From Candidatus Villigracilaceae bacterium (GTDB lineage Bacteria > Chloroflexota > Anaerolineae > Anaerolineales > Villigracilaceae), in contig JAPKMP010000008.1 in assembly GCA_026645935.1 (NCBI GenBank), positions 1 to 64,000 on the forward strand: a stretch of 64,000 nt of DNA, read 5' to 3'. Shown piece by piece: positions 1-64,000 of this stretch (the stretch's first letter is position 1; the number at the start of each line of letters is the position of its first letter). The position numbers and the translations under genes are program-made. Under the pieces are notes generated by a model. That model was not told where the DNA came from. It made no database searches and saw only the letters and a list, made by a program, of their open reading frames with translations.

Positions 1-1174
1 AAGCGTCATACCCAACGAACGCGAACGACTCGCAGGTATGATGTCCCGCCGTCGCGCCGTGCGCGCGCATCTTCGACGGGTCTTTCAACGTCGTCACTGT
101 CAAAAACATCCCGGGCGGCGTTTCCTCGCGCAACAACGCGTCCGTAAGACCGTCCGCATAAATCTTGTCCACGTCGGCGTGGTCGTAATACCACATATTG
201 CCCGAGTCGAGTCCCGCGCCGCGTCGAAGATCCATGTCGGTGGCGAAGAAAAGACTCAGGCACGACGTCGAATAATGGACAGAATCCACCTTCCGCAAAA
301 GTCGAGCCGAAAGTTTATCCCTCCCGATCATCCTGCCGAACGTCGCTTCGGGATCCGCATTGGAGATGACAACGCCCGCGCGGATTTCCTCCCCCGATTC
401 CAATTCCACGCCGATGGCTTTCCTCCCCTCCAGCATGATCCGCTTCACGCGTGACTTGAGGCGGATCGCCCCGCCCGCGCGTTTCAGCCCCCGGACGAAC
501 GCGCGCGGGATGACGAACGCGCCGCCCATCGGGTAGTATCCGCCGTCGAGATAGTGATGGGTGATGCCCGCGTGCATGAACGCGCTGACCTGCGACGGCG
601 GCATCCCGTGGTCGCCCGACTGTCCCGCCAGCACGCCGCGCAAAACGGGGTCGCTGACGTGCGCGTTGATCAAGTCCGCGCCCGAAGCGCGCATCCACTT
701 GAGGATGTTCCCCGCGCCCTTCGCCGCCTGCAACGGATTCGCCAAATTCCCGATCCGCCGCAGACCTTCGATCATGTCTGTTAAGTCGTTGAAGTAGCCA
801 TCAATCCCCTGCGCCTCATGCGGAAAATGACTCTTCAACCGCTCGATGAGATTCTCCTTGCCCTTCGGAAAATCCACCTGCTTCTCGCCGACGACGATAT
901 GGTCGTATCCATCAGGGTTTAACTCAATGAACGCCAAATCCTGCGACACATCCAATCCATCGTAGATTCGCCTCAACCCTCCGCCCTCCTGCAAATCGCC
1001 GATGTAATGCACCCCAGGGCTGAACCGATACCCGTTGAGCGTGAACGAATGAGTCCACCCGCCTGGTCGGTCGTGCTGCTCCAACACCAACGCCTTTTTA
1101 CCCGCGCGCGCCAACGCGACAGCGGCAGTCAACCCGCCCGCGCCCGAACCGATCACGATCACGTCGTAATCCAT
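1..1174 (-). CDS. Carotenoid isomerase/desaturase-like FAD-dependent oxidoreductase (C-terminus cut off)
   Basis: About 391 codons are open from the ATG at 1174 to the window edge, so the 3' end lies outside. The start follows a good GGAGG site by six bases. The N-terminus is a classic dinucleotide-binding fold: GSGAGG at residues 9-14, an acidic E32 closing the second strand, and the RPGG doublet near residues 37-40. The next segment (SFTLNGYRFSPGVHYIG) is typical of the phytoene desaturase / carotenoid isomerase / retinol saturase group. Family knowledge suggests redox or isomerisation chemistry on a polyene or other hydrophobic substrate; the substrate cannot be read from the sequence. Confidence 0.85.
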   Translation of the reverse strand, partial: MDYDVIVIGSGAGGLTAAVALARAGKKALVLEQHDRPGGWTHSFTLNGYRFSPGVHYIGDLQEGGGLRRIYDGLDVSQDLAFIELNPDGYDHIVVGEKQVDFPKGKENLIERLKSHFPHEAQGIDGYFNDLTDMIEGLRRIGNLANPLQAAKGAGNILKWMRASGADLINAHVSDPVLRGVLAGQSGDHGMPPSQVSAFMHAGITHHYLDGGYYPMGGAFVIPRAFVRGLKRAGGAIRLKSRVKRIMLEGRKAIGVELESGEEIRAGVVISNADPEATFGRMIGRDKLSARLLRKVDSVHYSTSCLSLFFATDMDLRRGAGLDSGNMWYYDHADVDKIYADGLTDALLREETPPGMFLTVTTLKDPSKMRAHGATAGHHTCESFAFVGYDA

Positions 1175-1281
1175 AAAGCCCTCCAGCTTAAATTATTCCA
1201 TTTCGTACTTCTCACATAATTGCTCTCGCCGCAGCCCCCGGCGGCGGGGATGCCGCCTTGAACAAGATAAAACTCTTTAGC

Positions 1282-2271
1282 TTACTTAATTTCGTATTTG
1301 CCGACGATCGATCGAGCCTCTTTAACTTGCGCTTCCGTGAGCGGACCATACTCCATCGCCCGCGCATTATCCTCCACCTGTTTCACCGATTTGAATCCGG
1401 GGATGGGGACCATCCTTTCATCCAGTCCCCAAATATAAGCGAGCGCTCCCTGCGCCATTGTCCGCCCATTGGAAGTGAGGATGTCGCGAAGTTCATCCAC
1501 GAGCTGCAATCGTTTTGCATGTTCGGGACTGGAAAAATCGACGCGCGAACGAATATCGTTATCGGGGAATTTGGAGCCGGTATTGAACTTTCCCGTCAAT
1601 ACCCCCCGATTGAGCGGATCCTTGTTGATGCCCGCCAGGTCGAAGTCGGCGCATAATCTCCGCATATCCGCGTTATCGTAGATGGCGTTCAAACGGAACT
1701 GGATCGAAGTGCAATGCCCGCCGCTTGCGAACACACGGGCATTGTCCACGATATCCGTGCTCCAGCCATACCAGCGAATCCTGCCGGAAGTAACCAATTC
1801 CTCCAGGATGCCTCCTAGTTCCAACGCCGATTTTGGATCGTAGCCGCCGTCATGCAATTGGTAGATGTCGATGTAGTCGGTTTGCAATCGGCGCAGGCTG
1901 TTCTCCACGTCGCTTCGCACGTTCCTCATGATCTGAGCCGGATTGCCGTACACCGTCTTCTTGTCTTCATTGACGATGTGTCCGAACTTGGTGGCGATCA
2001 CAACCTTATCGCGTTTTCCTTTGAGCGCGCGTCCGAGCACCACTTCGCTGTGTCCCGCTCCATAGTTGGCGGCAGTGTCGAAGAAGTTAACGCCCAGGTC
2101 GATGGCGGCATGCACCGCCCGGATCGACTCCTCATCGTCTGTGCTGCCCCAACCCGCCGGGTAGGGTTCCTCTCCCGGCTGATCCCACGTCCACGGACCG
2201 CCGATCGCCCAGCATCCCATGCCTAATGCGCTGACCTGCAATTTGCTTTTTCCCAGAACTCGTTTCAACAT
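1282..2271 (-). CDS. Aldo/keto reductase
   Basis: A 329-residue TIM-barrel NADPH-dependent oxidoreductase of the usual family length. The catalytic tetrad is visible: D65 and Y70 in FFDTAANYG, K95 in ATKFG and H140 in YQLHDGG. The C-terminal cofactor region (GFKSVKQVEDNARAM) is also characteristic. It lies about 107 bases downstream of nothing co-transcribed on its own side but 29 bases after the methyltransferase gene on the same strand, so it could be the last gene of a short minus-strand operon. The physiological carbonyl substrate is unknown. Confidence 0.9.
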   Translation of the reverse strand: MLKRVLGKSKLQVSALGMGCWAIGGPWTWDQPGEEPYPAGWGSTDDEESIRAVHAAIDLGVNFFDTAANYGAGHSEVVLGRALKGKRDKVVIATKFGHIVNEDKKTVYGNPAQIMRNVRSDVENSLRRLQTDYIDIYQLHDGGYDPKSALELGGILEELVTSGRIRWYGWSTDIVDNARVFASGGHCTSIQFRLNAIYDNADMRRLCADFDLAGINKDPLNRGVLTGKFNTGSKFPDNDIRSRVDFSSPEHAKRLQLVDELRDILTSNGRTMAQGALAYIWGLDERMVPIPGFKSVKQVEDNARAMEYGPLTEAQVKEARSIVGKYEIK

Positions 2272-2300
2272 TTTTTCTCCTTAACAGGCTTTCTCGAAAC

Positions 2301-3500
2301 CTAAAGATACTTTGCAAATTCATCCCCCAGTATTTTTTCCAAATAGGGCGTGACCCGCCATAAATCCTTCAAACTCCGGTATTCTTCAAGCCAGCGATCG
2401 TTCTTTCCCGGCGCGGATGTCCTGACGGAACGGATCATCAAATTCTTTGCAGTATGCTCGATGGGAACGAATTGGGTCACGTCCGTTCGGTAGCCCATGA
2501 TGCGCAGAATTGCAGCGCGGAAAGTATCGGTGAGGATGTCGCCCATGCGCTCGAAAAGGATCCCGTGGCCGAGCAACGACGCCATCGATTCCGGCAGGGA
2601 GGCCTGAGCCATCTGGACCTGCAGTTCATGCTGGCAGCACGGCGCGCAGATAATGACCCTGCTCCCCCAACGGATTCCCTTCGCAATGGCGTCGTCCGTG
2701 GCTGTGTCGCAGGCGTGGAGGGCTACGACGATTTCGGGAGCAGTCTGTGTCTGGTAATCTTCGATGCGGCCTGTTTCAAATGACAATGAATCCCAGCCGA
2801 GTTTTTTAGCAGTCTCGCGATGTCGTGCGATCAGGTCCGTTTTGAGATCCACACCGACGACATGAGCGTCAAAGTTCAAGATGCGGCGAAGGTAATCATG
2901 GAGGGCAAAGGTCAAATGGGCGCTGCCACAGCCGAAATCCACGACGTGAAGCGGCTTTCCGTCGAATCCTTCGAGGGCGTTCGTCTCCTCCACGAGCCGA
3001 AGGAATTCGTTGATCTGTGCGTACTTTCTCTGCATATCCGCCTTGATCCTGCCGTCGCGGGTCAGGATGCCAACCGCTTCAAGGAATTGTTTTGAGTTCT
3101 CAGGAGTCAGAATCCGATTCTTTTCGCGGTTATGAGAGAGGTCTGGCGCCGAAACGGGTTCTTTGGCTTTGTGCTCGCTAACGAGCGCCTTGCCTTTTTT
3201 CGAAAAATTGACCTGCAGAGCGCCCGAGGTGTTCTCGACCAGGATGTTTCGAAACGGCAGAGCCAGAACTTCGTCAAGTCTTCGGGACGATTCACCGAGG
3301 GTGAAATTTTTCGATACGTCTTTCTTGTCATCGAAATATGAAAACTGCAAATGATAGCTCCCCTTGATTTCCACAGGGCGGATCATGACCTTGACCCATT
3401 GCAAATCCGCCCCCTTTTGCCGGCCCGTGAACACAGCCCTTACAAAAGAATCGCGGTCAAGAACATGTTCGCGGACCTTTCTGGTGTAAAGATCGTCCAT
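2301..3500 (-). CDS. SAM-dependent methyltransferase (METTL25/Methyltransf_32-like)
   Basis: 399 residues. A novel-looking N-terminal half (1-180) is followed by a Rossmann methyltransferase domain: motif I VVDFGCGSAHLTF at 187-198, an acidic VGVDLK strand end near 215-220, and ALHACDTATD at 260-269. The signature CAPCCQHE at about 285-292 is the feature I associate with the METTL25/RRNAD1-like group, whose substrates are RNA or protein in other organisms. The substrate here is not predictable. The gene sits 13 bases after the lipoprotein gene 3514-3966 on the same strand. Confidence 0.8.
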   Translation of the reverse strand: MDDLYTRKVREHVLDRDSFVRAVFTGRQKGADLQWVKVMIRPVEIKGSYHLQFSYFDDKKDVSKNFTLGESSRRLDEVLALPFRNILVENTSGALQVNFSKKGKALVSEHKAKEPVSAPDLSHNREKNRILTPENSKQFLEAVGILTRDGRIKADMQRKYAQINEFLRLVEETNALEGFDGKPLHVVDFGCGSAHLTFALHDYLRRILNFDAHVVGVDLKTDLIARHRETAKKLGWDSLSFETGRIEDYQTQTAPEIVVALHACDTATDDAIAKGIRWGSRVIICAPCCQHELQVQMAQASLPESMASLLGHGILFERMGDILTDTFRAAILRIMGYRTDVTQFVPIEHTAKNLMIRSVRTSAPGKNDRWLEEYRSLKDLWRVTPYLEKILGDEFAKYL

Positions 3501-3513
3501 ACCAATGCCTGAT

Positions 3514-3966
3514 TTACTTCGTTACCAAAAATGACACGCGGTAATCCCCTTCTTCTATCCCGGATGCCGATGTCTGCGGGAACGGGAGAACGCCTCTCAC
3601 GCGGATCAAATACCCATCGTGCTCCACCCGGTCTTGCATTCCCTCGAAGGGACCCTCCGGGACCCGCCCGCTCGTATCGGTAAAGGTTTGGAGGATAAAT
3701 TCCTGTGAAGCGCTGGAATTCACTCGAACTTCCATCGATAGTGTCACCGGCCCGCTTTCAGTACATTCAACATCCAATGGACAACGCCCATCTCCCGGCA
3801 CGCTTCTTAATGTGATGGATAGATCTGTCCCATTAATTTCTGCTGTCTGCCCCGGCGCAAGCACGAATTCATTATCCAGCCCGCCAGTGACCGGCGGCAG
3901 AGGAGAGGCGGTCTGACAGGCGCTCAATGCGGCAACAATCAAAAATCTTGATATGCTCTTCTTCAA
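3514..3966 (-). CDS. Hypothetical lipoprotein
   Basis: 150 residues starting with a short lysine-rich signal peptide and a lipobox ALSAC near residue 16, predicting acylation and export to the outer face of the membrane. The mature part is rich in beta-prone segments and has a paired-Cys stretch (GRCPLDVECTESG). No family was recognised. It is 12 bases downstream of the EEP-family gene and 13 bases upstream of the methyltransferase, so likely co-transcribed with them. Confidence 0.75.
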   Translation of the reverse strand: MKKSISRFLIVAALSACQTASPLPPVTGGLDNEFVLAPGQTAEINGTDLSITLRSVPGDGRCPLDVECTESGPVTLSMEVRVNSSASQEFILQTFTDTSGRVPEGPFEGMQDRVEHDGYLIRVRGVLPFPQTSASGIEEGDYRVSFLVTK

Positions 3967-3978
3967 GCCGACTCCGAT

Positions 3979-4803
3979 TTACACCTTATGAACTTCAAAA
4001 TACAGGAGTGAATGATCTGAAAACTGTTTGATCCATTCGTCCTGTTCCTGTGTCGTTTTCTTTTCCGCCCAGCCCCGCACAGAGACGTCGCTCCCGTTGA
4101 ATTGGGTGAACACAAGATGATCGGCTGCGACGACATGATCGAGGTTGGAATTCGGGATGCTGGATTTGCTCCCGTTCGACCATGTGGCGGGAGCGGTTTT
4201 TGTCAGCAGACGCATCCCGCGTTTTTTTGCCTGCTTCGATAGTTTGGTCAACTCATCATCCGGCGAAATATCCCGGCCTTTGACGAATTTATATTCCATT
4301 CCCATCGTGTTGAGATCGCCGAGGAAAATGTAATTGGCAGATTCCCCTCCGGCTTTCTTCGCGGCGTTATCCAAGGGTTTGCGGAAATCGACCGCGCGCA
4401 GCATCATGTCGTCGCGCAGTCCAAGACCGCGCGGATCGTTTCCACTGGCTGTGTGCAGGAAGAGAAGCGGGTAATGCTTGCCCGCCACCGTAACGGTCAG
4501 CAAGGCTCCCGGCCTCATGGCGGTCGCGCCGGATTTGAACTCGATCTTTTGCGTGAAGAACGATGTCAAACCCTGCTTGACGCCCAACAGGATTTCCTGC
4601 ACCTGCGGACCTTCGGTAATATGGAAGGTGTAATCCTTCATGGTCTGGACCAATTCCTTGAAGACGACCGAACCTTCCACTTCGTAAAGCGCAAAAATGT
4701 CCGGTTTTTGCTTCTTTAGAAAAGCCACAACACGTTCAACCCGCGAGCGGTCCTCCTTGAAATGTTCCACATTCCAGGATGCAACTGAAAACGCCTTCGC
4801 CAT
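3979..4803 (-). CDS. Endonuclease/exonuclease/phosphatase (EEP) family protein
   Basis: 274 residues with the conserved metal-phosphoesterase motifs of the DNase I/AP-endonuclease-like fold: SWNVEHF (residues 9-15), acidic E41 in YEVEG, H117 in FLHTASG, D163/N165 in GDLNTMG and the C-terminal D263-H264 pair in SDHSLLYFEV. The order and spacing are those of active enzymes. No signal peptide is seen, so it is probably cytoplasmic. Substrate (nucleic acid, phospholipid or nucleotide) cannot be told from the motifs. Confidence 0.82.
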   Translation of the reverse strand: MAKAFSVASWNVEHFKEDRSRVERVVAFLKKQKPDIFALYEVEGSVVFKELVQTMKDYTFHITEGPQVQEILLGVKQGLTSFFTQKIEFKSGATAMRPGALLTVTVAGKHYPLLFLHTASGNDPRGLGLRDDMMLRAVDFRKPLDNAAKKAGGESANYIFLGDLNTMGMEYKFVKGRDISPDDELTKLSKQAKKRGMRLLTKTAPATWSNGSKSSIPNSNLDHVVAADHLVFTQFNGSDVSVRGWAEKKTTQEQDEWIKQFSDHSLLYFEVHKV

Positions 4804-4883
4804 GGGTTCCTCCTTCGATTTATGAAAACAAACGGACCATACCCATAAACATTATAGCGATTCTTTTATGATCAACCCAATGC

Positions 4884-6197
4884 CTACCCGAATCGACTCA
4901 ATGTCCTGTATATCACCTGGGCGCCGAAATCGATCGCCGCGGCAGGGACGCGCTCGTCTGCGGCATGGATGATCTGCGAAAAGTTGAAATCCTCAGGCAG
5001 GGTCATGGGCAGATAGCCGTAAGTTTGAATTCCGAGCTTTGAGAAAAACCGTCCGTCGGTCACACCGCTTAATAATAAAGGAACCGGCACTCCCTGCGGG
5101 TCGGCTTCACGCAGCACGCCAGCCAGTTTATCGAAGAGGGTCATATCGGGTTCGGCGGGTCCCGCGTCATGACGAACCACTTCGAGTCGGACGTCCTTCT
5201 CAAGGATCGGTCGAAGTTCGTCGATCATATCCTCCGGTTTGAATCCCGGAAGAAGACGCCCGTCCAATTCGACCGATACTTCGCCGGGAATGACGTTGAC
5301 CTTGTCACTGCCGTGCAAAATCGTCGGGCTGACCGTGTTGCGAAACAAGGGCTTGAACGTCCGCCCGCGTTCGCCGAGAATCCTCAGGATGAAATCCGTC
5401 AGCGCAGGGTTTGCCAAACGGCCGAGGACCAAGCCTTGAGGTCCGCCCAGAGCCGCAGCCATCGCTTCGATCATCATGCGCGCGGGAGGAGTCACATGAA
5501 CCGGCAGATTTTTTTCATCCAAAGCCTTGAGGAGTCTGGATAACTTCGCCATTGCGCCGCCTCTCACGGGAAGCGATCCATGCCCGCCCGCGCCATGCAC
5601 GGTGGCTTTCATCCAACATATTTGTTTTTCAGAGATCATGATCGGATAGAAACGCTTCCCCCCGATGGTCATCGAAAAGCCGCCGAATTCGCCGAGCGCG
5701 TACCGGATGTCCTTGAATAACCCGGGATGCTCCTCGACCAAAAATTTTGCGCCGAAATTGCCGCCCGCCTCTTCATCGCTGACGATGGCAAGCACAACGT
5801 CCCCGGGCGGACGCACGCCCTCGGCGCTTGCGCGTAAAAATGCCGCCAGCATCATGGCGACCCCGCCCTTCATATCCAATGCGCCGCGACCCCAAACATA
5901 ACCGTCGATAATTTTTCCATCGAAGGGCGGCTGTTGCCAGGGCTGTTTTTCCGTCGTCACAACATCGACGTGCCCGTACATCAATAACGGCGGTGCCTTG
6001 CCTTCACCCGGCAACCGGGCGATGAGGTTGGGACGGTTTGGGTCTTTGGCAAGCAGTGTGGATTCTATTCCCGCCTCATCCAGCAACTCCCGGATGTAGC
6101 CGATGCACGCCGCTTCATTCCCCGGCGGATTCGTGGTGTTAAAGCGAATCAACCGCTGCAAGATCTCAACCGGATGGTTATCTAGGCTTTGCGGCAT
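4884..6197 (-). CDS. M20 family metallopeptidase (ArgE/DapE/ACY1-like)
   Basis: 437 residues. Two-zinc aminoacylase/peptidase with all metal-site motifs: H76 and D78 in YGHVDVV, D108 in GRGALDMKGG, the catalytic E142-E143 in SDEEAGG, and the late histidine in IIHAADERVP. The lid-dimerisation domain contains GAGGHGS. It hydrolyses an N-acyl or peptide bond of a small substrate in the cytoplasm. The length and the long C-terminal half fit the ArgE/DapE-related carboxypeptidase group rather than a dipeptidase. It stands alone between intergenic gaps. Confidence 0.88.
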   Translation of the reverse strand: MPQSLDNHPVEILQRLIRFNTTNPPGNEAACIGYIRELLDEAGIESTLLAKDPNRPNLIARLPGEGKAPPLLMYGHVDVVTTEKQPWQQPPFDGKIIDGYVWGRGALDMKGGVAMMLAAFLRASAEGVRPPGDVVLAIVSDEEAGGNFGAKFLVEEHPGLFKDIRYALGEFGGFSMTIGGKRFYPIMISEKQICWMKATVHGAGGHGSLPVRGGAMAKLSRLLKALDEKNLPVHVTPPARMMIEAMAAALGGPQGLVLGRLANPALTDFILRILGERGRTFKPLFRNTVSPTILHGSDKVNVIPGEVSVELDGRLLPGFKPEDMIDELRPILEKDVRLEVVRHDAGPAEPDMTLFDKLAGVLREADPQGVPVPLLLSGVTDGRFFSKLGIQTYGYLPMTLPEDFNFSQIIHAADERVPAAAIDFGAQVIYRTLSRFG

Positions 6198-6290
6198 GGC
6201 AATCTCCTCGTTGCTCGACCATGAGTTTTATTATATGCCAAACATGACCGGTTAAGCTGGTTTTCAAGGATCATTCACAAATAAACGGGA

Positions 6291-6326
6291 CTCAAAACAC
6301 AATGACCACGCTTTCGCGTGGTCATT
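6291..6326 (-). terminator. Terminator hairpin of the tRNA-fMet gene
   Basis: Perfect 10-bp inverted repeat (6301-6310 with 6317-6326) and a six-base loop, lying 4 bases beyond the tRNA 3' end. On the minus strand it is followed by GTGTTTTG, a short U-rich tract. Confidence 0.75.
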
Positions 6327-6370
6327 GTAGTAGCGGGGGCAGGACTTGAACCTGCGACCTTCGGGTTATG

Positions 6371-7017
6371 CATACCACTTCGGCTTTCGCCGCCTGAACA
6401 AACAGTTTGTGGTCTGGACTTTCTCTTCACCCTCAGCACGACCTGATAGGGTGCCTGCCATTAAGTCTCTACACCTTTTCCGCCAAAGGCGGAACTTGGC
6501 TCGGGATTACCACTTTGGGAGGCTTCCCCGAATTTGACAGGAGTTCACGAACAAGTTTCCTCATTCGCAGCCCATTGCAGGATTAACTCCCAAGCGTCTC
6601 GATAGTCAAAAGATCTTGGTTTCCGTTGGCGCTTGTCAGCTTCGACCATGTGGATTTCACTGCCGTAGCTGATGAATACGTCCACTGGAAATATATAAAA
6701 CAAACTGCAGTCTGGCAAGTAAGCAAGTGCAAAATCGAAATCGTCTTCATCATAATCGTCCCGGATCATTTGACGGCGATTCGTTTTTGTTCGGCGATTA
6801 TCGATAACATAATTCTCAGACGATTCGTCAAACCAGGCGCATTTGACCTGCACTTTTACCAAGGTCCCTGAAACATCAAAAACAAGGTCGTAAGGCATGT
6901 TATCACCCACCGGGTGAAGAACACCCCAGCCGCGTTTTAATGCTTCAAGGATTGCAGCCTGCTCTGCAATATTTCCTTTGTGTTTCGTATTCATTTGTTA
7001 ATCGCTCCTGCGGATTG
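6371..7017 (-). mobile_element. Group I intron (647 nt) in tRNA-fMet, with homing endonuclease ORF
   Basis: Placing the junction between U33 and C34 satisfies both group I rules: the 5' exon ends in U and the intron ends in G. The catalytic core lies in complement(6371..6544): P-like AAATTCGGGGAAGCC, Q-like AATCCCGAGCCAAG, R-like GGTGTAGAGACT and S-like AAAGTCCAGA, in the right order. A TTCCGCC/GGCGGAA hairpin fits P6 and a CGGC-GAAA-GCCG hairpin fits P9. The core closely resembles, from memory, the Azoarcus tRNA-Ile and Synechocystis tRNA-fMet introns. I could not assign the P1 guide sequence with certainty; the ORF occupies the 5' part. Confidence 0.9.
6545..6994 (-). CDS. Group I intron homing endonuclease, PD-(D/E)XK type (I-Ssp6803I-like)
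   Basis: 149 residues, entirely inside the intron of the tRNA-fMet gene. The N-terminal half carries E11 (GNIAEQ), D36 (YDLVF) and Q49-V-K51 (VKVQVK), the arrangement of the PD-(D/E)XK nuclease I-Ssp6803I, which has 150 residues and is encoded in the tRNA-fMet intron of Synechocystis (established knowledge). The predicted role is to cut intronless initiator tRNA genes and drive intron homing. The ORF is intact, so the element may still be mobile. Its stop codon abuts the catalytic RNA core, and the start at 6994 has no strong ribosome binding site. Confidence 0.88.
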   Translation of the reverse strand: MNTKHKGNIAEQAAILEALKRGWGVLHPVGDNMPYDLVFDVSGTLVKVQVKCAWFDESSENYVIDNRRTKTNRRQMIRDDYDEDDFDFALAYLPDCSLFYIFPVDVFISYGSEIHMVEADKRQRKPRSFDYRDAWELILQWAANEETCS

Positions 7018-7069
7018 AGCCCGACGAGCTGCCACTGCTCCACCCCGCATCGAAATTAGAAGCCCGCCG

Positions 7070-7098
7070 ATATTACCAAGTAATAAAGGAAAAGTCAA
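7070..7098 (-). promoter_or_regulatory. Sigma70-type promoter of the tRNA-fMet gene
   Basis: On the minus strand, TTGACT (7093-7098), a 17-base spacer and TAATAT (7070-7075), ending 20 bases before the tRNA 5' end. Spacing is ideal. Confidence 0.7.
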
Positions 7099-7209
7099 GC
7101 AGCACTATCGCGCCCTGTTATAATTTCCTCTCACGCCGGATTAAACATTCGGGAATATCATTCAAAGATTATCGCCTATCATATCCCACGCCAAACAAGG
7201 TGCTTCTAA

Positions 7210-10200
7210 ATGGAATCGAAACGCAACTGGCTCGACCGTCCCATTCACCCCGCGCTCCCCGCCTTCACAAACGAGATCCTGATCTTCGGGCTGGTGATCC
7301 TGCTTGCCATCGCAACCCGTTTTTACGATCTCGGCTCGCGTGTCATGAGTCACGACGAAAGCCTGCATACTTATTTCTCCTGGCTTTTATACCGCGGGCA
7401 GGGCTACGAACACTCGCCCATGATGCACGGTCCCCTGCAATTCCATCTGATCGCCCTGTCTTATTTCCTGTTTGGCGCAAACGATTTCACCGCCCGCATC
7501 CCGGCTGTGCTTTTCAACCTGTTGACCATCTGGATGGTCTGGTATTGGAGGCGATACCTTGGGCGCGCCGGCGCATTGATCGCGGGTTTCCTCATGCTGA
7601 TCTCGCCCTTCATGCTTTACTATGGGCGGTATGTGCGTGAAGATCCCTACCCGGTTTTTTCCGGCGTGCTCATGCTATACGCCATTCTTCGTCATCTCGA
7701 GGTCGGCGGCAGGAAATATCTTTACTTTGTCGCACTCGCCCTGCTGATCCATTTCACGGCGAAAGAAACCTCCTTTATCTACACAGCCCAAGCCCTGCTC
7801 TATCTCGCCATCTATTTCATTGTCCAGGTCTCCCGTACTCCCTGGAAAGGCGCAAAAGGTGATTACAGGGCATTTATCATCGCTCTTTGCATAACGATCC
7901 TTCTCACCGGATGGGCGGTCGGCTACGGCCTTTACACGCGGGATACTGAAACGATCACCGGGACCGAAACTGCGCTGCCCGCCAACCCCGAAGCCGCGCC
8001 TCCCACTCCGTCCGAACCTGTCGACATCACCCTCACCTTTCTCTTCGCCGCAATCGCTGTGGTGTCTTTCATCGTCACGGCGTTCTTCCTGATCCGCGGT
8101 TATACATGGGAGCGCTTGCGAAACAATCGATCGTTCGAACTCTTGATGGTGTTCGGCACCATCGTCCTGCCGCAACTTTCACCGTTCCTCATCGACCTGA
8201 CGGGTATCGTCATTCCCACCACTGCGCCGGAAATCAACGCGCTTGCGGGCAACTGGCAGTCCATCCTGATCATCGGTGCCTGTCTATTGCTTTCTTTTGC
8301 CCTCGCCATTACCGCTGGATTGATCTGGAATCCCGCCAAATGGTGGAAGGCGACACTGATCTTCTGGATTCCTTTCACGATCCTATACACTACATTCTTC
8401 ACCAATCCCAACGGCTTCTTTACCGGGGCAATCGGCTCGCTTGGGTATTGGCTCGTCCAACACGGTGTGGAGCGTGGAAGTCAGCCGCCGTATTATTACG
8501 TGCTGGTGCAGATTCCCGTTTACGAATTCCTCCCGGCGCTAGGGTTGATCCTCGCGATCATTCTTGGCATCCGGCGAAAAGTCTCCCTGCCCAAAGCCTG
8601 GGAGGAGGACATGATCGACGGCACACTCGATGGGAACTGGGAAGCGAACAAGTCCCCGTCACCGTTGGAACAGGAAGCCTACACCCGCGAAATGAACTTC
8701 ATCAATATGTTCAGCCTCCTGATCTGGTGGAGTTTCATGAGCATCGCCTCGTTTTCGATCGCGGGCGAGAGAATGCCCTGGCTTACCATTCATATGACCT
8801 GGCCCATGATCCTCATCACCGGCTGGGCGCTCGGCCGGTTGATCGAAATTACGGATTGGGAATCCATGAAGGAGAAAAAATTCCTCTCAGGGTTGATCGC
8901 TGCGGCGGTTTTCATCATTGCGGCAGCCAATGTGATCTACGCCTGGAATTCCCCGATGCGCCCCTTCCAGGGAACTTCGCTTGAACAATTGCAAGCCACG
9001 AATCTTTTCCTATTGCCGCTGCTGGTCTTGATCCTCAGCGCGGTCGCTGCCGTCTATTTTCTGCGCGAATGGACGATGCGGGATGTACGCCATATCTTCA
9101 CCCTCGTTTTATTTGGCTTCCTTGCGATCTTCACGGTTCGCGCTTCCTTCCGGGCGGCTTACATCACCTACGACCAGGCGACTGAATTTCTCGTTTACGC
9201 CCACGGCGCGACCGGGATCAAGGAAATCATGCAACAGGCGGAGGAGATCTCCCTGCGTACCACCGGCGATCTGAGCATGCCCATCGCCTACGACGCCTCC
9301 GCGCCGGATACGGGCGTTTCATGGCCCTTCGTTTGGTATCTGCGCGATTTTACGAACCAGCGCTCCTTCGATCAGCCCACGCGTTCGCTTCGGGAATCGG
9401 TGGTGATCGTCGTCGATGAAAAGAATTTCGACAAGATCGATCCCGCCATTGGACCCGGCTACTTCCGCGTGGACTACATCCGTATGTGGTGGCCCATGCA
9501 GGATTACTTCGGCCTGGTCAGCGACCGTGGAATCTACCTCCTCGGCATCGATCCGAATTTTTCCGACGAGTTGAACGCCGGTCAAATTCCGGTTGAAGTC
9601 CGCGATCAGTTCCATATGACAGGCGCTCCTCTTTCGGAAACCGCAGAATTAACGAAAAGACGTACCGGCCTGCGATGGGAGATCACCGACGGCGCAAAGA
9701 AATACTACATTCGAAAAGAAGAGCAAAGCCTTGGTGTTTATTATTACGAAAACCTTCCCGAAGGCTATGCCTGCACCGGCATATTCAGCATCCTTAAACT
9801 TAACCGTTTCAAGGACTATTCCCGATTCTGCGAAGGCTTTACCAATCCACAAATTCGCGCGGGGATACTTCAGATCTGGATGAACCGGGATTACACCCTG
9901 TATGCGCAAGCCAAAGGCCGTTCCGATCTGACTCTCGCCACCTGGCAGCCGGCGGATCAAATGCGGCTTTACATCCGCAAAGATGTGGCGCAGCAGATCT
10001 GGAATTACGGGGTGGCGCCGAGCGGCGATACCGCGGTGGAGGATCCCACGGAAGGGAAATACACTGTAATTTCCTCAGACCTGATATTTGACGGAACCCA
10101 GGCGGAACCCATATTACTTAATGCACCCCGCGCGCTAGCGTTCGCCCCAAATGGAACTTTTTACGTCGCTGATTCACGCAATCACCGCATCCTACACATC

Positions 10201-10962
10201 GACCAGCAGGGAAAAATATTGCACCAATGGGGAACCTATGCAGACGGGGTAAGCGTTCCCGTCGGTGATGGGACTTTCAACGAACCCTGGGGCATTGCAG
10301 TCGGACCGGACGGTTCGGTATATGTCGCCGACACATGGAATCACCGCATCGAAAAATTCACGGCGGAGGGAAGGTTCCTGAAAGCCTGGGGCAGCTTCGG
10401 TCAGGGAAATGAGGCGACCCTGTTTTACGGTCCGCGCGGGTTGGCGGTGGATTCCGAGGGAAGGGTCTACGTCACTGATACAGGCAACAAGCGCATCGTC
10501 ATCTTCGACAAGGACGGCACCTACATCACTGAATTCGGCTCGGCGGGATTCGATCCCGGTCAATTCGACGAACCGACCAGCATTGCCATCGACCGGAACG
10601 GAACAGTTTATGTCGCCGATACGTGGAACCAGCGCATCCAGACCTTCAAGAAGGTTGATTCCACGGACTCGCTTTCGTTCATCCCCGATCAACAATGGGA
10701 GGTCTTCGGCTGGTTCGGGCAATCGCTCGACAATAAACCCTTCATCGCCGTCAATGAAGACCTGCACGTTTTCATCACCGATCCAGAAGGTTATCGCGTG
10801 ATGGAATTCGACCCGAGCGGGACGATCGTCCGCGTGTGGGGCGATTACGGGAATACGTACACCGGCTTCGGTCTTGCTTCCGGCATTGCCATCGACCCGG
10901 AGGGGAAGGTCTGGGTGACAGACGGCGCTTTCAACCGAATCATGAGGTTCACATTGCCATAG
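7210..10962 (+). CDS. TIGR03663-type membrane glycosyltransferase fused to C-terminal NHL repeats
   Basis: 1250 residues. The N-terminal ~620 residues hold a dozen or more membrane segments and a GT-C style first loop with MSHDESLHTYFSW (D49-E50), the hallmark of PMT/Agl23-like enzymes that use polyprenyl-linked sugars at the membrane surface. A soluble region follows, then from about residue 970 to the end there are at least four NHL-type repeats (FYVADSRNHRI, VYVADTWNHRI, VYVTDTGNKRI, VYVADTWNQRI), which form a beta-propeller. I infer that the propeller faces outside and recognises the target or glycan. The start at 7210 has only a weak AAGGTG site. Confidence 0.85.
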   Translation: MESKRNWLDRPIHPALPAFTNEILIFGLVILLAIATRFYDLGSRVMSHDESLHTYFSWLLYRGQGYEHSPMMHGPLQFHLIALSYFLFGANDFTARIPAVLFNLLTIWMVWYWRRYLGRAGALIAGFLMLISPFMLYYGRYVREDPYPVFSGVLMLYAILRHLEVGGRKYLYFVALALLIHFTAKETSFIYTAQALLYLAIYFIVQVSRTPWKGAKGDYRAFIIALCITILLTGWAVGYGLYTRDTETITGTETALPANPEAAPPTPSEPVDITLTFLFAAIAVVSFIVTAFFLIRGYTWERLRNNRSFELLMVFGTIVLPQLSPFLIDLTGIVIPTTAPEINALAGNWQSILIIGACLLLSFALAITAGLIWNPAKWWKATLIFWIPFTILYTTFFTNPNGFFTGAIGSLGYWLVQHGVERGSQPPYYYVLVQIPVYEFLPALGLILAIILGIRRKVSLPKAWEEDMIDGTLDGNWEANKSPSPLEQEAYTREMNFINMFSLLIWWSFMSIASFSIAGERMPWLTIHMTWPMILITGWALGRLIEITDWESMKEKKFLSGLIAAAVFIIAAANVIYAWNSPMRPFQGTSLEQLQATNLFLLPLLVLILSAVAAVYFLREWTMRDVRHIFTLVLFGFLAIFTVRASFRAAYITYDQATEFLVYAHGATGIKEIMQQAEEISLRTTGDLSMPIAYDASAPDTGVSWPFVWYLRDFTNQRSFDQPTRSLRESVVIVVDEKNFDKIDPAIGPGYFRVDYIRMWWPMQDYFGLVSDRGIYLLGIDPNFSDELNAGQIPVEVRDQFHMTGAPLSETAELTKRRTGLRWEITDGAKKYYIRKEEQSLGVYYYENLPEGYACTGIFSILKLNRFKDYSRFCEGFTNPQIRAGILQIWMNRDYTLYAQAKGRSDLTLATWQPADQMRLYIRKDVAQQIWNYGVAPSGDTAVEDPTEGKYTVISSDLIFDGTQAEPILLNAPRALAFAPNGTFYVADSRNHRILHIDQQGKILHQWGTYADGVSVPVGDGTFNEPWGIAVGPDGSVYVADTWNHRIEKFTAEGRFLKAWGSFGQGNEATLFYGPRGLAVDSEGRVYVTDTGNKRIVIFDKDGTYITEFGSAGFDPGQFDEPTSIAIDRNGTVYVADTWNQRIQTFKKVDSTDSLSFIPDQQWEVFGWFGQSLDNKPFIAVNEDLHVFITDPEGYRVMEFDPSGTIVRVWGDYGNTYTGFGLASGIAIDPEGKVWVTDGAFNRIMRFTLP

Positions 10963-10969
10963 GTCTTGA

Positions 10970-11009
10970 GACCCTGAAGGTTTCGGAAACCTTCAGGGTC
11001 TATTTTTTT
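10970..11009 (+). terminator. Rho-independent terminator
   Basis: Long perfect inverted repeat GACCCTGAAGGTTTC / GAAACCTTCAGGGTC followed by TATTTTTTT, starting 7 bases after the glycosyltransferase stop codon. Confidence 0.92.
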
Positions 11010-11015
11010 CTGGTG

Positions 11016-11021
11016 TATAAT
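11016..11021 (+). promoter_or_regulatory. Candidate -10 box of sucCD
   Basis: TATAAT between the preceding terminator and sucC, 41 bases before the start codon. No convincing -35 box is seen. Confidence 0.45.
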
Positions 11022-11062
11022 GCCGGTGCTTTACGGCAAACAAATCCCCTCGAGGGAGAATA

Positions 11063-12196
11063 ATGAAACTTCACGAATATCAATCCAAAAACATTTTTTC
11101 AAAGTTCGGCATCCCAATTCCCAAGGGACGCGTTGCGGCTACCGCTCAGGAAGCGAAACAGATCGCAGAAGAGCTCGGTGGTCGCGTTGTTATTAAATCT
11201 CAAGTGCTGGTGGGCGGACGGGGCAAAGCCGGTGGTGTCAAACTCGCCAAGGATTCCGCAGAAGCGGAACAACTGGCGACCCAGATCCTCGGCATGGATA
11301 TCAAAGGGCTTCCCGTCCGAAAAGTACTCGTGGATGAAGCCTCGGCAATCGACCAGGAAATTTATTTTGCGATCACCGACGACCGCGCGGCAAAGAAGCC
11401 GGTCCTGATCGCTTCGGCGGCTGGCGGTATCGATATCGAAGAAGTCGCTGTCAAGACGCCGGAGAAGATCATCAAGGTGAATATCGATCCGCTTTTGGGA
11501 CTGCGCGAATACCAGGCGCGCGATGTGGCGGTCTCGATCGATCTGCCGCGCGATTACTGGAAGGATTTTACAAAAATCGCGATGGGATTGTGGCAGGTGT
11601 ATCAGAGCACCGATGCGTCACTTGCGGAGATCAACCCGCTGGTCATCACCAAGGATAAGAAGATGATCGCGCTCGACGGCAAGATGATGATCGACGATAA
11701 CGCGCTCTTCCGCCAGCCGGAACTCGCCGAAATGCGCGACACGGACGAAGACGCCCCGGCGGAGATCGAGGCGCGAAAGTATGGACTCTCGTTCATCAAA
11801 CTGGACGGGGATATCGGCTGCATGGTCAACGGGGCGGGTCTGGCAATGACCAGCATGGACGTGATCAAACTCTTCGGCGGCGAACCCGCCAACTTCCTCG
11901 ATGTGGGAGGCGGAGCCGGGTCTGAGAAAGTCGCCGCCGCCATGCGCATCATCCTCACCGACCCGAATGTAAAAGCGGTCCTTTTCAATATCTTTGGCGG
12001 CATCACCCGCTGTGACGAAGTGGCGCGCGGAATCCTGGCTGCGATGGACGAAGTCAAGCCGAAGGTGCCGATGGTCGTGCGACTTGTCGGGACGAACGCG
12101 GAAGAGGGGCGGCGCCTCCTGGAAAAAGCGAATATGATCACCGCCGAAACTCTGGCGGATGCGGCAAAGAAGGCAGTTGCGGCGGCGAAAAAATAA
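11063..12196 (+). CDS. sucC: Succinate-CoA ligase, beta subunit
   Basis: 377 residues, close to the usual 380-390. It begins with the invariant MKLHEYQSK and GIPIPKG, followed by an ATP-grasp domain ([19 protein letters not shown]) and the C-terminal flavodoxin-like CoA-ligase domain with LDVGGGA and [11 protein letters not shown]. Together with sucD it interconverts succinyl-CoA and succinate with ATP or GTP formation in the TCA cycle. The start follows a GAGGGAG site. A 91-bp palindromic element separates it from sucD. Confidence 0.97.
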
Positions 12197-12286
12197 ATGT
12201 CATTGCGAAGAGCGAAGCGACGATGCAATCTCATTTTTTAACTGGTAGATTGTTTCATGGCGCAAGTCGCCATTTGCAATGACATT
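12196..12286 (+). repeat. Palindromic interspersed element between sucC and sucD
   Basis: A 91-bp stretch bounded by 11-bp perfect inverted ends (12196-12206 AATGTCATTGC; 12276-12286 GCAATGACATT) with further imperfect pairing inside (GCGAAGAGCGAAGC, GGCGCAAGTCGCC). It resembles the widespread CATTGCGAGCGAAGCGAAGCAATC type of small bacterial repeat. It overlaps the sucC stop codon and could form a structured intercistronic RNA. Confidence 0.6.
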
Positions 12287-12298
12287 GGAGAACATTAA

Positions 12299-13162
12299 AT
12301 GAGCATTCTTGCAGATAAGAACACCCGCCTGCTGGTGCAGGGAATTACCGGGAACGAAGGTCTATTCCACACCACTCAAATGGCAGCCTACTCGAATATC
12401 GTTGTAGGCGGCGTGACTCCCGGCAAGGGCGGCGAATGGGTCCTCGATGGAAAAATTCCGGTTTTTGATTCGGTTAAATCCGCAAAGGAAGCGACAGACG
12501 CGAACGCTTCGATCATCTTCGTCCCTGCCCGCTTCGCACCCGACGCCATGTTCGAAGCCGCCGATGCGGGCATCCCGCTCATCGTCTGCATCACCGAAGG
12601 TGTTGTAATTCACGACATGATGCGCGTGCGTAATTATCTCGACCAGAAGTACGTCCGCCTTGTCGGACCGAACTGCCCCGGCCTGCTCACCCCCGGTGAA
12701 GCCAAAGTGGGAATCATCCCCGGCGATATTGCCATTCCCGGCAACGTCGGCGTCGTGTCGCGCTCGGGCACGTTGACCTACGAGGTACTATACGCGATGA
12801 AAAATCTTGGGATGGGCGCAACCACATGCGTCGGAATCGGAGGCGACCCGGTCAACGGCACGAACTTCACCGATGTTCTCGAAATGTTCGAGCACGATCC
12901 CAAGACCGAGAAGGTCATCATGATCGGCGAGATCGGCGGTAACGAGGAAGAGAAAGCCGCAGAGTTCATCCGCACCAAGATGACAAAACCCGTTGCATCG
13001 TTTATCGCCGGTCAGACCGCCCCTCCCGGAAAGCGCATGGGCCATGCCGGAGCCATCATCGAGGGCGGAGCCGGAACCGCCGCAGACAAGATCAAAGCGC
13101 TTGAAAAGGCTGGCGTGAAAGTTGCCAAGCACCCGGAAGAAATTCCCACCCTCCTGCAATGA
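12299..13162 (+). CDS. sucD: Succinate-CoA ligase, alpha subunit
   Basis: 287 residues, the normal family length. Features: N-terminal CoA-binding Rossmann domain ([15 protein letters not shown]), [18 protein letters not shown], and the phosphohistidine motif [12 protein letters not shown] with the active His at about residue 249. It partners SucC. It lies 102 bases after sucC, with the gap filled by a palindromic repeat; no separate promoter is visible. Confidence 0.97.
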
Positions 13163-13169
13163 TTATGTT

Positions 13170-13195
13170 GGGGCGCGGTAACCCCGCCCCTTTTT
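13170..13195 (+). terminator. Terminator of sucCD
   Basis: GGGGCG (13170-13175) pairs with CGCCCC (13185-13190) and is followed by TTTTT, 7 bases past the sucD stop. Confidence 0.8.
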
Positions 13196-13220
13196 GTCAA
13201 TCAATTCCTATCAAGAATCA

Positions 13221-13248
13221 TAAAGAGCCGCCCGGCATGGGCGGCTCT
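13221..13248 (-). terminator. Terminator of acpP
   Basis: Ten-base perfect stem (AGAGCCGCCC with GGGCGGCTCT) and a five-base loop. On the minus strand it is followed by TTTATG. It lies 22 bases beyond the acpP stop codon. Confidence 0.7.
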
Positions 13249-13270
13249 ACGGTTATAATCCCAAAATCAA

Positions 13271-13507
13271 TTACTTGCGATTCGCGTCGATGTATTTGAC
13301 CGCTTCGCCGACCGTCGTGATCTTCTGGGCGTCTTCGTCGGAGATCTCCGCGCCGAACTTGTCTTCGAACGCCATGATCAACTCGACAAGATCGAGCGAA
13401 TCCGCTTCGAGCTCTTCACGGAAGCGCGCTTCCATCGTGATCTTTCCCTCGTCCACGTTAAGCAAATCCTTGATGATCGTTTTCAATTCATTGTATGTGT
13501 CTGACAT
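13271..13507 (-). CDS. acpP: Acyl carrier protein
   Basis: 78 residues, highly acidic, with the phosphopantetheine attachment motif [12 protein letters not shown] (Ser37). It carries acyl chains in fatty acid synthesis. The start is preceded by GGAGGATGTC. Its gene stands alone, convergent with sucD and divergent from the isomerase gene, rather than next to fab genes. Confidence 0.97.
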
Positions 13508-13593
13508 GACATCCTCCAGTTGGATTTTGATGAAAATTGTAATCTCATGGCTTGCGCTGTCAAGCCGTCAATCAATCACAGGAACACCCCCTC

Positions 13594-14622
13594 ATGACAA
13601 AAGTTGCGCGGATAGACCAGCGGAAAGCCGACCACATTAAAATCAACTTAGAGCAGGATGTCCGCTCCGCGTTGACGACCGGACTGGAGGATTATCGCTT
13701 CATCCATGAAGCCCTGCCCGAAATGGACCTGAACCGGCTCGATACAAGCCTGAGCCTCTTTGGCAAGACCCTGGCCTCTCCCCTCCTTGTCAGTTCGATG
13801 ACCGGCGGCACGGACGAAGCCGAGACCATCAACCTGCGCCTCGCCGAAGCGGCACAAGAAATGAACATTGCGATGGGAGTCGGCAGCCAGCGCGCCGCCA
13901 TCGAACATCCCGAACAAGCGCGGTCCTTTCAAGTTCGCCGGGTTGCGCCGGATATTTTGTTATTTGCCAATTTAGGCGCGGTGCAACTCAATTACGGCTA
14001 CGGCATCGTCGAATGCCGCAAAGCCGTGGACATGATCCAAGCCGACGCGCTTTATCTCCATCTCAATCCGCTCCAAGAAGCCGTGCAGGATGCTGGTGAC
14101 ACGAATTGGATCGGCATCGCGAAACAGATCGAAGAAGTCTGCAAGAAACTCGAAGTGCCCGTCATCGCAAAGGAAGTTGGCTGGGGAATTTCAGTGAAAA
14201 CCGCCAAATTACTCACCAATTGCGGCGTCTCTGCAATAGATGTGGCAGGCGCAGGCGGCACGAGTTGGTCCCAAGTGGAAATGCACCGCGCGCCGGACGA
14301 ATTCACCCGCCAGCTCGCGGCGACCTTTATCGGTTGGGGCATCCCCACCGCAGACTCGATCCTCAACGCCAAAAAAGCCGTTCCCGATATGACGATCTTT
14401 GCCAGCGGCGGCATCAAAGACGGACTCGACATCGCCAAATGCATCGCCCTCGGCGCAACCCTCGGCGGGATGGCGGGACAATTTCTCAAAGCTGCAGCGG
14501 TTTCGACCGAGAAAGTGGTCGAGATGATGAAGTTGGTGAAGAGACAGATCGAGGTGACGATGTTTGTGGTAGGAGTCGAAAAATTGGAAGGTTTAAAAGT
14601 TGGAAAGTTAGTCAGACAATAA
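13594..14622 (+). CDS. fni: Type 2 isopentenyl-diphosphate delta-isomerase
   Basis: 342 residues from the ATG at 13594, chosen over an upstream TTG because the protein then starts with [15 protein letters not shown], the family N-terminus. FMN-dependent TIM barrel: [45 protein letters not shown] and [11 protein letters not shown] are conserved. It interconverts IPP and DMAPP for isoprenoid synthesis. The last 15 codons ([15 protein letters not shown]) are encoded by an A/T-rich repetitive tract of a kind also found between genes here. Confidence 0.95.
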
Positions 14623-14630
14623 CTGTATTT

Positions 14631-14697
14631 CATGCTGAGCGCAGCGAAGCATCTTTACCCCGGCAAAAGAGGCACTACGCTCCGCTCAGAGTGACGT
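14631..14697 (+). repeat. Interspersed GAGCG/AGCG palindromic repeat
   Basis: CATGCTGAGCGCAGCGAAGC is followed after about 20 bases by the imperfect complement GCTCCGCTCAGAGTGACG. The element lies between fni and the next gene; a diverged relative is at 54556-54632. Confidence 0.6.
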
Positions 14698-14706
14698 TGT
14701 TAACGG

Positions 14707-14712
14707 TAAAAT
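14707..14712 (+). promoter_or_regulatory. Candidate -10 box giving a leaderless transcript
   Basis: TAAAAT ends 6 bases before the ATG at 14719, so transcription would begin at or next to the start codon. No ribosome binding site precedes that ATG. Confidence 0.4.
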
Positions 14713-14718
14713 ACGGGC

Positions 14719-15009
14719 ATGGAGAACGACGACCCGATCAAGGTGCGCGTTGGCACGTTTTTTGTCGTGATGGGCATGGGGATATTCCTGCTATTCGTCG
14801 TCTCCGACGTGGCGGACATGGTCGAGTTCGATTACTTCTTTGTCTCGGTCGTCCTGCTGGCAATTGGGTATTACTTCCGCAGGAAGAAAGCCCCGCCTCC
14901 ACCGGCAAACCGATTCGCCTGGTTCAGGGGCGCCTGGGGAAAATTTAAGGGCTTCGGCAGACCCAAAGGCAAAGGCGGCGGAAAAGGCAAACAGGAAAGT
15001 GAAGAATAA
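14719..15009 (+). CDS. Small membrane protein of unknown function
   Basis: 96 residues with two hydrophobic segments (about 12-31 and 39-53) and a strongly basic, glycine/lysine-rich tail (GKFKGFGRPKGKGGGKGK) ending in acidic residues. No family was recognised. There is no Shine-Dalgarno sequence; a -10-like box immediately upstream suggests a leaderless mRNA. The next gene, a CoA-transferase subunit, starts 10 bases after its stop. Confidence 0.65.
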   Translation: MENDDPIKVRVGTFFVVMGMGIFLLFVVSDVADMVEFDYFFVSVVLLAIGYYFRRKKAPPPPANRFAWFRGAWGKFKGFGRPKGKGGGKGKQESEE

Positions 15010-15019
15010 AATCATTCAT

Positions 15020-15922
15020 ATGAGCAAATTGATTCCACTTAAAAAAGCGATTGCAGATTACGTCACAGACGGCGATGTGGTTTATGCCGCCGGGTTCACG
15101 CATTTGATCCCCTTCGCCGCCGGGCATGAGATCATCCGGCAGGGAAAGAAGAATCTCACCCTCGCGCGCGCCACCCCGGATTTGATCTACGACCAGATGG
15201 TCGCAGCGGGATGCGCGAAGAAGGTCATCTTTTCCTACATGGGGAATCCAGGCGTCGGTTCCTTACGCGTCGTCCGTGGAGCGATCGAACGCGGTGAATT
15301 GGAATGGGAGGAATATTCCCACTTTGGCATGATTACCCGCTTACAGGCGGGCGCCTCGGGACTTCCCTTTTTGCCGATGAATCAGACCGGAGCCGAGGAT
15401 TTGGAGACAGTCAACCCGCGCATCAAACGCATCCCTGACCCATTCGGCGGAAAAGACGTGATTGTCGTCCCGGCTCTCAATCCGGATGTCGCTATTGTAC
15501 ACGTTCAACGCGCCGATAAAAACGGCAACGCTCATCTCTGGGGAATCATCGGCGAGCAAAAGGAAGCCGCATTTGCCTCGAAAAAAGTGATCCTCACCGC
15601 CGAAGAGATTGTAGACGAATCCGTCATTCGTTCCGATCCGAATCGGACGATGATCCCGGGAATCGTTGTCAGCGCGGTCTGTCATGTGCCGTTCGCCAGC
15701 CATCCCTCCTACTCGCAGGGGTATTACGACCGGGACAACGAGTTCTATCTTGCGTGGGATAAGATCAGCGAGTCGAAGGAACTGACACAGAAGTATCTCG
15801 ATGAATGGGTCTTCGGAGTAATAGATCGTAACGCGTATTGGAAGAAACTCGGAGAAAAGGCTCACAAACGTTTAAAGGTCAAGGCGCAATACAGCGACAG
15901 GATCAATTACGGAAAGTACTAG
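15020..15922 (+). CDS. CoA-transferase family I, subunit A (GctA/AtoD-like)
   Basis: 300 residues from the ATG at 15020; the frame is open further upstream but overlaps the previous gene. N-terminal LIPLKKAIADYVTDGDVVYAAGF is the conserved start of glutaconate-type and 3-oxoacid-type CoA-transferase alpha subunits, with FSYMGNPG and PALNPDVAIVHVQRADKNGN further on. It transfers CoA between carboxylic acids together with subunit B at 16824-17600. Unusually, an alpha/beta-hydrolase gene lies between the two subunits. The acid substrate is unknown. Confidence 0.88.
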   Translation: MSKLIPLKKAIADYVTDGDVVYAAGFTHLIPFAAGHEIIRQGKKNLTLARATPDLIYDQMVAAGCAKKVIFSYMGNPGVGSLRVVRGAIERGELEWEEYSHFGMITRLQAGASGLPFLPMNQTGAEDLETVNPRIKRIPDPFGGKDVIVVPALNPDVAIVHVQRADKNGNAHLWGIIGEQKEAAFASKKVILTAEEIVDESVIRSDPNRTMIPGIVVSAVCHVPFASHPSYSQGYYDRDNEFYLAWDKISESKELTQKYLDEWVFGVIDRNAYWKKLGEKAHKRLKVKAQYSDRINYGKY

Positions 15923-15935
15923 CATGGAATAGAGG

Positions 15936-16796
15936 ATGAATCACTTCGACCTCGGCGGGAACGGCGCACCGCTTCACTTCCTTCACGCAAATGGCTACCC
16001 GCCCGAATGTTATCATCCATTATTCGAACATTTACAAAAGAATTATCGCCTCTTTGGGATGAAACTCCGTCCGCTGTGGGAGGGAGCGTCGCGGGAGGGA
16101 TTGAAAGATTGGCGTCCCTACTCAGGCGACTTGCTGAAATTCCTTTCCGTTTACCCTTCGTCCGCACAGGGCTTCGCTCAATGCCGCAGGGTCATCGGAG
16201 TTGGTCATTCCATCGGCGGAGTCGTCACCCTGCGGGCGGCAGTGCGCGAACCGGAAAAATTTCGAGCTCTCGTCCTGCTCGACCCGGTATTGTTCGTTCC
16301 GCCATTTATGACTGCGTGGAATCTTGTCCGTGCCATTGGCCTGGGCGAGCGAACGCATCCATTGATCTCTGCCGCAAAGAAACGGAGACGCGTGTTCGAC
16401 GACCTTGGCCTGGTTTTCGAAAGATATCGCAAACGGGATGTTTTCCGTTACATGAACGACGAAAGCCTGAAAACATACATAAAAGGCATTACCAAGCCCA
16501 AACCGGACGGTGGTTACGAACTGGTTTATTCGCCTGAGTGGGAAGTTCACATCTACCTGACCGGCTTGCGCGACTTCGATCTGTGGCGTAATCTCCCCCG
16601 CTTCGAAGTGCCTACCTTGATCATTCGCGGCGCAGAAACGGATACATTTTTGGAAGATGCAGAAAAACTGGTCAAAAAGAAAAACCCTGGAGTACGGATA
16701 ATCACCATGCAAAAAGCAACGCACCTCCTGCCGCTCGAGCATCCGCAAGAGGTGGCGCAAATCATAGATAATTTTGTCAGGCCTGACAGGATTTGA
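15936..16796 (+). CDS. Alpha/beta hydrolase
   Basis: 286 residues. HG-type oxyanion region LHANGYPPE, nucleophile elbow GVGHSIGG (Ser in the middle), a charge-relay acid near GAETDTFLEDA, and the histidine in QKATHLLPLEHP. No signal peptide. It is located 13 bases after CoA-transferase subunit A and before subunit B, so I infer a linked role, for example thioester or ester hydrolysis in the same catabolic pathway. Its stop codon lies in the middle of a 35-bp palindrome. Confidence 0.85.
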   Translation: MNHFDLGGNGAPLHFLHANGYPPECYHPLFEHLQKNYRLFGMKLRPLWEGASREGLKDWRPYSGDLLKFLSVYPSSAQGFAQCRRVIGVGHSIGGVVTLRAAVREPEKFRALVLLDPVLFVPPFMTAWNLVRAIGLGERTHPLISAAKKRRRVFDDLGLVFERYRKRDVFRYMNDESLKTYIKGITKPKPDGGYELVYSPEWEVHIYLTGLRDFDLWRNLPRFEVPTLIIRGAETDTFLEDAEKLVKKKNPGVRIITMQKATHLLPLEHPQEVAQIIDNFVRPDRI

Positions 16797-16812
16797 AATC
16801 CTGTCAGGCCTG
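16778..16812 (+). other. Perfect 17-bp palindrome at the end of the hydrolase gene
   Basis: CAGGCCTGACAGGATTT pairs with AAATCCTGTCAGGCCTG around one central base; the hydrolase stop codon is inside it. There is no T-run, and the AGGAG site of the next gene follows directly, so it may act as an mRNA-stability or coupling hairpin rather than a terminator. Confidence 0.7.
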
Positions 16813-16823
16813 TAGGAGAAAAG

Positions 16824-17600
16824 ATGCCCGAACTTAAATATTCCTCCGCCGAATTGATGATCATCAACGCATCGCGCCTCCTGCGAGACGGCGATGTGGT
16901 TTTCGTCGGCGTCGGTCAACCCAACCTGGCCTGCAACCTCGCCAAACGGACCCATGCGCCCAACCTCGTCATGATCTATGAAGCGGGCGTGATCGGCGCG
17001 GAACCCGCCCGCCTGCCGCTATCCATTGGCGACCCGACCCTCGTCAGCGGATCACTTTCGGTGGTGAGCATGTACGACATATTTACGAATTACCTGCAAC
17101 GGGGCAACGTGGATGTAGGCTTTATGGGTGGCGCGCAGATCGATAGATACGGAAACATAAATGCGACTACAATCGGGGATTATACGCATCCAAAAGTCCG
17201 CCTGCCCGGCTCCGGCGGTTCACAGGAGATCGCAGCCTGGGCAAACCGCTGCTACATCATGACCCCGCACCAGAAACGCCGTTTCCCCGAAAGGGTGGAG
17301 TTCATGACTTCGGCGGGTTTCATTGACGGCAAAGACGCGCGTGAAATACGAGGGCTTCGCGGGGGCGGGATGCTGGCGGTTGTCACAGATATCGGTATTT
17401 TGGAACCGGATGATTCAGGGGAGATGATGCTCACGGCTTTACACACAGGCCGAACGGCGGACGAGGCGAAAGCCAACACAGGCTGGGACCTAAAAGTGGC
17501 GTCATCACTAAAAACGACTGAAGAGGTTACAAAGAAAGAGTTGAAAATCCTTCGAGAGGAACTGGATCCTACCGGCATTTATCTCAAAGGCGCCGCGTAA
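16824..17600 (+). CDS. CoA-transferase family I, subunit B
   Basis: 258 residues. The segment MIYEAGVIGAEPARLPLSIGD carries the glutamate expected to form the glutamyl-CoA thioester intermediate in this family, and GGAQIDRYGNINATTIGD and SGGSQEIAAWANRC are typical beta-subunit motifs. It completes the heteromeric enzyme with the 15020-15922 product. An AGGAG site lies 8 bases before the ATG, immediately after a large hairpin. Confidence 0.88.
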   Translation: MPELKYSSAELMIINASRLLRDGDVVFVGVGQPNLACNLAKRTHAPNLVMIYEAGVIGAEPARLPLSIGDPTLVSGSLSVVSMYDIFTNYLQRGNVDVGFMGGAQIDRYGNINATTIGDYTHPKVRLPGSGGSQEIAAWANRCYIMTPHQKRRFPERVEFMTSAGFIDGKDAREIRGLRGGGMLAVVTDIGILEPDDSGEMMLTALHTGRTADEAKANTGWDLKVASSLKTTEEVTKKELKILREELDPTGIYLKGAA

Positions 17601-17625
17601 AATCCCGACCAAAGGAGAAGAGTGT

Positions 17626-18264
17626 ATGGAAAAAAAGAGTAACTTCAAATCGTGGGTTGCCGTTCTCACCGCGTTGGTGACCGTCCTTGGCGCGACCGCG
17701 GCATGCCTTGCGGCAGTGGCGGTCTCCAGCGCAGGCGATTCTGATTTCTCAGGACTGGACGCTTCGATCCGCGCCCAAAAAGCCGAGATCATCAACCATG
17801 TGTACGCGTACGAACATTACCGGGCGTTCACAGATTACTTTCGTTACAACGAACTCGGCTACCTGATGTACGACCCGAATGCAGATGCCGAGACCGATGC
17901 CCGCAACGCAGAGGTCCAGGATGAGGTCTGGGGGCTGGCAAGCGGGATCAGTTCGGTGTTCTTCAGTCCGCGATATATCAATTCAGACGGACAGTATGAT
18001 ATCGAGCGGGAATTGCAGGAAGCGTATGCGCAGGATTCGCAGGATTCCGACCTGGATGCCCAGCCATATTTCGATGAATCGGACAGGCTGAGGAGACAAT
18101 CCTCCTTTCTCACTGCGGATATGATCGTGCTCGCCTTTTCGTTCTGGTTCCTGACCCTCGCGCAAGCGACCGAAAAGAAGATCAAATACGTTTGGGCAGC
18201 GCTTGGCGCTCTTGCAGGTCTGGCCGGGCTTGCAGGAATCATCATCGGGAGGTTTATGATATGA
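17626..18264 (+). CDS. Membrane protein of unknown function
   Basis: 212 residues: one N-terminal membrane segment (about 10-33), an acidic central domain of about 115 residues, and two C-terminal membrane segments (about 162-180 and 187-208). No family was recognised. It overlaps the start of the TPR membrane protein gene by four bases, indicating translational coupling, and the two proteins share the same layout of a short helix, soluble loop and paired helices. They probably act together at the membrane. Confidence 0.75.
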   Translation: MEKKSNFKSWVAVLTALVTVLGATAACLAAVAVSSAGDSDFSGLDASIRAQKAEIINHVYAYEHYRAFTDYFRYNELGYLMYDPNADAETDARNAEVQDEVWGLASGISSVFFSPRYINSDGQYDIERELQEAYAQDSQDSDLDAQPYFDESDRLRRQSSFLTADMIVLAFSFWFLTLAQATEKKIKYVWAALGALAGLAGLAGIIIGRFMI

Positions 18265-19946
18265 AAAACGAATCCCGCAACGAACAACGCTTCGAAAACA
18301 TGGTGACGGTCATGATCGCCTCCGTCGCGATCTGGGTTGCGATTACCGCCTATTATCAGAACTACGCCTCGAACATATCGGACCAGGCTAGGCGTCGCGC
18401 GCAGCAGTATTCTATCGAGGCAACCAAGCATGAGGTGAATGGCGCCATCCAATTCAGTTACGAATGGCAAAGCGCATTCCAGACATGGGAGGAATTAGGC
18501 TGGCAGATCACCGCCGCCCAGCAGGTCGGCGACACGGCAGCCGAGGAACGATATAGGGAGTTGCAAAACCGGATCATATCCCTCAGCAAATTGCTCGGGC
18601 CGGAATACTTCGATCCCGATGTTGGTTGGCCCGACTCGGGCAAATACGAAGCGGATACGTATCTCGTCGAAGCGACACGGCTTTCCGAAACGTATCTTGC
18701 TGAATCTGAACTGGGAAATTTCACCGACAATACTGCCGACGCGCTCATTGTGCAGATCACCCTTTTGACGGTTTCGCTCTCATTATACGGTCTTTCAATG
18801 GCGTTGAAGGGTAGGGTGCGCTGGCTGTTTATCGTGGTTGGAACAGGCATTGTCGGTTTGTGCATGCTTTGGCTGGGCTGGTCGCTTTTGGAGTTGTTCA
18901 TCCGCCCCGAAGTGGACCCGGAAGCCATTCAAGCATATGCCGATGGCGTGGGATTGGCGTACCAGGGAAGGGATGCCGAAGCCATCGACAAATTCACCCT
19001 CGCCATCCAGGAAAACCCATACTACGCCAAGGCGTATTATGAGCGCGGTCTTTCCCATTATTCACTGGGAGATCTGGAAACCGCCCTGTCCGAAATGGAA
19101 GCCGCCCGCGAACAAGGTTTGGACGATACAAGTATCAACTGGAACCTGGGGTGGACGTATTATCTCACGGGGCAATATGATAAAGCCTTTGAAGCCAATG
19201 AACGCGTCCTCAGCGGGCGCCCCGAAGTTCTTGGCGTTAGGATGAACCAGGCAATCAGTTATCTCGTCAATGGCGATTTTCAAAACGCGCAGGCGCAATA
19301 TGACGTTTTGATCGACGAGGCGGTCAGGCAGGTCCAGGTCGCGCGTTCGCAAAACGCTGAACCTTCAGCTTCGCTGTGGTATTACATGGACGCCGGCGCG
19401 CTCGACCTGCAAAACCTGATCGATTCACTGGACGGCAACATCAAACCGTGGACTCAAGCTCCTTCACCAGATTTGGTGCGGGGCGACCATGCCGCTGTAC
19501 GCCAGTTCGCGCTCGAACAAATGAAACGGCTGAAAGAATCAACAGTTGCCCTGGAGTACACGGGACAATTACCAACCGCGGGAGATTCGATCCGGCTGGA
19601 ACCTTTCGTGTTCGGTCAGATCACCGGAGAAGACGAGCAGGGTTTCATCACAGAATTCGAACCGGCGGCGGACAATATCATTCCGTTCGGCGAAGAATCC
19701 TTCACTGTGGAATTCACCTATTCCGGCAATGCGCCGAAGGAAATGCTGTGGAAGGTATATGTCAACGGTTATGAAGACCAGTCCCTCCGAATTGTGGATA
19801 AGACCGATATCAGCGGCGGCAGCACCTGGTACAAGACCTTCGGGTATGAATTCACCCAGACGTTCATCCTGAGAGAGGGCGAATACCTGGTAGAACTATA
19901 CGCGGATAACATCCTTGTCCAAAGCGGAACGTTTTACGTTCAGTAA
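18261..19946 (+). CDS. Membrane-anchored TPR protein
   Basis: 561 residues from the ATG at 18261, which overlaps the preceding TGA stop and follows GGAGG. Membrane helices lie near 15-31, 170-185 and 190-215. TPR-like repeats follow at about 225-345 (AYADGVGLAYQGRDAEAIDKF, AKAYYERGLSHYSLGDLETAL, INWNLGWTYYLTGQYDKAF). The C-terminal ~130 residues look like an all-beta domain (FTVEFTYSGNAPKEMLWKVYV, EGEYLVELYADN). Probably a scaffold for a protein complex outside or at the membrane. Partner unknown, but the coupled upstream gene is the prime candidate. Confidence 0.78.
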   Translation: MKNESRNEQRFENMVTVMIASVAIWVAITAYYQNYASNISDQARRRAQQYSIEATKHEVNGAIQFSYEWQSAFQTWEELGWQITAAQQVGDTAAEERYRELQNRIISLSKLLGPEYFDPDVGWPDSGKYEADTYLVEATRLSETYLAESELGNFTDNTADALIVQITLLTVSLSLYGLSMALKGRVRWLFIVVGTGIVGLCMLWLGWSLLELFIRPEVDPEAIQAYADGVGLAYQGRDAEAIDKFTLAIQENPYYAKAYYERGLSHYSLGDLETALSEMEAAREQGLDDTSINWNLGWTYYLTGQYDKAFEANERVLSGRPEVLGVRMNQAISYLVNGDFQNAQAQYDVLIDEAVRQVQVARSQNAEPSASLWYYMDAGALDLQNLIDSLDGNIKPWTQAPSPDLVRGDHAAVRQFALEQMKRLKESTVALEYTGQLPTAGDSIRLEPFVFGQITGEDEQGFITEFEPAADNIIPFGEESFTVEFTYSGNAPKEMLWKVYVNGYEDQSLRIVDKTDISGGSTWYKTFGYEFTQTFILREGEYLVELYADNILVQSGTFYVQ

Positions 19947-20002
19947 CGAAATCCACCCTTTTTCCCATGTTCAACGGGCAGTCGTCGGGTTACAAACGTA
20001 AG

Positions 20003-20764
20003 ATGACTGCCCGTTCCATTCCTGTGTACACTCCGATCCGTTATCTGCTGTTCGATCTCGGCGGCACGCTCATGCATGCGCGGGGAGATTGGGAACCCGT
20101 CCACGACAGGGCGGATGCTGCGCTTGCCCGAACACTTTCTGGCTACAATATAAAACTGGATGCGCAGGTTTTCCGCACCCGATTGCACGAGTATTATGAC
20201 CAGAGGGATAAGGATTTCCAGGAAACCACCTATCACTTCGTCCTGAGGGAACTGCTCAAAGAGTTTGGTTATGATGAAATTCCGGAATCTGTTCTCCGGT
20301 CCGCGCTCGATGCGCTGTATCTGATCACCCAGAAAAATTGGGAATTGGAATCCGACACCATCGAAACCCTTGAACGGTTGAAGGCTGAAAATTATCGATT
20401 GGGGATTTTCTCGAACGCGGGCGATGACAAGGATGTTCAGGATCTGGTCGAGTCTTTCGGCATTCGGCATCACTTCGATTTTGTCCTGACCTCGGCCGCA
20501 TGCTTTTATCGCAAACCTCATCTGCGCGCATTCGAGATCGCACTTGCGCGGTGGAATGCGACCCCCGCTGAAGCTGTGATGATCGGGGACAGCCTCGAAG
20601 CGGACATCGTCGGCGCGAAACAAGCGGGAATGACCTCGATCTGGATCACACGCCGCGCCCAATTCAAGGATGAAGACATCCGCCGCATCAAACCCGACTT
20701 CAGCCTGCGCAAACTCTCTGAACTATTACCCACCCTGGAGCGGATCGCCATCTCGCGTCGATGA
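20003..20764 (+). CDS. HAD-superfamily hydrolase
   Basis: 253 residues from the ATG at 20003; an ATG at 19967 would add 12 residues, and an 11-bp inverted repeat (19973-19983 with 20005-20015) spans both, so the true start is uncertain. Motif I is LFDLGGTL. It departs from DxDx(T/V) in the second position (Gly replaces the general acid/base Asp of many phosphatases). Motif II IFSNAG, motif III Lys in YRKPHLRAF and motif IV GDSLEADIVGA are present. Likely a phosphatase of the HAD-IA (haloacid dehalogenase-like) class. Confidence 0.82.
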   Translation: MTARSIPVYTPIRYLLFDLGGTLMHARGDWEPVHDRADAALARTLSGYNIKLDAQVFRTRLHEYYDQRDKDFQETTYHFVLRELLKEFGYDEIPESVLRSALDALYLITQKNWELESDTIETLERLKAENYRLGIFSNAGDDKDVQDLVESFGIRHHFDFVLTSAACFYRKPHLRAFEIALARWNATPAEAVMIGDSLEADIVGAKQAGMTSIWITRRAQFKDEDIRRIKPDFSLRKLSELLPTLERIAISRR

Positions 20765-20772
20765 GTTCGGGG

Positions 20773-20778
20773 TACAAT
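20773..20778 (+). promoter_or_regulatory. Candidate -10 box giving a leaderless transcript
   Basis: TACAAT ends 8 bases before the transporter ATG at 20787. There is no Shine-Dalgarno sequence in the interval. Confidence 0.4.
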
Positions 20779-20786
20779 ACTGCTCC

Positions 20787-21680
20787 ATGCCCCGTCAGCG
20801 CCTTCTTCCTTACGCCGCACTTTTGATCGGAATCACATCACTTAGTTTATCTGCCATGTTCGTGCGCTGGGCTGATGCTCCCGGCACGATCACTGGATTC
20901 TATCGCCTCATTATTTCGACCGCAATTCTGACCCCGCTCTTCATCCGGCAAAACCTGCAATTGGAAAAGATCCAGAGGAATTACCTGATGTTTCCAATCC
21001 TCGGCGGGATGTTCACCGCGTTCGATTTTTCCCTCTGGAATACATCGGTCAAGTATACATCCGCGGCAAATGCAACCCTGCTCGGTAACACCGCCCCCCT
21101 TTGGGTTGCGCTGTTTGCTTTTTTTTTCTTTCGCGAGAAACTCCTCCCAAAATTCTGGCTCGGATTATTTTTCGCATTGGCAGGCGCGGCATTGGTGATG
21201 GGAAGCGATTTCCTAACCCATCCCACGCTTGGCTACGGAGATTTGATGGCAAGCGCGGCCGCGATCTTCTATGCCTCCTATCAACTCACCACCCAGCGCG
21301 GACGCATTCACATCGATCCCTTTCGTTATAGCTGGCTGGTATGCGTCAGTGCCACTGTTTTCATCTTCGTCATCAATATTCTTTTGGGAAATCCGTTCAC
21401 GGGATATTCCGCGCAGACCTGGCTGATATTTCTCGCCACAGCCATCGTCTCCCAGACTGTAGGGTATCTTTCCATCACTTATGCCCTGGGTTATCTGCCC
21501 GCTTCCATTGTGGCGCCAACCCTTGTCGGGCAGCCCATTCTGACCACTGTCCTCGCCATCCCCCTGCTGGGAGAGGTCCCGGCTCTCATTCAATGGATCG
21601 GCGGCGGAATCGCCCTGGCGGGTATCTATATCGTGCATCAATCTCACAAACAAAAGACCGAAGAAACGCCCAACGCCTGA
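20787..21680 (+). CDS. EamA/DMT-family transporter
   Basis: 297 residues and about ten membrane helices in two EamA halves (1-140 and 150-290). FVRWADAPGTITGFYRLIIS near the N-terminus and NATLLGNTAPLWVALFAFFFFREK in the first half are characteristic, and the second half repeats this with SIVAPTLVGQPILTTVLAIPLLGE. Predicted to export or exchange a small metabolite such as an amino acid or nucleotide precursor; the specificity is unknown. Confidence 0.9.
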   Translation: MPRQRLLPYAALLIGITSLSLSAMFVRWADAPGTITGFYRLIISTAILTPLFIRQNLQLEKIQRNYLMFPILGGMFTAFDFSLWNTSVKYTSAANATLLGNTAPLWVALFAFFFFREKLLPKFWLGLFFALAGAALVMGSDFLTHPTLGYGDLMASAAAIFYASYQLTTQRGRIHIDPFRYSWLVCVSATVFIFVINILLGNPFTGYSAQTWLIFLATAIVSQTVGYLSITYALGYLPASIVAPTLVGQPILTTVLAIPLLGEVPALIQWIGGGIALAGIYIVHQSHKQKTEETPNA

Positions 21681-21696
21681 ATAAAGGAAAATCCCC

Positions 21697-22101
21697 ATGC
21701 TGGACATCAAATCCACCACTCGCGTCGCATCAATCCCCGTCAACATCGTTCACATCGCCGGCGACATCGACTCATCGAATTTCCAAACCTTTCAGTCTTT
21801 TTTGGACGATCAGGTTGCCAACGGTTCACGGCATTTCATTCTCAACTTCAAGAATGTCAACCGCATCTCCAGCGCCGGTCTGCGCGTCATCCATAACCTG
21901 TTCAATAAACTTCGCGAGCTCCATAAAGACGTGGATGACGATGAACTGCGGAAACGCATGAGCACCGGCGTTTACAAATCGCCTTATCTCAAGGTCGTCA
22001 ACCTTTCAGCCGCGGTCGAGGAGGTCTTCCGCCTGGGCGGTTTCGACATCTATATCGAAATCTTTCAGGATGAGGAGCAAGCGGTCAATTCCTGCCATTG
22101 A
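21697..22101 (+). CDS. STAS-domain protein (anti-sigma factor antagonist-like)
   Basis: 134 residues. The STAS fold is visible: VNIVHIAGDIDSSNFQTFQSFLDD, FILNFKNVNRISSAGLRVIHNLFNKL and YLKVVNLSAAVEEVFRLGGFD. The serine pair in RISSAGLR is where SpoIIAA-type proteins are phosphorylated by a kinase/anti-sigma factor. A charged insert (HKDVDDDELRKRMSTG) is unusual. No partner kinase gene lies nearby. In the 212-base gap to rarA, a weak GACGC/GCGTC hairpin followed by CTTTT (22256-22274) may be its terminator; nothing else was recognised there. Confidence 0.85.
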   Translation: MLDIKSTTRVASIPVNIVHIAGDIDSSNFQTFQSFLDDQVANGSRHFILNFKNVNRISSAGLRVIHNLFNKLRELHKDVDDDELRKRMSTGVYKSPYLKVVNLSAAVEEVFRLGGFDIYIEIFQDEEQAVNSCH

Positions 22102-22300
22102 AATTGAGTTCTCCCTTCCAAAGGCATTCGAACCCCACTCACTGCAACTGGCGTTGGTTTTTCCCTGGACACCCACATGGATTTTATTTCCGTCATCGCT
22201 TCGTAGGAACGGCAGTCATCGATGCGCAAATAGGTCGGTCGACTCACTCAAAAAAGACGCACCGCGCGTCCTTTTGAATCCCGGCAAAATTCAAGAATGC

Positions 22301-22306
22301 TATAAT
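22301..22306 (+). promoter_or_regulatory. Extended -10 promoter of rarA, probably leaderless
   Basis: TGCTATAAT is an extended -10 element ending 7 bases before the rarA ATG, so the mRNA would start at the initiation codon. No Shine-Dalgarno sequence is present. Confidence 0.55.
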
Positions 22307-22313
22307 TTCCAAA

Positions 22314-23720
22314 ATGCCAGACCTATTCGATCACGCCATGCAGGAACGTATGAAGCAGGAAGCGCCCCTCGCGGCGCGGATGCGTCCGCGAACGCTCGAG
22401 GAGTACATCGGGCAGGAACACATCATCGGCGAAGGGAAATTACTCCGCCGCGCCATCGAAGCGGACAGGCTTTTTTCGTCCATCATTTTGTGGGGACCAC
22501 CCGGCACCGGCAAGACCACGCTGGCGCAAGTCATCGCAAACACCACCAAAAGCCATTTCGTCACCATATCCGCGATATTGGCGGGGAAAGCCGACCTGCG
22601 TGTCGTTATTGATGAAGCGCTCGAACGACGGCGATTACACAACGAGCGGACACTCCTGTTCGTGGATGAAGTCCATCGCTGGAACAAGGCACAGCAGGAT
22701 GCGCTTCTTCCTCACGTCGAGGCGGGTGTGGTGACGCTCATCGGCGCAACAACAGAGAATCCATATTTCGAGGTGATCAAAGCGCTGATCTCGCGTTCGC
22801 GCGTATTCCAATTGCGGAATCTGAACCAAAAAGAAACGGGCATCTTGATCGACCGTGCCCTCTCGGACAAAGAACGCGGGTATGGCAACAGGAACCTTAC
22901 AATTGACGATGACGCCCGGTCGCATCTCATCGAAGTCGCCTCGGGCGACGCCCGTAATGCTTTGAACGCGATCGAACTGGCCGTCGAATCAACCGCACCG
23001 GATAATAACGGCATCATTCACATTACCCTTGACGTCGCGCAGGAATCGATCCAGCGCCGCGCGGTTCTCTATGACAAGGATGGCGACGCGCACTACGACA
23101 CGATTTCAGCCTTTATCAAGTCTGTACGCGGCTCGGACCCCGACGCGGCATTGTACTGGCTCGCAAAAATGATCTACGCCGGAGAGGATCCGAAATTCAT
23201 TCTGCGCCGACTCATCATCCTCGCTGGTGAAGATATCGGCCTTGCAGACCCGATGGGTTTGGTCATCGCCTCGTCCGCAGCCCAAGCCTTCGATTACATC
23301 GGGCTTCCTGAAGGGATCTATCCCATCGTCGAAGTGACGCTTTATCTTTCCACCGCGCCAAAATCCAACTCCGCGGGCGCATATTTCAAGGCGATGAAGA
23401 AGATCGAAGACGAAGGACAGATCTCGGTGCCGCGTCATTTGATGGACGGCAACCGGGATGCCGCTGCAATGGGGCACGGCAGGGATTATATTTATCCACA
23501 CGAGTTCGAGGGTCATTTCACGCCACAACAATATTTACCAAAACGTTTGCTTGGCACCTATTTTTACTCCCCCTCAGAGGAAGGTTACGAAGCGCAGGTC
23601 ACTGCACGACTCGAGATGTGGCGTGAGGCGCAACGAAAGGCGTTGGGAATCACCAAGGTGGAAAACATCCCTGCCATGAGCGAAGAGCAGATCCAGGAGA
23701 TGAAGAGGAAGATCAAATAG
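22314..23720 (+). CDS. rarA: Replication-associated recombination protein A (AAA+ ATPase)
   Basis: 468 residues. MRPRTLEEYIGQEHIIGEGKLLRRAIE, Walker A GPPGTGKTTLA, Walker B LFVDEVHRWNKAQQDALLP, sensor GATTENP and the C-terminal AGEDIGLADP and LLGTYFYSP motifs identify MgsA/RarA (WRNIP1 family). It acts at stalled replication forks. The ATG lies directly at a predicted transcription start. Confidence 0.95.
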   Translation: MPDLFDHAMQERMKQEAPLAARMRPRTLEEYIGQEHIIGEGKLLRRAIEADRLFSSIILWGPPGTGKTTLAQVIANTTKSHFVTISAILAGKADLRVVIDEALERRRLHNERTLLFVDEVHRWNKAQQDALLPHVEAGVVTLIGATTENPYFEVIKALISRSRVFQLRNLNQKETGILIDRALSDKERGYGNRNLTIDDDARSHLIEVASGDARNALNAIELAVESTAPDNNGIIHITLDVAQESIQRRAVLYDKDGDAHYDTISAFIKSVRGSDPDAALYWLAKMIYAGEDPKFILRRLIILAGEDIGLADPMGLVIASSAAQAFDYIGLPEGIYPIVEVTLYLSTAPKSNSAGAYFKAMKKIEDEGQISVPRHLMDGNRDAAAMGHGRDYIYPHEFEGHFTPQQYLPKRLLGTYFYSPSEEGYEAQVTARLEMWREAQRKALGITKVENIPAMSEEQIQEMKRKIK

Positions 23721-23721
23721 C

Positions 23722-24180
23722 ATGGACGAGATCCGCCAGTGGTTATTCATCGGCGCGTACCGCGATACGATGAATAAGAGTTATCTCGATTTCAATTCCA
23801 TCCGCGCGATGCTGCAACTTGCCGAACACGTGGAACAGCCGGGTATCGTTTCACTTTATCTGCCTGTCGAGGATGTCGCTCCGATCTCTCACGAACATAT
23901 CCGGCGGGGCGTGGACTTCATCCGCGAGTATAAGCAAAAAGGCAATCGTGTGCTGGTCGTTTGTGGCGCAGGGGTGAACCGTTCGAGCGCGTTCTCTGCC
24001 GCAGCATTAAAAGAAGAAGAGGATCTGGGTTTGTTTGACGCCTTCAAAGAAGTCAAGAAGTGCCATCCCGAATCCATGCCGCACGAGCCGGTCTGGATTT
24101 CGCTATGCGAGTATTACAACGAGTCCACGCCGTTTTTGGACTTGATGCGGCTGGGAATCGAAATTCACAAAGGACCATAA
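23722..24180 (+). CDS. Dual-specificity / tyrosine phosphatase family protein
   Basis: 152 residues with the CX5R phosphatase loop VVCGAGVNRSSAF (Cys and Arg six apart, general layout of DSP/PTP enzymes) and a preceding candidate general-acid Asp in LPVEDVAPI. It starts one base after the rarA stop and overlaps the next phosphatase gene by one base (TAATG), so the three genes are probably one operon. Substrate could be a phosphoprotein, lipid or nucleotide. Confidence 0.82.
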   Translation: MDEIRQWLFIGAYRDTMNKSYLDFNSIRAMLQLAEHVEQPGIVSLYLPVEDVAPISHEHIRRGVDFIREYKQKGNRVLVVCGAGVNRSSAFSAAALKEEEDLGLFDAFKEVKKCHPESMPHEPVWISLCEYYNESTPFLDLMRLGIEIHKGP

Positions 24181-24806
24181 TGCCTCTCCTGTTGCTCATC
24201 CGTCACGGCGAAAACGATTTTGTGAAGACCGGGAAAATGGCCGGACGAATTCCCGGCGTTCACCTTAATGAAAAAGGACAGAAACAGGCTCAGGCGTTGG
24301 GCGAAGCGTTGAAAGTTGTCCCTCTCAAAGCGGTGTATTCCAGTCCGCTGGAACGCGCCATGGAAACTGCTCAGCCTATCGCCGAATCCCACAAATTGCC
24401 GATCATTAAGGAACCTGCCCTGATGGATACCGATATCGGAAAATGGCAGGGAAAGTCGTTGAAGATGCTCCGGTTGACAAAGGTCTGGAAGATCGTACAG
24501 AACTCACCATCACGCTTTCGATTCCCGGAGGGCGAGTCGTTCATCGAAGCTCAGACGCGTTACGTGGGATCGCTCGAGCGCATCATCCAAAAACATCACA
24601 AGCCTCAGGATGTGGTGGCGGTGATCTTTCACGCCGACCCGATCAAACTGGCGGTGGCTCATTTTCTGGGCATGCCGCTGGATCACTTTCAGCGCTTGAG
24701 CTGCGACACGGGCTCGCTAACGGCGCTGCATGCAAATGAGATGGGGGCAAATCTAATTAAGTTGAATCAACGCCCGCCGTTTGATTTTCTACAAGAGAAG
24801 AAGTAG
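24180..24806 (+). CDS. Histidine phosphatase family protein (phosphoglycerate mutase-like)
   Basis: 208 residues from the ATG at 24180 that overlaps the preceding stop. LLLIRHGEN holds the catalytic phospho-His, SSPLERAMETAQPIA the second conserved region, and VAVIFHADPIKLA the second histidine (FHAD instead of the commoner SHG). LMDTDIGKWQGKS matches the acid-donor region. Likely a broad-range phosphatase, similar to CobC/GpmB enzymes in layout. Confidence 0.88.
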   Translation: MPLLLLIRHGENDFVKTGKMAGRIPGVHLNEKGQKQAQALGEALKVVPLKAVYSSPLERAMETAQPIAESHKLPIIKEPALMDTDIGKWQGKSLKMLRLTKVWKIVQNSPSRFRFPEGESFIEAQTRYVGSLERIIQKHHKPQDVVAVIFHADPIKLAVAHFLGMPLDHFQRLSCDTGSLTALHANEMGANLIKLNQRPPFDFLQEKK

Positions 24807-24857
24807 GGCGGATTACCAACACAGCACCTGCGGTGGGCGCAAGTGTCTGCCCCGCAA

Positions 24858-27692
24858 TTACTTCCACAACTTCGCCAGTTCATTCAACGATCGGTAATAC
24901 GGCTCGATGCTGGGAATGAAGTGCGCCTCGTCCTTTGCATGTGGACCGATGCCGGATTGTCCCCAAACGACTGCCTGCCCGCCGGGAGCGAATCGGGCAC
25001 TGGTGCCGGGTAACTTCCTCCCGAGTCGCGGCTCTTCACCACCCGAAGCCTGTTTGACCGCTTCGATCAACGCTTTCAACGCTGGATTATCCGGGTTGCA
25101 GGAGACGCCGTTTTCCATTACGGAGAACCGAGCTTCAAGTCCATTTTCGGCACAATAGGCTTCGACCGCAGACCGCAGGCCATTGACATCATCCTGGGGG
25201 ATGGGGCGAATCTCTACGCCAAGAATCCCCTCCCCTGCAGTGACGTTGTAAATACCGGGCGTGCCAACACTGATAAATGGGAACTTTGCCTGCGATTGCC
25301 ACCCATCGGATGATTTGAGTGTGAGATGTTTATCGAAGATTTCGTTCAAGTAAGAACGTGCGGCGATTAGTTTTTCGCTCAAGTCCCCAGTACCTGCTAT
25401 CCCTGTATGTCCTTTCGCACCGCGCGCGATGACATCAAAACGCATGACGCCGCGATTTTCGACGCAAATTTCCCCGTAGAGTTCGATCCCTTTTTCACCC
25501 GTTCTCTCGCCTGCGATGAAAAGGGACGGCGCCAAATCCAATTCTTTCAAGACGTGCGGTGTGCCCCATGCTTCGGCTTCGCCGTTCTCTTCATTGCCGA
25601 CGAGTAACAAAGCAATATTTGGGATCGAGCCAGTGTCATTCGCTAGTCTGGCTACACGCAAGGTATCCTTCAACCAAACAAGGTATGTTGCAACCACAGT
25701 TTTCATATCCGCAGCGCCCCTGCCCCGCAGATAATCACCTTCGATGCGCGGGGTGAACTGTGAGTCGTCTGGTTCAGGTTCGACGACGTCAAAGTGGCCT
25801 GTTAAGAGAATTGGAGGATTGGAGGAATGTTGATGAGGTAACTGGTTATTAGTAACTGGGAATTTTGCGAAGACCGCTGGATACTTTCCATCAAAGAAAT
25901 AGGTTTCGAGACCTGCGCCACGGAGGTAGTCGTCAATCAAGGAAGCGGCACGATGGACTTCCTCGAGACGTTCGTTTGGAGAGGCGGTGACAGACGGGAT
26001 GCGAATCAGTTGTTGAGCCAAATCAAGGATTTCGGATGTTTTATCTGGGTAGGAGATTTCGATGACCGCCTGCTCGCGCGGACGGAAGCGGATGGGCGCG
26101 GTGGGAATTTGGCGAATCACATCACGTGAACGGTTGATATACTCAGCAATCTTGGAGGCATCGCTACCGAGCGAGAGGTGATCAGAAGCGATTCGTTCAA
26201 CATCGGCTTTCACCTGCACTTCGCGTTCGTAGAATAATTCCTTCAATATCGTGAGCGGAACCTCGTCGTTTTCACCGAGCTCCATTTGCAAGCGCGCACG
26301 GATTTTTTCGGAGTCATTGCGTCCGCCTTCAGCCATTTCAATCAACGGCAAAAGATCGTCCCCCAGGTTCAAGGCTATTGCGAGCGGCTTGACTTCGTTA
26401 AGAGCCCATTTGAGAAAGGCGCGCACCGACATCGGTTTGCCAGTGAGCGGGTTCTCGATCTCGGCACGCAAACCATATTGAGCGGCAAGTTTTTCGTTGG
26501 CGCGGGCGCGGGAAACATCCTCGCGGTCGTAACGGAAAGAACGCGCAAAGGTCGGATCGGAGTAGATACGCAGCAAAAGCAAATATTTGAATGTCAGGTT
26601 GGCGATATCCAGGTCGAGCGAATGACCGCCTTCATCGGTGCGGACTTCGACGCGTCCCATCGGCAGGTTGATGCGCGCCATCAGGTTTTGCTTTTCGATC
26701 TGCAGCGCCATCTCCTCGGGTGGAGTCGGCTGACCGGCGGCAAACAAACCGCGGGCGTAGAGCGAGGCGAGTTGGTCGCTCGTTGTGGAGATGATCCGCT
26801 CGACGGGTTCGGCAAAACTGCGGGCGCGGATGGGAGTCCAGTTGTTATTTCCAAAACGGACGCCGCGGCGCACGAGGTCGTAGGAGATCTGCAGATAATC
26901 GTTGTACGAACGATAGAGGTCAGGGAGATCGATGGCGGGCGGATTCGGGAAGGTGAGATTGCGAATCGAATCGAACTCGGTCAGGGCGACCACGGCGCGT
27001 CCACCGCGGACCTGAGCCTGCATCGGCGTGGAGGCAGTGGTCGCCACGAAGAGCGACGCGAAGGCGCGCAGGAGGCGTGCGGCAGTGATGTAGAACTCGG
27101 ACTTGAATTCGTCGAGATGTTGGTCGCCGCGCTCGGTGGTGGAGAGGTGCATAAAATCCCACGCAAAGAGCGGATCGGGCAGGGACATGTTCGTATGGAT
27201 GCCGGTGGTCGCGAGCGTGTCACCATAGAGATCCACGCATTTTTCGAGATAGCGGCGTTTGGCAATCCCCCACTCCCCAGGAATGGAGTGATGACCGATG
27301 TCGGTGAGGAAGAGCAGGTTGCCGTGCCAGTAATGGAGGCGTTCGCCGAAGCTGACGCCGGCGCGATGCAACGCGTTGACGAGCGAGGCTTCCTGCAGGC
27401 GCGCTTCGTAGATCGCCCCGCGCGGCGTGTAATATGGGCGCGTCGCCCACTCGATCATCCAGTGAAAGACCTCGAGCTGGCTGAACTGTTTCTGCCACGG
27501 TGGGATACACTCGGCGCGGAGATAATCCACGAAGGAATGCTGGCTGGGTCCTGCGCCGACGGTGAGCAACGGGCGCAGGTCTTCATCAAGGAGGTTCCAT
27601 TCCTGTTCGAAGCCGTTGAGTCCGCTGGTGGGTTTTTCTTTGACGGATTCTTCGAGGGCGAGCTGGTATTTGTCTGCAAATTTTTGAGGCAT
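24858..27692 (-). CDS. Fusion: glutamate-cysteine-ligase-like domain + M20 metallopeptidase
   Basis: 944 residues. Residues 1 to about 530 resemble the GCS2/GshA carboxylate-amine ligase fold: LNGFEQEWNL near the start, GIHTNMSLPDP, and GRVEVRTDEGG, the Arg/Glu cluster of that ATP-dependent ligase superfamily. Residues from about 555 form a complete M20 peptidase: HFD in LLTGHFDVVE (about 633), GRGAADMK, GNEENGEAE, AGERTGEKG, GHTG in the lid and the final His in AKDEAHFIPS. The domains would make and cleave amide bonds to carboxylates. A 59-base low-complexity stretch (25804-25862) encodes an extra loop just before HFD. The upstream gene is an aminotransferase. Confidence 0.82.
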   Translation of the reverse strand: MPQKFADKYQLALEESVKEKPTSGLNGFEQEWNLLDEDLRPLLTVGAGPSQHSFVDYLRAECIPPWQKQFSQLEVFHWMIEWATRPYYTPRGAIYEARLQEASLVNALHRAGVSFGERLHYWHGNLLFLTDIGHHSIPGEWGIAKRRYLEKCVDLYGDTLATTGIHTNMSLPDPLFAWDFMHLSTTERGDQHLDEFKSEFYITAARLLRAFASLFVATTASTPMQAQVRGGRAVVALTEFDSIRNLTFPNPPAIDLPDLYRSYNDYLQISYDLVRRGVRFGNNNWTPIRARSFAEPVERIISTTSDQLASLYARGLFAAGQPTPPEEMALQIEKQNLMARINLPMGRVEVRTDEGGHSLDLDIANLTFKYLLLLRIYSDPTFARSFRYDREDVSRARANEKLAAQYGLRAEIENPLTGKPMSVRAFLKWALNEVKPLAIALNLGDDLLPLIEMAEGGRNDSEKIRARLQMELGENDEVPLTILKELFYEREVQVKADVERIASDHLSLGSDASKIAEYINRSRDVIRQIPTAPIRFRPREQAVIEISYPDKTSEILDLAQQLIRIPSVTASPNERLEEVHRAASLIDDYLRGAGLETYFFDGKYPAVFAKFPVTNNQLPHQHSSNPPILLTGHFDVVEPEPDDSQFTPRIEGDYLRGRGAADMKTVVATYLVWLKDTLRVARLANDTGSIPNIALLLVGNEENGEAEAWGTPHVLKELDLAPSLFIAGERTGEKGIELYGEICVENRGVMRFDVIARGAKGHTGIAGTGDLSEKLIAARSYLNEIFDKHLTLKSSDGWQSQAKFPFISVGTPGIYNVTAGEGILGVEIRPIPQDDVNGLRSAVEAYCAENGLEARFSVMENGVSCNPDNPALKALIEAVKQASGGEEPRLGRKLPGTSARFAPGGQAVVWGQSGIGPHAKDEAHFIPSIEPYYRSLNELAKLWK

Positions 27693-27800
27693 AAGTTTTC
27701 AACCACAGATGAACAAAGATAAAAAGTGTAAGATCATTAACCGCGAAGAGCGCCAAGGTCGCTAAGTTCTAAAAGGTTCTTTGCGTTCTTCGCGTGCTTG
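27693..27800 (-). repeat. Degenerate interspersed repeat tract
   Basis: Between the fusion gene and the aminotransferase lie AACCACAGATGAACAAAGAT and the pair CCGCGAAGAGCGCCAAGG / TTGCGTTCTTCGCG, recognisable as common bacterial small-repeat phrases. They could form a weak hairpin. Confidence 0.45.
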
Positions 27801-27808
27801 GCAGTCAA

Positions 27809-29113
27809 TTAGCTCTTAAGAGAATTCAAACCTTCCATCAACCGTTTGAACGCGCCTTCCGTCCGCTCGGCGGGTGTGGCGTAGGAGAAGCGAATCCATT
27901 CGCCGCCGAAGGGCGAGAAGAACGCGCCGGGGACAATCGCGACGCCGTGATTTTCAGCGAGATACTGACCGAGAGGCTCGGTATCCGCCCAGCCTTTCGC
28001 CTGAATAAACGCGCCCACATTGATGAAGGCGTAGTAGCCTTTGCCGAGGATGTGCTGGAGTCCACTTTCGGCGAGGAGTTTCTTGAGAGCGATACGGCTG
28101 GCATTGGTCGGCTCGATGATAGTTTTGGCCGCTTCGGCAAAGCCCATTTCGTAGGCTGCCATGGCGACCGCCAGGGAGAAGAACGAAGGCATGACCGTGT
28201 GCGAGGCGCGCGCGGTGATGAACTTGATGACACTTTCATCCGCGAGCAAATGGCAGTTGCGGATGTTGGAGCCGCCGAGCGATTTGGTGATGCCATCCAG
28301 GAACATGATGCGCTTGCGTTCTTCGGGGGTAAAGAACCTGAGGAAGGAATTCAAGTCCATGGGCGATTCGTCGGTCACGTAGTGATACATCCAATCGAAG
28401 AGGACGAACGCGACGCCGGCTTCGAGCGCGGCTTTGGCGAGCAGGACTTGTTTTTCAACGGCGATGGTCAAGCCGGTGGGGTTATCAGGGTTGGTGATGA
28501 CGAGCCCGGCGATTTTCCGTCCCTCGGATTCGGCAAACTTAACACTTTCACGGATCGCATCTTCGGAGTAAGCCCAACCCTCCGCGGGGTCGCCTGGCGC
28601 CCAGAGGACATTCGCACCGACTCCGTACGGTCCCCAGTTGTAGGAAATCCATGGGACGCGTGAGACCATGATGAGGTCACCCTGACGTCCATGACCGAAG
28701 GCGAGCATGGCTTGATAGGCTTTGACGAGGGCATCGCGTCCGCCCGCGGTGCCGAGGACGTTGGCAGGTCCCCAACCGGAAGCGGAGTCCAACTTCCAGT
28801 ATTGCTCAATCACGGATTTACGATAGGCGTCTGTGCCAAAAGGCATATCGTAAGCCGTACCATGCTCCAGCTGGAGTTGAAGCGCGCGTTCAAGAATCAA
28901 CCTGGGAGTCCCAGGTAATGATGCGCCTCCGTCGCCCTGCGAGGCGTCGAAGATTTTCGCATCCGGACTTTTATCTTTATAGACCTTCAGCGATTTATTG
29001 ATAAGGAACATGCGCGAGGGCGGAATATCCGCCATTTGCCGAAGGTGGTCGCTGACAGGGACGAGGTTCTTCTCGTCAACTGCGAATACAGGGGTGGTAT
29101 TGGGGATGGACAT
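27809..29113 (-). CDS. PLP-dependent aminotransferase (class I/II)
   Basis: 434 residues from the ATG at 29113, preceded by GAGGAG; a TTG five codons upstream is less likely. Fold type I features: TAGGRDALVKAY (phosphate-binding loop), VITNPDNPTGLTI, LFDWMYHYV and the Schiff-base lysine in DGITKSLGGSN. It transfers an amino group between an amino acid and a 2-oxo acid; the amino acid is not predictable. It lies upstream of the ligase-peptidase fusion on the same strand, and its own leader carries a terminator-like hairpin, so both genes may be under attenuation control. Confidence 0.88.
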   Translation of the reverse strand: MSIPNTTPVFAVDEKNLVPVSDHLRQMADIPPSRMFLINKSLKVYKDKSPDAKIFDASQGDGGASLPGTPRLILERALQLQLEHGTAYDMPFGTDAYRKSVIEQYWKLDSASGWGPANVLGTAGGRDALVKAYQAMLAFGHGRQGDLIMVSRVPWISYNWGPYGVGANVLWAPGDPAEGWAYSEDAIRESVKFAESEGRKIAGLVITNPDNPTGLTIAVEKQVLLAKAALEAGVAFVLFDWMYHYVTDESPMDLNSFLRFFTPEERKRIMFLDGITKSLGGSNIRNCHLLADESVIKFITARASHTVMPSFFSLAVAMAAYEMGFAEAAKTIIEPTNASRIALKKLLAESGLQHILGKGYYAFINVGAFIQAKGWADTEPLGQYLAENHGVAIVPGAFFSPFGGEWIRFSYATPAERTEGAFKRLMEGLNSLKS

Positions 29114-29129
29114 GATTTCTCTCCTCAAG

Positions 29130-29155
29130 AAAAACGCCCCGAATGGCTCGGGGCG
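29130..29155 (-). terminator. Intrinsic terminator in the aminotransferase leader (candidate attenuator)
   Basis: Eight-base perfect GC-rich stem CGCCCCGA/TCGGGGCG with a five-base loop and a run of five T on the minus strand. It ends only 3 bases before the GAGGAG ribosome binding site of the aminotransferase, so any transcript of that gene must read through it. Confidence 0.7.
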
Positions 29156-29287
29156 CTGGGACTACTTAGTTTGTATGAACTTGTTGCTGTTCACCAGGTA
29201 ACCACCGACATCCCATCACCGATCCGGTGACAGTATTATGAAGGTTGGTATTGGTATCGCAGTAAAGCGGGCTGAACATTGGGCGCA

Positions 29288-29316
29288 AGGATACCACTAC
29301 GGATTAACTGCGTCAA
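29288..29316 (-). promoter_or_regulatory. Candidate promoter of the aminotransferase leader
   Basis: TTGACG (29311-29316), a 17-base spacer and TATCCT (29288-29293) on the minus strand. Transcription would start near 29280 and give a leader of about 150 bases before the terminator-like hairpin. Confidence 0.5.
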
Positions 29317-29331
29317 GAAATTGCAGAATGG

Positions 29332-29628
29332 CTATCCGCCAGCCATCGCGCCGACAATTCGAAACGGTTCCGATCCATCCGCAACAGATTCGGGGAGAAG
29401 AACGTCATAGGCATCCAGAGACCAATCCCTCCCGCAGGCAAAGAAGCGGATGAAGGGGCGCCGTTCGCCGGTGATCTGGTCTCGAATCGTCCCGCGCAAA
29501 ACCGGATACCGATTCTCGAGCGCATCCAATATCGACCCTATTCTTGGTTCAGCCTCGATGGAAATCTCCACCTCCCTGCCGGTGCGTGCCAGGTTTTGAA
29601 GGTGATATGGGAGTTGCACTCGGATCAT
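29332..29628 (-). CDS. MoaD/ThiS-like ubiquitin-fold sulfur carrier
   Basis: 98 residues with a beta-grasp pattern and a C-terminal Gly-Gly (GAMAGG), as needed for adenylation and thiocarboxylate formation. MoaD or ThiS usually has about 65-85 residues; this one has an insert around [15 protein letters not shown]. Its ATG overlaps the stop of the upstream BNR-repeat gene (four bases). No MoeB/ThiF activating enzyme or MoaE is in this window, although moeA is at 58967-60229. Confidence 0.75.
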
Positions 29629-30740
29629 TTCAGGGTTTGAACTTCGACGGAAAGAACCGCCGGGAGATCCCTTGCGATGGCAACCCAGCTATCGCCGGAG
29701 TCGGAAGAGGCGTAAACCTGCCCGCCGGTTGTGCCGAAATAGATGCCGCACGAATCGAGAGTATCCACAGCCATCGCGCTTCTCAATACGTTTACATAGC
29801 AATCGCTTTGGGGCAGACCCTTCGTCAAAGCTTCCCATTCGTCCCCGCCGGAACGGCTGCGATAGACGCGGAGTTTTCCGTCGGGAGGGAAGTGTTCCGA
29901 ATCGCTCTTGATCGGAACAACATAGATGGTATTCGGTTCATGCGCGTGGACCGAGATCGGAAAACCGAAATCGCTGGGCAGGTTCCCACTGACCTCGTGC
30001 CACGAATCGCCCGAGTCGTTGCTGCGCATCACATCCCAGTGTTTCTGCATGAACAGGACATTCGTTAGGGAGGGATGCATCGCAAGGTTATGAACACAAT
30101 GTCCGACTTCCGCTTCAGGGTCGGGCAGTTCGCCGGATGATCTCAAACCTTTATTGATCGGCTGCCAGGTTTCCCCATTATCCTCCGAGCGGAACGCGCC
30201 TGCGGCAGAAATGGCGACAAAGATTCGGTTGTGACTGGAAGGGTCGAGGATGATCGTATGCAGGCACATACCCCCTGCGCCCGGCTGCCAAAGATGTCCC
30301 TTTGTTTCGCGCAAGCCCGGCAACTCAGCCCATGTATGTCCGCCGTCTGTGGATCGGAACAGAGCGGCATCTTCCACGCCTGCATAAACGGTATCGGGGT
30401 CTGTAAGCGACGGCTCAAACCGCCAGACGCGTTTGAATTCCCAGGGATGCTGCGTCCCGTCGTACCATAGATGAGTGCCTGGAACTCCTTCGTAAGCAAA
30501 ATTGTTCCCAACCGGTTCCCAGATCTCTCCGCCATCGTTCGAGCGCTGGACGATCTGTCCAAACCAACCTGAAGATTGCGATGCGTATAACCGGTTCGGG
30601 TCTGCGGGTGAGCCGTTCATGTGATAGATCTCCCATCCGGCAAAATGAGGACCGGAGATCTTCCAGTTTTTACGTTTTCCGTCCGATGTGAGAATGAACG
30701 CGCCTTTGCGCGTTCCGACCAAAACTCTTACTCCGCTCAT
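29625..30740 (-). CDS. BNR-repeat beta-propeller protein (sialidase/VPS10-like)
   Basis: 371 residues with repeated Asp-box motifs of the form S-x-D-x-G-x-x-W: [59 protein letters not shown]. These mark a six- or seven-bladed propeller. No signal peptide is visible, so the glycosidase label should be used with care. Translationally coupled to a MoaD-like protein, an arrangement I recall from other bacterial genomes but whose function I do not know. Confidence 0.8.
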
Positions 30741-30808
30741 GGGTAATCTCCTTAAAGTTCACTCAAAACAAAACCGGGGCATGATGATAACACGCCCGCT
30801 GCAGATCA

Positions 30809-31123
30809 TCATTGACGGAACATATCAACTCCAAGCCCGCCTACTACTCTCATCTCCGAACTTACCGACATTCCCGATACCATCGGCATCGCTTCTGCGA
30901 TCAATGCGCGGACATCCTCATTGCGCAGGGAGTCGGCATGAGATTCCTTATCATCCCAAAGCTCGAAAACCGAGACTGCATTTCCATCAGCGAGGTCTTC
31001 GAGGACGATATAGGTTTGGCAGCCGGACAAGCTCAAAGTCAAGGCTGAGGCGCGTAACAGTATTTCAGCCAGGGCGTCTCGTTTGCCGGGCTGTGCCGTC
31101 AATTTTCCAAATCGCGCATACAT
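30809..31123 (-). CDS. ABM-domain (antibiotic biosynthesis monooxygenase-like) protein
   Basis: 104 residues with the dimeric alpha-beta-barrel pattern: YARFGKLTAQPGKRDALAEILLRAS, CQTYIVLEDLADGNAVSVFELWDDKESH and a helix ending in MSGMSVSSEM. Members include quinol monooxygenases and heme-degrading enzymes; many are of unknown function. It lies one base after the next gene's stop, so 30809-31779 is probably a small operon. Confidence 0.8.
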   Translation of the reverse strand: MYARFGKLTAQPGKRDALAEILLRASALTLSLSGCQTYIVLEDLADGNAVSVFELWDDKESHADSLRNEDVRALIAEAMPMVSGMSVSSEMRVVGGLGVDMFRQ

Positions 31124-31124
31124 A

Positions 31125-31412
31125 TCAATGCAAGCCTAATTCGACTAGTTGAGGTTTTGTTTTCGGCACACGGCGGATCTCCCCGCGCGCTTCGAGATCC
31201 AATTTAACGGTGGTGAAATACCACATCACCGATCCGCCGAAATTTGCCTGCATCCGGTCTTCGAGCAGGGCGGCAAGTTCCGTGAACGTCATCGCACCGT
31301 CGCGTTTCAAAGTTTCGAGGATCGCAGTCCGCATTGCTTCATACTTGTTCTTCTCGATCCTTACACCTTTTTTCGACGAATCCGGGTGGAGTGTCAATAT
31401 CGTCTCGGTCAT
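31125..31412 (-). CDS. Small protein with winged-helix-like middle region
   Basis: 95 residues. The segment AILETLKRDGAMTFTELAALLEDRM and the following VKLDLEARGEIRRV read like a helix-turn-helix plus wing. I did not recognise a named family. It could be a DNA-binding regulator of the small enzyme operon around it, but that is inference only. Confidence 0.65.
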   Translation of the reverse strand: MTETILTLHPDSSKKGVRIEKNKYEAMRTAILETLKRDGAMTFTELAALLEDRMQANFGGSVMWYFTTVKLDLEARGEIRRVPKTKPQLVELGLH

Positions 31413-31419
31413 GACGCAC

Positions 31420-31779
31420 CTACGGGTTCATGCTCGTATAAAGCGCAAGCATGTTGCCAGTCGGATCCTGGAAGACTCCAAACCAGCCTGTTCCGGGAAT
31501 TTCCGCTTTCTCATGAATGACCTTCCCGCCAAGCATCTTTACCTTCTCCAGGTCAGCTTCGATATCTTCGCTGTCGATGTAAACCATGACACGCCCTGCA
31601 GGGCTTTCGTCGGACACTTCGGGAAACCCGCCCCCGGTTCCGTCTGCCGCCTCCCACATGACGTAATTCATCTCTTGCATGGTCACGATCTTCCACCCGA
31701 ATAATTCCTTGTAGAAGTTCGCAGCCGAATTTGGATTGGCCGCTGGAATCTCAACATGGACAATGTTTCTTTTGGACAT
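31420..31779 (-). CDS. VOC-family protein (glyoxalase/bleomycin-resistance fold)
   Basis: 119 residues, one pair of beta-alpha-beta-beta-beta modules: VHVEIPAANPNSAANFYKELFGWKI at the start and PGTGWFGVFQDPTGNMLALY at the end. Metal ligands typical of the family (H5-like His and terminal Glu) are only partly present, so catalytic activity is uncertain. Seven bases upstream of the small winged-helix gene. Confidence 0.85.
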   Translation of the reverse strand: MSKRNIVHVEIPAANPNSAANFYKELFGWKIVTMQEMNYVMWEAADGTGGGFPEVSDESPAGRVMVYIDSEDIEADLEKVKMLGGKVIHEKAEIPGTGWFGVFQDPTGNMLALYTSMNP

Positions 31780-31925
31780 GGCATTTTCCTTTGGTAAAAG
31801 TGGATACGATTACTCCCATTATAGAACATTTTTTCTAAATTTTCAACCCCACCAGAGGAGGAATTTCCCGCCTCGTTCCCAGCCGGAGCCTGTCACCCAT
31901 CCATCAACTCATACCTTGCCGAAAG

Positions 31926-31955
31926 AAAAACCGCCCTTTCAAAAGGACGGTTTTT
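31926..31955 (-). terminator. Bidirectional terminator after the FGE-domain lipoprotein
   Basis: AAAAACCGCCCTTT pairs (with a G-U) with AAAGGACGGTTTTT around a CAA loop; flanking A and T runs allow termination on both strands. It lies 26 bases past the stop at 31981. Confidence 0.85.
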
Positions 31956-31980
31956 ATGAAGCTAATTTTTCGAATTCAAA

Positions 31981-33762
31981 TTATTTGTTCAATGGAATGC
32001 TTCGGAGTTCACAGGCGTCTTGCGGTTCGTTCCAACGGCAGTTGAGATTCGCCACACAATGAGCTTCGGTCGCTATGGGCGCGCAGACCTTATCCACCCA
32101 TTCGGAGCATTTCACCGTGGTCACCCGCACCGTGATACAACCTGTGCCGCCGAGCGATTCTTCCTTGACGGGCACGCATGCGGCTGAATTCGAGTCAAAG
32201 ATGAACCCCGGCGCGCAACTCGGAGTCACGCCTCCGGCGCCCGGCTGGCAGCATTGGAAGTTTTCGTTATAGGAATACCCGGCGGCGCATCCGGCATAGG
32301 TCTGGGATGCCAGAGTCGCATTATCGATGCCAAACGGGGCATTTGTTTCACCGTTCGGAGGCGCGCACATTCCCGCCATATCATCGAAGTACAACCCGAT
32401 GGGGCATGAATCGTCCGGTCCCGGACCGACGGCGCAGGATTGCTGCGAGCCGCGCATGACGGTCACATATCCGATTGGACATCCTCCGGCGGAAGGTTGA
32501 GCGAGGATTGGGGTGTAGGAACAAGCGCCAGTGGCTGGATCGAGCGTGTATCCGGCGTCACAAAAAGCATTCAAACTGGAAACATCCGGCTGATTCGTAC
32601 AAGCCGGATTACAGACCACGATTTCGTTTGTAGATTCGATACTGCGCGGACCGCGGCAGGTGAGTGTGCGAAGCCCGCCCTCCGACGTCTCCGTACATTG
32701 AATGCGTGTGCCGCGTTCCTCCCATGTGGCACCAAACGAGATCTGCACCACGCCGAACCCGTCACCCTGCCGGCAGAATTGATTGACCTGAACCCCCTCC
32801 GGCAAGGCGCAGGAATTTACAGAGGCAACTTGATTTGCAGGGACGTGAGCCATCAACTGGCAATATGGCGCAAACGGTTGCGGATTGGGGACCACACAAC
32901 GGAAACCGATGTCGCGGCCGCTGTCGGTCTGTTCGTTGTAACGCCGGATCGAGGTTGCGATCTGTTCACCATCGGTTTCGAAGGAGCTGCCTCGCACAAC
33001 ACGATACGTTCCGGCTTGCGGACCGGTTGGATTCTCGACCGGCGATTGGTTGTAATAGTTCGCGTCATAAAGGTCGAAGATCCATTCGAATACGTTCCCT
33101 GCCATGTCGTACAAGCCGAACGGACTCTTCCCATCGGCATAAGTGTCAACATTTGTCGTGCGTCCATAACAATTGGCAAAGTTCAACACGCCGCAGGTTG
33201 GTTCGGAATTTCCCCAAGGATACGTATTCCCATTCACGCCGCGCGCCGCTTTTTCCCATTGCGCCTCGGTGGGCAGGTTTCCCTGAATCCATGAGCAATA
33301 GGCCTGACTCTGGTCCCAACTCACACCGACGACCGGATGGCTGGCGTATTCAGGATTGGTAAAGACAGGACCTCCAAGCTCCTGGGTCGGCGGTGTGCAA
33401 ACGCCTGCCTTAACGCATTGGTCGTACATCCGGTTCGTGACCTTGGTTTGCTGAATCCAATATCCATCCAGCGATACCGAGTGCATGGGCGCATCGAAGC
33501 CGCCATCCCCCATGGTAAAGTTCCCGGCAGGGATGTACACCAACACGCTTCCGTCGATCCACTTGATCGTCTCTCCATTTTGCGGACCGCCAAGCGCAAC
33601 CGGCGCAGGGGGCAGATCCGGGGTTGCTGTCGCCGCTTCAACAGGCTGATTCGTCGCCGTCACAATAACAGTAATCACCTCCGGTGTCGGCGAGCCGCAT
33701 GAAGCGATGACGAACACAAATGAGAGGAACGATCCCAGGATCAGATTTCGTACCTTTTTCAT
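31981..33762 (-). CDS. Lipoprotein with FGE-sulfatase (SUMF1-like) domain and Cys-rich C-terminus
   Basis: 593 residues. Lipobox IASC near residue 22, then a Thr/Pro-rich linker. The SUMF1/C-type-lectin-like domain runs from about 65 to 290 (YIPAGNFTMGDGG, GVSWDQSQAYCSWI, NLPTEAQWEKAARG, YDMAGNVFEWIFD, DIGFRCV). The C-terminal half is a series of Cys-rich modules of the pattern CPxGYxxx(6-12)C (CDAGYTLDP, CPIGYVTVM, CPIGLYFDD, CAAGYSYNE, CAPGFIFDS). Probably a surface-exposed binding protein; the FGE catalytic function is doubtful because standalone SUMF1 domains are often structural. Confidence 0.82.
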   Translation of the reverse strand: MKKVRNLILGSFLSFVFVIASCGSPTPEVITVIVTATNQPVEAATATPDLPPAPVALGGPQNGETIKWIDGSVLVYIPAGNFTMGDGGFDAPMHSVSLDGYWIQQTKVTNRMYDQCVKAGVCTPPTQELGGPVFTNPEYASHPVVGVSWDQSQAYCSWIQGNLPTEAQWEKAARGVNGNTYPWGNSEPTCGVLNFANCYGRTTNVDTYADGKSPFGLYDMAGNVFEWIFDLYDANYYNQSPVENPTGPQAGTYRVVRGSSFETDGEQIATSIRRYNEQTDSGRDIGFRCVVPNPQPFAPYCQLMAHVPANQVASVNSCALPEGVQVNQFCRQGDGFGVVQISFGATWEERGTRIQCTETSEGGLRTLTCRGPRSIESTNEIVVCNPACTNQPDVSSLNAFCDAGYTLDPATGACSYTPILAQPSAGGCPIGYVTVMRGSQQSCAVGPGPDDSCPIGLYFDDMAGMCAPPNGETNAPFGIDNATLASQTYAGCAAGYSYNENFQCCQPGAGGVTPSCAPGFIFDSNSAACVPVKEESLGGTGCITVRVTTVKCSEWVDKVCAPIATEAHCVANLNCRWNEPQDACELRSIPLNK

Positions 33763-33812
33763 TCAATCTCCTTTTCTCACGAATTGCGAGACCGAATTAT
33801 TATAATGCAAGG

Positions 33813-33845
33813 AAAAACAAGGTCGGCAAAAGCCGACCTTGTTTT
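33813..33845 (-). terminator. Terminator of the 33875-34945 lipoprotein gene
   Basis: AACAAGGTCGGC pairs with GCCGACCTTGTT around a short A/T loop, with a T-run on both strands; 30 bases beyond the stop codon. Confidence 0.88.
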
Positions 33846-33874
33846 CATCAAATTTTCAGTTTTGTTTTCTCACA

Positions 33875-34945
33875 TCAAGGCTCGGTACAGATACAGACAG
33901 GCTCGGAATACGCCGCTGTGAGAGACTGCCGGCATACGATATTCGCGGCTGCGCAACCCGCATCGATCTGCTCCTCGCCAGCCAATGACCCAGGCAGCGG
34001 GCAAAGTCCCGGCTCCCGGCCGGTGGGTTGGAATCCGATTGCCATGCGGCATGTGTTATCGATGGCGGAAATCTCCTTGATTGGATAAAAAACATTCAAC
34101 TCAATCAAGGCAGCCCCAGCCTGCTCATGTGTGAAGTGATCGCTCAGGTCAAACATGGACGGGTCCAAATCATCTTCCCCAGCCCACAGCCCGGCAAGGA
34201 AACGTTTACTGCCGTTCAAGATATCCGTTTTCACGGCAAGGTGGACAATGTTCGGGTCCGCTGATGATATTCGCACCCAGGCCAGGTCCGGGTCTGAGCC
34301 GACACCGGGACCGAATTCGAAGGATTCATATCCATCACCGAATTCGGGTTTCTCATCCGTAGCTGCGGCAACAGCACCGCCGACATCGTCATTCGCATCA
34401 AACCATGCTTCCACGCCATCCGTGGTCCAATCTGTCGAAACAGGGTTGGAGGCAAGGATCAGCCAGTCGCCGCCGCCGTCCAGATCCAGGTCGATCTCCA
34501 CGCCGTACCTGCCCTTCAATTCGCGGCTGGCTTCGTCGCTTTTCAGAGCGATGGCTACATAGATCCAATTGTCGTCCATGTAAACGACGCCTTCCTGGAT
34601 GTCGATAAAGGGATAGTATTCATCCATGGTTTCGGAATTGAATGGGCGTTCGAAACGTGTGAACGTGAAACGGTCGCCGCTCGGCGCGCGATTGTCGTCC
34701 GCAGTGATCGAAGAATCCTGGTCGCCCACCACGCCGCTTGGGCTTTCGGGAAATTCTCCCGGGATGTCCTTATGTTCCACGGTCGCAGTCGCTTCCACGG
34801 CTGGCTCGGCAACTTGGGTTTCGAGAGCCGGAGCCTCTGTTGCTTCAGGACCCGTCCCATCCTCTGCAGATTGACTCGCCCCAAGATTGCATGCAGAAAG
34901 AGAAAACATTGCAACAATAAACAAAGCGCTCATTTTAATGTTCAT
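33875..34945 (-). CDS. Hypothetical acidic lipoprotein
   Basis: 356 residues. Signal peptide with lipobox LSAC near residue 19, a Glu/Ala/Thr-rich linker (20-60), and a beta-rich domain with repeated acidic stretches (EIDLDLDGGGDW, WFDANDDVGG) that might bind calcium. The final 70 residues contain eight Cys, including VCICTEP at the very end, recalling the Cys-rich tail of the neighbouring FGE-domain lipoprotein. Family not recognised; export is well supported. Confidence 0.78.
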   Translation of the reverse strand: MNIKMSALFIVAMFSLSACNLGASQSAEDGTGPEATEAPALETQVAEPAVEATATVEHKDIPGEFPESPSGVVGDQDSSITADDNRAPSGDRFTFTRFERPFNSETMDEYYPFIDIQEGVVYMDDNWIYVAIALKSDEASRELKGRYGVEIDLDLDGGGDWLILASNPVSTDWTTDGVEAWFDANDDVGGAVAAATDEKPEFGDGYESFEFGPGVGSDPDLAWVRISSADPNIVHLAVKTDILNGSKRFLAGLWAGEDDLDPSMFDLSDHFTHEQAGAALIELNVFYPIKEISAIDNTCRMAIGFQPTGREPGLCPLPGSLAGEEQIDAGCAAANIVCRQSLTAAYSEPVCICTEP

Positions 34946-35056
34946 GACAGTAAATCCTTTCTATGAATCAGTATACATGCCGAAAAGCAGCACCGACAAT
35001 AGGATATAAGTCGGGTCTGGGACCGATTCATGAGAAACACGCATAGGACATTCGTC

Positions 35057-37009
35057 TTATTTCGCGTTCTTAATTTCATCGACAGCAGACGGATTGACCA
35101 GCGAAGAAGTATCTCCCGGGTCCATACCCAGGTATGCGGCGCGAATCATGCGCCGCATCACCTTGGCATTGCGCGTCTTCGGCAGGTCGGAAACAAAGAG
35201 GATTTCCTTCGGAGCGAGCGGTTTTCCCATTTCCGCAACGACCATATCATGCAATTCACGACGAAGAGCCGCGCTTCCCTCCATGCCGGGACCGGTCACT
35301 GCAAAAAGGACCAGTTCGCTTCCCTTGACTTCATGCGGCACACCGATCGCCGCCGCCTCCGTGATCGAATTGTGCCGGACAAGAATCGACTCCACCTCGG
35401 CGGGTCCCAACCTTTTTCCGGCGATCTTGATCGTATCGTCCGAGCGCCCAAGGATGTACCACAACCCGTCGTCATCGATCGCCGCAAAATCTCCGTGAAC
35501 CCAGACATTTTCCCAACGCGACCAATAGGTATCCAAATACCTTTGCCTATCCTTCCAAAAACCCCTTGTCATTCCGATCCACGGCGACTTGATTACCAAT
35601 TCGCCGACAGCGTTACGGATGGATTTGCCGTTTTCATCCACCACGTCCGCGTCCATGCCGGGGCAGGGCGCGGAAAAGGAGCATGGCTTGAGCGGCAGGA
35701 GCGGGTTGCCCATCATGATGCCGCCGCTGATCTCCGTCCCGCCGGAGTAGTTGATGATGGGAATCTTCGAGCCGCCCACTTTCCCGAACAACCACATCCA
35801 GGGATCAGGGTTCCACGGCTCGCCCGTGGATGCAAAACATTTCAACGAGGACAAGTCGTGTTTCTTGAAATGCTCATCGCCATGCGGGATCAAAGAACGG
35901 ATTAACGTCGGCGAGACGCCCATCTGATTTATCTTGTGCTTTTCCGCCAGCTCCCACAACCGGCTTGGGCTCGGAAAGTCCGGTGCGCCGTCGTATAAAA
36001 ACATCGTCGCTCCCAGAAGCAGGCTTCCGAATACCAGCCACGGACCCATCATCCAGCCCATATCGGTCATCCAGTATATGACATCTCCACGATGCACATC
36101 CGTCCCGAAAGCCATATCCTGCGCGGCTTTGACGGGAAATCCACAATGAGTATGGAGCGCTCCCTTCGGTTTGCCTGTCGTACCTGATGTATAGATGATC
36201 ATCAACGGGTCTTCGGCGTTCGTCCGTTCGGTCTCTGCTTCATCGCTTTGACCATCCACCAACTCATGCCACCAATGATTTCTTTCTTTCTTCATGTTTA
36301 TTTTCTGCCCGGTTCTTTTCAACACGATCATGTGCTTCAAGGTCGGGATTTGCTCCGCTGCCTCGTCTGCGACGGACTTCATCTCCACTGCCTTGCCGCG
36401 CCGGAACGCGCCATCCGCTGCAAAGAGGGCTTTCGCATCCGCATCCACCATACGCGATACGATGGCTCCGGCACCATAACCGGAGAAGAGCGGAAGGATG
36501 ATTCCGCCAATTTTGGCAATAGCGAGCAGGGCGATCACGATCTCCGGCGTCATTGGCATGAACAAACCCACCGCGTCCCCTTTGCCCAACCCTAATGAAC
36601 GAAGCGCGTTGGCGGCTTTATTCACTTCTTTGTTAAGTTCTTCGTAGGTGAGCGTTTTTGTAATCCCCTCTTCGCCCTCAAAGACAACAGCGGTCTGCCG
36701 TCCACCGGCCATCGTCCATTTGTCAACGCAATTATGGACGATGTTCATCTTCCCATCCACGCACCACTTCGGGAATTGAATCCCTTCAGAGAAATCAACA
36801 ACGCTCGAGTAAGGTTCATAAAACTGGATTTCAAGAAACTTCAAAACCGCATCTGTAAACCACGCCACATCCCCGGTTGAGCGATGCATCAATTCGCCGA
36901 AATCTTTAATGGCGTGAAGGCGCATGAACTCCGTCAGGTTGCTCTGTTCGATCCGCTCCAAAGTCGGTTTCCAGACAATCTCGCCGCCAAATGAAAATTG
37001 CTCGGTCAT
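35057..37009 (-). CDS. AMP-dependent acyl-CoA synthetase (acetyl-CoA-synthetase-like)
   Basis: 650 residues from the ATG at 37009, preceded by GAGGAG; an upstream TTG is less likely. ANL-superfamily motifs: P-loop [52 protein letters not shown] and the C-terminal catalytic lysine in [10 protein letters not shown]. It activates a carboxylic acid via an acyl-adenylate. Length and motif wording are close to acetyl/propionyl or acetoacetyl-CoA synthetases, but the chain-length pocket cannot be judged reliably. Confidence 0.9.
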
Positions 37010-37115
37010 GAGCACACTCCTCAAAGCTGGTCTGGCATGATTCTAACCTCAAGCATGCCTGGAGACAATAACCGGCTAGTACGAATGGATTCCCTGTTTC
37101 AAAGGGAGCCTGGCG

Positions 37116-37121
37116 TATAAT
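37116..37121 (+). promoter_or_regulatory. Candidate -10 box of the zinc-ribbon gene pair
   Basis: TATAAT lies 28 bases before the ATG at 37150 with a GGAGG site between. No clear -35 box. Confidence 0.45.
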
Positions 37122-37149
37122 GCGGCAATCATCAACCGGAGGATGTCCC

Positions 37150-37677
37150 ATGCCTGAAAGCACAATGAATATAAAATTGATCAAATGCCCGAGTTGCGGC
37201 GGTCCCATCGACCCACCAGGCGGGGAGAGCACCGCCAGATGCCCCTATTGCGGCAGTTCGGTCATCATTCCGGAAAGTTTGAGGAAGCCGGTTTCATCGG
37301 CAAGCCAGCCGTCATCTGCAAGCCTCTTCACCGGCATGGACTTGAACTCAATGCTCGGTTATGGCGCGCAATGGTCGCAAGTTGTCCAGCTGGCACAACA
37401 AGGCAGAAAAGAGGAAGCGATTCAGAAATATATGAGTTTCTCGCCTGTCAGTGAAGCGGACGCACGCCGCACTGTGGAGGGATTGGCGTCATCGCAGGTT
37501 TACGATGTGAGCGCTTATACGGCAAGCGTTGCCCCCATGATCGCAAGTTATACGGACACGGCAAAAAAGATCACCGCCTGGTCGTTCGGTTTCAGTTGTT
37601 TGATCACAGGATTCATCATGGTGGTGATACTGCTTATCGTCGGCGGGACGCTCTGGGCAGTGTTCAATTCTTTCTAG
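37150..37677 (+). CDS. Zinc-ribbon membrane protein
   Basis: 175 residues from the ATG at 37150, 6 bases after GGAGG. Treble-clef/zinc-ribbon CPSCGG...CPYCGSSVIIPE at about 11-40, a flexible Ser-rich linker, a region with GRKEEAIQKYMSF, and a C-terminal membrane helix (about 148-172). It is followed after 14 bases by a second protein with the same ribbon and a membrane segment. Both are of unknown function; they are likely a tail-anchored pair acting at the cytoplasmic membrane face. Confidence 0.75.
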   Translation: MPESTMNIKLIKCPSCGGPIDPPGGESTARCPYCGSSVIIPESLRKPVSSASQPSSASLFTGMDLNSMLGYGAQWSQVVQLAQQGRKEEAIQKYMSFSPVSEADARRTVEGLASSQVYDVSAYTASVAPMIASYTDTAKKITAWSFGFSCLITGFIMVVILLIVGGTLWAVFNSF

Positions 37678-37691
37678 CTGCCACACTCACG

Positions 37692-38051
37692 ATGGATCGA
37701 TCATTTTCCTGCCCAACCTGCGGCGGACCGAACGAACCCGTCCCCGGCGAAAGCCGAATGGCATGCGCCTATTGCGGAGTAACATTGACCATTCCGCAGG
37801 CGATGCGATCAACGGCAAAACCTTTTATAGAGAAAATGCCTCCCAAAAAGGAATCAGCGATAAGACTCGAAAAAGATGGACCGGACCTTCTCCGCAAAGC
37901 ACAGCCCGTTGCCATCAAAGCATGGAACGCTTACGCATACTGGACATGGATTCGACGGCTCTTCCCCACATGCCTCATCCTTTTCGCCACCGGTTTTATT
38001 TTCTGCTTGGCAGCAGGCGTCCTGCCGTTCATCATTGGTTTATTCCGTTAA
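37692..38051 (+). CDS. Zinc-ribbon membrane protein, second copy
   Basis: 119 residues from the ATG at 37692. Zinc ribbon CPTCGGPNEPVPGES...CAYCGVTLTIPQ at about 7-37, closely matching the ribbon of the preceding gene, a lysine-rich linker, and a C-terminal hydrophobic helix (about 92-116). Its 3' end overlaps the convergent nitroreductase-like gene by 12 bases. Probably arose by duplication of the neighbour. Confidence 0.75.
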   Translation: MDRSFSCPTCGGPNEPVPGESRMACAYCGVTLTIPQAMRSTAKPFIEKMPPKKESAIRLEKDGPDLLRKAQPVAIKAWNAYAYWTWIRRLFPTCLILFATGFIFCLAAGVLPFIIGLFR

Positions 38052-38462
38052 CTTGAGTTTTATGAATAACCGGTCCCTCGCTGTCCGTGCGATATCGGTT
38101 GACTCGGGTTGCCTTCCATTCATACGAATGCCCATTGGCTTTGCTGCCTGCGGAACGTGCCTGAGGTATTCATACATTCGTTCCTCGACGGATCTTTCTT
38201 CAATCTCTATTTCGGCAACAGCTTTCACGGGCTTTCGTTTCAATAGTAATTCAACACTCGCGCCATCCTTCAGATTGCGCCACCACTTCCGGTCGCGGCT
38301 GGTGATAACCCACAAACACTCTCCCTGCGAATAATAACCAACCGGGGTCGTATATTTCCTTCCGGTCTTTCGCCCTGTCACGGTGATCAGCATCATTCCA
38401 CCGCTCAACAAGCCATGTATGGGCGAGCGCAGGACCCAGCTCATAAAATCGTTTCCATTCAT
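38040..38462 (-). CDS. Deazaflavin (F420)-dependent nitroreductase family protein
   Basis: 140 residues from the ATG at 38462, overlapping the radical SAM stop by four bases. LITVTGRKTGRKYTTPVGYYSQGECLWVITSRDRKWWRNLK is the core of the split-beta-barrel DUF385/Ddn family. Members use F420 or related flavins, or have no known substrate. The translational coupling with a radical SAM gene is notable. Confidence 0.82.
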   Translation of the reverse strand: MNGNDFMSWVLRSPIHGLLSGGMMLITVTGRKTGRKYTTPVGYYSQGECLWVITSRDRKWWRNLKDGASVELLLKRKPVKAVAEIEIEERSVEERMYEYLRHVPQAAKPMGIRMNGRQPESTDIARTARDRLFIKLKLTE

Positions 38463-39352
38463 TTCAGCACTCCATACATAGCATCCGGTATCAGGGTATC
38501 GGGGAGGCGCGATCTCAGTGTAGTCCGCGCTTCGTAGCACAGGTGACAGGCATCGGCGTAGGATGAAGCGTGCGGCAGGTTGTATTCCGTCACCAATGCA
38601 GCAGGTCCGCCTGTGAGCAGAAGTCCGCATATGGGATGGGATTCCGGGTCGTACTCATCACATATTTGCTTGAGCGGTTTCTGGAAGAGGTTGCCGATGA
38701 CGATCCCCTGACAAATGTGGATATTTCCAAACGGGTCGAGATGGACGCGCCCCGGCTCGCGCAGATCTTCGTGCGGACAGGAATTGAATACTTCCCAGGG
38801 ATGTTTTGGCGCGCGCGGCGCGAGTTTATCTGCCGCCCTGCCGCGATACATCACGCCGCTTTCCTCCTCGGCAAGTTGACCGTGCGACTCTTGAGATTCT
38901 TCTTCGGGTTGGGCGACGCTGATCACGCCGGTTGGAATTCCAAGCCATTTGGCTGCGGCAACGGCATTTTGCGGACTTTCGCCGAGCATGTCTTCGCAAT
39001 GATATAAATCACTGCTGACGGAAAGGTCGCTGACCCTGCCTGCAAACGGACGCAGGTATTCGACGGCATCCGGCACGGAAGTTGCCCAATAGGAGTTCGA
39101 GACGATGCCAACTTCAAAGCCCATATCCGCCGCAAGGTGGACAGCCTTCTTGAGAACAGCATAATACAGGAACGGCTCGCCGCCTTCGAAGTAAATCGAA
39201 GTGACCCCCGCTTGTTTCGCCTGATGCAGAACGTCTTCGATCTGTTCGAGGGTCAATACGCCCTTTTGGCGTGGACTCCCCCAAACAAAACAATGATCGC
39301 ATTCGTACAGGCATTGGTAGGTCAGGAGGATGTGCAAACCGGAAAGTTTCAT
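38459..39352 (-). CDS. Radical SAM protein with C-terminal Cys-rich region
   Basis: 297 residues from the ATG at 39352, which follows AAGGAG; the frame is open further upstream. LLTYQCLYECDHC gives the CX3CX2C iron-sulfur site, followed by FEGGEPF (GGE motif). The C-terminal part holds further cysteines (FNSCPHEDL, NIHICQG, HPICGLL, ACHLCYEA), compatible with one or two auxiliary clusters as in SPASM/twitch enzymes. The substrate is unknown. Immediately upstream are a CPBP protease and a YIP1 protein; no precursor-peptide ORF was found next to it. Confidence 0.85.
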   Translation of the reverse strand: MKLSGLHILLTYQCLYECDHCFVWGSPRQKGVLTLEQIEDVLHQAKQAGVTSIYFEGGEPFLYYAVLKKAVHLAADMGFEVGIVSNSYWATSVPDAVEYLRPFAGRVSDLSVSSDLYHCEDMLGESPQNAVAAAKWLGIPTGVISVAQPEEESQESHGQLAEEESGVMYRGRAADKLAPRAPKHPWEVFNSCPHEDLREPGRVHLDPFGNIHICQGIVIGNLFQKPLKQICDEYDPESHPICGLLLTGGPAALVTEYNLPHASSYADACHLCYEARTTLRSRLPDTLIPDAMYGVLK

Positions 39353-39437
39353 GATGAGCTCCTTGCTTATACCTACTTTACGCCTTTCGAGAATGAGAGT
39401 CACGGGTCAAAAATCACTTTTTCCCGATCCATATTCC

Positions 39438-40298
39438 TCACATCCAGCCGAAAATTTTTCCCAGCGCTTCCCCCACTGCGTCGGGAAGTCCGTGCGCGAT
39501 GCCTGGTGCGACCAATGTGCCTGTCTTTTCGCGGAGCATTCCAAAGAATAAGCCAGCCATCGACGAAGAAAGCGCCCATCCCCACGAAAGGGAAGCGAGT
39601 CCGATGGCAGGATCGTAGGTGTTGAAGGCGTGGAAGAATCCGAACAGCAGGGAGGTGATGAAAAGTCCCGCGCCGAATTGGACTCCGAACATCCGCATCG
39701 GACGCCCGAACGCCTGATTCAGTCTCGATTGAACGTAGCCGCGCCAGACAAATTCCTCGCCAAACCCCGAAAAGACGAATTGCCACACCACCGTCGAAAC
39801 GATGATCACGCTCAACTTGTTCATGGCGAGCCCAACGCCGAAGGGGAATAGCAGCAAGGCGAAGGTAACGATCACATTCCCGCGTCCGGACCTGACCGGC
39901 TTCTGACGATTCACCACCCAGATCATCACCGCCACGCCGACCAATTCCATCAACGCGACGAATATGCCACCAATGATCTTGCTTGCATCGAGCATTAGCC
40001 ATGCCGCGCCGCCAACACCGATCACATATGGGATAAGGCGGACGAGATACGCTTTGATGCCGATGTCGAGATTCGTCTGCCAATCCGAGAACGAGACGCC
40101 GTACGCTGCCCAATCCCTCCGCGCCAGCCAGATGACAAGGGCGGGGATGCCAACGAAGATCAACATCCCTGCATACGACCAGCCGAGATTCTTTCGTTGC
40201 CATCCGTCAATGCCTGTTGGTCGCAACGCGATGCTGATCGCCTGCATTACAGCATAGACCAGAAGGATTTCGAGGAGGGGAAGCAGTTTGGATTTCAC
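39438..40298 (-). CDS. CPBP-family intramembrane metalloprotease
   Basis: 286 residues, about eight membrane helices. Active-site motif GEEFVWRGY (E181-E182, R186), second motif FFHAF (H223) and a third N/H region near the C-terminus. CPBP proteins cleave substrates within the membrane (Rce1/Abi family) and sometimes protect against bacteriocins. It is strongly similar along its whole length to the product of 43962-44855 (shared WLARRxWAxYGVS, TNLDxGxKA, QSRLNQxFGRPMR), so the two are paralogues. Confidence 0.88.
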   Translation of the reverse strand: MKSKLLPLLEILLVYAVMQAISIALRPTGIDGWQRKNLGWSYAGMLIFVGIPALVIWLARRDWAAYGVSFSDWQTNLDIGIKAYLVRLIPYVIGVGGAAWLMLDASKIIGGIFVALMELVGVAVMIWVVNRQKPVRSGRGNVIVTFALLLFPFGVGLAMNKLSVIIVSTVVWQFVFSGFGEEFVWRGYVQSRLNQAFGRPMRMFGVQFGAGLFITSLLFGFFHAFNTYDPAIGLASLSWGWALSSSMAGLFFGMLREKTGTLVAPGIAHGLPDAVGEALGKIFGWM

Positions 40299-40311
40299 GG
40301 TGACCTGGCTT

Positions 40312-41016
40312 TCAGCGCACGAACGTCCCAGCCAAGCCGTAAAACCAAAGGAAGTAGCCGAACAATATGATCAGAGCCGCCGCCCAGGTCGGAATCTTTT
40401 GAATGCGTCGAATCGCCAGAGCGCCCAAAGCGATCGTCCACGCATCCTTTGCAAGAATATAAATCCCGATCATGTAGACCCACCATAATGCCTGGACCGA
40501 TGCGCCAAACTCGCCCGTCTGCGCGGCGGTGAAGGCGTAGGGATGACCCGTGAGCAGGTTGGGCAAAACTCCAGCCAGCACCATATCGTTCAGCACGGAC
40601 GAAATCACGATGGACGGCACGCCTGTTGCGAATACGAGCGTATTCACCATCTGCTCGAACGTCCCTGCGCCCCGCCAAATCTTCGCGAGCAATTGCGCCA
40701 GCCCGGGGATGAAGATCAAGCCGACCAATGCCATCAGCGGGTTGATCAGGAAATTGAAGAGAGTGACGTAATCATCCGTTCCAACGCTCAATCTGCCGAA
40801 GAAACCGATGTAGGTCGGGCTGGGAAGTTCGCGCCGCGTGCCGAGCCAATCGAAACCAAAGGCGACGAATAGCAAAAGGTTGAACAACGTGAGCGCTACA
40901 CCAAAGAGAACCAACGCGACCGCGTAACGGATGGAAGTTTCCTGCGCCAGCTCATCGATCGTGGATTTGGGGCGAACGATCATGCCCCAAAGGTAGTGGA
41001 AAAATTTTCGCGTCAT
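40312..41016 (-). CDS. YIP1-family membrane protein
   Basis: 234 residues from the ATG at 41016, preceded by AGGAG. Five hydrophobic segments, with the N-terminal FHYLWGMIVRPKSTIDEL, a wording typical of bacterial YIP1-domain proteins, where the first helix is followed by P-x-x-T-F/I. Function unknown in bacteria. It sits 13 bases upstream of a CPBP protease gene and 85 bases downstream of an alpha/beta-hydrolase gene on the same strand. Confidence 0.75.
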   Translation of the reverse strand: MTRKFFHYLWGMIVRPKSTIDELAQETSIRYAVALVLFGVALTLFNLLLFVAFGFDWLGTRRELPSPTYIGFFGRLSVGTDDYVTLFNFLINPLMALVGLIFIPGLAQLLAKIWRGAGTFEQMVNTLVFATGVPSIVISSVLNDMVLAGVLPNLLTGHPYAFTAAQTGEFGASVQALWWVYMIGIYILAKDAWTIALGALAIRRIQKIPTWAAALIILFGYFLWFYGLAGTFVR

Positions 41017-41101
41017 GGGCGTTCTCCTGATTCCAGATGACATTCCAGAGGAAATCTACAACTCGAAACACTCTCGCCTGAATACAAATCCGCATGATGG
41101 A

Positions 41102-42142
41102 CTAACGAATGACTTCGAGCATGTCAAGAATCGCCTTGAAAATTACCTCGGGCGCATCCAAATGGACCGAGTGGCTGCTTTCTGCGATGACACGTTGTTC
41201 GCCACGCGATGATTGCCCGGCCAGTTCCAGTTGAGATTGGATTTGCGAATCGGTCACAGGGACATATTGTTCATTGAACGGTGTCGAGCTGGGCGCACTC
41301 GTCAATCCCGCAGTCAGCACGATCAGGGGAAGATCGCCAAAAGGGTATTCACCCGGCAACAATTCGCTTATCTGCTGAAAGGTCTGGGGCAATTGCTCCA
41401 TCTCCGCAATGGCGGTGACATATTGATTCGGATCAAGGAGAAGGTTCAAATAAGTCTCTTGCAATTCGCGCGGCAACTTGCGTGCGGTGGCGGGCATGCT
41501 ATCTTCGCCGCCAAGCGGTCCGAGGATGCGCAACAGACCCGTGCTGGTCATCAGGTTCATCGCCTGATAAAAGCCAATCGAAGATCGCATTTGCATCTCG
41601 AACTCTGGCGTGATCGTCAAGGGATGGGCGGTATCCACCAAAACCAGGCCAGTGACTTCATCTGGATAAGTCGCCGCAAACAATCGCACGTGGACTCCGC
41701 CCAGCGAGTGACCGACCAGCACATAAGGACCCGCTTCGCCCGCCGCTTGAAGCAGATCATGCAACTCGGACACGACTTGTATCCCATCGCGCGGCCCTGG
41801 ACCCGCTTCGCTCCACCCGTAACCTGATCGGTCGTAGACGCAGACACGCGTCGCCGGACTCAGTTCATCTTGAATGGGCATCCACTCGACGGAGAAACTT
41901 CCGTTTCCCGCGTCGATCAGCACGGTGGGCGAACCGCTACCTTTGCAGTTGATGTGCATGTGGTGCCCGTTCACATCCACCAGATTGCCGGGCGGGGGAA
42001 ATTGCTCGCGCGTGCGGGCGAGGGCTATACGTTGATAGGTACAACCGCCAATGAAAAAAATAGATATGATGAGGATGACCCATAAAAGTGTGCGAACGAT
42101 CCGTGAAAGACAGCCTGTATTTTTCTTCTGCACATCTTTCAT
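41102..42142 (-). CDS. Membrane-anchored alpha/beta hydrolase
   Basis: 346 residues from the ATG at 42142, preceded by AAGGAG. An uncleaved N-terminal helix (about 17-36) anchors it, with FIGGC as a possible lipobox. Catalytic features: DAGNGSF oxyanion region, VGHSLGGVHVRL nucleophile elbow, LVDTAHP, and the C-terminal His in SSHSVHLDAP. Faces the outside of the cell if the helix is N-in. Sits inside the CPBP gene cluster; the ester or amide substrate is unknown. Confidence 0.82.
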   Translation of the reverse strand: MKDVQKKNTGCLSRIVRTLLWVILIISIFFIGGCTYQRIALARTREQFPPPGNLVDVNGHHMHINCKGSGSPTVLIDAGNGSFSVEWMPIQDELSPATRVCVYDRSGYGWSEAGPGPRDGIQVVSELHDLLQAAGEAGPYVLVGHSLGGVHVRLFAATYPDEVTGLVLVDTAHPLTITPEFEMQMRSSIGFYQAMNLMTSTGLLRILGPLGGEDSMPATARKLPRELQETYLNLLLDPNQYVTAIAEMEQLPQTFQQISELLPGEYPFGDLPLIVLTAGLTSAPSSTPFNEQYVPVTDSQIQSQLELAGQSSRGEQRVIAESSHSVHLDAPEVIFKAILDMLEVIR

Positions 42143-42177
42143 TATCAATCTCCTTGCATCCTTGAGTGAATTCGTTT

Positions 42178-43074
42178 TCATACCCGATCATTCTGTTCAG
42201 ACAAGAATTCCGGGATGACCTTCAGTTCATTGCGGTAGTATAGAAGCGTGACAACTAATATCATCGCCAGGTATTGCATCAGATTTGCCGTAAACTGGTT
42301 TTGTATGACGACAAAATAAGCCAGCGAACGCGCGGCGTTGTTCATCGCAATGTGAGCGATGGAGGGAACAAAAATGCTCCTGCTTTTGGCAAAAACGTAA
42401 CAAAGATAAATATGTGTGCAGATCGAGCCAACGATGGCAAAGGCATGATTGGCGATGGTCTGCCGGAGCGGAACCGGGGCTGAGGCGGGAAAGACCAACG
42501 CCAGCGGCTGGTGCCACAGATACCAAAGAAAACCGCCAAAGATCAATCCAAACCAGGGTCTGTCCGTCGATAGAAGCGTGAACATGAACCCGCGGTGACC
42601 GAACTCCTCCCCGAAGCCAGAGACGATGCCGGGGAAGATGTTGAATACGGTCAAGCCGCCGATGACGAACAGCCACAACATCATCTGCGGCGTGAAGCCG
42701 GGCGGAAGAGATGCCAGCATGTCTTCCCCGGTTGCGGCAAACTGTTGGGCAAGCAGGTCGAGGAAAATTTTTCCTGAGAAATCCCAGCGGATGGAACCTG
42801 ACAGCGTGAACAGCGCGAACGAAAAAGCGGTAATGCCCAGCGAATACAGCCAGAACTTGATGTAATCGCGGAATTTGCCAAAGCGGAGATTTGCATCCTT
42901 GAAACGCGGCTTATGGAAGAATAGGCGCGTGATGAGCGCGGCAATCGCAGGCGTGAGCATGTATCCGCCCGCGAGATAGACGCCCCGCTCCTCCATCATC
43001 CTTGCGCCGACCACAAACCCAGCGCAGAGGATGATGAGAATTACGAAATATGCGCTGAGTGACTTATTTTTCAT
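42178..43074 (-). CDS. CPBP-family intramembrane metalloprotease
   Basis: 298 residues, about eight membrane helices. Motif 1 GFGEEFGHRGF (E156-E157, R161) and a second motif in LWYLWHQPL. A third conserved region appears as IAHIAMNNAARS. It is the most divergent of the four CPBP genes in this cluster. The gene is preceded by 98 bases without a visible promoter and followed after 35 bases by the hydrolase gene. Confidence 0.86.
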   Translation of the reverse strand: MKNKSLSAYFVILIILCAGFVVGARMMEERGVYLAGGYMLTPAIAALITRLFFHKPRFKDANLRFGKFRDYIKFWLYSLGITAFSFALFTLSGSIRWDFSGKIFLDLLAQQFAATGEDMLASLPPGFTPQMMLWLFVIGGLTVFNIFPGIVSGFGEEFGHRGFMFTLLSTDRPWFGLIFGGFLWYLWHQPLALVFPASAPVPLRQTIANHAFAIVGSICTHIYLCYVFAKSRSIFVPSIAHIAMNNAARSLAYFVVIQNQFTANLMQYLAMILVVTLLYYRNELKVIPEFLSEQNDRV

Positions 43075-43172
43075 GGTCTTCCTTCCATTTGATGGACAGA
43101 GGGGAGGTTCAAGCCGCAGAATTTAGGGCAAGCCGTGGAGTACGGCTCGATTCCCGATGAAGGCGGTTCTGG

Positions 43173-43940
43173 CTACAATGCCAGCAGGACATGCAGAACG
43201 ATATCCGCCGAAAAGTGAGCAATCATCGCGGATTCGAGCCCGCGCGTTTGGTAGAGCCAGCCAAAGGCGATTCCGCCGATCATGTTCAGCAATACGGTTC
43301 GAATGACGACAAGCGTTGTCAATGGAAGGATCGTTGCCATGGCAGGCAGGTGCCCAAGACCAAAGATGATTGCCGCGAGGATGTTCGCGATCCAAAGCAT
43401 CGCGTTGGATGGTTTACCTTCGGGCGTCCGGCTGATAAAGGATCCAAGCCAGGCCAACAGCGACATCAGGAACAGGCGCAATTGAACCTCTTCGCCAATG
43501 CCGCCGGAGAAGGATGCGAGGAATCCCTTCCATGCCGCGGGCTGCACGACTTGTTTGAACAAGTCCGCCTTATCGCCAAGATCATTGATCAGAAATGGCC
43601 GGAAGAGGAAATCCAGGCCGATGATGAGCAGTCCCGCGACCACTCCGAGAACGATGCTGATGGGCAATATGCGGCGCAAGGTCTCAGACGCCGATTCACC
43701 TTTTGCGACCGAGTCAAGTATCGGCGTGGAAAGACCGATGCGCTTCATCAGAATCATCCCAAGGAAAATCATAACGGCAAAGATCAATCCGCCCTGGATG
43801 ATCTGCTGAACGATCAAAGTCGAGATGTCCGATTGGATTTCTGGCTGCAACGCCAATGCATAGGGAAGCACCGCGAGGCTGGACAATATTGCCGCCACGA
43901 GCAGGATGAAATAGACTTTCCAATTGATCGGTGCTTTCAT
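43173..43940 (-). CDS. CPBP-family intramembrane metalloprotease
   Basis: 255 residues, about seven membrane helices. Motif 1 GGIGEEVQLRLF (E150-E151, R155), motif 2 GLGHLPA with the metal-binding His, and a third motif IAHFSADIVLH. It lacks the extra N-terminal helices of its neighbours. Starts 21 bases after the stop of the upstream CPBP gene, with AAAGGA as ribosome binding site. Confidence 0.86.
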   Translation of the reverse strand: MKAPINWKVYFILLVAAILSSLAVLPYALALQPEIQSDISTLIVQQIIQGGLIFAVMIFLGMILMKRIGLSTPILDSVAKGESASETLRRILPISIVLGVVAGLLIIGLDFLFRPFLINDLGDKADLFKQVVQPAAWKGFLASFSGGIGEEVQLRLFLMSLLAWLGSFISRTPEGKPSNAMLWIANILAAIIFGLGHLPAMATILPLTTLVVIRTVLLNMIGGIAFGWLYQTRGLESAMIAHFSADIVLHVLLAL

Positions 43941-43961
43941 GGGATTTTCCTTTCATTTGAA

Positions 43962-44855
43962 TCAATACATCACCCAGCCAAAGATCTTCATCATTGGCTC
44001 GCCCAGCGCGTCGGGAAGCCCATGCGCGATGCCGGGCGCCAGGAGGGTCCCGGTCTTTTCGCGGATGATGCCGAGGAAAAAACCTGCCAACGTATTCACG
44101 ATCATTACGCTCCAGCCGAGCGAGGCAAAACCAAGCGCTGGATCGTACGAACCGAACGCGTGCAGGAGTCCAAACAAGAGGGAGGCGACGATCACTCCCA
44201 ATCCGAACTGGATTCCGAACAGCCGCATCGGACGCCCGAATACCTGATTCAGCCTCGATTGAAAATAGCCTCGAAAGGCAAACTCCTCGCCAAAGCCCGA
44301 AAGGAGAAATTGCCAGACGATTGTCGAGACCACCACCACACTTAATTTCCTCATCCACAATCCAAGAAGAATCGGGATCAAGAGAAGCACGGCGATCAAG
44401 ATCAGATTATTTTTTCCTGACGCAACGGGTTTGTGCCGGCTCATGACCCAGATCATGACCGCAATGGCAATCACCCAGCAAATGCCAATGGCGACATCTC
44501 GAATTTGGGAAGACAAGCCGAGGAACGTGGGAATGCCTCTGCCAATCGCATGAGGGATAATCAAGACCACAAATGCCTTAACGCCGACATCCAGGTTTGT
44601 CCGCCAGTCTGCGAGGGATACACCATACTCCGCCCAATTCCTGCGCGCCAGCCAAATGACCAGTGCGGGGAAGATCACAAAACATACCAAGGGCACACTA
44701 TACGACCAGCCCAACACCTGTTTCTCCTGTTGCACCAAGGTTATCGACCCCAAAGACACAATGAGCGTTTGCATCAGCGCGTACACTAAAAGGACTTCGA
44801 ATATTGCGAAGAGTTTGTTCCGCAACAGCGGGGTGGATTGAGTATTCATTTGCAT
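43962..44855 (-). CDS. CPBP-family intramembrane metalloprotease
   Basis: 297 residues, about eight membrane helices. GFGEEFAFRGYFQSRL (E190-E191, R195), LLHAF and GIAHGLPDALGEP give the three CPBP motifs. Closely related to the product of 39438-40298, although three other membrane-protein genes and a hydrolase lie between. First gene of an eight-gene minus-strand series; the 247-base divergent gap to upp holds no recognisable RNA or ORF, only a -10 box facing upp. Confidence 0.88.
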   Translation of the reverse strand: MQMNTQSTPLLRNKLFAIFEVLLVYALMQTLIVSLGSITLVQQEKQVLGWSYSVPLVCFVIFPALVIWLARRNWAEYGVSLADWRTNLDVGVKAFVVLIIPHAIGRGIPTFLGLSSQIRDVAIGICWVIAIAVMIWVMSRHKPVASGKNNLILIAVLLLIPILLGLWMRKLSVVVVSTIVWQFLLSGFGEEFAFRGYFQSRLNQVFGRPMRLFGIQFGLGVIVASLLFGLLHAFGSYDPALGFASLGWSVMIVNTLAGFFLGIIREKTGTLLAPGIAHGLPDALGEPMMKIFGWVMY

Positions 44856-45068
44856 CTCTTTCGTCGAACCGGTTCATTCGTGATTGGATTCCCGGTTCAG
44901 GGACTGGTCGAAAGGCGCAGAGCATGCCTATCGCCTGTCTACCAGCAAGACATTCAGAATTTCGACAAATGCAATGATATTTGTTTTCATGCAGCCCCGA
45001 TCCTCCTCTCCACAAATCAGTTTACAAAATTCCCTCCCGGAATTCACGTGTCGAAAATCACTTCGCGC

Positions 45069-45074
45069 TATAAT
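45069..45074 (+). promoter_or_regulatory. Candidate -10 box of upp
   Basis: TATAAT lies 28 bases before the upp ATG, with CAGGAG between them. No clear -35 box. Confidence 0.45.
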
Positions 45075-45102
45075 CAGGTAAATTATCCTCAGGAGACATC
45101 GC

Positions 45103-45729
45103 ATGTCCAACGTCTACGAATCGAAACATCCGCTGGTCGCCCACAAACTTGCCCGGCTGCGCGATAAGAAGACGGAGCCAAAGAAGTTCCGCGAACTCGT
45201 ACGTGAGATCGCGGGACTTCTCGCATATGAAGCCACCGCCGACCTTGCCACCTCCCCGGTCGAGATCGAAACGCCGCTGGCGAAGATGAACGCCCAACAA
45301 CTGCGGGAAAAGATCGGATTGGTTCCCATCCTGCGGGCGGGATTGGGAATGGTGGAGGGCATTTGGGAGTTGATGCCCAGCGCAGAGGTCTGGCACATCG
45401 GTTTATATCGCGATGAAAAGACGTTGAAGCCGGTGGAGTATTACAACAAACTACCCATTGAGCCGCGAGTCGCCGTCTGCCTTATCCTCGACCCGATGCT
45501 TGCGACGGGCGGTTCGGCAACCGCGACAGCAGAAGTATTGAAAAAATGGGGTGTGAAGAAGATCAAATTCGTCGGTCTGATCGCCGCGCCGGAAGGAATC
45601 AAAGCCATGCAGACCGCCCACCCCGATATCGACATCTACGTCGCTGCGATCGACAGTCACCTCAACGAACACGCCTACATTGTTCCGGGACTTGGCGATG
45701 CTGGAGACCGGCAGTTTGGGACGGGGTGA
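45103..45729 (+). CDS. upp: Uracil phosphoribosyltransferase
   Basis: 208 residues, the standard length. [14 protein letters not shown], the PRPP-binding loop [20 protein letters not shown] and the C-terminal uracil-binding [16 protein letters not shown] are all diagnostic. It converts uracil and PRPP to UMP (pyrimidine salvage). The start has an AGGAG site 8 bases upstream. Confidence 0.97.
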
Positions 45730-45734
45730 GGGGT

Positions 45735-45825
45735 TAAGTGGTAATTGGGTTTTTGTGATAGAGGAGCGGAGAATTGGTATTGGATTTTAGAGATTGGAGA
45801 TTAGAGACTGCAGATTGGAGGCGGT
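45735..45825 (+). repeat. Low-complexity ATTGGAGATTAGAG-type tract
   Basis: Intergenic stretch made of variations on TGGTAATTGG and GAGATTGGAGATTAGAGACTGCAG. Similar phrases occur elsewhere in the window, including inside genes. It runs into the GGAGG site used by the next gene. Confidence 0.6.
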
Positions 45826-46158
45826 GTGGCTTTTGATTTGAAACTGGCGGAACGGATTCGCTCTCAATTGAAGGGAATCCCTTTCGTGGAGAAGAAGATG
45901 TTCGGCGGGGTGGGTTACATGCTCAACGGCAACATGGCGGTCGGCATCCTCGGCGACGATCTGATCGTGCGCGTGAAATCGGAAAATTACGAAAAACTCC
46001 TCAAACAAAACCACGTCAAGGTCTTCACGATGACAGGCGGACCCAGACCGATGAAAGGCTGGGTGATGGTCGAACCGGACGGATGCAAGACCGCGAAGCA
46101 ACTGAAGGAGTGGGTCAAGACCGGCGTTGAGTTTGCCGCGGCGCTACCGCCGAAATGA
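45826..46158 (+). CDS. TfoX/Sxy N-terminal domain protein
   Basis: 110 residues starting with GTG, five bases after GGAGG. KKMFGGVGYMLNGNMAVGI and LKEWVKTGVEFAAALP match the TfoX N-terminal domain family, which in proteobacteria includes competence regulators but mostly comprises small proteins of unknown role. First gene of an operon-like series that runs to the terminator at 53414. Confidence 0.85.
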   Translation: MAFDLKLAERIRSQLKGIPFVEKKMFGGVGYMLNGNMAVGILGDDLIVRVKSENYEKLLKQNHVKVFTMTGGPRPMKGWVMVEPDGCKTAKQLKEWVKTGVEFAAALPPK

Positions 46159-46167
46159 GAGGATTAC

Positions 46168-46719
46168 ATGGCACAGTGGATTCTTTTCGCGCTAATCTCG
46201 ACGGCTCTCATCGCCATATCGTGGAAATCATTATCCCACCCGCGCTCTCATGGATTCCATCGTTTCTTCGCCTGGGAATGTATCCTGGGCTTATTTCTTC
46301 TCAACATAAAATACTGGTTCCGCGATCCTTTTGCGTGGAATCAGATCATTGCGTGGCTGTTGCTGTTCGGTTCGCTCGTTCCGCTGGCGTTTGGAGTCCA
46401 TGCCTTGCGCACGCGCGGCAAAACGGTCGAAAAACGCGAGGGCGACCCGAACCTGCTTGCTTTTGAAAAAACCACACAACTGGTCACGGACGGGATTTAC
46501 AAATATATCCGCCATCCGCTTTACTGTTCACTGCTCCTGCTTGCATGGGGTATTTTCTTCAAATCGTTTTCATTGCCCGGAGTTTTTCTGGTCATCGCCG
46601 CCACATTGTTCCTGACCGCCACCGCCAAAGCCGATGAAGCCGAGTGCGTTCAATTCTTTGGAATACAGTATGCGGAATACATGCGAACGACGAAGATGTT
46701 CATCCCTTTTACTTTCTAA
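46168..46719 (+). CDS. Isoprenylcysteine-carboxyl-methyltransferase-like (ICMT/NnrU-type) membrane protein
   Basis: 183 residues with about five membrane helices. The cofactor-binding region LVTDGIYKYIRHPLYCSLLLLAWG and the C-terminal EAECVQFFGIQYAEYMRTTKMFIP carry the RHPxY and E-x(8)Y signatures of the ICMT/phospholipid methyltransferase group. Acts at the membrane on a lipid or prenylated substrate. It ends 2 bases before the alcohol dehydrogenase start. Confidence 0.85.
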   Translation: MAQWILFALISTALIAISWKSLSHPRSHGFHRFFAWECILGLFLLNIKYWFRDPFAWNQIIAWLLLFGSLVPLAFGVHALRTRGKTVEKREGDPNLLAFEKTTQLVTDGIYKYIRHPLYCSLLLLAWGIFFKSFSLPGVFLVIAATLFLTATAKADEAECVQFFGIQYAEYMRTTKMFIPFTF

Positions 46720-46721
46720 CC

Positions 46722-47732
46722 ATGAAAGCGATGCTGCTCGAATCCACTGGGGATGTAGACCCGCTTCACCCTCCCCTGAAACTGGTTCAACAACCCGAGC
46801 CAACCCTCAACCCGGGCGAGGTCCTGCTAAAGGTTACCCGCTGCGGTGTCTGCCACACCGAATTGGATGAGATCGAAGGTAGGATGCCGCCTCCAAGACT
46901 GCCGATCATTTTGGGGCATCAAGTGGTGGGGATTATCGAAGAAGGCGGGAACAAAGGCAGTCGAGTTGGCGCGGCATGGATCGCATCCGCGTGCGGAGAT
47001 TGCGATTTCTGCAACTGCGGACGTGAAAATTTATGTCCTGATTTCAAGGCGACGGGACGCGACATCGACGGAGGTTACGCCGAGTACATGAAAGTCCGCG
47101 CGGATTTTGTGCACCACATCCCGGATTCGATTTCAGATTCGGAAGCCGCTCCATTGTTGTGCGCTGGAGCGATTGGGTACCGGTCATTGAGATTATCCAA
47201 TTTGCAGGATGGGGGGTCTTTGGGCTTGATGGGATTCGGCGGATCGAACCATCTGGTCTTGAAATTGGTGAAATTCAAATTTCCCAATTCAAAAGTCTTT
47301 GCCTTCAGTCGTAATCCACAGGAGCGCGAATTCGCGCTTTCGTTGGGAGCGGCTTGGGCGGGAGGCATAGATCAGAATCCACCCGGGGTGTTGGATGCGG
47401 TCATAGACACCACCCCGGTTTGGGGTCCGGGCATCGAGGCGTTGAAAATCCTAAAGCCAGGGGGCAGATTAGTCATCAATGCGATCCGCAAAGAGGATAA
47501 GGACAAGGATATCCTCCTCCAGTTGAATTACCCGGCGCATTTATGGATGGAGAAGGAAGTCAAGAGCGTGGCGAATGTGACGCGCGAAGACGTGAGCGAG
47601 TTCCTGAAGCTGGCGGCAGAGGCGGGGATCAAACCGGAATATCAGGAATATGATTTGAAGGACGCCAATCAGGCGCTGGTCGAAATGAAGCAAGGTAAAA
47701 TCCGTGGTGCGAAAGTAATAACTGTCAATTGA
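46722..47732 (+). CDS. Zinc-dependent alcohol dehydrogenase (MDR family)
   Basis: 336 residues from the ATG at 46722. Catalytic zinc ligands C41 and H66, structural zinc ligands C91, C94, C97 and C105 (CGDCDFCNCGRENLC). The nucleotide fold begins with LGLMGFGGSNHLVLKL; it lacks a standard GxGxxG spacing. The short repeat-like stretch LKLVKFKFPNSK is encoded by an A/T-rich tract (47258-47299). Oxidises an alcohol or reduces an aldehyde; its place before an S1P-lyase-like gene, which would make a fatty aldehyde, is suggestive. Confidence 0.9.
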   Translation: MKAMLLESTGDVDPLHPPLKLVQQPEPTLNPGEVLLKVTRCGVCHTELDEIEGRMPPPRLPIILGHQVVGIIEEGGNKGSRVGAAWIASACGDCDFCNCGRENLCPDFKATGRDIDGGYAEYMKVRADFVHHIPDSISDSEAAPLLCAGAIGYRSLRLSNLQDGGSLGLMGFGGSNHLVLKLVKFKFPNSKVFAFSRNPQEREFALSLGAAWAGGIDQNPPGVLDAVIDTTPVWGPGIEALKILKPGGRLVINAIRKEDKDKDILLQLNYPAHLWMEKEVKSVANVTREDVSEFLKLAAEAGIKPEYQEYDLKDANQALVEMKQGKIRGAKVITVN

Positions 47733-47741
47733 GGAGAGGGC

Positions 47742-49337
47742 ATGTCGTCGGAAAAATATGTGCTTGCGATCGATCTGGGGACGTCGGGACCGAAGGTTGC
47801 TTTGTTCTCATTACGCGGGGACCTTGTGGGAAGCGAGTTTCAGGAAAATCGCCTGATCCTCCTACCCGATGGCGGCGCGGAGCAATCTCCCGCCGAATGG
47901 TGGGAGGCGATCGATACGGCCGTCAAACGATTGCTCGGCAGGAAACTTGTACTGAACGACGACATTATCGCAATTGGAACAACAGGGCAATGGTCCGGTA
48001 CTGTGGCGGTCGACAGGGATGGCAAGGCGTTGTCGAACGCGATCATCTGGATGGATTCAAGAGGCGAGCCGTACATCCGCGAGATCTGCGGGGGCGCGAT
48101 CGAAGTGGAAGGGTACGAGCCGGTAAAACTTTGGAAATGGATTCGTGCCACGGGGGGTGTACCGAGCAACACCGGCAAGGACCCCATCGCGCATATCCTG
48201 TACTACAAAAATGTTCATCCGGAAATATACGAGCGCACATATAAGTTCCTGGAACCGATCGATTACCTGGGATCGTTATTGACAGGGAAATTTGCCGCCT
48301 CGGTCAACTCGATCGTGCTGCATTGGTTGACGGACAATCGAAACATCGACCGCATCGTTTACGACGAGAAGCTTGTTCATTTGTCGAAAATCGATCGGGA
48401 CAAACTGCCCGACCTGCGCCATGCAAATGACGTGCTTGGTCCATTACTGCCTGCTCTTGCAAGTGAATGGGGTTTACGCGATGATGTAAAAGTAATCATC
48501 GGCTCTCCTGACGTTCACTCCGCGGCGGTCGGCTCGGGGGCGGTGGCGGATTACGATACTCACCTTTACGTCGGCACCTCAGGCTGGCTGACCTGCCACG
48601 TGCCGTTCAAGAAAACGGACATTTCTCACAGTCTTGCCGCACTTCCATCCGCCATTCCAGGCAGGTATTTGCTCACCAATGAGCAGGAGTGCGCAGGAGT
48701 GAACCTGCAATTCCTACGCGACAATATATTCTTTTATCAGAACGAACTGTCGAACCAGAAACCCGGTCATGCCTATAAAATATTCGACGAGATCGCTGCA
48801 CGGACTCCCGCCGGGAGCGGAAACTTGATCTACACTCCCTGGCTGTACGGCGAGCGGGCTCCCGTCGACGATCGCTTTGTGCGTGGCGGTTTTTTCAACC
48901 TCTCCCTGCAAACTTCGCGGGAGGACATGGTGCGCGCAGTATTCGAGGGAGTGGCTTTCAATACCCGCTGGCTCTTGAAGTATGTCGAGCAATTCATAAA
49001 CAAGTCAGTTGAATATATCAACATGGTCGGGGGCGGGGCAAAGTCGGATATCTGGTGTCAGATCCACGCGGACATATTGAACCGCCCGATCCGGCAAATG
49101 AAAGATCCCATCGAAGTCAACGTGCGCGGGGTAGCTTTGCTGGCGGCGGCATCGCTGGGGCACATCCACTATGACGATATCGCTTCGCGCGTGCCGGTGG
49201 CGAAGACCTACACACCCAATCCCGACCATCGAAAGATTTACGATGAATTGTTCGGCGAGTTCTTGGCAGTTTATGAGAACAACAAGAAGATGTATGCGAG
49301 GCTGAACAGGGGGATGGCAATGGAAAGCGGGAAGTAG
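47742..49337 (+). CDS. FGGY-family carbohydrate kinase (xylulokinase-like)
   Basis: 531 residues. N-terminal phosphate 1 motif VLAIDLGTSGPKVALFS, IGTTGQWSGTVAVDRDGK, the middle VGTSGW region and the C-terminal adenosine motif MVGGGAKSDIWCQIHADIL. Phosphorylates a polyol or ketose. Family length is about 500, so there is a small extension. The sugar cannot be inferred. Gene order next to a PLP lyase and an amidase is not the usual xylose operon. Confidence 0.9.
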   Translation: MSSEKYVLAIDLGTSGPKVALFSLRGDLVGSEFQENRLILLPDGGAEQSPAEWWEAIDTAVKRLLGRKLVLNDDIIAIGTTGQWSGTVAVDRDGKALSNAIIWMDSRGEPYIREICGGAIEVEGYEPVKLWKWIRATGGVPSNTGKDPIAHILYYKNVHPEIYERTYKFLEPIDYLGSLLTGKFAASVNSIVLHWLTDNRNIDRIVYDEKLVHLSKIDRDKLPDLRHANDVLGPLLPALASEWGLRDDVKVIIGSPDVHSAAVGSGAVADYDTHLYVGTSGWLTCHVPFKKTDISHSLAALPSAIPGRYLLTNEQECAGVNLQFLRDNIFFYQNELSNQKPGHAYKIFDEIAARTPAGSGNLIYTPWLYGERAPVDDRFVRGGFFNLSLQTSREDMVRAVFEGVAFNTRWLLKYVEQFINKSVEYINMVGGGAKSDIWCQIHADILNRPIRQMKDPIEVNVRGVALLAAASLGHIHYDDIASRVPVAKTYTPNPDHRKIYDELFGEFLAVYENNKKMYARLNRGMAMESGK

Positions 49338-49359
49338 AAAGAAGAAATAAAGGATATAT

Positions 49360-50862
49360 ATGAACCTCGAAGAATTTTTGATGAAGAATATCGGCAAACT
49401 GCCGCCGCCGATGGTGGCATGGGCGGAGAGGCACCTGAAGAAAATCCCATCCATCCGCCGCAAGATCGAAAAGGAATACGATGAATTAATGGACGGGCTG
49501 GAAACATCACTGAAACCCTACAAGGACAAATTCCCAACCTTTGCAAGGCTGCCTGAAACAGGCCGCAGCCGCGCGGAGGTTTTGCAGGAAATGGAATCGC
49601 TTCGCCAACGGGAGGAGGCGCAATGGAAGGATGGTTTCGTCTCCGGCGCGGTCTATCACGGCGACGAAGAACACATCGAATTCTTGAACCGGGTGTACGC
49701 GATCAACTCACAGAGCAATCCCCTGCATGCGGATGTCTGGCCCAGCACGACCAAGTTCGAGGCGGAGATCGTATCCATGTGCGCAAGCATGCTCGGAGGC
49801 GAAAGCCAGGCTGTGTGCGGGACCGTATCCTCAGGCGGAACGGAAAGCATCCTGCTGGCGATGAAAACCTATCGCGACTGGGCGCGGGACGCAAAAGGAA
49901 TCACGCGTCCCGAAATGATCGCCCCTGTCACGGCTCATGCGGCATTCGACAAGGCCAGCCAGTATTTCGGGATCAAATTGATCAAGATACCTGTGGATGC
50001 GGACTCGCGCGCCGATATTAACGCCGCGCGAAGAGCTGTTAGTCGCAACACGGTGGTCATCGTGGGATCCGCCCCCTCGTTCCCACACGGAGCCGTCGAC
50101 CCGATCAAGGATTTGTCCGAACTTGCCCGAATGCATAAGGTTGGCTTTCACACGGATGCATGCCTGGGCGGTTTTGTTTTGCCCTGGGCGGAGAACCTTG
50201 GCTACAATGTCCCGCCTTTTGATTTCCGCCTGCCCGGCGTGACATCCATTTCAGTGGATACGCATAAATTCGGTTATGCCGCAAAAGGCACATCGGTGAT
50301 CCTGTATCGGGACAAGGAACTGCGCCGTTATCAATATTACACAACCACCGAATGGCCCGGCGGGTTGTACTTCTCGCCCACCTTTGCGGGCAGCCGGCCG
50401 GGCGCGTTGAGCGCGGCATGCTGGGCGGCGTTGACTTCCATCGGCGAACAAGGCTACATGGACGCGACAAAGAGGATTCTCGAAACCGCCGAGTATTTGA
50501 AAAATGAAGTCAGGCAAATCCCGGAATTGCGCCTGATCGGCGATTCATTGTTCGTGATCGCATTCGCGTCCGATAGCCTCGATATCTACAAAGTCCTGGA
50601 GTTTATGAGCCGCAAAAAATGGAGCTTGAACGGATTGCACAAGCCTACGTGCATGCACATCTGCGTGACGCTGCGTCACACCCAGCCCGGCGTGAAGGAG
50701 CGCTTCATCTCCGACCTCAAGGCTGCGGTGGCGCATGTGAAAAGTCATCCCGAGGAAAAGGGGAGCATGGCGCCCGTGTACGGCATGGCATCCACCATGC
50801 CAATGCGCGGACTGGTGAGCGATATGCTTAAGAAGTATCTGGATCTGATTTTTAAAGTTTAG
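49360..50862 (+). CDS. Sphingosine-1-phosphate lyase-like PLP enzyme
   Basis: 500 residues. Fold-type I decarboxylase group; Schiff-base lysine K303 in [14 protein letters not shown]-stacking H193, DACLGGF at 266-272. The region [18 protein letters not shown] followed by SAACWAAL is strikingly close to eukaryotic S1P lyase, not to glutamate decarboxylase, and [11 protein letters not shown] is also as in S1PL. Expected to split a phosphorylated long-chain base into a fatty aldehyde and phosphoethanolamine. An N-terminal helix ([17 protein letters not shown]) replaces the membrane anchor of the eukaryotic enzyme. Prokaryotic S1PL homologues are known (for example Symbiobacterium). Confidence 0.88.
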
Positions 50863-50971
50863 ATGTGTAAACGGCGGTGTCAAAAACCAGGCTTGCCCAG
50901 AGCCTGCCTGCGAAACAAAGAGCTGACGAAAGGAAAGCGCATACTACGACCAATCTGAAAAGAGGCGCATC

Positions 50972-52657
50972 ATGGAAAACCAATATGACCTGAAATCGGT
51001 CAACCTCCCATACCTTGCGGGTGGAGCGTTGAAATTGATCGCATCCTTGCTTGAAGGACCGCTGCAGGGATTGTTGATTCCCAATCTGTTCGAAACCGCG
51101 GGCATTACCCGCCTGCGCAAACAGCACTTTGACGAACCGCCGACGAATCTTCCAATTCATTACACCGGGGTATTGCAAACCGACCCGGCATCCGTTCCGG
51201 AAGCACTTTGGCCTGAAAAACCATCTCAAGGGAAGGGATTTCAATTTGCATCCATTCACGATTTTGCCAAAGCCTATCGCGATGGAAGGACGACCCCGGA
51301 GGATGTTGCAAAACGTGTGCTGGACTCCATCGAAGCCAGCGATTCGTCCAACCCGCCGATCAGGGCATTCATCGCCATCAACCGCGACGATGTGATGAAA
51401 CAGGCAAGCGAATCGACAAAGCGCTTCAAGGAAGGCAAACCGCTTGGCATCTTCGACGGCGTACCCGTCGCAGTCAAAGATGAAATCGATATGACGCCCT
51501 ACCCCACCACGGTCGGAACCTCATTCCTCGGAAAGACACCGGCAAATGAAGACGCAACTGTTGTGGCGCGATTGCGCGCAGCAGGCGCATTGCTGATCGG
51601 CAAAACCAACATGCACGAGATCGGCATCGGCGTGACAGGCCAAAATCCGCATCACGGCACGCCGCGAAATCCCTACAACATAAATCATTACACAGGCGGA
51701 AGCTCAAGCGGCTCCGCCACGGCTGTTGCCGCCGGTTTCGTTCCAGTCGCCATCGGCGCGGATGGAGGCGGCTCGATCCGCATTCCATCAGCGTTTTGCG
51801 GACTTGTCGGCTTAATGTCCACCTTCGGCAGAGTCAGCGAACACGGGGCATATCCCCTCGATTGGAGCGTTGCCCACGTCGGACCCATTGCCGCTTCCGT
51901 CACCGACGCCGCACTGACCTATGCCCTCATCGCCGGTCCCGATCCGAAAGATGCAATTTCCCTCCACCAGCCGCTGCCGACCCTTGAGGGCTGGGAGAAC
52001 GTCAACCTGAAGGGATTTAGAATCGGTATCTATCGTCCATGGTTCGAGCATGCGGAAGAAAAGGTTGTTGCCACGTGCGATGCGATGGTCAAGAATTTCG
52101 AAGAGATGGGGTGCGAAGTAAGGAAAATCGTAATTCCCGATCTCGAAGCAAATCGTGTGGCACATTTATTCACCATTGTCAGCGAGATGCTGCAGGGTCT
52201 TGGGAAGTATTATGACAAATACCATCGTGAGCACGGAAACGATGTCCGGGTCAACCTTGCGCTGGGCCGGAATTTCAGCGCGGATGATTACGTCAAAGCC
52301 CAGCGCATCCGCACCCGGATGATCGATCACTTCGTGCGTGCCTTCAAAGAAGTGGATGTGATCCTTACTCCCACAACAGCCATCGTCGCGCCTGTGATCA
52401 AGAAGAGCGCCCTGCCAGACGGCGATTCTGATCTTACCGTCCTGACCGAGATCATGCGCTTCGTCACCACCGCGAACATGACGGGTCACCCCGCAATCTC
52501 CTTCCCTGTCGGTTACACTCAAAGCGGATTACCCGTTGGCATGCAAGCCATCGGCCGCGCATGGGAAGAGCATCAACTCCTGCGTTTGGCGCTCGCCGCG
52601 GAACAGGTTGTCGAGCGAAAAGCGCCCCAAGTTCATTATCCGATCCTCGGTAAATAA
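50972..52657 (+). CDS. Amidase signature enzyme (FAAH-like)
   Basis: 561 residues. Ser-cisSer-Lys triad: K169 in GVPVAVKDEID, cis-Ser in TGGSSSGSATA (about 244-245) and nucleophile S268 in GADGGGSIRIPSAF. An N-terminal extension of about 100 residues, longer than in bacterial GatA/amidases, recalls eukaryotic and plant fatty acid amide hydrolases. Hydrolyses an amide; beside an S1P-lyase-like enzyme, an N-acyl long-chain amine is an attractive substrate (inference). Begins 109 bases after the lyase and ends 2 bases before the methyltransferase gene. Confidence 0.88.
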   Translation: MENQYDLKSVNLPYLAGGALKLIASLLEGPLQGLLIPNLFETAGITRLRKQHFDEPPTNLPIHYTGVLQTDPASVPEALWPEKPSQGKGFQFASIHDFAKAYRDGRTTPEDVAKRVLDSIEASDSSNPPIRAFIAINRDDVMKQASESTKRFKEGKPLGIFDGVPVAVKDEIDMTPYPTTVGTSFLGKTPANEDATVVARLRAAGALLIGKTNMHEIGIGVTGQNPHHGTPRNPYNINHYTGGSSSGSATAVAAGFVPVAIGADGGGSIRIPSAFCGLVGLMSTFGRVSEHGAYPLDWSVAHVGPIAASVTDAALTYALIAGPDPKDAISLHQPLPTLEGWENVNLKGFRIGIYRPWFEHAEEKVVATCDAMVKNFEEMGCEVRKIVIPDLEANRVAHLFTIVSEMLQGLGKYYDKYHREHGNDVRVNLALGRNFSADDYVKAQRIRTRMIDHFVRAFKEVDVILTPTTAIVAPVIKKSALPDGDSDLTVLTEIMRFVTTANMTGHPAISFPVGYTQSGLPVGMQAIGRAWEEHQLLRLALAAEQVVERKAPQVHYPILGK

Positions 52658-52659
52658 CC

Positions 52660-53394
52660 ATGACCCTGCAAAAAGATCCCGAAGGTTTCGAAAAAAAGAA
52701 CCTGGACAGCATTGTTGACCTTAATGGAAAACACATTCTGGAGGTCGGATGCGGCGAAGGGCGTTTGACGTGGAAGTACGCCTCCGCCTCGTCCCTGACC
52801 ATCGGGTTTGACACTGACCATTCGGCTTTGCGTATCGCCCGTGCGGATTCCTCCCCTGACTTGCACGACAAAGTCCGATTCGCATGTGCCAGCGCAAAAA
52901 ACATTCCTTTTCGTAAAGAAACTTTCGATATCGCCATCCTCGCCTGGTCGCTCTGATGAATGGAACACGAGAGCATGGTCCATGCTCTGAACGAAATCCA
53001 TCGAATCCTAAAGCCGCGGGGAATCCTGATCGACCTGCGCCCCGTCGAGGATAATTGGTCTGTGGAGGTGGTTACTTCGACCGGAAATCAGGTCGCAGGA
53101 AAGTTAATGGATATGCCCGTCGGCATCGCAGATGATAACGCGGCGTTCCAAGCGATGAATGAGGTTGAAGCGCTCGGTTGGTTCTCGAAAGAAAAGGATG
53201 ACGAATTCGGTTTCTTCTACATCTGGGACACACCCTCCGAGATGAAGTCTTACATCGACGAGGAATGGGAGGATTTCGAAAAGATGGACGATGACCTGTA
53301 CCGAAAAACAAGCTCGTTATGGGCGTCCGCCAATGCCGATGCCCGGGTCCGGGTACGGGTCAAAATGTGGATCGCAGCGTGGAAGAAGCTATAA
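52660..53394 (+). CDS. SAM-dependent methyltransferase with tandem in-frame TGA codons (candidate selenoprotein)
   Basis: Frame continuous from ATG 52660 to TAA 53394 except for TGA-TGA at 52954-52959. The first part (98 residues) has motif I ILEVGCGEGRLT, GFDTDHS and FDIAILAWSL; the second resumes with MEHESMVHALNEIHRILKPRGILIDLRP, exactly the next part of the same class I fold. Only two residues are thus missing, and no frameshift is needed. A perfect hairpin follows at 52970-52988. Read as Sec-Sec the product has 244 residues. Alternatives: a pseudogene, or two coupled ORFs (TGATGAATG) giving separate fragments of 98 and 144 residues. The substrate is unknown. Confidence 0.7.
52970..52988 (+). 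promoter_or_regulatory. Candidate bacterial SECIS hairpin
   Basis: AGAGCATGG and CCATGCTCT form a perfect 9-bp inverted repeat around one T. As RNA this gives a 7-bp stem and a GGUCC loop (or 8 bp with GUC). The loop begins 17 bases after the second TGA and 20 after the first, inside the 16-37 base window known for bacterial SECIS elements, and begins with G as they require. Confidence 0.5.
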
Positions 53395-53413
53395 TCATAA
53401 GAGATTAATCCTG

Positions 53414-53439
53414 GAGGCGGTAATAGACCGCCTCTTTTT
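53414..53439 (+). terminator. Terminator ending the 45826-53394 gene run
   Basis: GAGGCGGT (53414-53421) and ACCGCCTC (53427-53434), five-base loop, then TTTTT; 19 bases after the methyltransferase stop. Confidence 0.9.
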
Positions 53440-53445
53440 GTTTTC

Positions 53446-53451
53446 TATACT
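53446..53451 (+). promoter_or_regulatory. Candidate -10 box of the lipoprotein hydrolase
   Basis: TATACT lies 35 bases before the ATG at 53487, just after the preceding terminator. No strong -35 box. Confidence 0.35.
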
Positions 53452-53486
53452 ACAAGAAAAATGTCCTCGCAGATTTGGAGAATGAA

Positions 53487-54554
53487 ATGAAAAAAAACTT
53501 ATCGGTATTCTTCTTGCTTTCGATATTACTTTCCGGCTGCGGCGCAGAGGCATCTCCCCTGCCCATTCCCACACCCCAGCCCGCCACAGCGATACCCACA
53601 TTTACGCTGACTTCGGAGCCAACACTCACATATTCCCCGGCGCCCACCGCCACTCCTGTTCCGCATCCCATGAGCATCATCGCGCTCAGAAACCAGGAAT
53701 ATCCCGGCAGCGATATCACCGTTGTTAAAGAATTGGAGCGCGGCGTAAATTACCGCCGATATTATGTCTATTATCTTTCAGAGGGACTGAAGATCTATGC
53801 CCTGCTTACCATTCCCAATGGCGAGAAACCCGAAGGGGGCTTCCCTGCCATCGTCTTCAACCACGGCTACATCCCGCCGGACGTGTACCGCACGACCGAG
53901 CGGTACATTCACTATGTCGATCAACTTGCGCGCTCGGGCTACGTCGTTTTCCGCATCGATTACCGCGGACACGATCAATCCGAAGGCGAGGCGACAGGCG
54001 CATACGGCAACCCCGGCTACCAGATCGATGTCATGAATGCCGTCACATCTCTCCAACGGCATCCCGATGTAAACCCGGAGAAGATCGGCATGTGGGGACA
54101 TTCGATGGGCGGATATTTGACCCTGCGCGCGATGGTCATTTCGGATGAAGTTAAAGTCGGCGTGATCTGGGCTGGCGTCGTCGCTTCGTATACGGACCTG
54201 CTCTACAACTGGCGGCGGACGGGCGCATTTACTCCCTCACCGAGCTCCACAGGGAGGGGGTGGCGCGGCGCATGGATCGAGCAATATGGAACTCCGGAGC
54301 AGAACCCGGTCTTTTGGGAGTCTGTCTCTGCGACATCCTACCTCGCGGAGCTTTCCGGACCATTGGAACTGCATCATGGTACTGCGGACGAGGATGTCCC
54401 CGTTGAGTTTTCGATCCGGCTGGCGGAGTTGGGACGGCAGTATGGTCAGATCGTAAATTTATATACCTACGACGGCGACAACCACAACATATCTAGATAT
54501 TTTTCGCAGGCAATGAGACAAACGATCGCATTCTACGATATCTATTTGAAATGA
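53487..54554 (+). CDS. Secreted alpha/beta-hydrolase lipoprotein (S9/dienelactone-hydrolase-like)
   Basis: 355 residues from the ATG at 53487 (an ATG at 53475 is also possible; the GGAG site favours the inner one). Lipobox LLSGC, a Pro/Thr-rich linker typical of exported Chloroflexota proteins, then the hydrolase domain: VFNHGYIPP oxyanion strand, RIDYRGHDQSEG, nucleophile GMWGHSMGGYL, acid in HHGTADEDVP and His in YDGDNHNIS. Probably a cell-surface esterase or peptidase. Confidence 0.87.
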   Translation: MKKNLSVFFLLSILLSGCGAEASPLPIPTPQPATAIPTFTLTSEPTLTYSPAPTATPVPHPMSIIALRNQEYPGSDITVVKELERGVNYRRYYVYYLSEGLKIYALLTIPNGEKPEGGFPAIVFNHGYIPPDVYRTTERYIHYVDQLARSGYVVFRIDYRGHDQSEGEATGAYGNPGYQIDVMNAVTSLQRHPDVNPEKIGMWGHSMGGYLTLRAMVISDEVKVGVIWAGVVASYTDLLYNWRRTGAFTPSPSSTGRGWRGAWIEQYGTPEQNPVFWESVSATSYLAELSGPLELHHGTADEDVPVEFSIRLAELGRQYGQIVNLYTYDGDNHNISRYFSQAMRQTIAFYDIYLK

Positions 54555-54555
54555 T

Positions 54556-54632
54556 GATAGTGATGTAACACTAAACGAAGCGAGGCATCTCCGCTCCTTT
54601 CTGAGAGACTCTTCACTCCGCCAATAGTGACA
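54556..54632 (+). repeat. Diverged copy of the GAGCG/AGCG interspersed repeat
   Basis: Contains ACGAAGCGAGGCATCTCCGCTCC, CTGAGAGACTCTTCACTCCGCC and AGTGACAC, matching in reverse complement the consensus of the 14631-14697 element with several changes. It lies between convergent genes and could serve as a weak terminator. Confidence 0.45.
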
Positions 54633-54639
54633 CAATGGG

Positions 54640-56607
54640 TTATTTATCAAAATGCAAGATCGCGAGGTTGCCCTCAAAATACCGGGCAATCTGTTCGGGA
54701 ATGTTCCCCAGCGTATCCTGAACACGTTTGCGGGAGCCAAATCCCGGCAGGATGATGAAATCGCTGACGACTTCGTGTTCCAATTTCTCAGGTGTGAGCT
54801 GGTCTTTCAATGTCTCCAGCTTATATTCCTGTTCGGGGTTGATCGCGGCGAATAATGCTTCGAAGTTTTGAACATAGCTTTTATCCGCGCGGACGAGCAG
54901 AGGCACGTTCAACGCCTTGGCGATGGCGAGCGTGGCTTCCACCATGCGGCGCAGGGCGATGGGAGGCACCGCTTTGGGTGGAACAATAAAGATCACCTGC
55001 CGCATGCTGTTCAATGGCAGGGATAACTTCCCCGCCACCACAGGAGAATCGGTTCCCCAGATCACTTCGTCCAGGACCGACCCAAGAACGCTCTCCCGAA
55101 AGGTCCGTCGTCCGCGCCAGCCCATGACGATCAGTGAGGCCTTTTCCTCCTGTGCCATGTGAAGGATTCCCTGCGCATGAGTGGCGGCAAGACGCGGGAT
55201 GAATTCGATCTCGGCGTCCGGATCATGCATGGATTGGCTCACTTTGCCCAATAATTCCTTGTGCATCATCAGACTATTGTGTTCGTTCGGTCCCTTGTCC
55301 TGCGCGATGCTGACTGCCAAAACCTTTCCCTTCGACCCCCGCGCGAGCAAACTTGCAAGTGAAACCAATCCTTCGGAGTGTCCCGACTCGGAGACGGGGA
55401 CGAGAATCCGCCCGAAGAGTGAAGTCTGCTCGACGTCGGCGGAGACAGTTTGAATGTCGGGGGCGAACCGCTGGACGATGAGAGGCGAAGTGATCGAAGT
55501 GAGGAGAATCATCAGGATGGCGGCGTTGAAGAGTGTTGGGTCAAAAAGTCCAGTTTCCAAACCGATAACAAGAGTTGGGATCGTGACCGCAGCCTGGGCA
55601 TGGGATAACCCATAGACGGTCCAGAACTCGGATCTTGAGTATTTGTAAATCCAGGCAGTGAGCCAGGCGGCGATGAATTTGGAAACGTATGCTACGACCG
55701 TGACCCCTGCCGCTACAACAATGGTCTGCGGGCTTTCGAGGAAAGTCAGCGGATTGGTGATCAAACCGCTGTATAGTAAAAAGACAGGAATAAAAAAGGA
55801 CTCGCCGATAAAGAGTACATGACCCGCCACCGGGCTGTGGCGCGGCAACATCGAGTTGACCGCCAGGCCCGCAAGGAACGCACCGACCACTTCATGCACA
55901 CCGATGACTTCAGCCACAAAGGCGGCGACAAAAAGCGCGACAATCACGAATTGAAATTCGACGGCGCGACCAGTGAGTCTTTGAAAGACAATCTTGCCAA
56001 AACGCGGCAACCCAAAAATGATGAGCGCCGTAAAGATGGCAAGCAGGATAAACAATTGAGCAAAATAACCGAAGCTCAAACCGCCCTTGTCTGCGCCGAG
56101 GACGACCGCAAGGACAATGAATGCGCCAATGTCTGTAAGGACGGTTGCGCCGGTCGTGACAGCCACCGCCTCATTACGAGTGACGCCAAGCTTTGTAAGG
56201 ATAGGGAATGCGATTAGGGTATGGGATGCAAACGCCGAACCAAGCAGGATCATCCCAAGCCAGTCGAGCCCGAGGATGTAGCCGAGACCCATGCCCATGA
56301 GTTGCGGGAATGTAAATGTGATGAGACCGAATACCAACGCCCGCGCGCGGACCTTCATAAACTGGTTGATATCCACTTCGAGGCCGGCGCTGAACATGAG
56401 ATAGACCAGTCCGATGGTCGAAAGGAATTGGATCCGGTCGTTATCTTCGAGCAGACCGAACCCATGCGGACCGATGAGCATGCCCCCAACGATGATTCCA
56501 ATGATGCCGGGAAGTCTCAGCCGTTCCGAGATCAGCGGCGTGATCAGGATGATCGCCATGACGATCAGGAAAAAGCCTACAGGTTTTGCAAACAGTTCTT
56601 CGAGCAT
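54640..56607 (-). CDS. CPA2-family cation:proton antiporter with C-terminal USP domain
   Basis: 655 residues. Residues 1 to about 390 contain 11-13 membrane helices of the Na+/H+ exchanger domain (VGGMLIGPHGFGLL, MFSAGLEVDINQF, LIAFPILTKLGVTRNEAVAVTTGATVLTDIGAF, GVHEVVGAFLAGL). The soluble part from about 400 has a universal-stress-like fold (ILVPVSESGHSEGLVSLASLLARGS, IVMGWRGRRTFRESVLGSVLDEVIW), probably a nucleotide-binding regulatory domain. Predicted ion antiport for pH or salt homeostasis. Confidence 0.92.
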   Translation of the reverse strand: MLEELFAKPVGFFLIVMAIILITPLISERLRLPGIIGIIVGGMLIGPHGFGLLEDNDRIQFLSTIGLVYLMFSAGLEVDINQFMKVRARALVFGLITFTFPQLMGMGLGYILGLDWLGMILLGSAFASHTLIAFPILTKLGVTRNEAVAVTTGATVLTDIGAFIVLAVVLGADKGGLSFGYFAQLFILLAIFTALIIFGLPRFGKIVFQRLTGRAVEFQFVIVALFVAAFVAEVIGVHEVVGAFLAGLAVNSMLPRHSPVAGHVLFIGESFFIPVFLLYSGLITNPLTFLESPQTIVVAAGVTVVAYVSKFIAAWLTAWIYKYSRSEFWTVYGLSHAQAAVTIPTLVIGLETGLFDPTLFNAAILMILLTSITSPLIVQRFAPDIQTVSADVEQTSLFGRILVPVSESGHSEGLVSLASLLARGSKGKVLAVSIAQDKGPNEHNSLMMHKELLGKVSQSMHDPDAEIEFIPRLAATHAQGILHMAQEEKASLIVMGWRGRRTFRESVLGSVLDEVIWGTDSPVVAGKLSLPLNSMRQVIFIVPPKAVPPIALRRMVEATLAIAKALNVPLLVRADKSYVQNFEALFAAINPEQEYKLETLKDQLTPEKLEHEVVSDFIILPGFGSRKRVQDTLGNIPEQIARYFEGNLAILHFDK

Positions 56608-56633
56608 GGATGTCCTTAATTATTGATAATTGG

Positions 56634-57059
56634 TTATTGGGTTGGGTCGAGTTTTTCCATCCAACGAGATGGATCGTCCAGTTCGGTAAAACCAAACTGA
56701 TTATACAATCCGTGAGCATCGCGAGTGAGCAGGCACCAGCGTTTCATCCCTTGTAAATCGGGGTGTGACATTACACATTCCAGCATCCATTTTCCCATCT
56801 CCCGCCCGCGATAGTCCTCGTGGATGAAGACATCGCAAAGATAGGCGAAGATGGCGCGGTCGGTCACCACACGTGCAAAGCCGATCTGTCTTTCCCCATC
56901 GTACACACCGAAATTCAAAGAAAACTGTATCGATCTCTCGATCACCCCACGCGGACGCGAATCTGCCCAGTAGGCGCCGGAGAGGAAATCGCAAATGGTG
57001 TCGATGTCAAGGCGGGATGGGTCATCTGATATCGTAAATTGGTCTCGTTTGTATTCCAT
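56634..57059 (-). CDS. GNAT-family N-acetyltransferase
   Basis: 141 residues with the GNAT pattern: IGFARVVTDRAIFAYLCDVFIHEDYRGREMGKWMLECVM, in which YRGREMGKWM is the acetyl-CoA pyrophosphate loop (Q/RxxGxG/A variant), and GLYNQFGFTEL at the end. It acetylates a small molecule or protein amine. Between it and the antiporter gene there is only a short ATTGGTTATTGGG repeat phrase. Confidence 0.88.
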   Translation of the reverse strand: MEYKRDQFTISDDPSRLDIDTICDFLSGAYWADSRPRGVIERSIQFSLNFGVYDGERQIGFARVVTDRAIFAYLCDVFIHEDYRGREMGKWMLECVMSHPDLQGMKRWCLLTRDAHGLYNQFGFTELDDPSRWMEKLDPTQ

Positions 57060-57165
57060 ACAAATATTTTATCAGGCGGGAATCAAATAAGGTAAACTTT
57101 GCACATCCTTCTTTCTTTTTTAGTGATCTGCCACTTTCCACTCCCAACTTTCCACGGAGAAAGTC

Positions 57166-58218
57166 ATGCGCCTCACCAAATTGATCACCGCCATTGACTT
57201 GCATGCCTGCGGCGAACCGGGACGCGTCATCACCGGCGGCGTGCTCGACGTTCCTGGCAGGACGATGTTCGAGAAGATGAAATACTTCGAAATGAATCTT
57301 GATGATTTGCGACTGCGCATGCTGCGCGAGCCGCGCGGATATCCTGCCTTATGCTGCAACGTCATTATGCCGCCCACGCATCCAGATGCCGCTGCCGGAT
57401 TCATCATTATGGAGCAGACCGAGTATCCGCCCATGTCTGGCACAAACACCATCTGTGTGGCGACGGCGTTGCTTGAGACAGGCATGATTCCAATGGTGGA
57501 ACCCGTCACCGAGTTCATGCTCGAAGCGCCTGCTGGATTGGTCGGCATCCGCGCGGAGTGCAAAGATGGCAAGGTCACACAGGTTACGTTCAAGAACGTT
57601 CCAGCTTTTGCTGTACATCTCGACCTCAATGTGGAAGTTCCCACCCTCGGCACTGTCAATGTGGATGTGGCTTGGGGCGGCATGTTCTACGCGATTGCAG
57701 ACGCTTCGCAATTCGGTTTGCGCCTCACCCCCGACGAAGGCAAAGACATCACGCGCATCACCGAGATGGTCAAAACAGCCACAGCCGAGCAATACCCGGT
57801 TGCGCATCCCGACAATCCTGAAATCACCGGTCCCACCATCGGGCAACTTTCCACGACGCCAGTTCACCCGCAAGCACATCGTAAAAATGTCGTCACCGTT
57901 TCAACCGGCAGGATTGACTGGAACAAACCCTCCACGTGGACAGGCGTCATTGACCGTTCCCCCTGTGGCACGGGCTCATGCGCCAAGATGGCAACACTGT
58001 ATGCGCGCCGTCAACTTGGCTTGAATCAAGATTTCATCCACGAAGGGATACTCGGCACGCTCTTCACGGGTCGGCTCATCGAAGAGACGCAGGTCGGTCC
58101 GTACAAAGCCGTTGTCCCCACCATTGGCGGCACAGCGTGGATCACGGGCATCAATCAATTCATGGTCGACCCCAGCGACCCATACCCGAATGGATTTACA
58201 ATTGGCGATATCTGGTAA
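57166..58218 (+). CDS. Proline racemase family: probable trans-3-hydroxy-L-proline dehydratase
   Basis: 350 residues. Conserved DLHACGEPGRVITGG near the start. In true racemases and 4-hydroxyproline epimerases two Cys are catalytic; here the first position is Ser (S91 in PPMSGTNTI) while the second is Cys (C267 in DRSPCGTGSCA). Family knowledge links Ser/Thr-Cys pairs to trans-3-hydroxyproline dehydratase, giving pyrroline-2-carboxylate. Expected length is about 330-350. No other hydroxyproline genes are adjacent. Confidence 0.85.
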   Translation: MRLTKLITAIDLHACGEPGRVITGGVLDVPGRTMFEKMKYFEMNLDDLRLRMLREPRGYPALCCNVIMPPTHPDAAAGFIIMEQTEYPPMSGTNTICVATALLETGMIPMVEPVTEFMLEAPAGLVGIRAECKDGKVTQVTFKNVPAFAVHLDLNVEVPTLGTVNVDVAWGGMFYAIADASQFGLRLTPDEGKDITRITEMVKTATAEQYPVAHPDNPEITGPTIGQLSTTPVHPQAHRKNVVTVSTGRIDWNKPSTWTGVIDRSPCGTGSCAKMATLYARRQLGLNQDFIHEGILGTLFTGRLIEETQVGPYKAVVPTIGGTAWITGINQFMVDPSDPYPNGFTIGDIW

Positions 58219-58270
58219 TTGGCGATTGCCATTGGCTATGCAAAACCATCTGCTGGCAGAAGGAGTTCCT

Positions 58271-58897
58271 ATGGAACCGACGATGACAGATTCAAGAATA
58301 CAAAAATGGAGCGGAGTTGCATCCTTTTTGCTGGCTTTCACATTTTTAGCGCCAGCATTTATCTATCTCGTTGGAGACCTACGCTCAACCATTGGTCAAC
58401 TTGCTTATCACCTGGCCGATTTTATGTACGGACCGGTTTGGTCTGTGTGTCTCGTCATTGTAGTATTCACACTTCGCGAAAAAACCGGCGGACAAGCATC
58501 ACGGCGCATGTCGCTGGCGTTGATGTCAGCATTCCTCTCCGCAGGGATGATGCTGGCCGTCGCCTTCATCCGTTCATCCAATCGGCAATATCACATTCAT
58601 CATCCCGAATTGAACCTGCAAGAATCCATTCCCATCCTCGTCGTGTGGACCACGCTTATTGCAGGTTTAACCGCCGTCGGCTGGCATTTTTTGGGATGGA
58701 CTCAAATCCTAATCGGCATCGTCCATTGGGGGTCTCAGCAGATGCCGCGCCTGCTAAGCCTGGTTCATTTTGTAATGGGCGTCGTTTCACTTTTTATTTA
58801 TTTATTTCCAGCCGCCGAAGGGCTGGGTATATTGCTAGGCATGGTCTTATACACCTGGCAAGGCGTTCTGTTTATGAAAACCAAGCCGAACGAATAA
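58271..58897 (+). CDS. Membrane protein of unknown function (seven-helix)
   Basis: 208 residues from the ATG at 58271, preceded by AAGGAG; earlier in-frame starts lack a binding site. Six or seven hydrophobic segments (from GVASFLLAFTFLAPAFIYL to LGILLGMVLYTW). I did not recognise a family with confidence; the layout is reminiscent of DUF4386-like membrane proteins. It follows the dehydratase gene after 52 bases. Confidence 0.65.
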   Translation: MEPTMTDSRIQKWSGVASFLLAFTFLAPAFIYLVGDLRSTIGQLAYHLADFMYGPVWSVCLVIVVFTLREKTGGQASRRMSLALMSAFLSAGMMLAVAFIRSSNRQYHIHHPELNLQESIPILVVWTTLIAGLTAVGWHFLGWTQILIGIVHWGSQQMPRLLSLVHFVMGVVSLFIYLFPAAEGLGILLGMVLYTWQGVLFMKTKPNE

Positions 58898-58913
58898 GCA
58901 AAGATGAACGATA

Positions 58914-58973
58914 GATCTAGGACGATAGGCAATCTTTTCATGGTCAAACGCCAATGGCCTATCGTCCTAGATC
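58914..58973. terminator. Large inverted repeat between convergent genes
   Basis: A 17-bp perfect inverted repeat (58914-58930 with 58957-58973, GATCTAGGACGATAGGC and complement) around a 26-base spacer. The right arm contains the moeA stop codon. There is no T-run, so termination on both strands is only a guess. Confidence 0.5.
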
Positions 58974-60229
58974 AAAACCACTTCCACGATTTCACCCGCG
59001 CTCAATCCTGTTGCGTCAGGATGAATTTTCAGCAAGCCATCGCCCGCCGCCAGGGTAAAGATCAAATTGCTCTTCCCAAAAATCGGCTCTGCCTGATACC
59101 TGATGCCTGACACCTGATCACTATTCGCCACCAGCTTCACCGCCCACCAATCTTCTCGCCCAGCTTGCGATGGGAGGTTCACAGTTAATTTTGCCTGCAC
59201 AGTCGCCTTGGGTTTGGGTATTGCGCCGAGCAACTTCTCGATGACCGGCACGACAAACAAATATCCATTCACCAGGGCGCTGACGGGATTGCCGGGCAAC
59301 CCGATGACCGCCTTGCCATTGCACTTGCCGAGGATGGTCGGTTTGCCGGGACGGGTGTTGATGCCATGCACGAGCACGCCGGGCTCCCCAAGTTGGCGGA
59401 TGACTTCGGCGGTCATGTCGCGGGTGGAGGCGGACGACCCGGCAGTGACGATGACAACATCACACTCATTGAGAGCCTTCGCCGAAGCGCTTTTCAGTAA
59501 CTCAAATTCATCGCCAATGATCCCATAGCGGACGGGAATTCCCCCGCTCCTCTCGATCAATGCTCCCAGAGTGTACGAGTTAATGTCGCGCACCTGACCG
59601 GGTCTTGGATACTGGCTAGGTTCGATGACTTCATCGCCCGTTGAGATCAACCCTACCATCGGCTTTCTGGCTACGCGCAAGGATGTGATTCCCAGCGCCA
59701 TCAGCCCGCCAATTTCGGCTGGGCGCAAAGTGGCACCTTTGGGAATCACAATCTGGTCTTTGGCAACATCCTCTCCAATGCGGATGACATTCTCGCCGTC
59801 TGCGACGGATTTAAAAACCTCGATCTCCGGGCGGACGGACCCCGAGCCTACAATGCGCTGGGTGTATTCCAACATTACAACCGCATTTGCGCCATCCGGG
59901 AGCATGCCGCCAGTGTGGATCAAAGCACATTGACCTGCGCCAATTTCAACGGACGGCTCATCCCCCATTGGCACTTCGCCGATGAGATGAAGATACGCTG
60001 GCAGGGAGTCTGTCGCGCCAAAAGTGTCTGCGGCGCGGACGGCGTATCCATCCACGGTGGTACGGGGGAATTCGGGCAATGGGTGCGGCGCAACAATATC
60101 CTCGGCAGTGACTCTGCCCAAGGCGGAATCCACAGCCAGGATTTCTGAATCAGGCGTCGCCCTGGAGAGAGCCGCAAGAAGTTTTTCACGCGCTTCGTCC
60201 GGCGGGAGGAGAGTCAGAAATTCGGGCAT
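58967..60229 (-). CDS. moeA: Molybdopterin molybdotransferase
   Basis: 420 residues, as expected. PLPEFPRTTVDGYAVRAAD, GECALIHTGG-like GAGQCALIHTGGMLPDGANAVVM, GITSLRVARKPMVGLISTGDEV, VITAGSSASTRDMT (GGxS variant), VHGINTRPGKPT and GLPGNPVSALV match MoeA. Inserts Mo into molybdopterin. A repetitive tract (59091-59120) encodes DQVSGIRYQAE in the C-terminal domain IV, where MoeA proteins vary. No other molybdenum cofactor gene is next to it. Confidence 0.93.
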   Translation of the reverse strand: MPEFLTLLPPDEAREKLLAALSRATPDSEILAVDSALGRVTAEDIVAPHPLPEFPRTTVDGYAVRAADTFGATDSLPAYLHLIGEVPMGDEPSVEIGAGQCALIHTGGMLPDGANAVVMLEYTQRIVGSGSVRPEIEVFKSVADGENVIRIGEDVAKDQIVIPKGATLRPAEIGGLMALGITSLRVARKPMVGLISTGDEVIEPSQYPRPGQVRDINSYTLGALIERSGGIPVRYGIIGDEFELLKSASAKALNECDVVIVTAGSSASTRDMTAEVIRQLGEPGVLVHGINTRPGKPTILGKCNGKAVIGLPGNPVSALVNGYLFVVPVIEKLLGAIPKPKATVQAKLTVNLPSQAGREDWWAVKLVANSDQVSGIRYQAEPIFGKSNLIFTLAAGDGLLKIHPDATGLSAGEIVEVVLI

Positions 60230-60263
60230 TTCGGGTCAAAAGTCGAAGGTCGAAGTTTGAAGG

Positions 60264-61127
60264 TTAGCGAAGCCAAAAGGTAAGAGTGAGGAAGTAGGTG
60301 GTGAGACCGAAGACGGCTAATGAAGTGGATGCGAGAAGCCTCCAGTTGGGCGGGCTGCCATTTGCGATGGCACGAAGTTGAAGGATCTGAAAAATGGCGA
60401 AGGGAAGCGTGAGGAATGCAGGCGCGACGAGGCGGAGGGCAAAACCAAAAAGCGGGGCAATCGCGAAAGTAAGATAGGCAAAGATGATAAGACTGTGATG
60501 GAGCGGAAGGGCGCGCTCCCACGTGATGCGCCGAAGGAGTGTTCCACGTTCGTATTTTTGGTCATCGGGGAATGTGGTGAAGTTGATGACAAGAAAATAT
60601 GCAAGGGCAAGCGCGGAAAGCGGCAGCAAAAGCGTGGTCAGCAGGCGGGACATTTCGCCGGCTTGCAGGAGGAAGGCGAGGGATGGGATGATGTAGGCAA
60701 TATGAACGGCGAGGATAAGTTCGCCAAATCCGCGGTTGACCAGTTGAAAAGGCGGGATGGAGCTAATAAGGATGAGGATAAGGGAAAAGAGCAGAAATTG
60801 GAAAGTGGTGAGCGAGAGATTGAAGTTGAGGTAGATGAGGAAAACAATGACGGCAATGGTGCCGATCATGCCGATGGAAGTATAGAGAAGGTTGTTGCGG
60901 AGAGTCTCTTTTTTCTGCGGAGTTTCACCTCCGATGAGCGGCTCATTGTGCGGACGGAAGACTTCGCGCAGATAGGACATGCTGATTTGAGCCAGCAAGG
61001 CAATCACCAAGCCAAGCACAAACGGAATAGGTTGAAACGGCTTGCCCAAATAGGCAGGGATGCTCGCGCCGAGGAGGTAGGTCAGTGCGGCAAGCAGGAG
61101 GTGGAGGGGGCGGGTAAGGCGAAACAT
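60264..61127 (-). CDS. UbiA-like membrane prenyltransferase homologue, first Asp motif degenerate
   Basis: 287 residues with eight or nine membrane helices. MFRLTRPLHLLLAALTYLLG and the segment INFTTFPDDQKYERGTL fit the UbiA superfamily, the latter holding the second D-rich motif. The first motif (N/DxxDxxxD) would lie in SYLREVFRPHNEPL, which lacks the expected aspartates, so catalysis is uncertain. Substrate could be a polyprenyl diphosphate and an aromatic or lipid acceptor. The gene is 34 bases from moeA on the same strand. Confidence 0.7.
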   Translation of the reverse strand: MFRLTRPLHLLLAALTYLLGASIPAYLGKPFQPIPFVLGLVIALLAQISMSYLREVFRPHNEPLIGGETPQKKETLRNNLLYTSIGMIGTIAVIVFLIYLNFNLSLTTFQFLLFSLILILISSIPPFQLVNRGFGELILAVHIAYIIPSLAFLLQAGEMSRLLTTLLLPLSALALAYFLVINFTTFPDDQKYERGTLLRRITWERALPLHHSLIIFAYLTFAIAPLFGFALRLVAPAFLTLPFAIFQILQLRAIANGSPPNWRLLASTSLAVFGLTTYFLTLTFWLR

Positions 61128-61149
61128 TTGGTAATTGGAGGTCAGAGGT

Positions 61150-62259
61150 CTATGATTTCACCAGATACTCTTCCAAACGCTCCACCGCTTGCGGGAGGTT
61201 TTTGCGTCCCAGACCAAGGCGGAAGTGGTTGTTCATTTCGTCATACATGGTGCCGGGAAGCAGGAGGACTCCAGCCTTTTTGACGAGGTCGGCACAGAAA
61301 GATTCGACATTGCCTTCGAGAAGTCTCGGGAAGCCCATCGAACCCGCCTTCGGGCGATGCCAGGTGAAAAGTGAAGCGTGACGCGTGAAGAGATTGTCAA
61401 TGATAGTTAAGTTGCCCTGGATTATGTTCAGATTTCGCCCGGCAAGCTTCATACGGTGACGAATGGCAACTTCGGCAAGGAACTCACTGGGGGCGGAATT
61501 GCAAATGGTGGTGTAATCTTTCAGTGAAGCCAATTTGTCGTAAAGATCGCGGTTTTTGGTGGCGATCCAACCGATACGCAAACCTGCCAAACCGTACGTT
61601 TTGGACGTGACGCCAAGCGAGACAGCGTGGTCGCCATAGTCCACGGCGGCGGGAAGTCGGTCAGCCGGATTGTATTCGGATTCGCGGTAGACCTCGTCGG
61701 AGAAAAGAAGTAATTTATTTTCTTTTACAAGTTCATTGAGTGAGTCAAAGTCCGCGCGAGGCATGAGATAACCGGTTGGATTGTGCGGCACATTAACGAT
61801 AATCGCTTTTGTCGACGACCGGATGAGGCGGCGCAGTTCATCCAGATCCAACGCCCAGCCGTTCTCTTCGCGCGCACGCCACGGGCTGACAAGGCATCCG
61901 AGTCCCTTTGCCACCTCGCTCAGGGATTGGTAATGCGGCGTCTGGACGATGACATGGTTATTCTCCTTCAAAGCCGCCAACATGAAAAGGTAGATAGCCT
62001 CGTTCGCACCGGAAAAGACCAATATGTCTTCAGGCTTGGTTGTCGAATACATTCCTGCGATCTCCGATCGCAAAGCGGGGCTGCCTAACGATTCAGTGTA
62101 CCCCAGCCAATGCCTTTGGAATTTATCCGCCGCGCCATCTTCGAGGGCAAGCAACTCCGAAATCGACATGGATTCACAATCCGAGGAGCAAAGCAGGAAT
62201 TCGGTGTTAAATTCGTATCTTGCGAAATAACGTTCGAGTTTGAAAGGGGAGAGTAGCAT
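61150..62259 (-). CDS. PLP-dependent aminotransferase (class I/II)
   Basis: 369 residues. Fold type I features: VFSGANEAIYLFMLAAL, VNVPHNPTGYLMPRADF, LLFSDEVYRE and the Schiff-base lysine in GVTSKTYGLAGLRIGW. Also carries a repetitive-DNA-encoded segment (LFTRHASLFTWHR, at 61362-61391). It is slightly shorter than usual at the N-terminus. Substrate unknown; may function with the UbiA-like gene 22 bases downstream, but there is no independent evidence. Confidence 0.88.
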   Translation of the reverse strand: MLLSPFKLERYFARYEFNTEFLLCSSDCESMSISELLALEDGAADKFQRHWLGYTESLGSPALRSEIAGMYSTTKPEDILVFSGANEAIYLFMLAALKENNHVIVQTPHYQSLSEVAKGLGCLVSPWRAREENGWALDLDELRRLIRSSTKAIIVNVPHNPTGYLMPRADFDSLNELVKENKLLLFSDEVYRESEYNPADRLPAAVDYGDHAVSLGVTSKTYGLAGLRIGWIATKNRDLYDKLASLKDYTTICNSAPSEFLAEVAIRHRMKLAGRNLNIIQGNLTIIDNLFTRHASLFTWHRPKAGSMGFPRLLEGNVESFCADLVKKAGVLLLPGTMYDEMNNHFRLGLGRKNLPQAVERLEEYLVKS

Positions 62260-62328
62260 AATAACCTTTTCGACCGCAAAGGGTCATCAAGAGCACAAAG
62301 CAAAACCCCAGCGACACTTTGTGACGAT

Positions 62329-62799
62329 TTATTTCAAAGCCCGCTTCGCATCCCGATAATGAAGTTGATTGTGCAGGTATAACATCTTCACCATTTCGCG
62401 AATGACCGTTTCGCCCAGGAATGGATGCCGCCCCTTGATCTCCAAATCCGAATCCTTCAGTCCGCTTACCCACTGCACAGACTCGGCGCGGGTTTGTTTG
62501 TATTGTTCGATCAGTTCAGCAGGAGACAAATCTTTTGTTTTTTCCTGCTGCGCGGCGTTGTAGCGGTCGATGGAGAAATCAACCGAGGATCCTTCGCCCG
62601 TGGTGCGAATGCGTTCGAAAAGTCGGATCAGTCCGCGCTCTGAGGTGACAAAATGCGAAAGCACATTGCGGATGCTCCACGTGGTCCCTTCGGTGTATAC
62701 ATCAGCATTCCATTGAGCTTCGTTCAATCCTGCAAAGAATGCCGTCATGCGTTCGCCTTCGGTTTTAAGTTTTTCGGCAAGTTCTGGAATTTCAGACAT
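62329..62799 (-). CDS. DinB-family protein
   Basis: 156 residues from the ATG at 62799, which follows CAGGAG. A four-helix bundle with NVLSHFVTSERGL and MVKMLYLHNQLHYRDAKRAL; the metal-binding histidines of DinB/YfiT folds are seen in LSHF and LHNQLH. Possible thiol-S-transferase or metal-dependent hydrolase; no known function in this context. Confidence 0.85.
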   Translation of the reverse strand: MSEIPELAEKLKTEGERMTAFFAGLNEAQWNADVYTEGTTWSIRNVLSHFVTSERGLIRLFERIRTTGEGSSVDFSIDRYNAAQQEKTKDLSPAELIEQYKQTRAESVQWVSGLKDSDLEIKGRHPFLGETVIREMVKMLYLHNQLHYRDAKRALK

Positions 62800-62833
62800 C
62801 CGTTTCTCCTGATAATTTTTCCAACACCAAGGG

Positions 62834-64000
62834 TTATGGTCCGGGAAATTTTGCGTAATTGATCGAGCGTTTTCCCGTTGTCGGGTAGTAATAATCACGA
62901 AACTCAGAAATGCGCTTCACCAAACGTTCGCTATCCTCGAAATCAGGGCGCACATAATAATAATGTGTATCGTACGGACTGTCGCCAAACACGGAGGCGA
63001 GAACATAACCGTTGTCTTCTGCGTACGTTTTGAGCAGAATGGTCATGCTGAACCAGCGCTGGGCAAGATTGGCTTCGGTCAACCGGGGCGGCACGAGCGG
63101 CGAATAATAATCATGGAACATGATGATATGCGGCTTGTTACTGTTGAGATATTCCGCAGTTAAACCATTATGGGCAATAAACTGGTCATTCAATCCCCAC
63201 GTATCGATCGCATCCCAGCCCGAATAATACGGGATCAAGCCCGCCTCGGTCGTTGCGATCAAATAGCCTTTGCCGCGGAAGTCGGACAGCATCTGCGCCA
63301 TCTCCAACCTTCCATCACGCTCGTAGGGTCGGTCACAGGATTGTTGATGCAAGGCGAGGAAGCAATTCTGGAACCATGAATAATAGACGATGCCTCCCGC
63401 AACGCTCATCAATGCGACGATGTACGCGGCTCTTTCCCGGGCTCGAATTTGATTCAGCGCTTCGAGCCTGGGATACCCGATCAGCGGAATCCACGACATC
63501 AGCGCAATGGGCACGATCGCATATTGAAATCGCGCGCCGTAGTTCATCTCGTCGGAGATCAAGCCGAACGCCGCCGCAAAGCCAAGGATGGGCACAAGAT
63601 ACGCGATGGCGGTTTTTGTCGTTTCCCTGGAACGGAAAGAAATGATGTAAGCAAGTGCCATCGGGAGGCACAATCGCAGGGCATTCAGCAGTGAAGAATT
63701 GAAGGTAGCCCAATCCCAGCCTTCCTCCCCCTTCTTGTAGAATGGATTGGGCAAGGGATAACCGAAATAGTCCCAACGCCAGAGGAAGTAAAAGCCGCCT
63801 AATGTGAGAAAAACCGCGCCAAAGACAAAAATAATGGAAAGAGAGTTATTCAGTCCGCGCATGAGGACGATGGAAAGCAAAATCAACGAGGCAAGGATGA
63901 CGCCTTCAGGACGGATCAATCCCATGACGAGACCGTTCAGGGCGAAAGCGAGGGAAAGCCACCAGCGGGGTTGCGGTTTTTTCATTAGAATCAAGCCCAA
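62834..64000 (-). CDS. Membrane protein, probable GT-C glycosyltransferase (N-terminus cut off)
   Basis: At least 388 residues are open to the window end, so the true start lies beyond 64000. About eight hydrophobic segments, then a soluble C-terminal domain from about 240 (LSDFRGKGYLIATTEAGLIPYYSGWDAIDTWGLND). That layout, with YPLPNPFYKKGEEGW in a loop, recalls mycobacterial and Chloroflexota glycosyltransferase-39-like proteins. The family call is tentative because the N-terminal catalytic loop is missing. Confidence 0.6.
   Translation of the reverse strand: MGLILMKKPQPRWWLSLAFALNGLVMGLIRPEGVILASLILLSIVLMRGLNNSLSIIFVFGAVFLTLGGFYFLWRWDYFGYPLPNPFYKKGEEGWDWATFNSSLLNALRLCLPMALAYIISFRSRETTKTAIAYLVPILGFAAAFGLISDEMNYGARFQYAIVPIALMSWIPLIGYPRLEALNQIRARERAAYIVALMSVAGGIVYYSWFQNCFLALHQQSCDRPYERDGRLEMAQMLSDFRGKGYLIATTEAGLIPYYSGWDAIDTWGLNDQFIAHNGLTAEYLNSNKPHIIMFHDYYSPLVPPRLTEANLAQRWFSMTILLKTYAEDNGYVLASVFGDSPYDTHYYYVRPDFEDSERLVKRISEFRDYYYPTTGKRSINYAKFPGP

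What the first reader, a model, noticed from the sequence alone, without database searches (positions are those of the whole stretch)
52660..53394. Methyltransferase with two tandem in-frame TGA codons and a SECIS-like hairpin: candidate Sec-Sec selenoprotein
Sequence: the class I methyltransferase frame is uninterrupted except for TGA-TGA at 52954-52959, between FDIAILAWSL and MEHESM, with no frameshift. Ten bases later comes a perfect 9-bp inverted repeat whose loop begins with GG, 17-20 bases after the TGA codons. Established rule: bacterial SECIS loops lie 16-37 bases downstream and have G in the first loop positions (E. coli fdhF loop also contains GGUC). Inference: UGA-UGA are read as selenocysteine, probably replacing a Cys-Cys pair of homologues. 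Two sense-to-TGA changes in a row are unlikely as random errors, and the rest of the gene shows no decay.
Basis: partly seen in the sequence, partly recalled or inferred. Interest (0 to 1): 0.85.

Follow-up and report, generated by a model that had tools for sequence, protein, structure and literature searches.

The report
Methyltransferase with two adjacent selenocysteines
A predicted enzyme of Chloroflexota bacteria appears to carry two selenium amino acids side by side in its active site, both read from consecutive UGA 'stop' codons with the help of one small RNA hairpin; the only other adjacent pair I found described is in algae.

Summary
The gene at 52660-53394 encodes a class I methyltransferase with in-frame TGA-TGA at 52954-52959 and a SECIS-like hairpin. 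The genome has tRNA-Sec, SelA, SelB and a SelD that itself carries a TGA. In 89 distinct homologous loci the codon pair is UU in 68, UC in 18, CU in 2 and CC in 1; nothing else occurs there. In 86 of the 88 TGA-bearing loci a 6-bp stem sits at the same distance (46 of 15,210 other positions qualify). All six pairs show compensatory changes, including synonymous Ala-codon switches coupled to Ser/Gly codons. The one CC homologue has lost the hairpin; UC and CU forms keep it, so one hairpin probably serves either codon. The pair sits just after strand 4 of the SAM fold. No NCBIfam model shown reaches its cut-off, and a May 2026 table of 119 prokaryotic selenoprotein families lists no adjacent Sec-Sec. 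The closest precedent seen is algal PDI_e (GUGUU). The substrate is unknown. Selenium insertion is inferred, not measured.

The parts
52660..53394 (+). whole selenoprotein methyltransferase gene, 244 residues with UGA read as Sec
   Evidence: one frame, Pfam Methyltransf_11 66.3 bits (cut-off 21.2), homologues collinear across both TGA codons
52738..52767 (+). SAM-binding motif I, LEVGCGEGRL (residues 27-36)
   Evidence: E28, G30, G32, G34 invariant in 55 aligned homologues
52954..52956 (+). first TGA, Sec99
   Evidence: TGA in 86 of 89 distinct loci, Cys codon in the other 3
52957..52959 (+). second TGA, Sec100
   Evidence: TGA in 70 of 89 distinct loci, Cys codon in the other 19
52970..52977 (+). 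5' arm of the SECIS-like hairpin (8 bp; conserved core 52971-52976)
52977..52981 (+). apical loop GGTCC (its closing G-C may pair)
   Evidence: loops GGTCC 34, GGTTC 24, GGTCG 17, GGTGC 7, others 6 of 88
52981..52988 (+). 3' arm of the hairpin (conserved core 52982-52987)
50972..52657 (+). upstream amidase, stop codon 2 bases before the methyltransferase ATG: possibly the same transcript, not shown to be the same pathway
   Evidence: coordinates; Pfam Amidase 360.8 bits; its cluster is near the gene in 8 of 71 loci

Best explanation
This is a new family of bacterial selenoproteins: a SAM-dependent class I methyltransferase in which two consecutive UGA codons are both read as selenocysteine. 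Proposed mechanism: SelB carrying Sec-tRNA binds the apical GGU loop of one hairpin, which begins 10 bases downstream of the second UGA. It delivers Sec at the first UGA (20 nt from the 5-nt loop), then again at the second UGA (17 nt). The product carries a Sec-Sec pair a few residues after strand 4 of the Rossmann fold, on the methyl-acceptor side of bound SAM, where it probably acts as a vicinal soft-ligand pair or nucleophile toward the substrate (a soft metal(loid) such as As, Hg, Te or Se, or a thiol/selenol), or cycles as a vicinal diselenide. Shown: frame, codons, hairpin, conservation and covariation, machinery genes, predicted fold and site of the pair. Inferred: actual Sec insertion at both codons, SelB binding, activity. 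Guessed: substrate.
For: Own genome: tRNA-Sec 66.7 bits, ARAGORN anticodon TCA; selB 358 bits; selA 537 bits; selD 362 bits with its own in-frame TGA. Of 89 distinct loci: UU 68, UC 18, CU 2, CC 1. All 43 matches listed at class level (E up to 1e-30) and all 52 at phylum level (E up to 1e-25; 21 of them the same places as at class level) hold 1 or 2 in-frame TGA. Stem core paired in 99.6% of cells of 86 distinct rows, all 6 pairs with double-sided changes, 0 of 500 shuffles as high. Synonymous coupling: Ser AGY goes with Ala GCT in 32 of 33 Ser/Ala rows and Gly GGY with Ala GCC in 52 of 53, while GCT is 107 of 1,367 Ala codons elsewhere in 57 of these genes. The CC homologue L034 has lost the hairpin (-2.2 kcal/mol, z 0.49) although its genome keeps a tRNA-Sec. 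In the 9 loci compared with the window, codon position 3 diverges most downstream of the pair, as upstream. Model pLDDT 94.5, made with Cys for Sec; the pair, residues 99-100, lies in a short helical turn after strand 89-95. VIA-align matches are mostly described as methyltransferases, Z up to 18.3.
Against: No selenium, peptide or expression data. Presence of tRNA-Sec is common in the class anyway (334 of 396 genomes over the cut-off), so co-occurrence adds little. Among family-positive genomes, G186 (a UU form, 64% complete) has no tRNA-Sec match, and G307, G543, G571, G622 and G673 have only weak ones (1.7e-8 to 7e-8), which could be other long-variable-arm tRNAs. Fold energy alone is not striking in every homologue: z -1.25 for L085, -1.18 for L156, -1.14 for L050, and -0.71 for the SelD hairpin. 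Two of 88 loci break the 6-bp core. Weaker profile matches were not examined, so more Cys forms may exist further out. Position 2 has turned to Cys often (UC label: 13 changes). Natural decoding of two adjacent UGA codons from one bacterial SECIS has not, to my knowledge, been measured. No neighbour cluster exceeds 15 of 71 loci.
Confidence: 0.85

Rival explanations
1. Pseudogene or sequencing/assembly error: the TGA-TGA interrupts a decayed gene.
For: Two in-frame stops in one frame; one homologue, L033, has a frameshifted match.
Against: The same TGA pair occurs in 68 of 89 distinct loci from many assemblies, inside and outside the window's class. In 9 loci compared, divergence downstream is highest at codon position 3, as upstream.
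Confidence: 0.01
2. Split gene with termination and re-initiation: TGATGAATG stops the first peptide and the ATG at 52960 starts a second one.
For: In the window an ATG directly follows the TGA pair, and both halves are open frames of 98 and 144 aa.
Against: The following codon is ATG in 27 of 89 loci and GTG in 8; in the other 54 it is ATC, ATT, ATA, GTC, GTT, TTT, ACC or CTC. The break would fall inside the Rossmann domain. The split does not explain the 20 loci with a Cys codon at exactly one of the two positions, nor the coupled synonymous changes.
Confidence: 0.03
3. Only one of the two UGA codons is decoded as Sec; the other is read as another amino acid by near-cognate suppression, or most products stop there.
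For: UC forms (18) far outnumber CU forms (2), so the first position may matter more; the UC label needs 13 changes on the tree.
Against: Position 2 is only ever TGA or a Cys codon (70 TGA, 19 Cys of 89), as expected for Sec/Cys exchange and not for suppression by Trp or others. CU form L082 keeps the same hairpin and L151 a related one, so the second place is decoded when it is alone.
Confidence: 0.08
4. UGA is reassigned to an ordinary amino acid in this organism.
For: In-frame TGA in an otherwise intact gene.
Against: Of 42 long non-overlapping ORFs in the window 15 end in TGA; in this family TGA exchanges only with Cys codons and goes with a covarying hairpin; sel genes are present.
Confidence: 0.01
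5. The protein keeps the fold but is not a methyltransferase: a redox or metal-handling protein using a vicinal diselenide.
For: Many selenoproteins are held to be redox proteins (PMC13188914 section 7); no neighbour fixes a methylation role.
Against: SAM motif I residues E28, G30, G32 and G34 are invariant in 55 homologues and D51 nearly so; Pfam methyltransferase hits far over cut-off.
Confidence: 0.15

Closest known systems
PDI_e, algal protein disulfide isomerase with GUGUU motif (PMC7539508; passages read)
   Same: Two consecutive Sec residues from consecutive UGA codons; its authors call it the first such selenoprotein.
   Different: Eukaryotic, different protein family, three Sec in all. 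This one is bacterial, a methyltransferase, with one local in-frame hairpin.
Bacterial SECIS (bSECIS) consensus (PMC13188914, section 5 read)
   Same: 3-9 nt loop, 4-16 bp stem, G in the first two loop positions, 16-37 nt from UGA to loop, MFE at most -7.5 kcal/mol: all met in the window, for both UGA codons.
   Different: One hairpin serves two adjacent UGA codons.
MduS, methyltransferase domain-containing selenoprotein with two Sec (NCBIfam NF045649)
   Same: Methyltransferase domain and two Sec residues.
   Different: The review's Table 1 lists a CxxU motif, and the model is 338 positions long; the window protein scores 39.8 bits against a cut-off of 380.
Sec-containing arsenite methyltransferases (NF008823; fusions NF041536, NF041537)
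   Same: Sec in a SAM-dependent methyltransferase.
   Different: Table 1 lists UxxG motifs; the window protein scores 26.6 bits against 575 and 27.1 against 510 for the fusion models. NF008823 itself was not among the 25 models shown.
CpaM, corrinoid protein-associated methyltransferase (NF043040)
   Same: Best NCBIfam match, same domain.
   Different: 59.1 bits against a cut-off of 180; 1 of 55 members matches it at 1e-20.
TleD O-methyltransferase (PDB 5gm1)
   Same: Best solved relative by sequence; its SLCHMD lines up with SLUUME.
   Different: No Sec; Cys-His in place of Sec-Sec.

Membership tests
bacterial selenoprotein | in-frame UGA conserved among homologues and aligned only with Cys otherwise | tested here: met
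   89 loci: UU 68, UC 18, CU 2, CC 1
bacterial selenoprotein | genome encodes SelA, SelB, SelC, SelD | tested here: met
   each over its curated cut-off
bacterial selenoprotein | selenium or Sec found in the protein | not testable with these tools
   needs 75Se labelling or mass spectrometry
bSECIS element | small loop with G in first two positions on a 4-16 bp stem | tested here: met
   window: 8 bp, loop GUC or GGUCC; 88 of 88 loci have G in loop positions 1-2, 86 of 88 the full 6-bp core
bSECIS element | 16-37 nt between UGA and apical loop, MFE at most -7.5 kcal/mol | tested here: met
   20 nt from UGA1 and 17 nt from UGA2 to the 5-nt loop (21 and 18 to the 3-nt loop); -10.6 kcal/mol in the window; limits from PMC13188914 section 5
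bSECIS element | SelB binding and Sec insertion depend on it | not testable with these tools
   covariation only
class I SAM-dependent methyltransferase | GxGxG-type motif I and acidic residue after strand 2 | tested here: met
   E28, G30, G32, G34 invariant, D51 nearly invariant in 55 rows; Pfam
class I SAM-dependent methyltransferase | fold | tested here: met
   model pLDDT 94.5; the 50 VIA rows shown have Z 16.0-18.3 and are mostly described as methyltransferases
class I SAM-dependent methyltransferase | methyl transfer from SAM | not testable with these tools
   no assay
MduS (NF045649) | score over curated cut-off | tested here: not met
   39.8 bits against 380
arsenite methyltransferase fusions (NF041536, NF041537) | score over curated cut-off | tested here: not met
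   26.6 against 575, 27.1 against 510
CpaM (NF043040) | score over curated cut-off | tested here: not met
   59.1 against 180

The most novel reading that the evidence does not exclude
A bacterial enzyme family scattered over Chloroflexota whose ancestral and still prevailing state is an adjacent Sec-Sec pair in a methyltransferase active site, made by one short SECIS hairpin that reprograms two consecutive UGA codons in successive elongation steps. The vicinal selenols act on a soft metal(loid) or chalcogen substrate, or as a reversible vicinal diselenide; the first selenol is rarely given up, the second more often.
Probability: 0.5. Interest if true: 0.9.

Novelty: new variant of a known kind. 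Interest (0 to 1): 0.8.

Why it matters
Within my searches, adjacent Sec-Sec as a conserved protein feature is in print only for algal PDI_e. Here it prevails in a bacterial family, with a local hairpin whose spacing to both codons is known. That makes a basic question directly testable: can one bacterial SECIS and SelB decode two UGA codons in a row, and how efficiently? UC, CU and CC homologues are ready-made controls. The family also runs against the usual pattern that Cys homologues far outnumber Sec forms (stated in PMC13188914 section 8): here CC is 1 of 89 loci. Gene callers that stop at TGA would cut the gene in two, so it is easily missed (inference).

Tried and rejected
Gene context: clusters of neighbours within three genes of 71 loci (many with short flanks; 371 neighbours in all) gave no family-wide partner. 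The largest is a DUF1801 protein at -1/-2 in 15 of 71, then the amidase cluster (8 of 71) and three clusters in 7 of 71, one of them peptidase C69. No substrate follows from this.

A search of the own genome with a covariance model of the element (R1) found the gene itself (E 2.9e-14) and otherwise only matches at E 0.2 or worse, so no second gene with this element was found.

The SelD hairpin shares the GGUCC apex, but 45 of 200 shuffles fold as well as its stretch, so it is weak support.

Presence of tRNA-Sec was considered as proof and set aside as weak: it is in most genomes of the class.

An arsenite methyltransferase was considered; the fusion models score far below their cut-offs. It is not excluded as a chemistry.

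Occurrence outside Chloroflexota is open. The one scan of all bacterial and archaeal genomes used short patterns of the window protein and reaches close relatives only. Of its 21 loci, one is titled Solirubrobacterales: a 3.1 kb contig, 98.7% identical in this gene to an Anaerolineales locus, most likely mis-binned.

Rows dropped before counts: L033 (frameshift), L018 and L052 (near-identical to L017 and L029), three exact duplicates; L034 (CC) left out of the hairpin alignments and of the codon backgrounds.

Literature: ten searches, mostly seen as listings. One search also lists a 2024 paper (PMC11510084, start of abstract seen) on two tandem UGA codons in an overlapping frame of a viral gene; it was not followed. 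Haft and Tolstoy 2025, the source of MduS, is not held and was not read. The deep-Sep paper holds none of the six terms tried.

Full report
What is there. Window 52660-53394 (+) is one frame of 244 codons plus stop, interrupted only by TGA-TGA at 52954-52959. With TGA read through it matches Pfam Methyltransf_11 at 66.3 bits against a cut-off of 21.2. The window lies in a 4.33 Mb, 98.7% complete genome in 70 contigs. That it is Chloroflexota is inferred: genomes of its genus hold the same gene sequences as named Anaerolineales/Chloroflexi records (L051 = L023, L053 = L037).

Machinery. The genome has tRNA-Sec (66.7 bits, cut-off 47; ARAGORN anticodon TCA), selB (358 bits, cut-off 242), selA (537, cut-off 268) and selD (362, cut-off 125). 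The selD frame itself holds an in-frame TGA (CAG-TGA-AS), a known Sec form (recalled), followed by a hairpin whose apex is GGUCC, like that of the methyltransferase; its energy is not unusual (45 of 200 shuffles as low). So the organism very probably makes selenoproteins.

Homologues. A scan of bacterial and archaeal genomes gave 21 loci. Profile searches gave 41 of 396 class genomes (E up to 1e-30) and 47 of 400 phylum genomes (E up to 1e-25; 19 of these already in the first list). All 43 and all 52 matches in these lists hold one or two in-frame TGA codons and no other stop. Of 63 rows were distinct. Two near-identical rows were dropped and 31 new phylum loci added, giving 89: UU 68, UC 18, CU 2, CC 1. 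By position: TGA at place 1 in 86, at place 2 in 70; the rest are Cys codons. Identity to the window protein goes down to 30% in 55 aligned rows, yet nothing but Sec or Cys codons occurs at the pair. On a tree of the 89 proteins the UC label needs 13 changes, the four labels together 16 (shuffled mean 19.7). The CC row is next to a UC row (support 91/95, not starred), which suggests stepwise loss UU, UC, CC. UU is the commonest state and probably ancestral; this is an inference, as the root is a midpoint.

The hairpin. In the window it is 8 bp with a 3-nt loop by minimum energy (-10.6 kcal/mol). In 57 loci (55 distinct) 95.5% of cells pair; 0 of 500 shuffles reach this, and 1 of 500 reaches two of the five measures. 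In 88 loci (86 distinct) the 6-bp core pairs in 99.6% of cells, all six pairs have double-sided changes, 0 of 500 shuffles reach any measure, and slid controls give at most 56% paired. Shuffles do not control for relatedness. The 7-bp version gives 96.2%; its closing pair fails in 21 of 86 rows, so the working loop is probably the 5-nt GGUNN. The clearest sign is synonymous: where the Ser/Gly codon is AGY and the residue four codons on is Ala, that codon is GCT (32 of 33; a 34th AGY row has Thr ACT); where it is GGY the Ala codon is GCC (52 of 53). GCT is only 107 of 1,367 Ala codons elsewhere. His, when present, is CAT in 52 of 52 in the first 57 loci against 161 of 314 elsewhere. A protein-level reason for this is hard to find. 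The same geometry occurs at 46 of 15,210 other codon positions. Energy alone is less telling: z runs from -3.75 (L152) to -1.14 (L050) among the 50-nt stretches of TGA-bearing methyltransferase loci that were folded. L034, the only CC form, lacks the stem (3 of 6 pairs, loop GATAG; -2.2 kcal/mol) although its genome has a tRNA-Sec of 67 bits.

How two codons are read. From the end of UGA1 and UGA2 to the 5-nt loop are 20 and 17 nt, both inside the 16-37 nt of the bacterial consensus (PMC13188914 section 5, read). UC loci keep the hairpin for the first codon alone and CU loci (L082, L151) for the second alone. So each spacing is used by itself in nature. The simplest model is two successive rounds of SelB delivery on the same hairpin. 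This is inference; no decoding was measured.

What the protein does. The model, made with Cys for Sec, is confident (pLDDT 94.5, pTM 0.90), with the pair at residues 99-100 in a short helical turn after strand 89-95. Structural matches are mostly described as methyltransferases (VIA Z 16.0-18.3 for the 50 rows shown). Four motif I residues are invariant in 55 rows. By sequence the pair lines up with Cys-His of TleD (5gm1) and Ile-His of MitM (8zc8). In this fold the loop after strand 4 faces the methyl acceptor (recalled). A Sec-Sec there should meet the substrate: as ligands for a soft metal(loid), as nucleophile or base, or as a vicinal diselenide switch. I favour a soft substrate, at perhaps one chance in three. 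Neighbours do not help.

Rivals. Error or pseudogene, reinitiation, reassigned UGA and single decoding are treated in the rival list. The codon after the pair is ATG or GTG in only 35 of 89 loci, and 15 of 42 long ORFs in the window end in TGA.

Against. tRNA-Sec is widespread in the class (334 of 396 over cut-off), so co-occurrence is weak evidence. Of the 41 class genomes with the family 39 have a strong match (E up to 6.1e-12), G307 a weak one, G186 (64% complete, a UU form) none. Of 29 further genomes (28 with the family, and that of L034) 27 are over the cut-off; G543, G571, G622 and G673 have only matches of 45-48 bits. Weaker profile matches, where Cys forms might lie, were not examined. 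No selenium or protein was measured.

Novelty. Parts 1 and 2 of section 7 of the May 2026 review (PMC13188914; part 3 not read) hold its Table 1, by its own count 119 families or subfamilies; no adjacent UU motif is listed. PMC7539508 (passages) reports PDI_e with GUGUU as the first consecutive Sec-Sec, in algae. The listings of searches for tandem, consecutive or adjacent UGA or Sec showed no bacterial case. Haft and Tolstoy 2025 could not be read. None of the 25 NCBIfam models shown for each of three members reaches its cut-off, and 54 of 55 members match none at 1e-20. Hence a new selenoprotein family and a new variant of a known kind.

Noticed in passing
L047 (G000:C30:11005-11934): SelD of the same genome carries an in-frame TGA and a downstream hairpin with the same GGUCC apex, a second candidate selenoprotein of the organism.
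   Followed up: partly
L018: A 3.1 kb contig filed under a Solirubrobacterales MAG is 98.7% identical in this gene to an Anaerolineales locus (L017), so it is probably mis-binned.
   Followed up: partly
L079/L056 (G148), L064/L082 (G377), also G473, G578, G716: Five genomes hold two copies of the gene; in G148 two UC copies lie about 4 kb apart on one contig, in G377 one copy is UU and the other CU.
   Followed up: no
L033:5001-5724: A homologue whose match is broken by a frameshift, in a 3.1 Mb contig; error or decay not decided.
   Followed up: no
window 54640-56607 (-): Na+/H+ exchanger with a universal stress protein domain, next to the hydrolase-like gene downstream of the selenoprotein gene.
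   Followed up: no
G186, G307, G543, G571, G622, G673: Genomes with the selenoprotein gene but no or only weak tRNA-Sec matches; either incomplete assemblies or a divergent tRNA-Sec.
   Followed up: no
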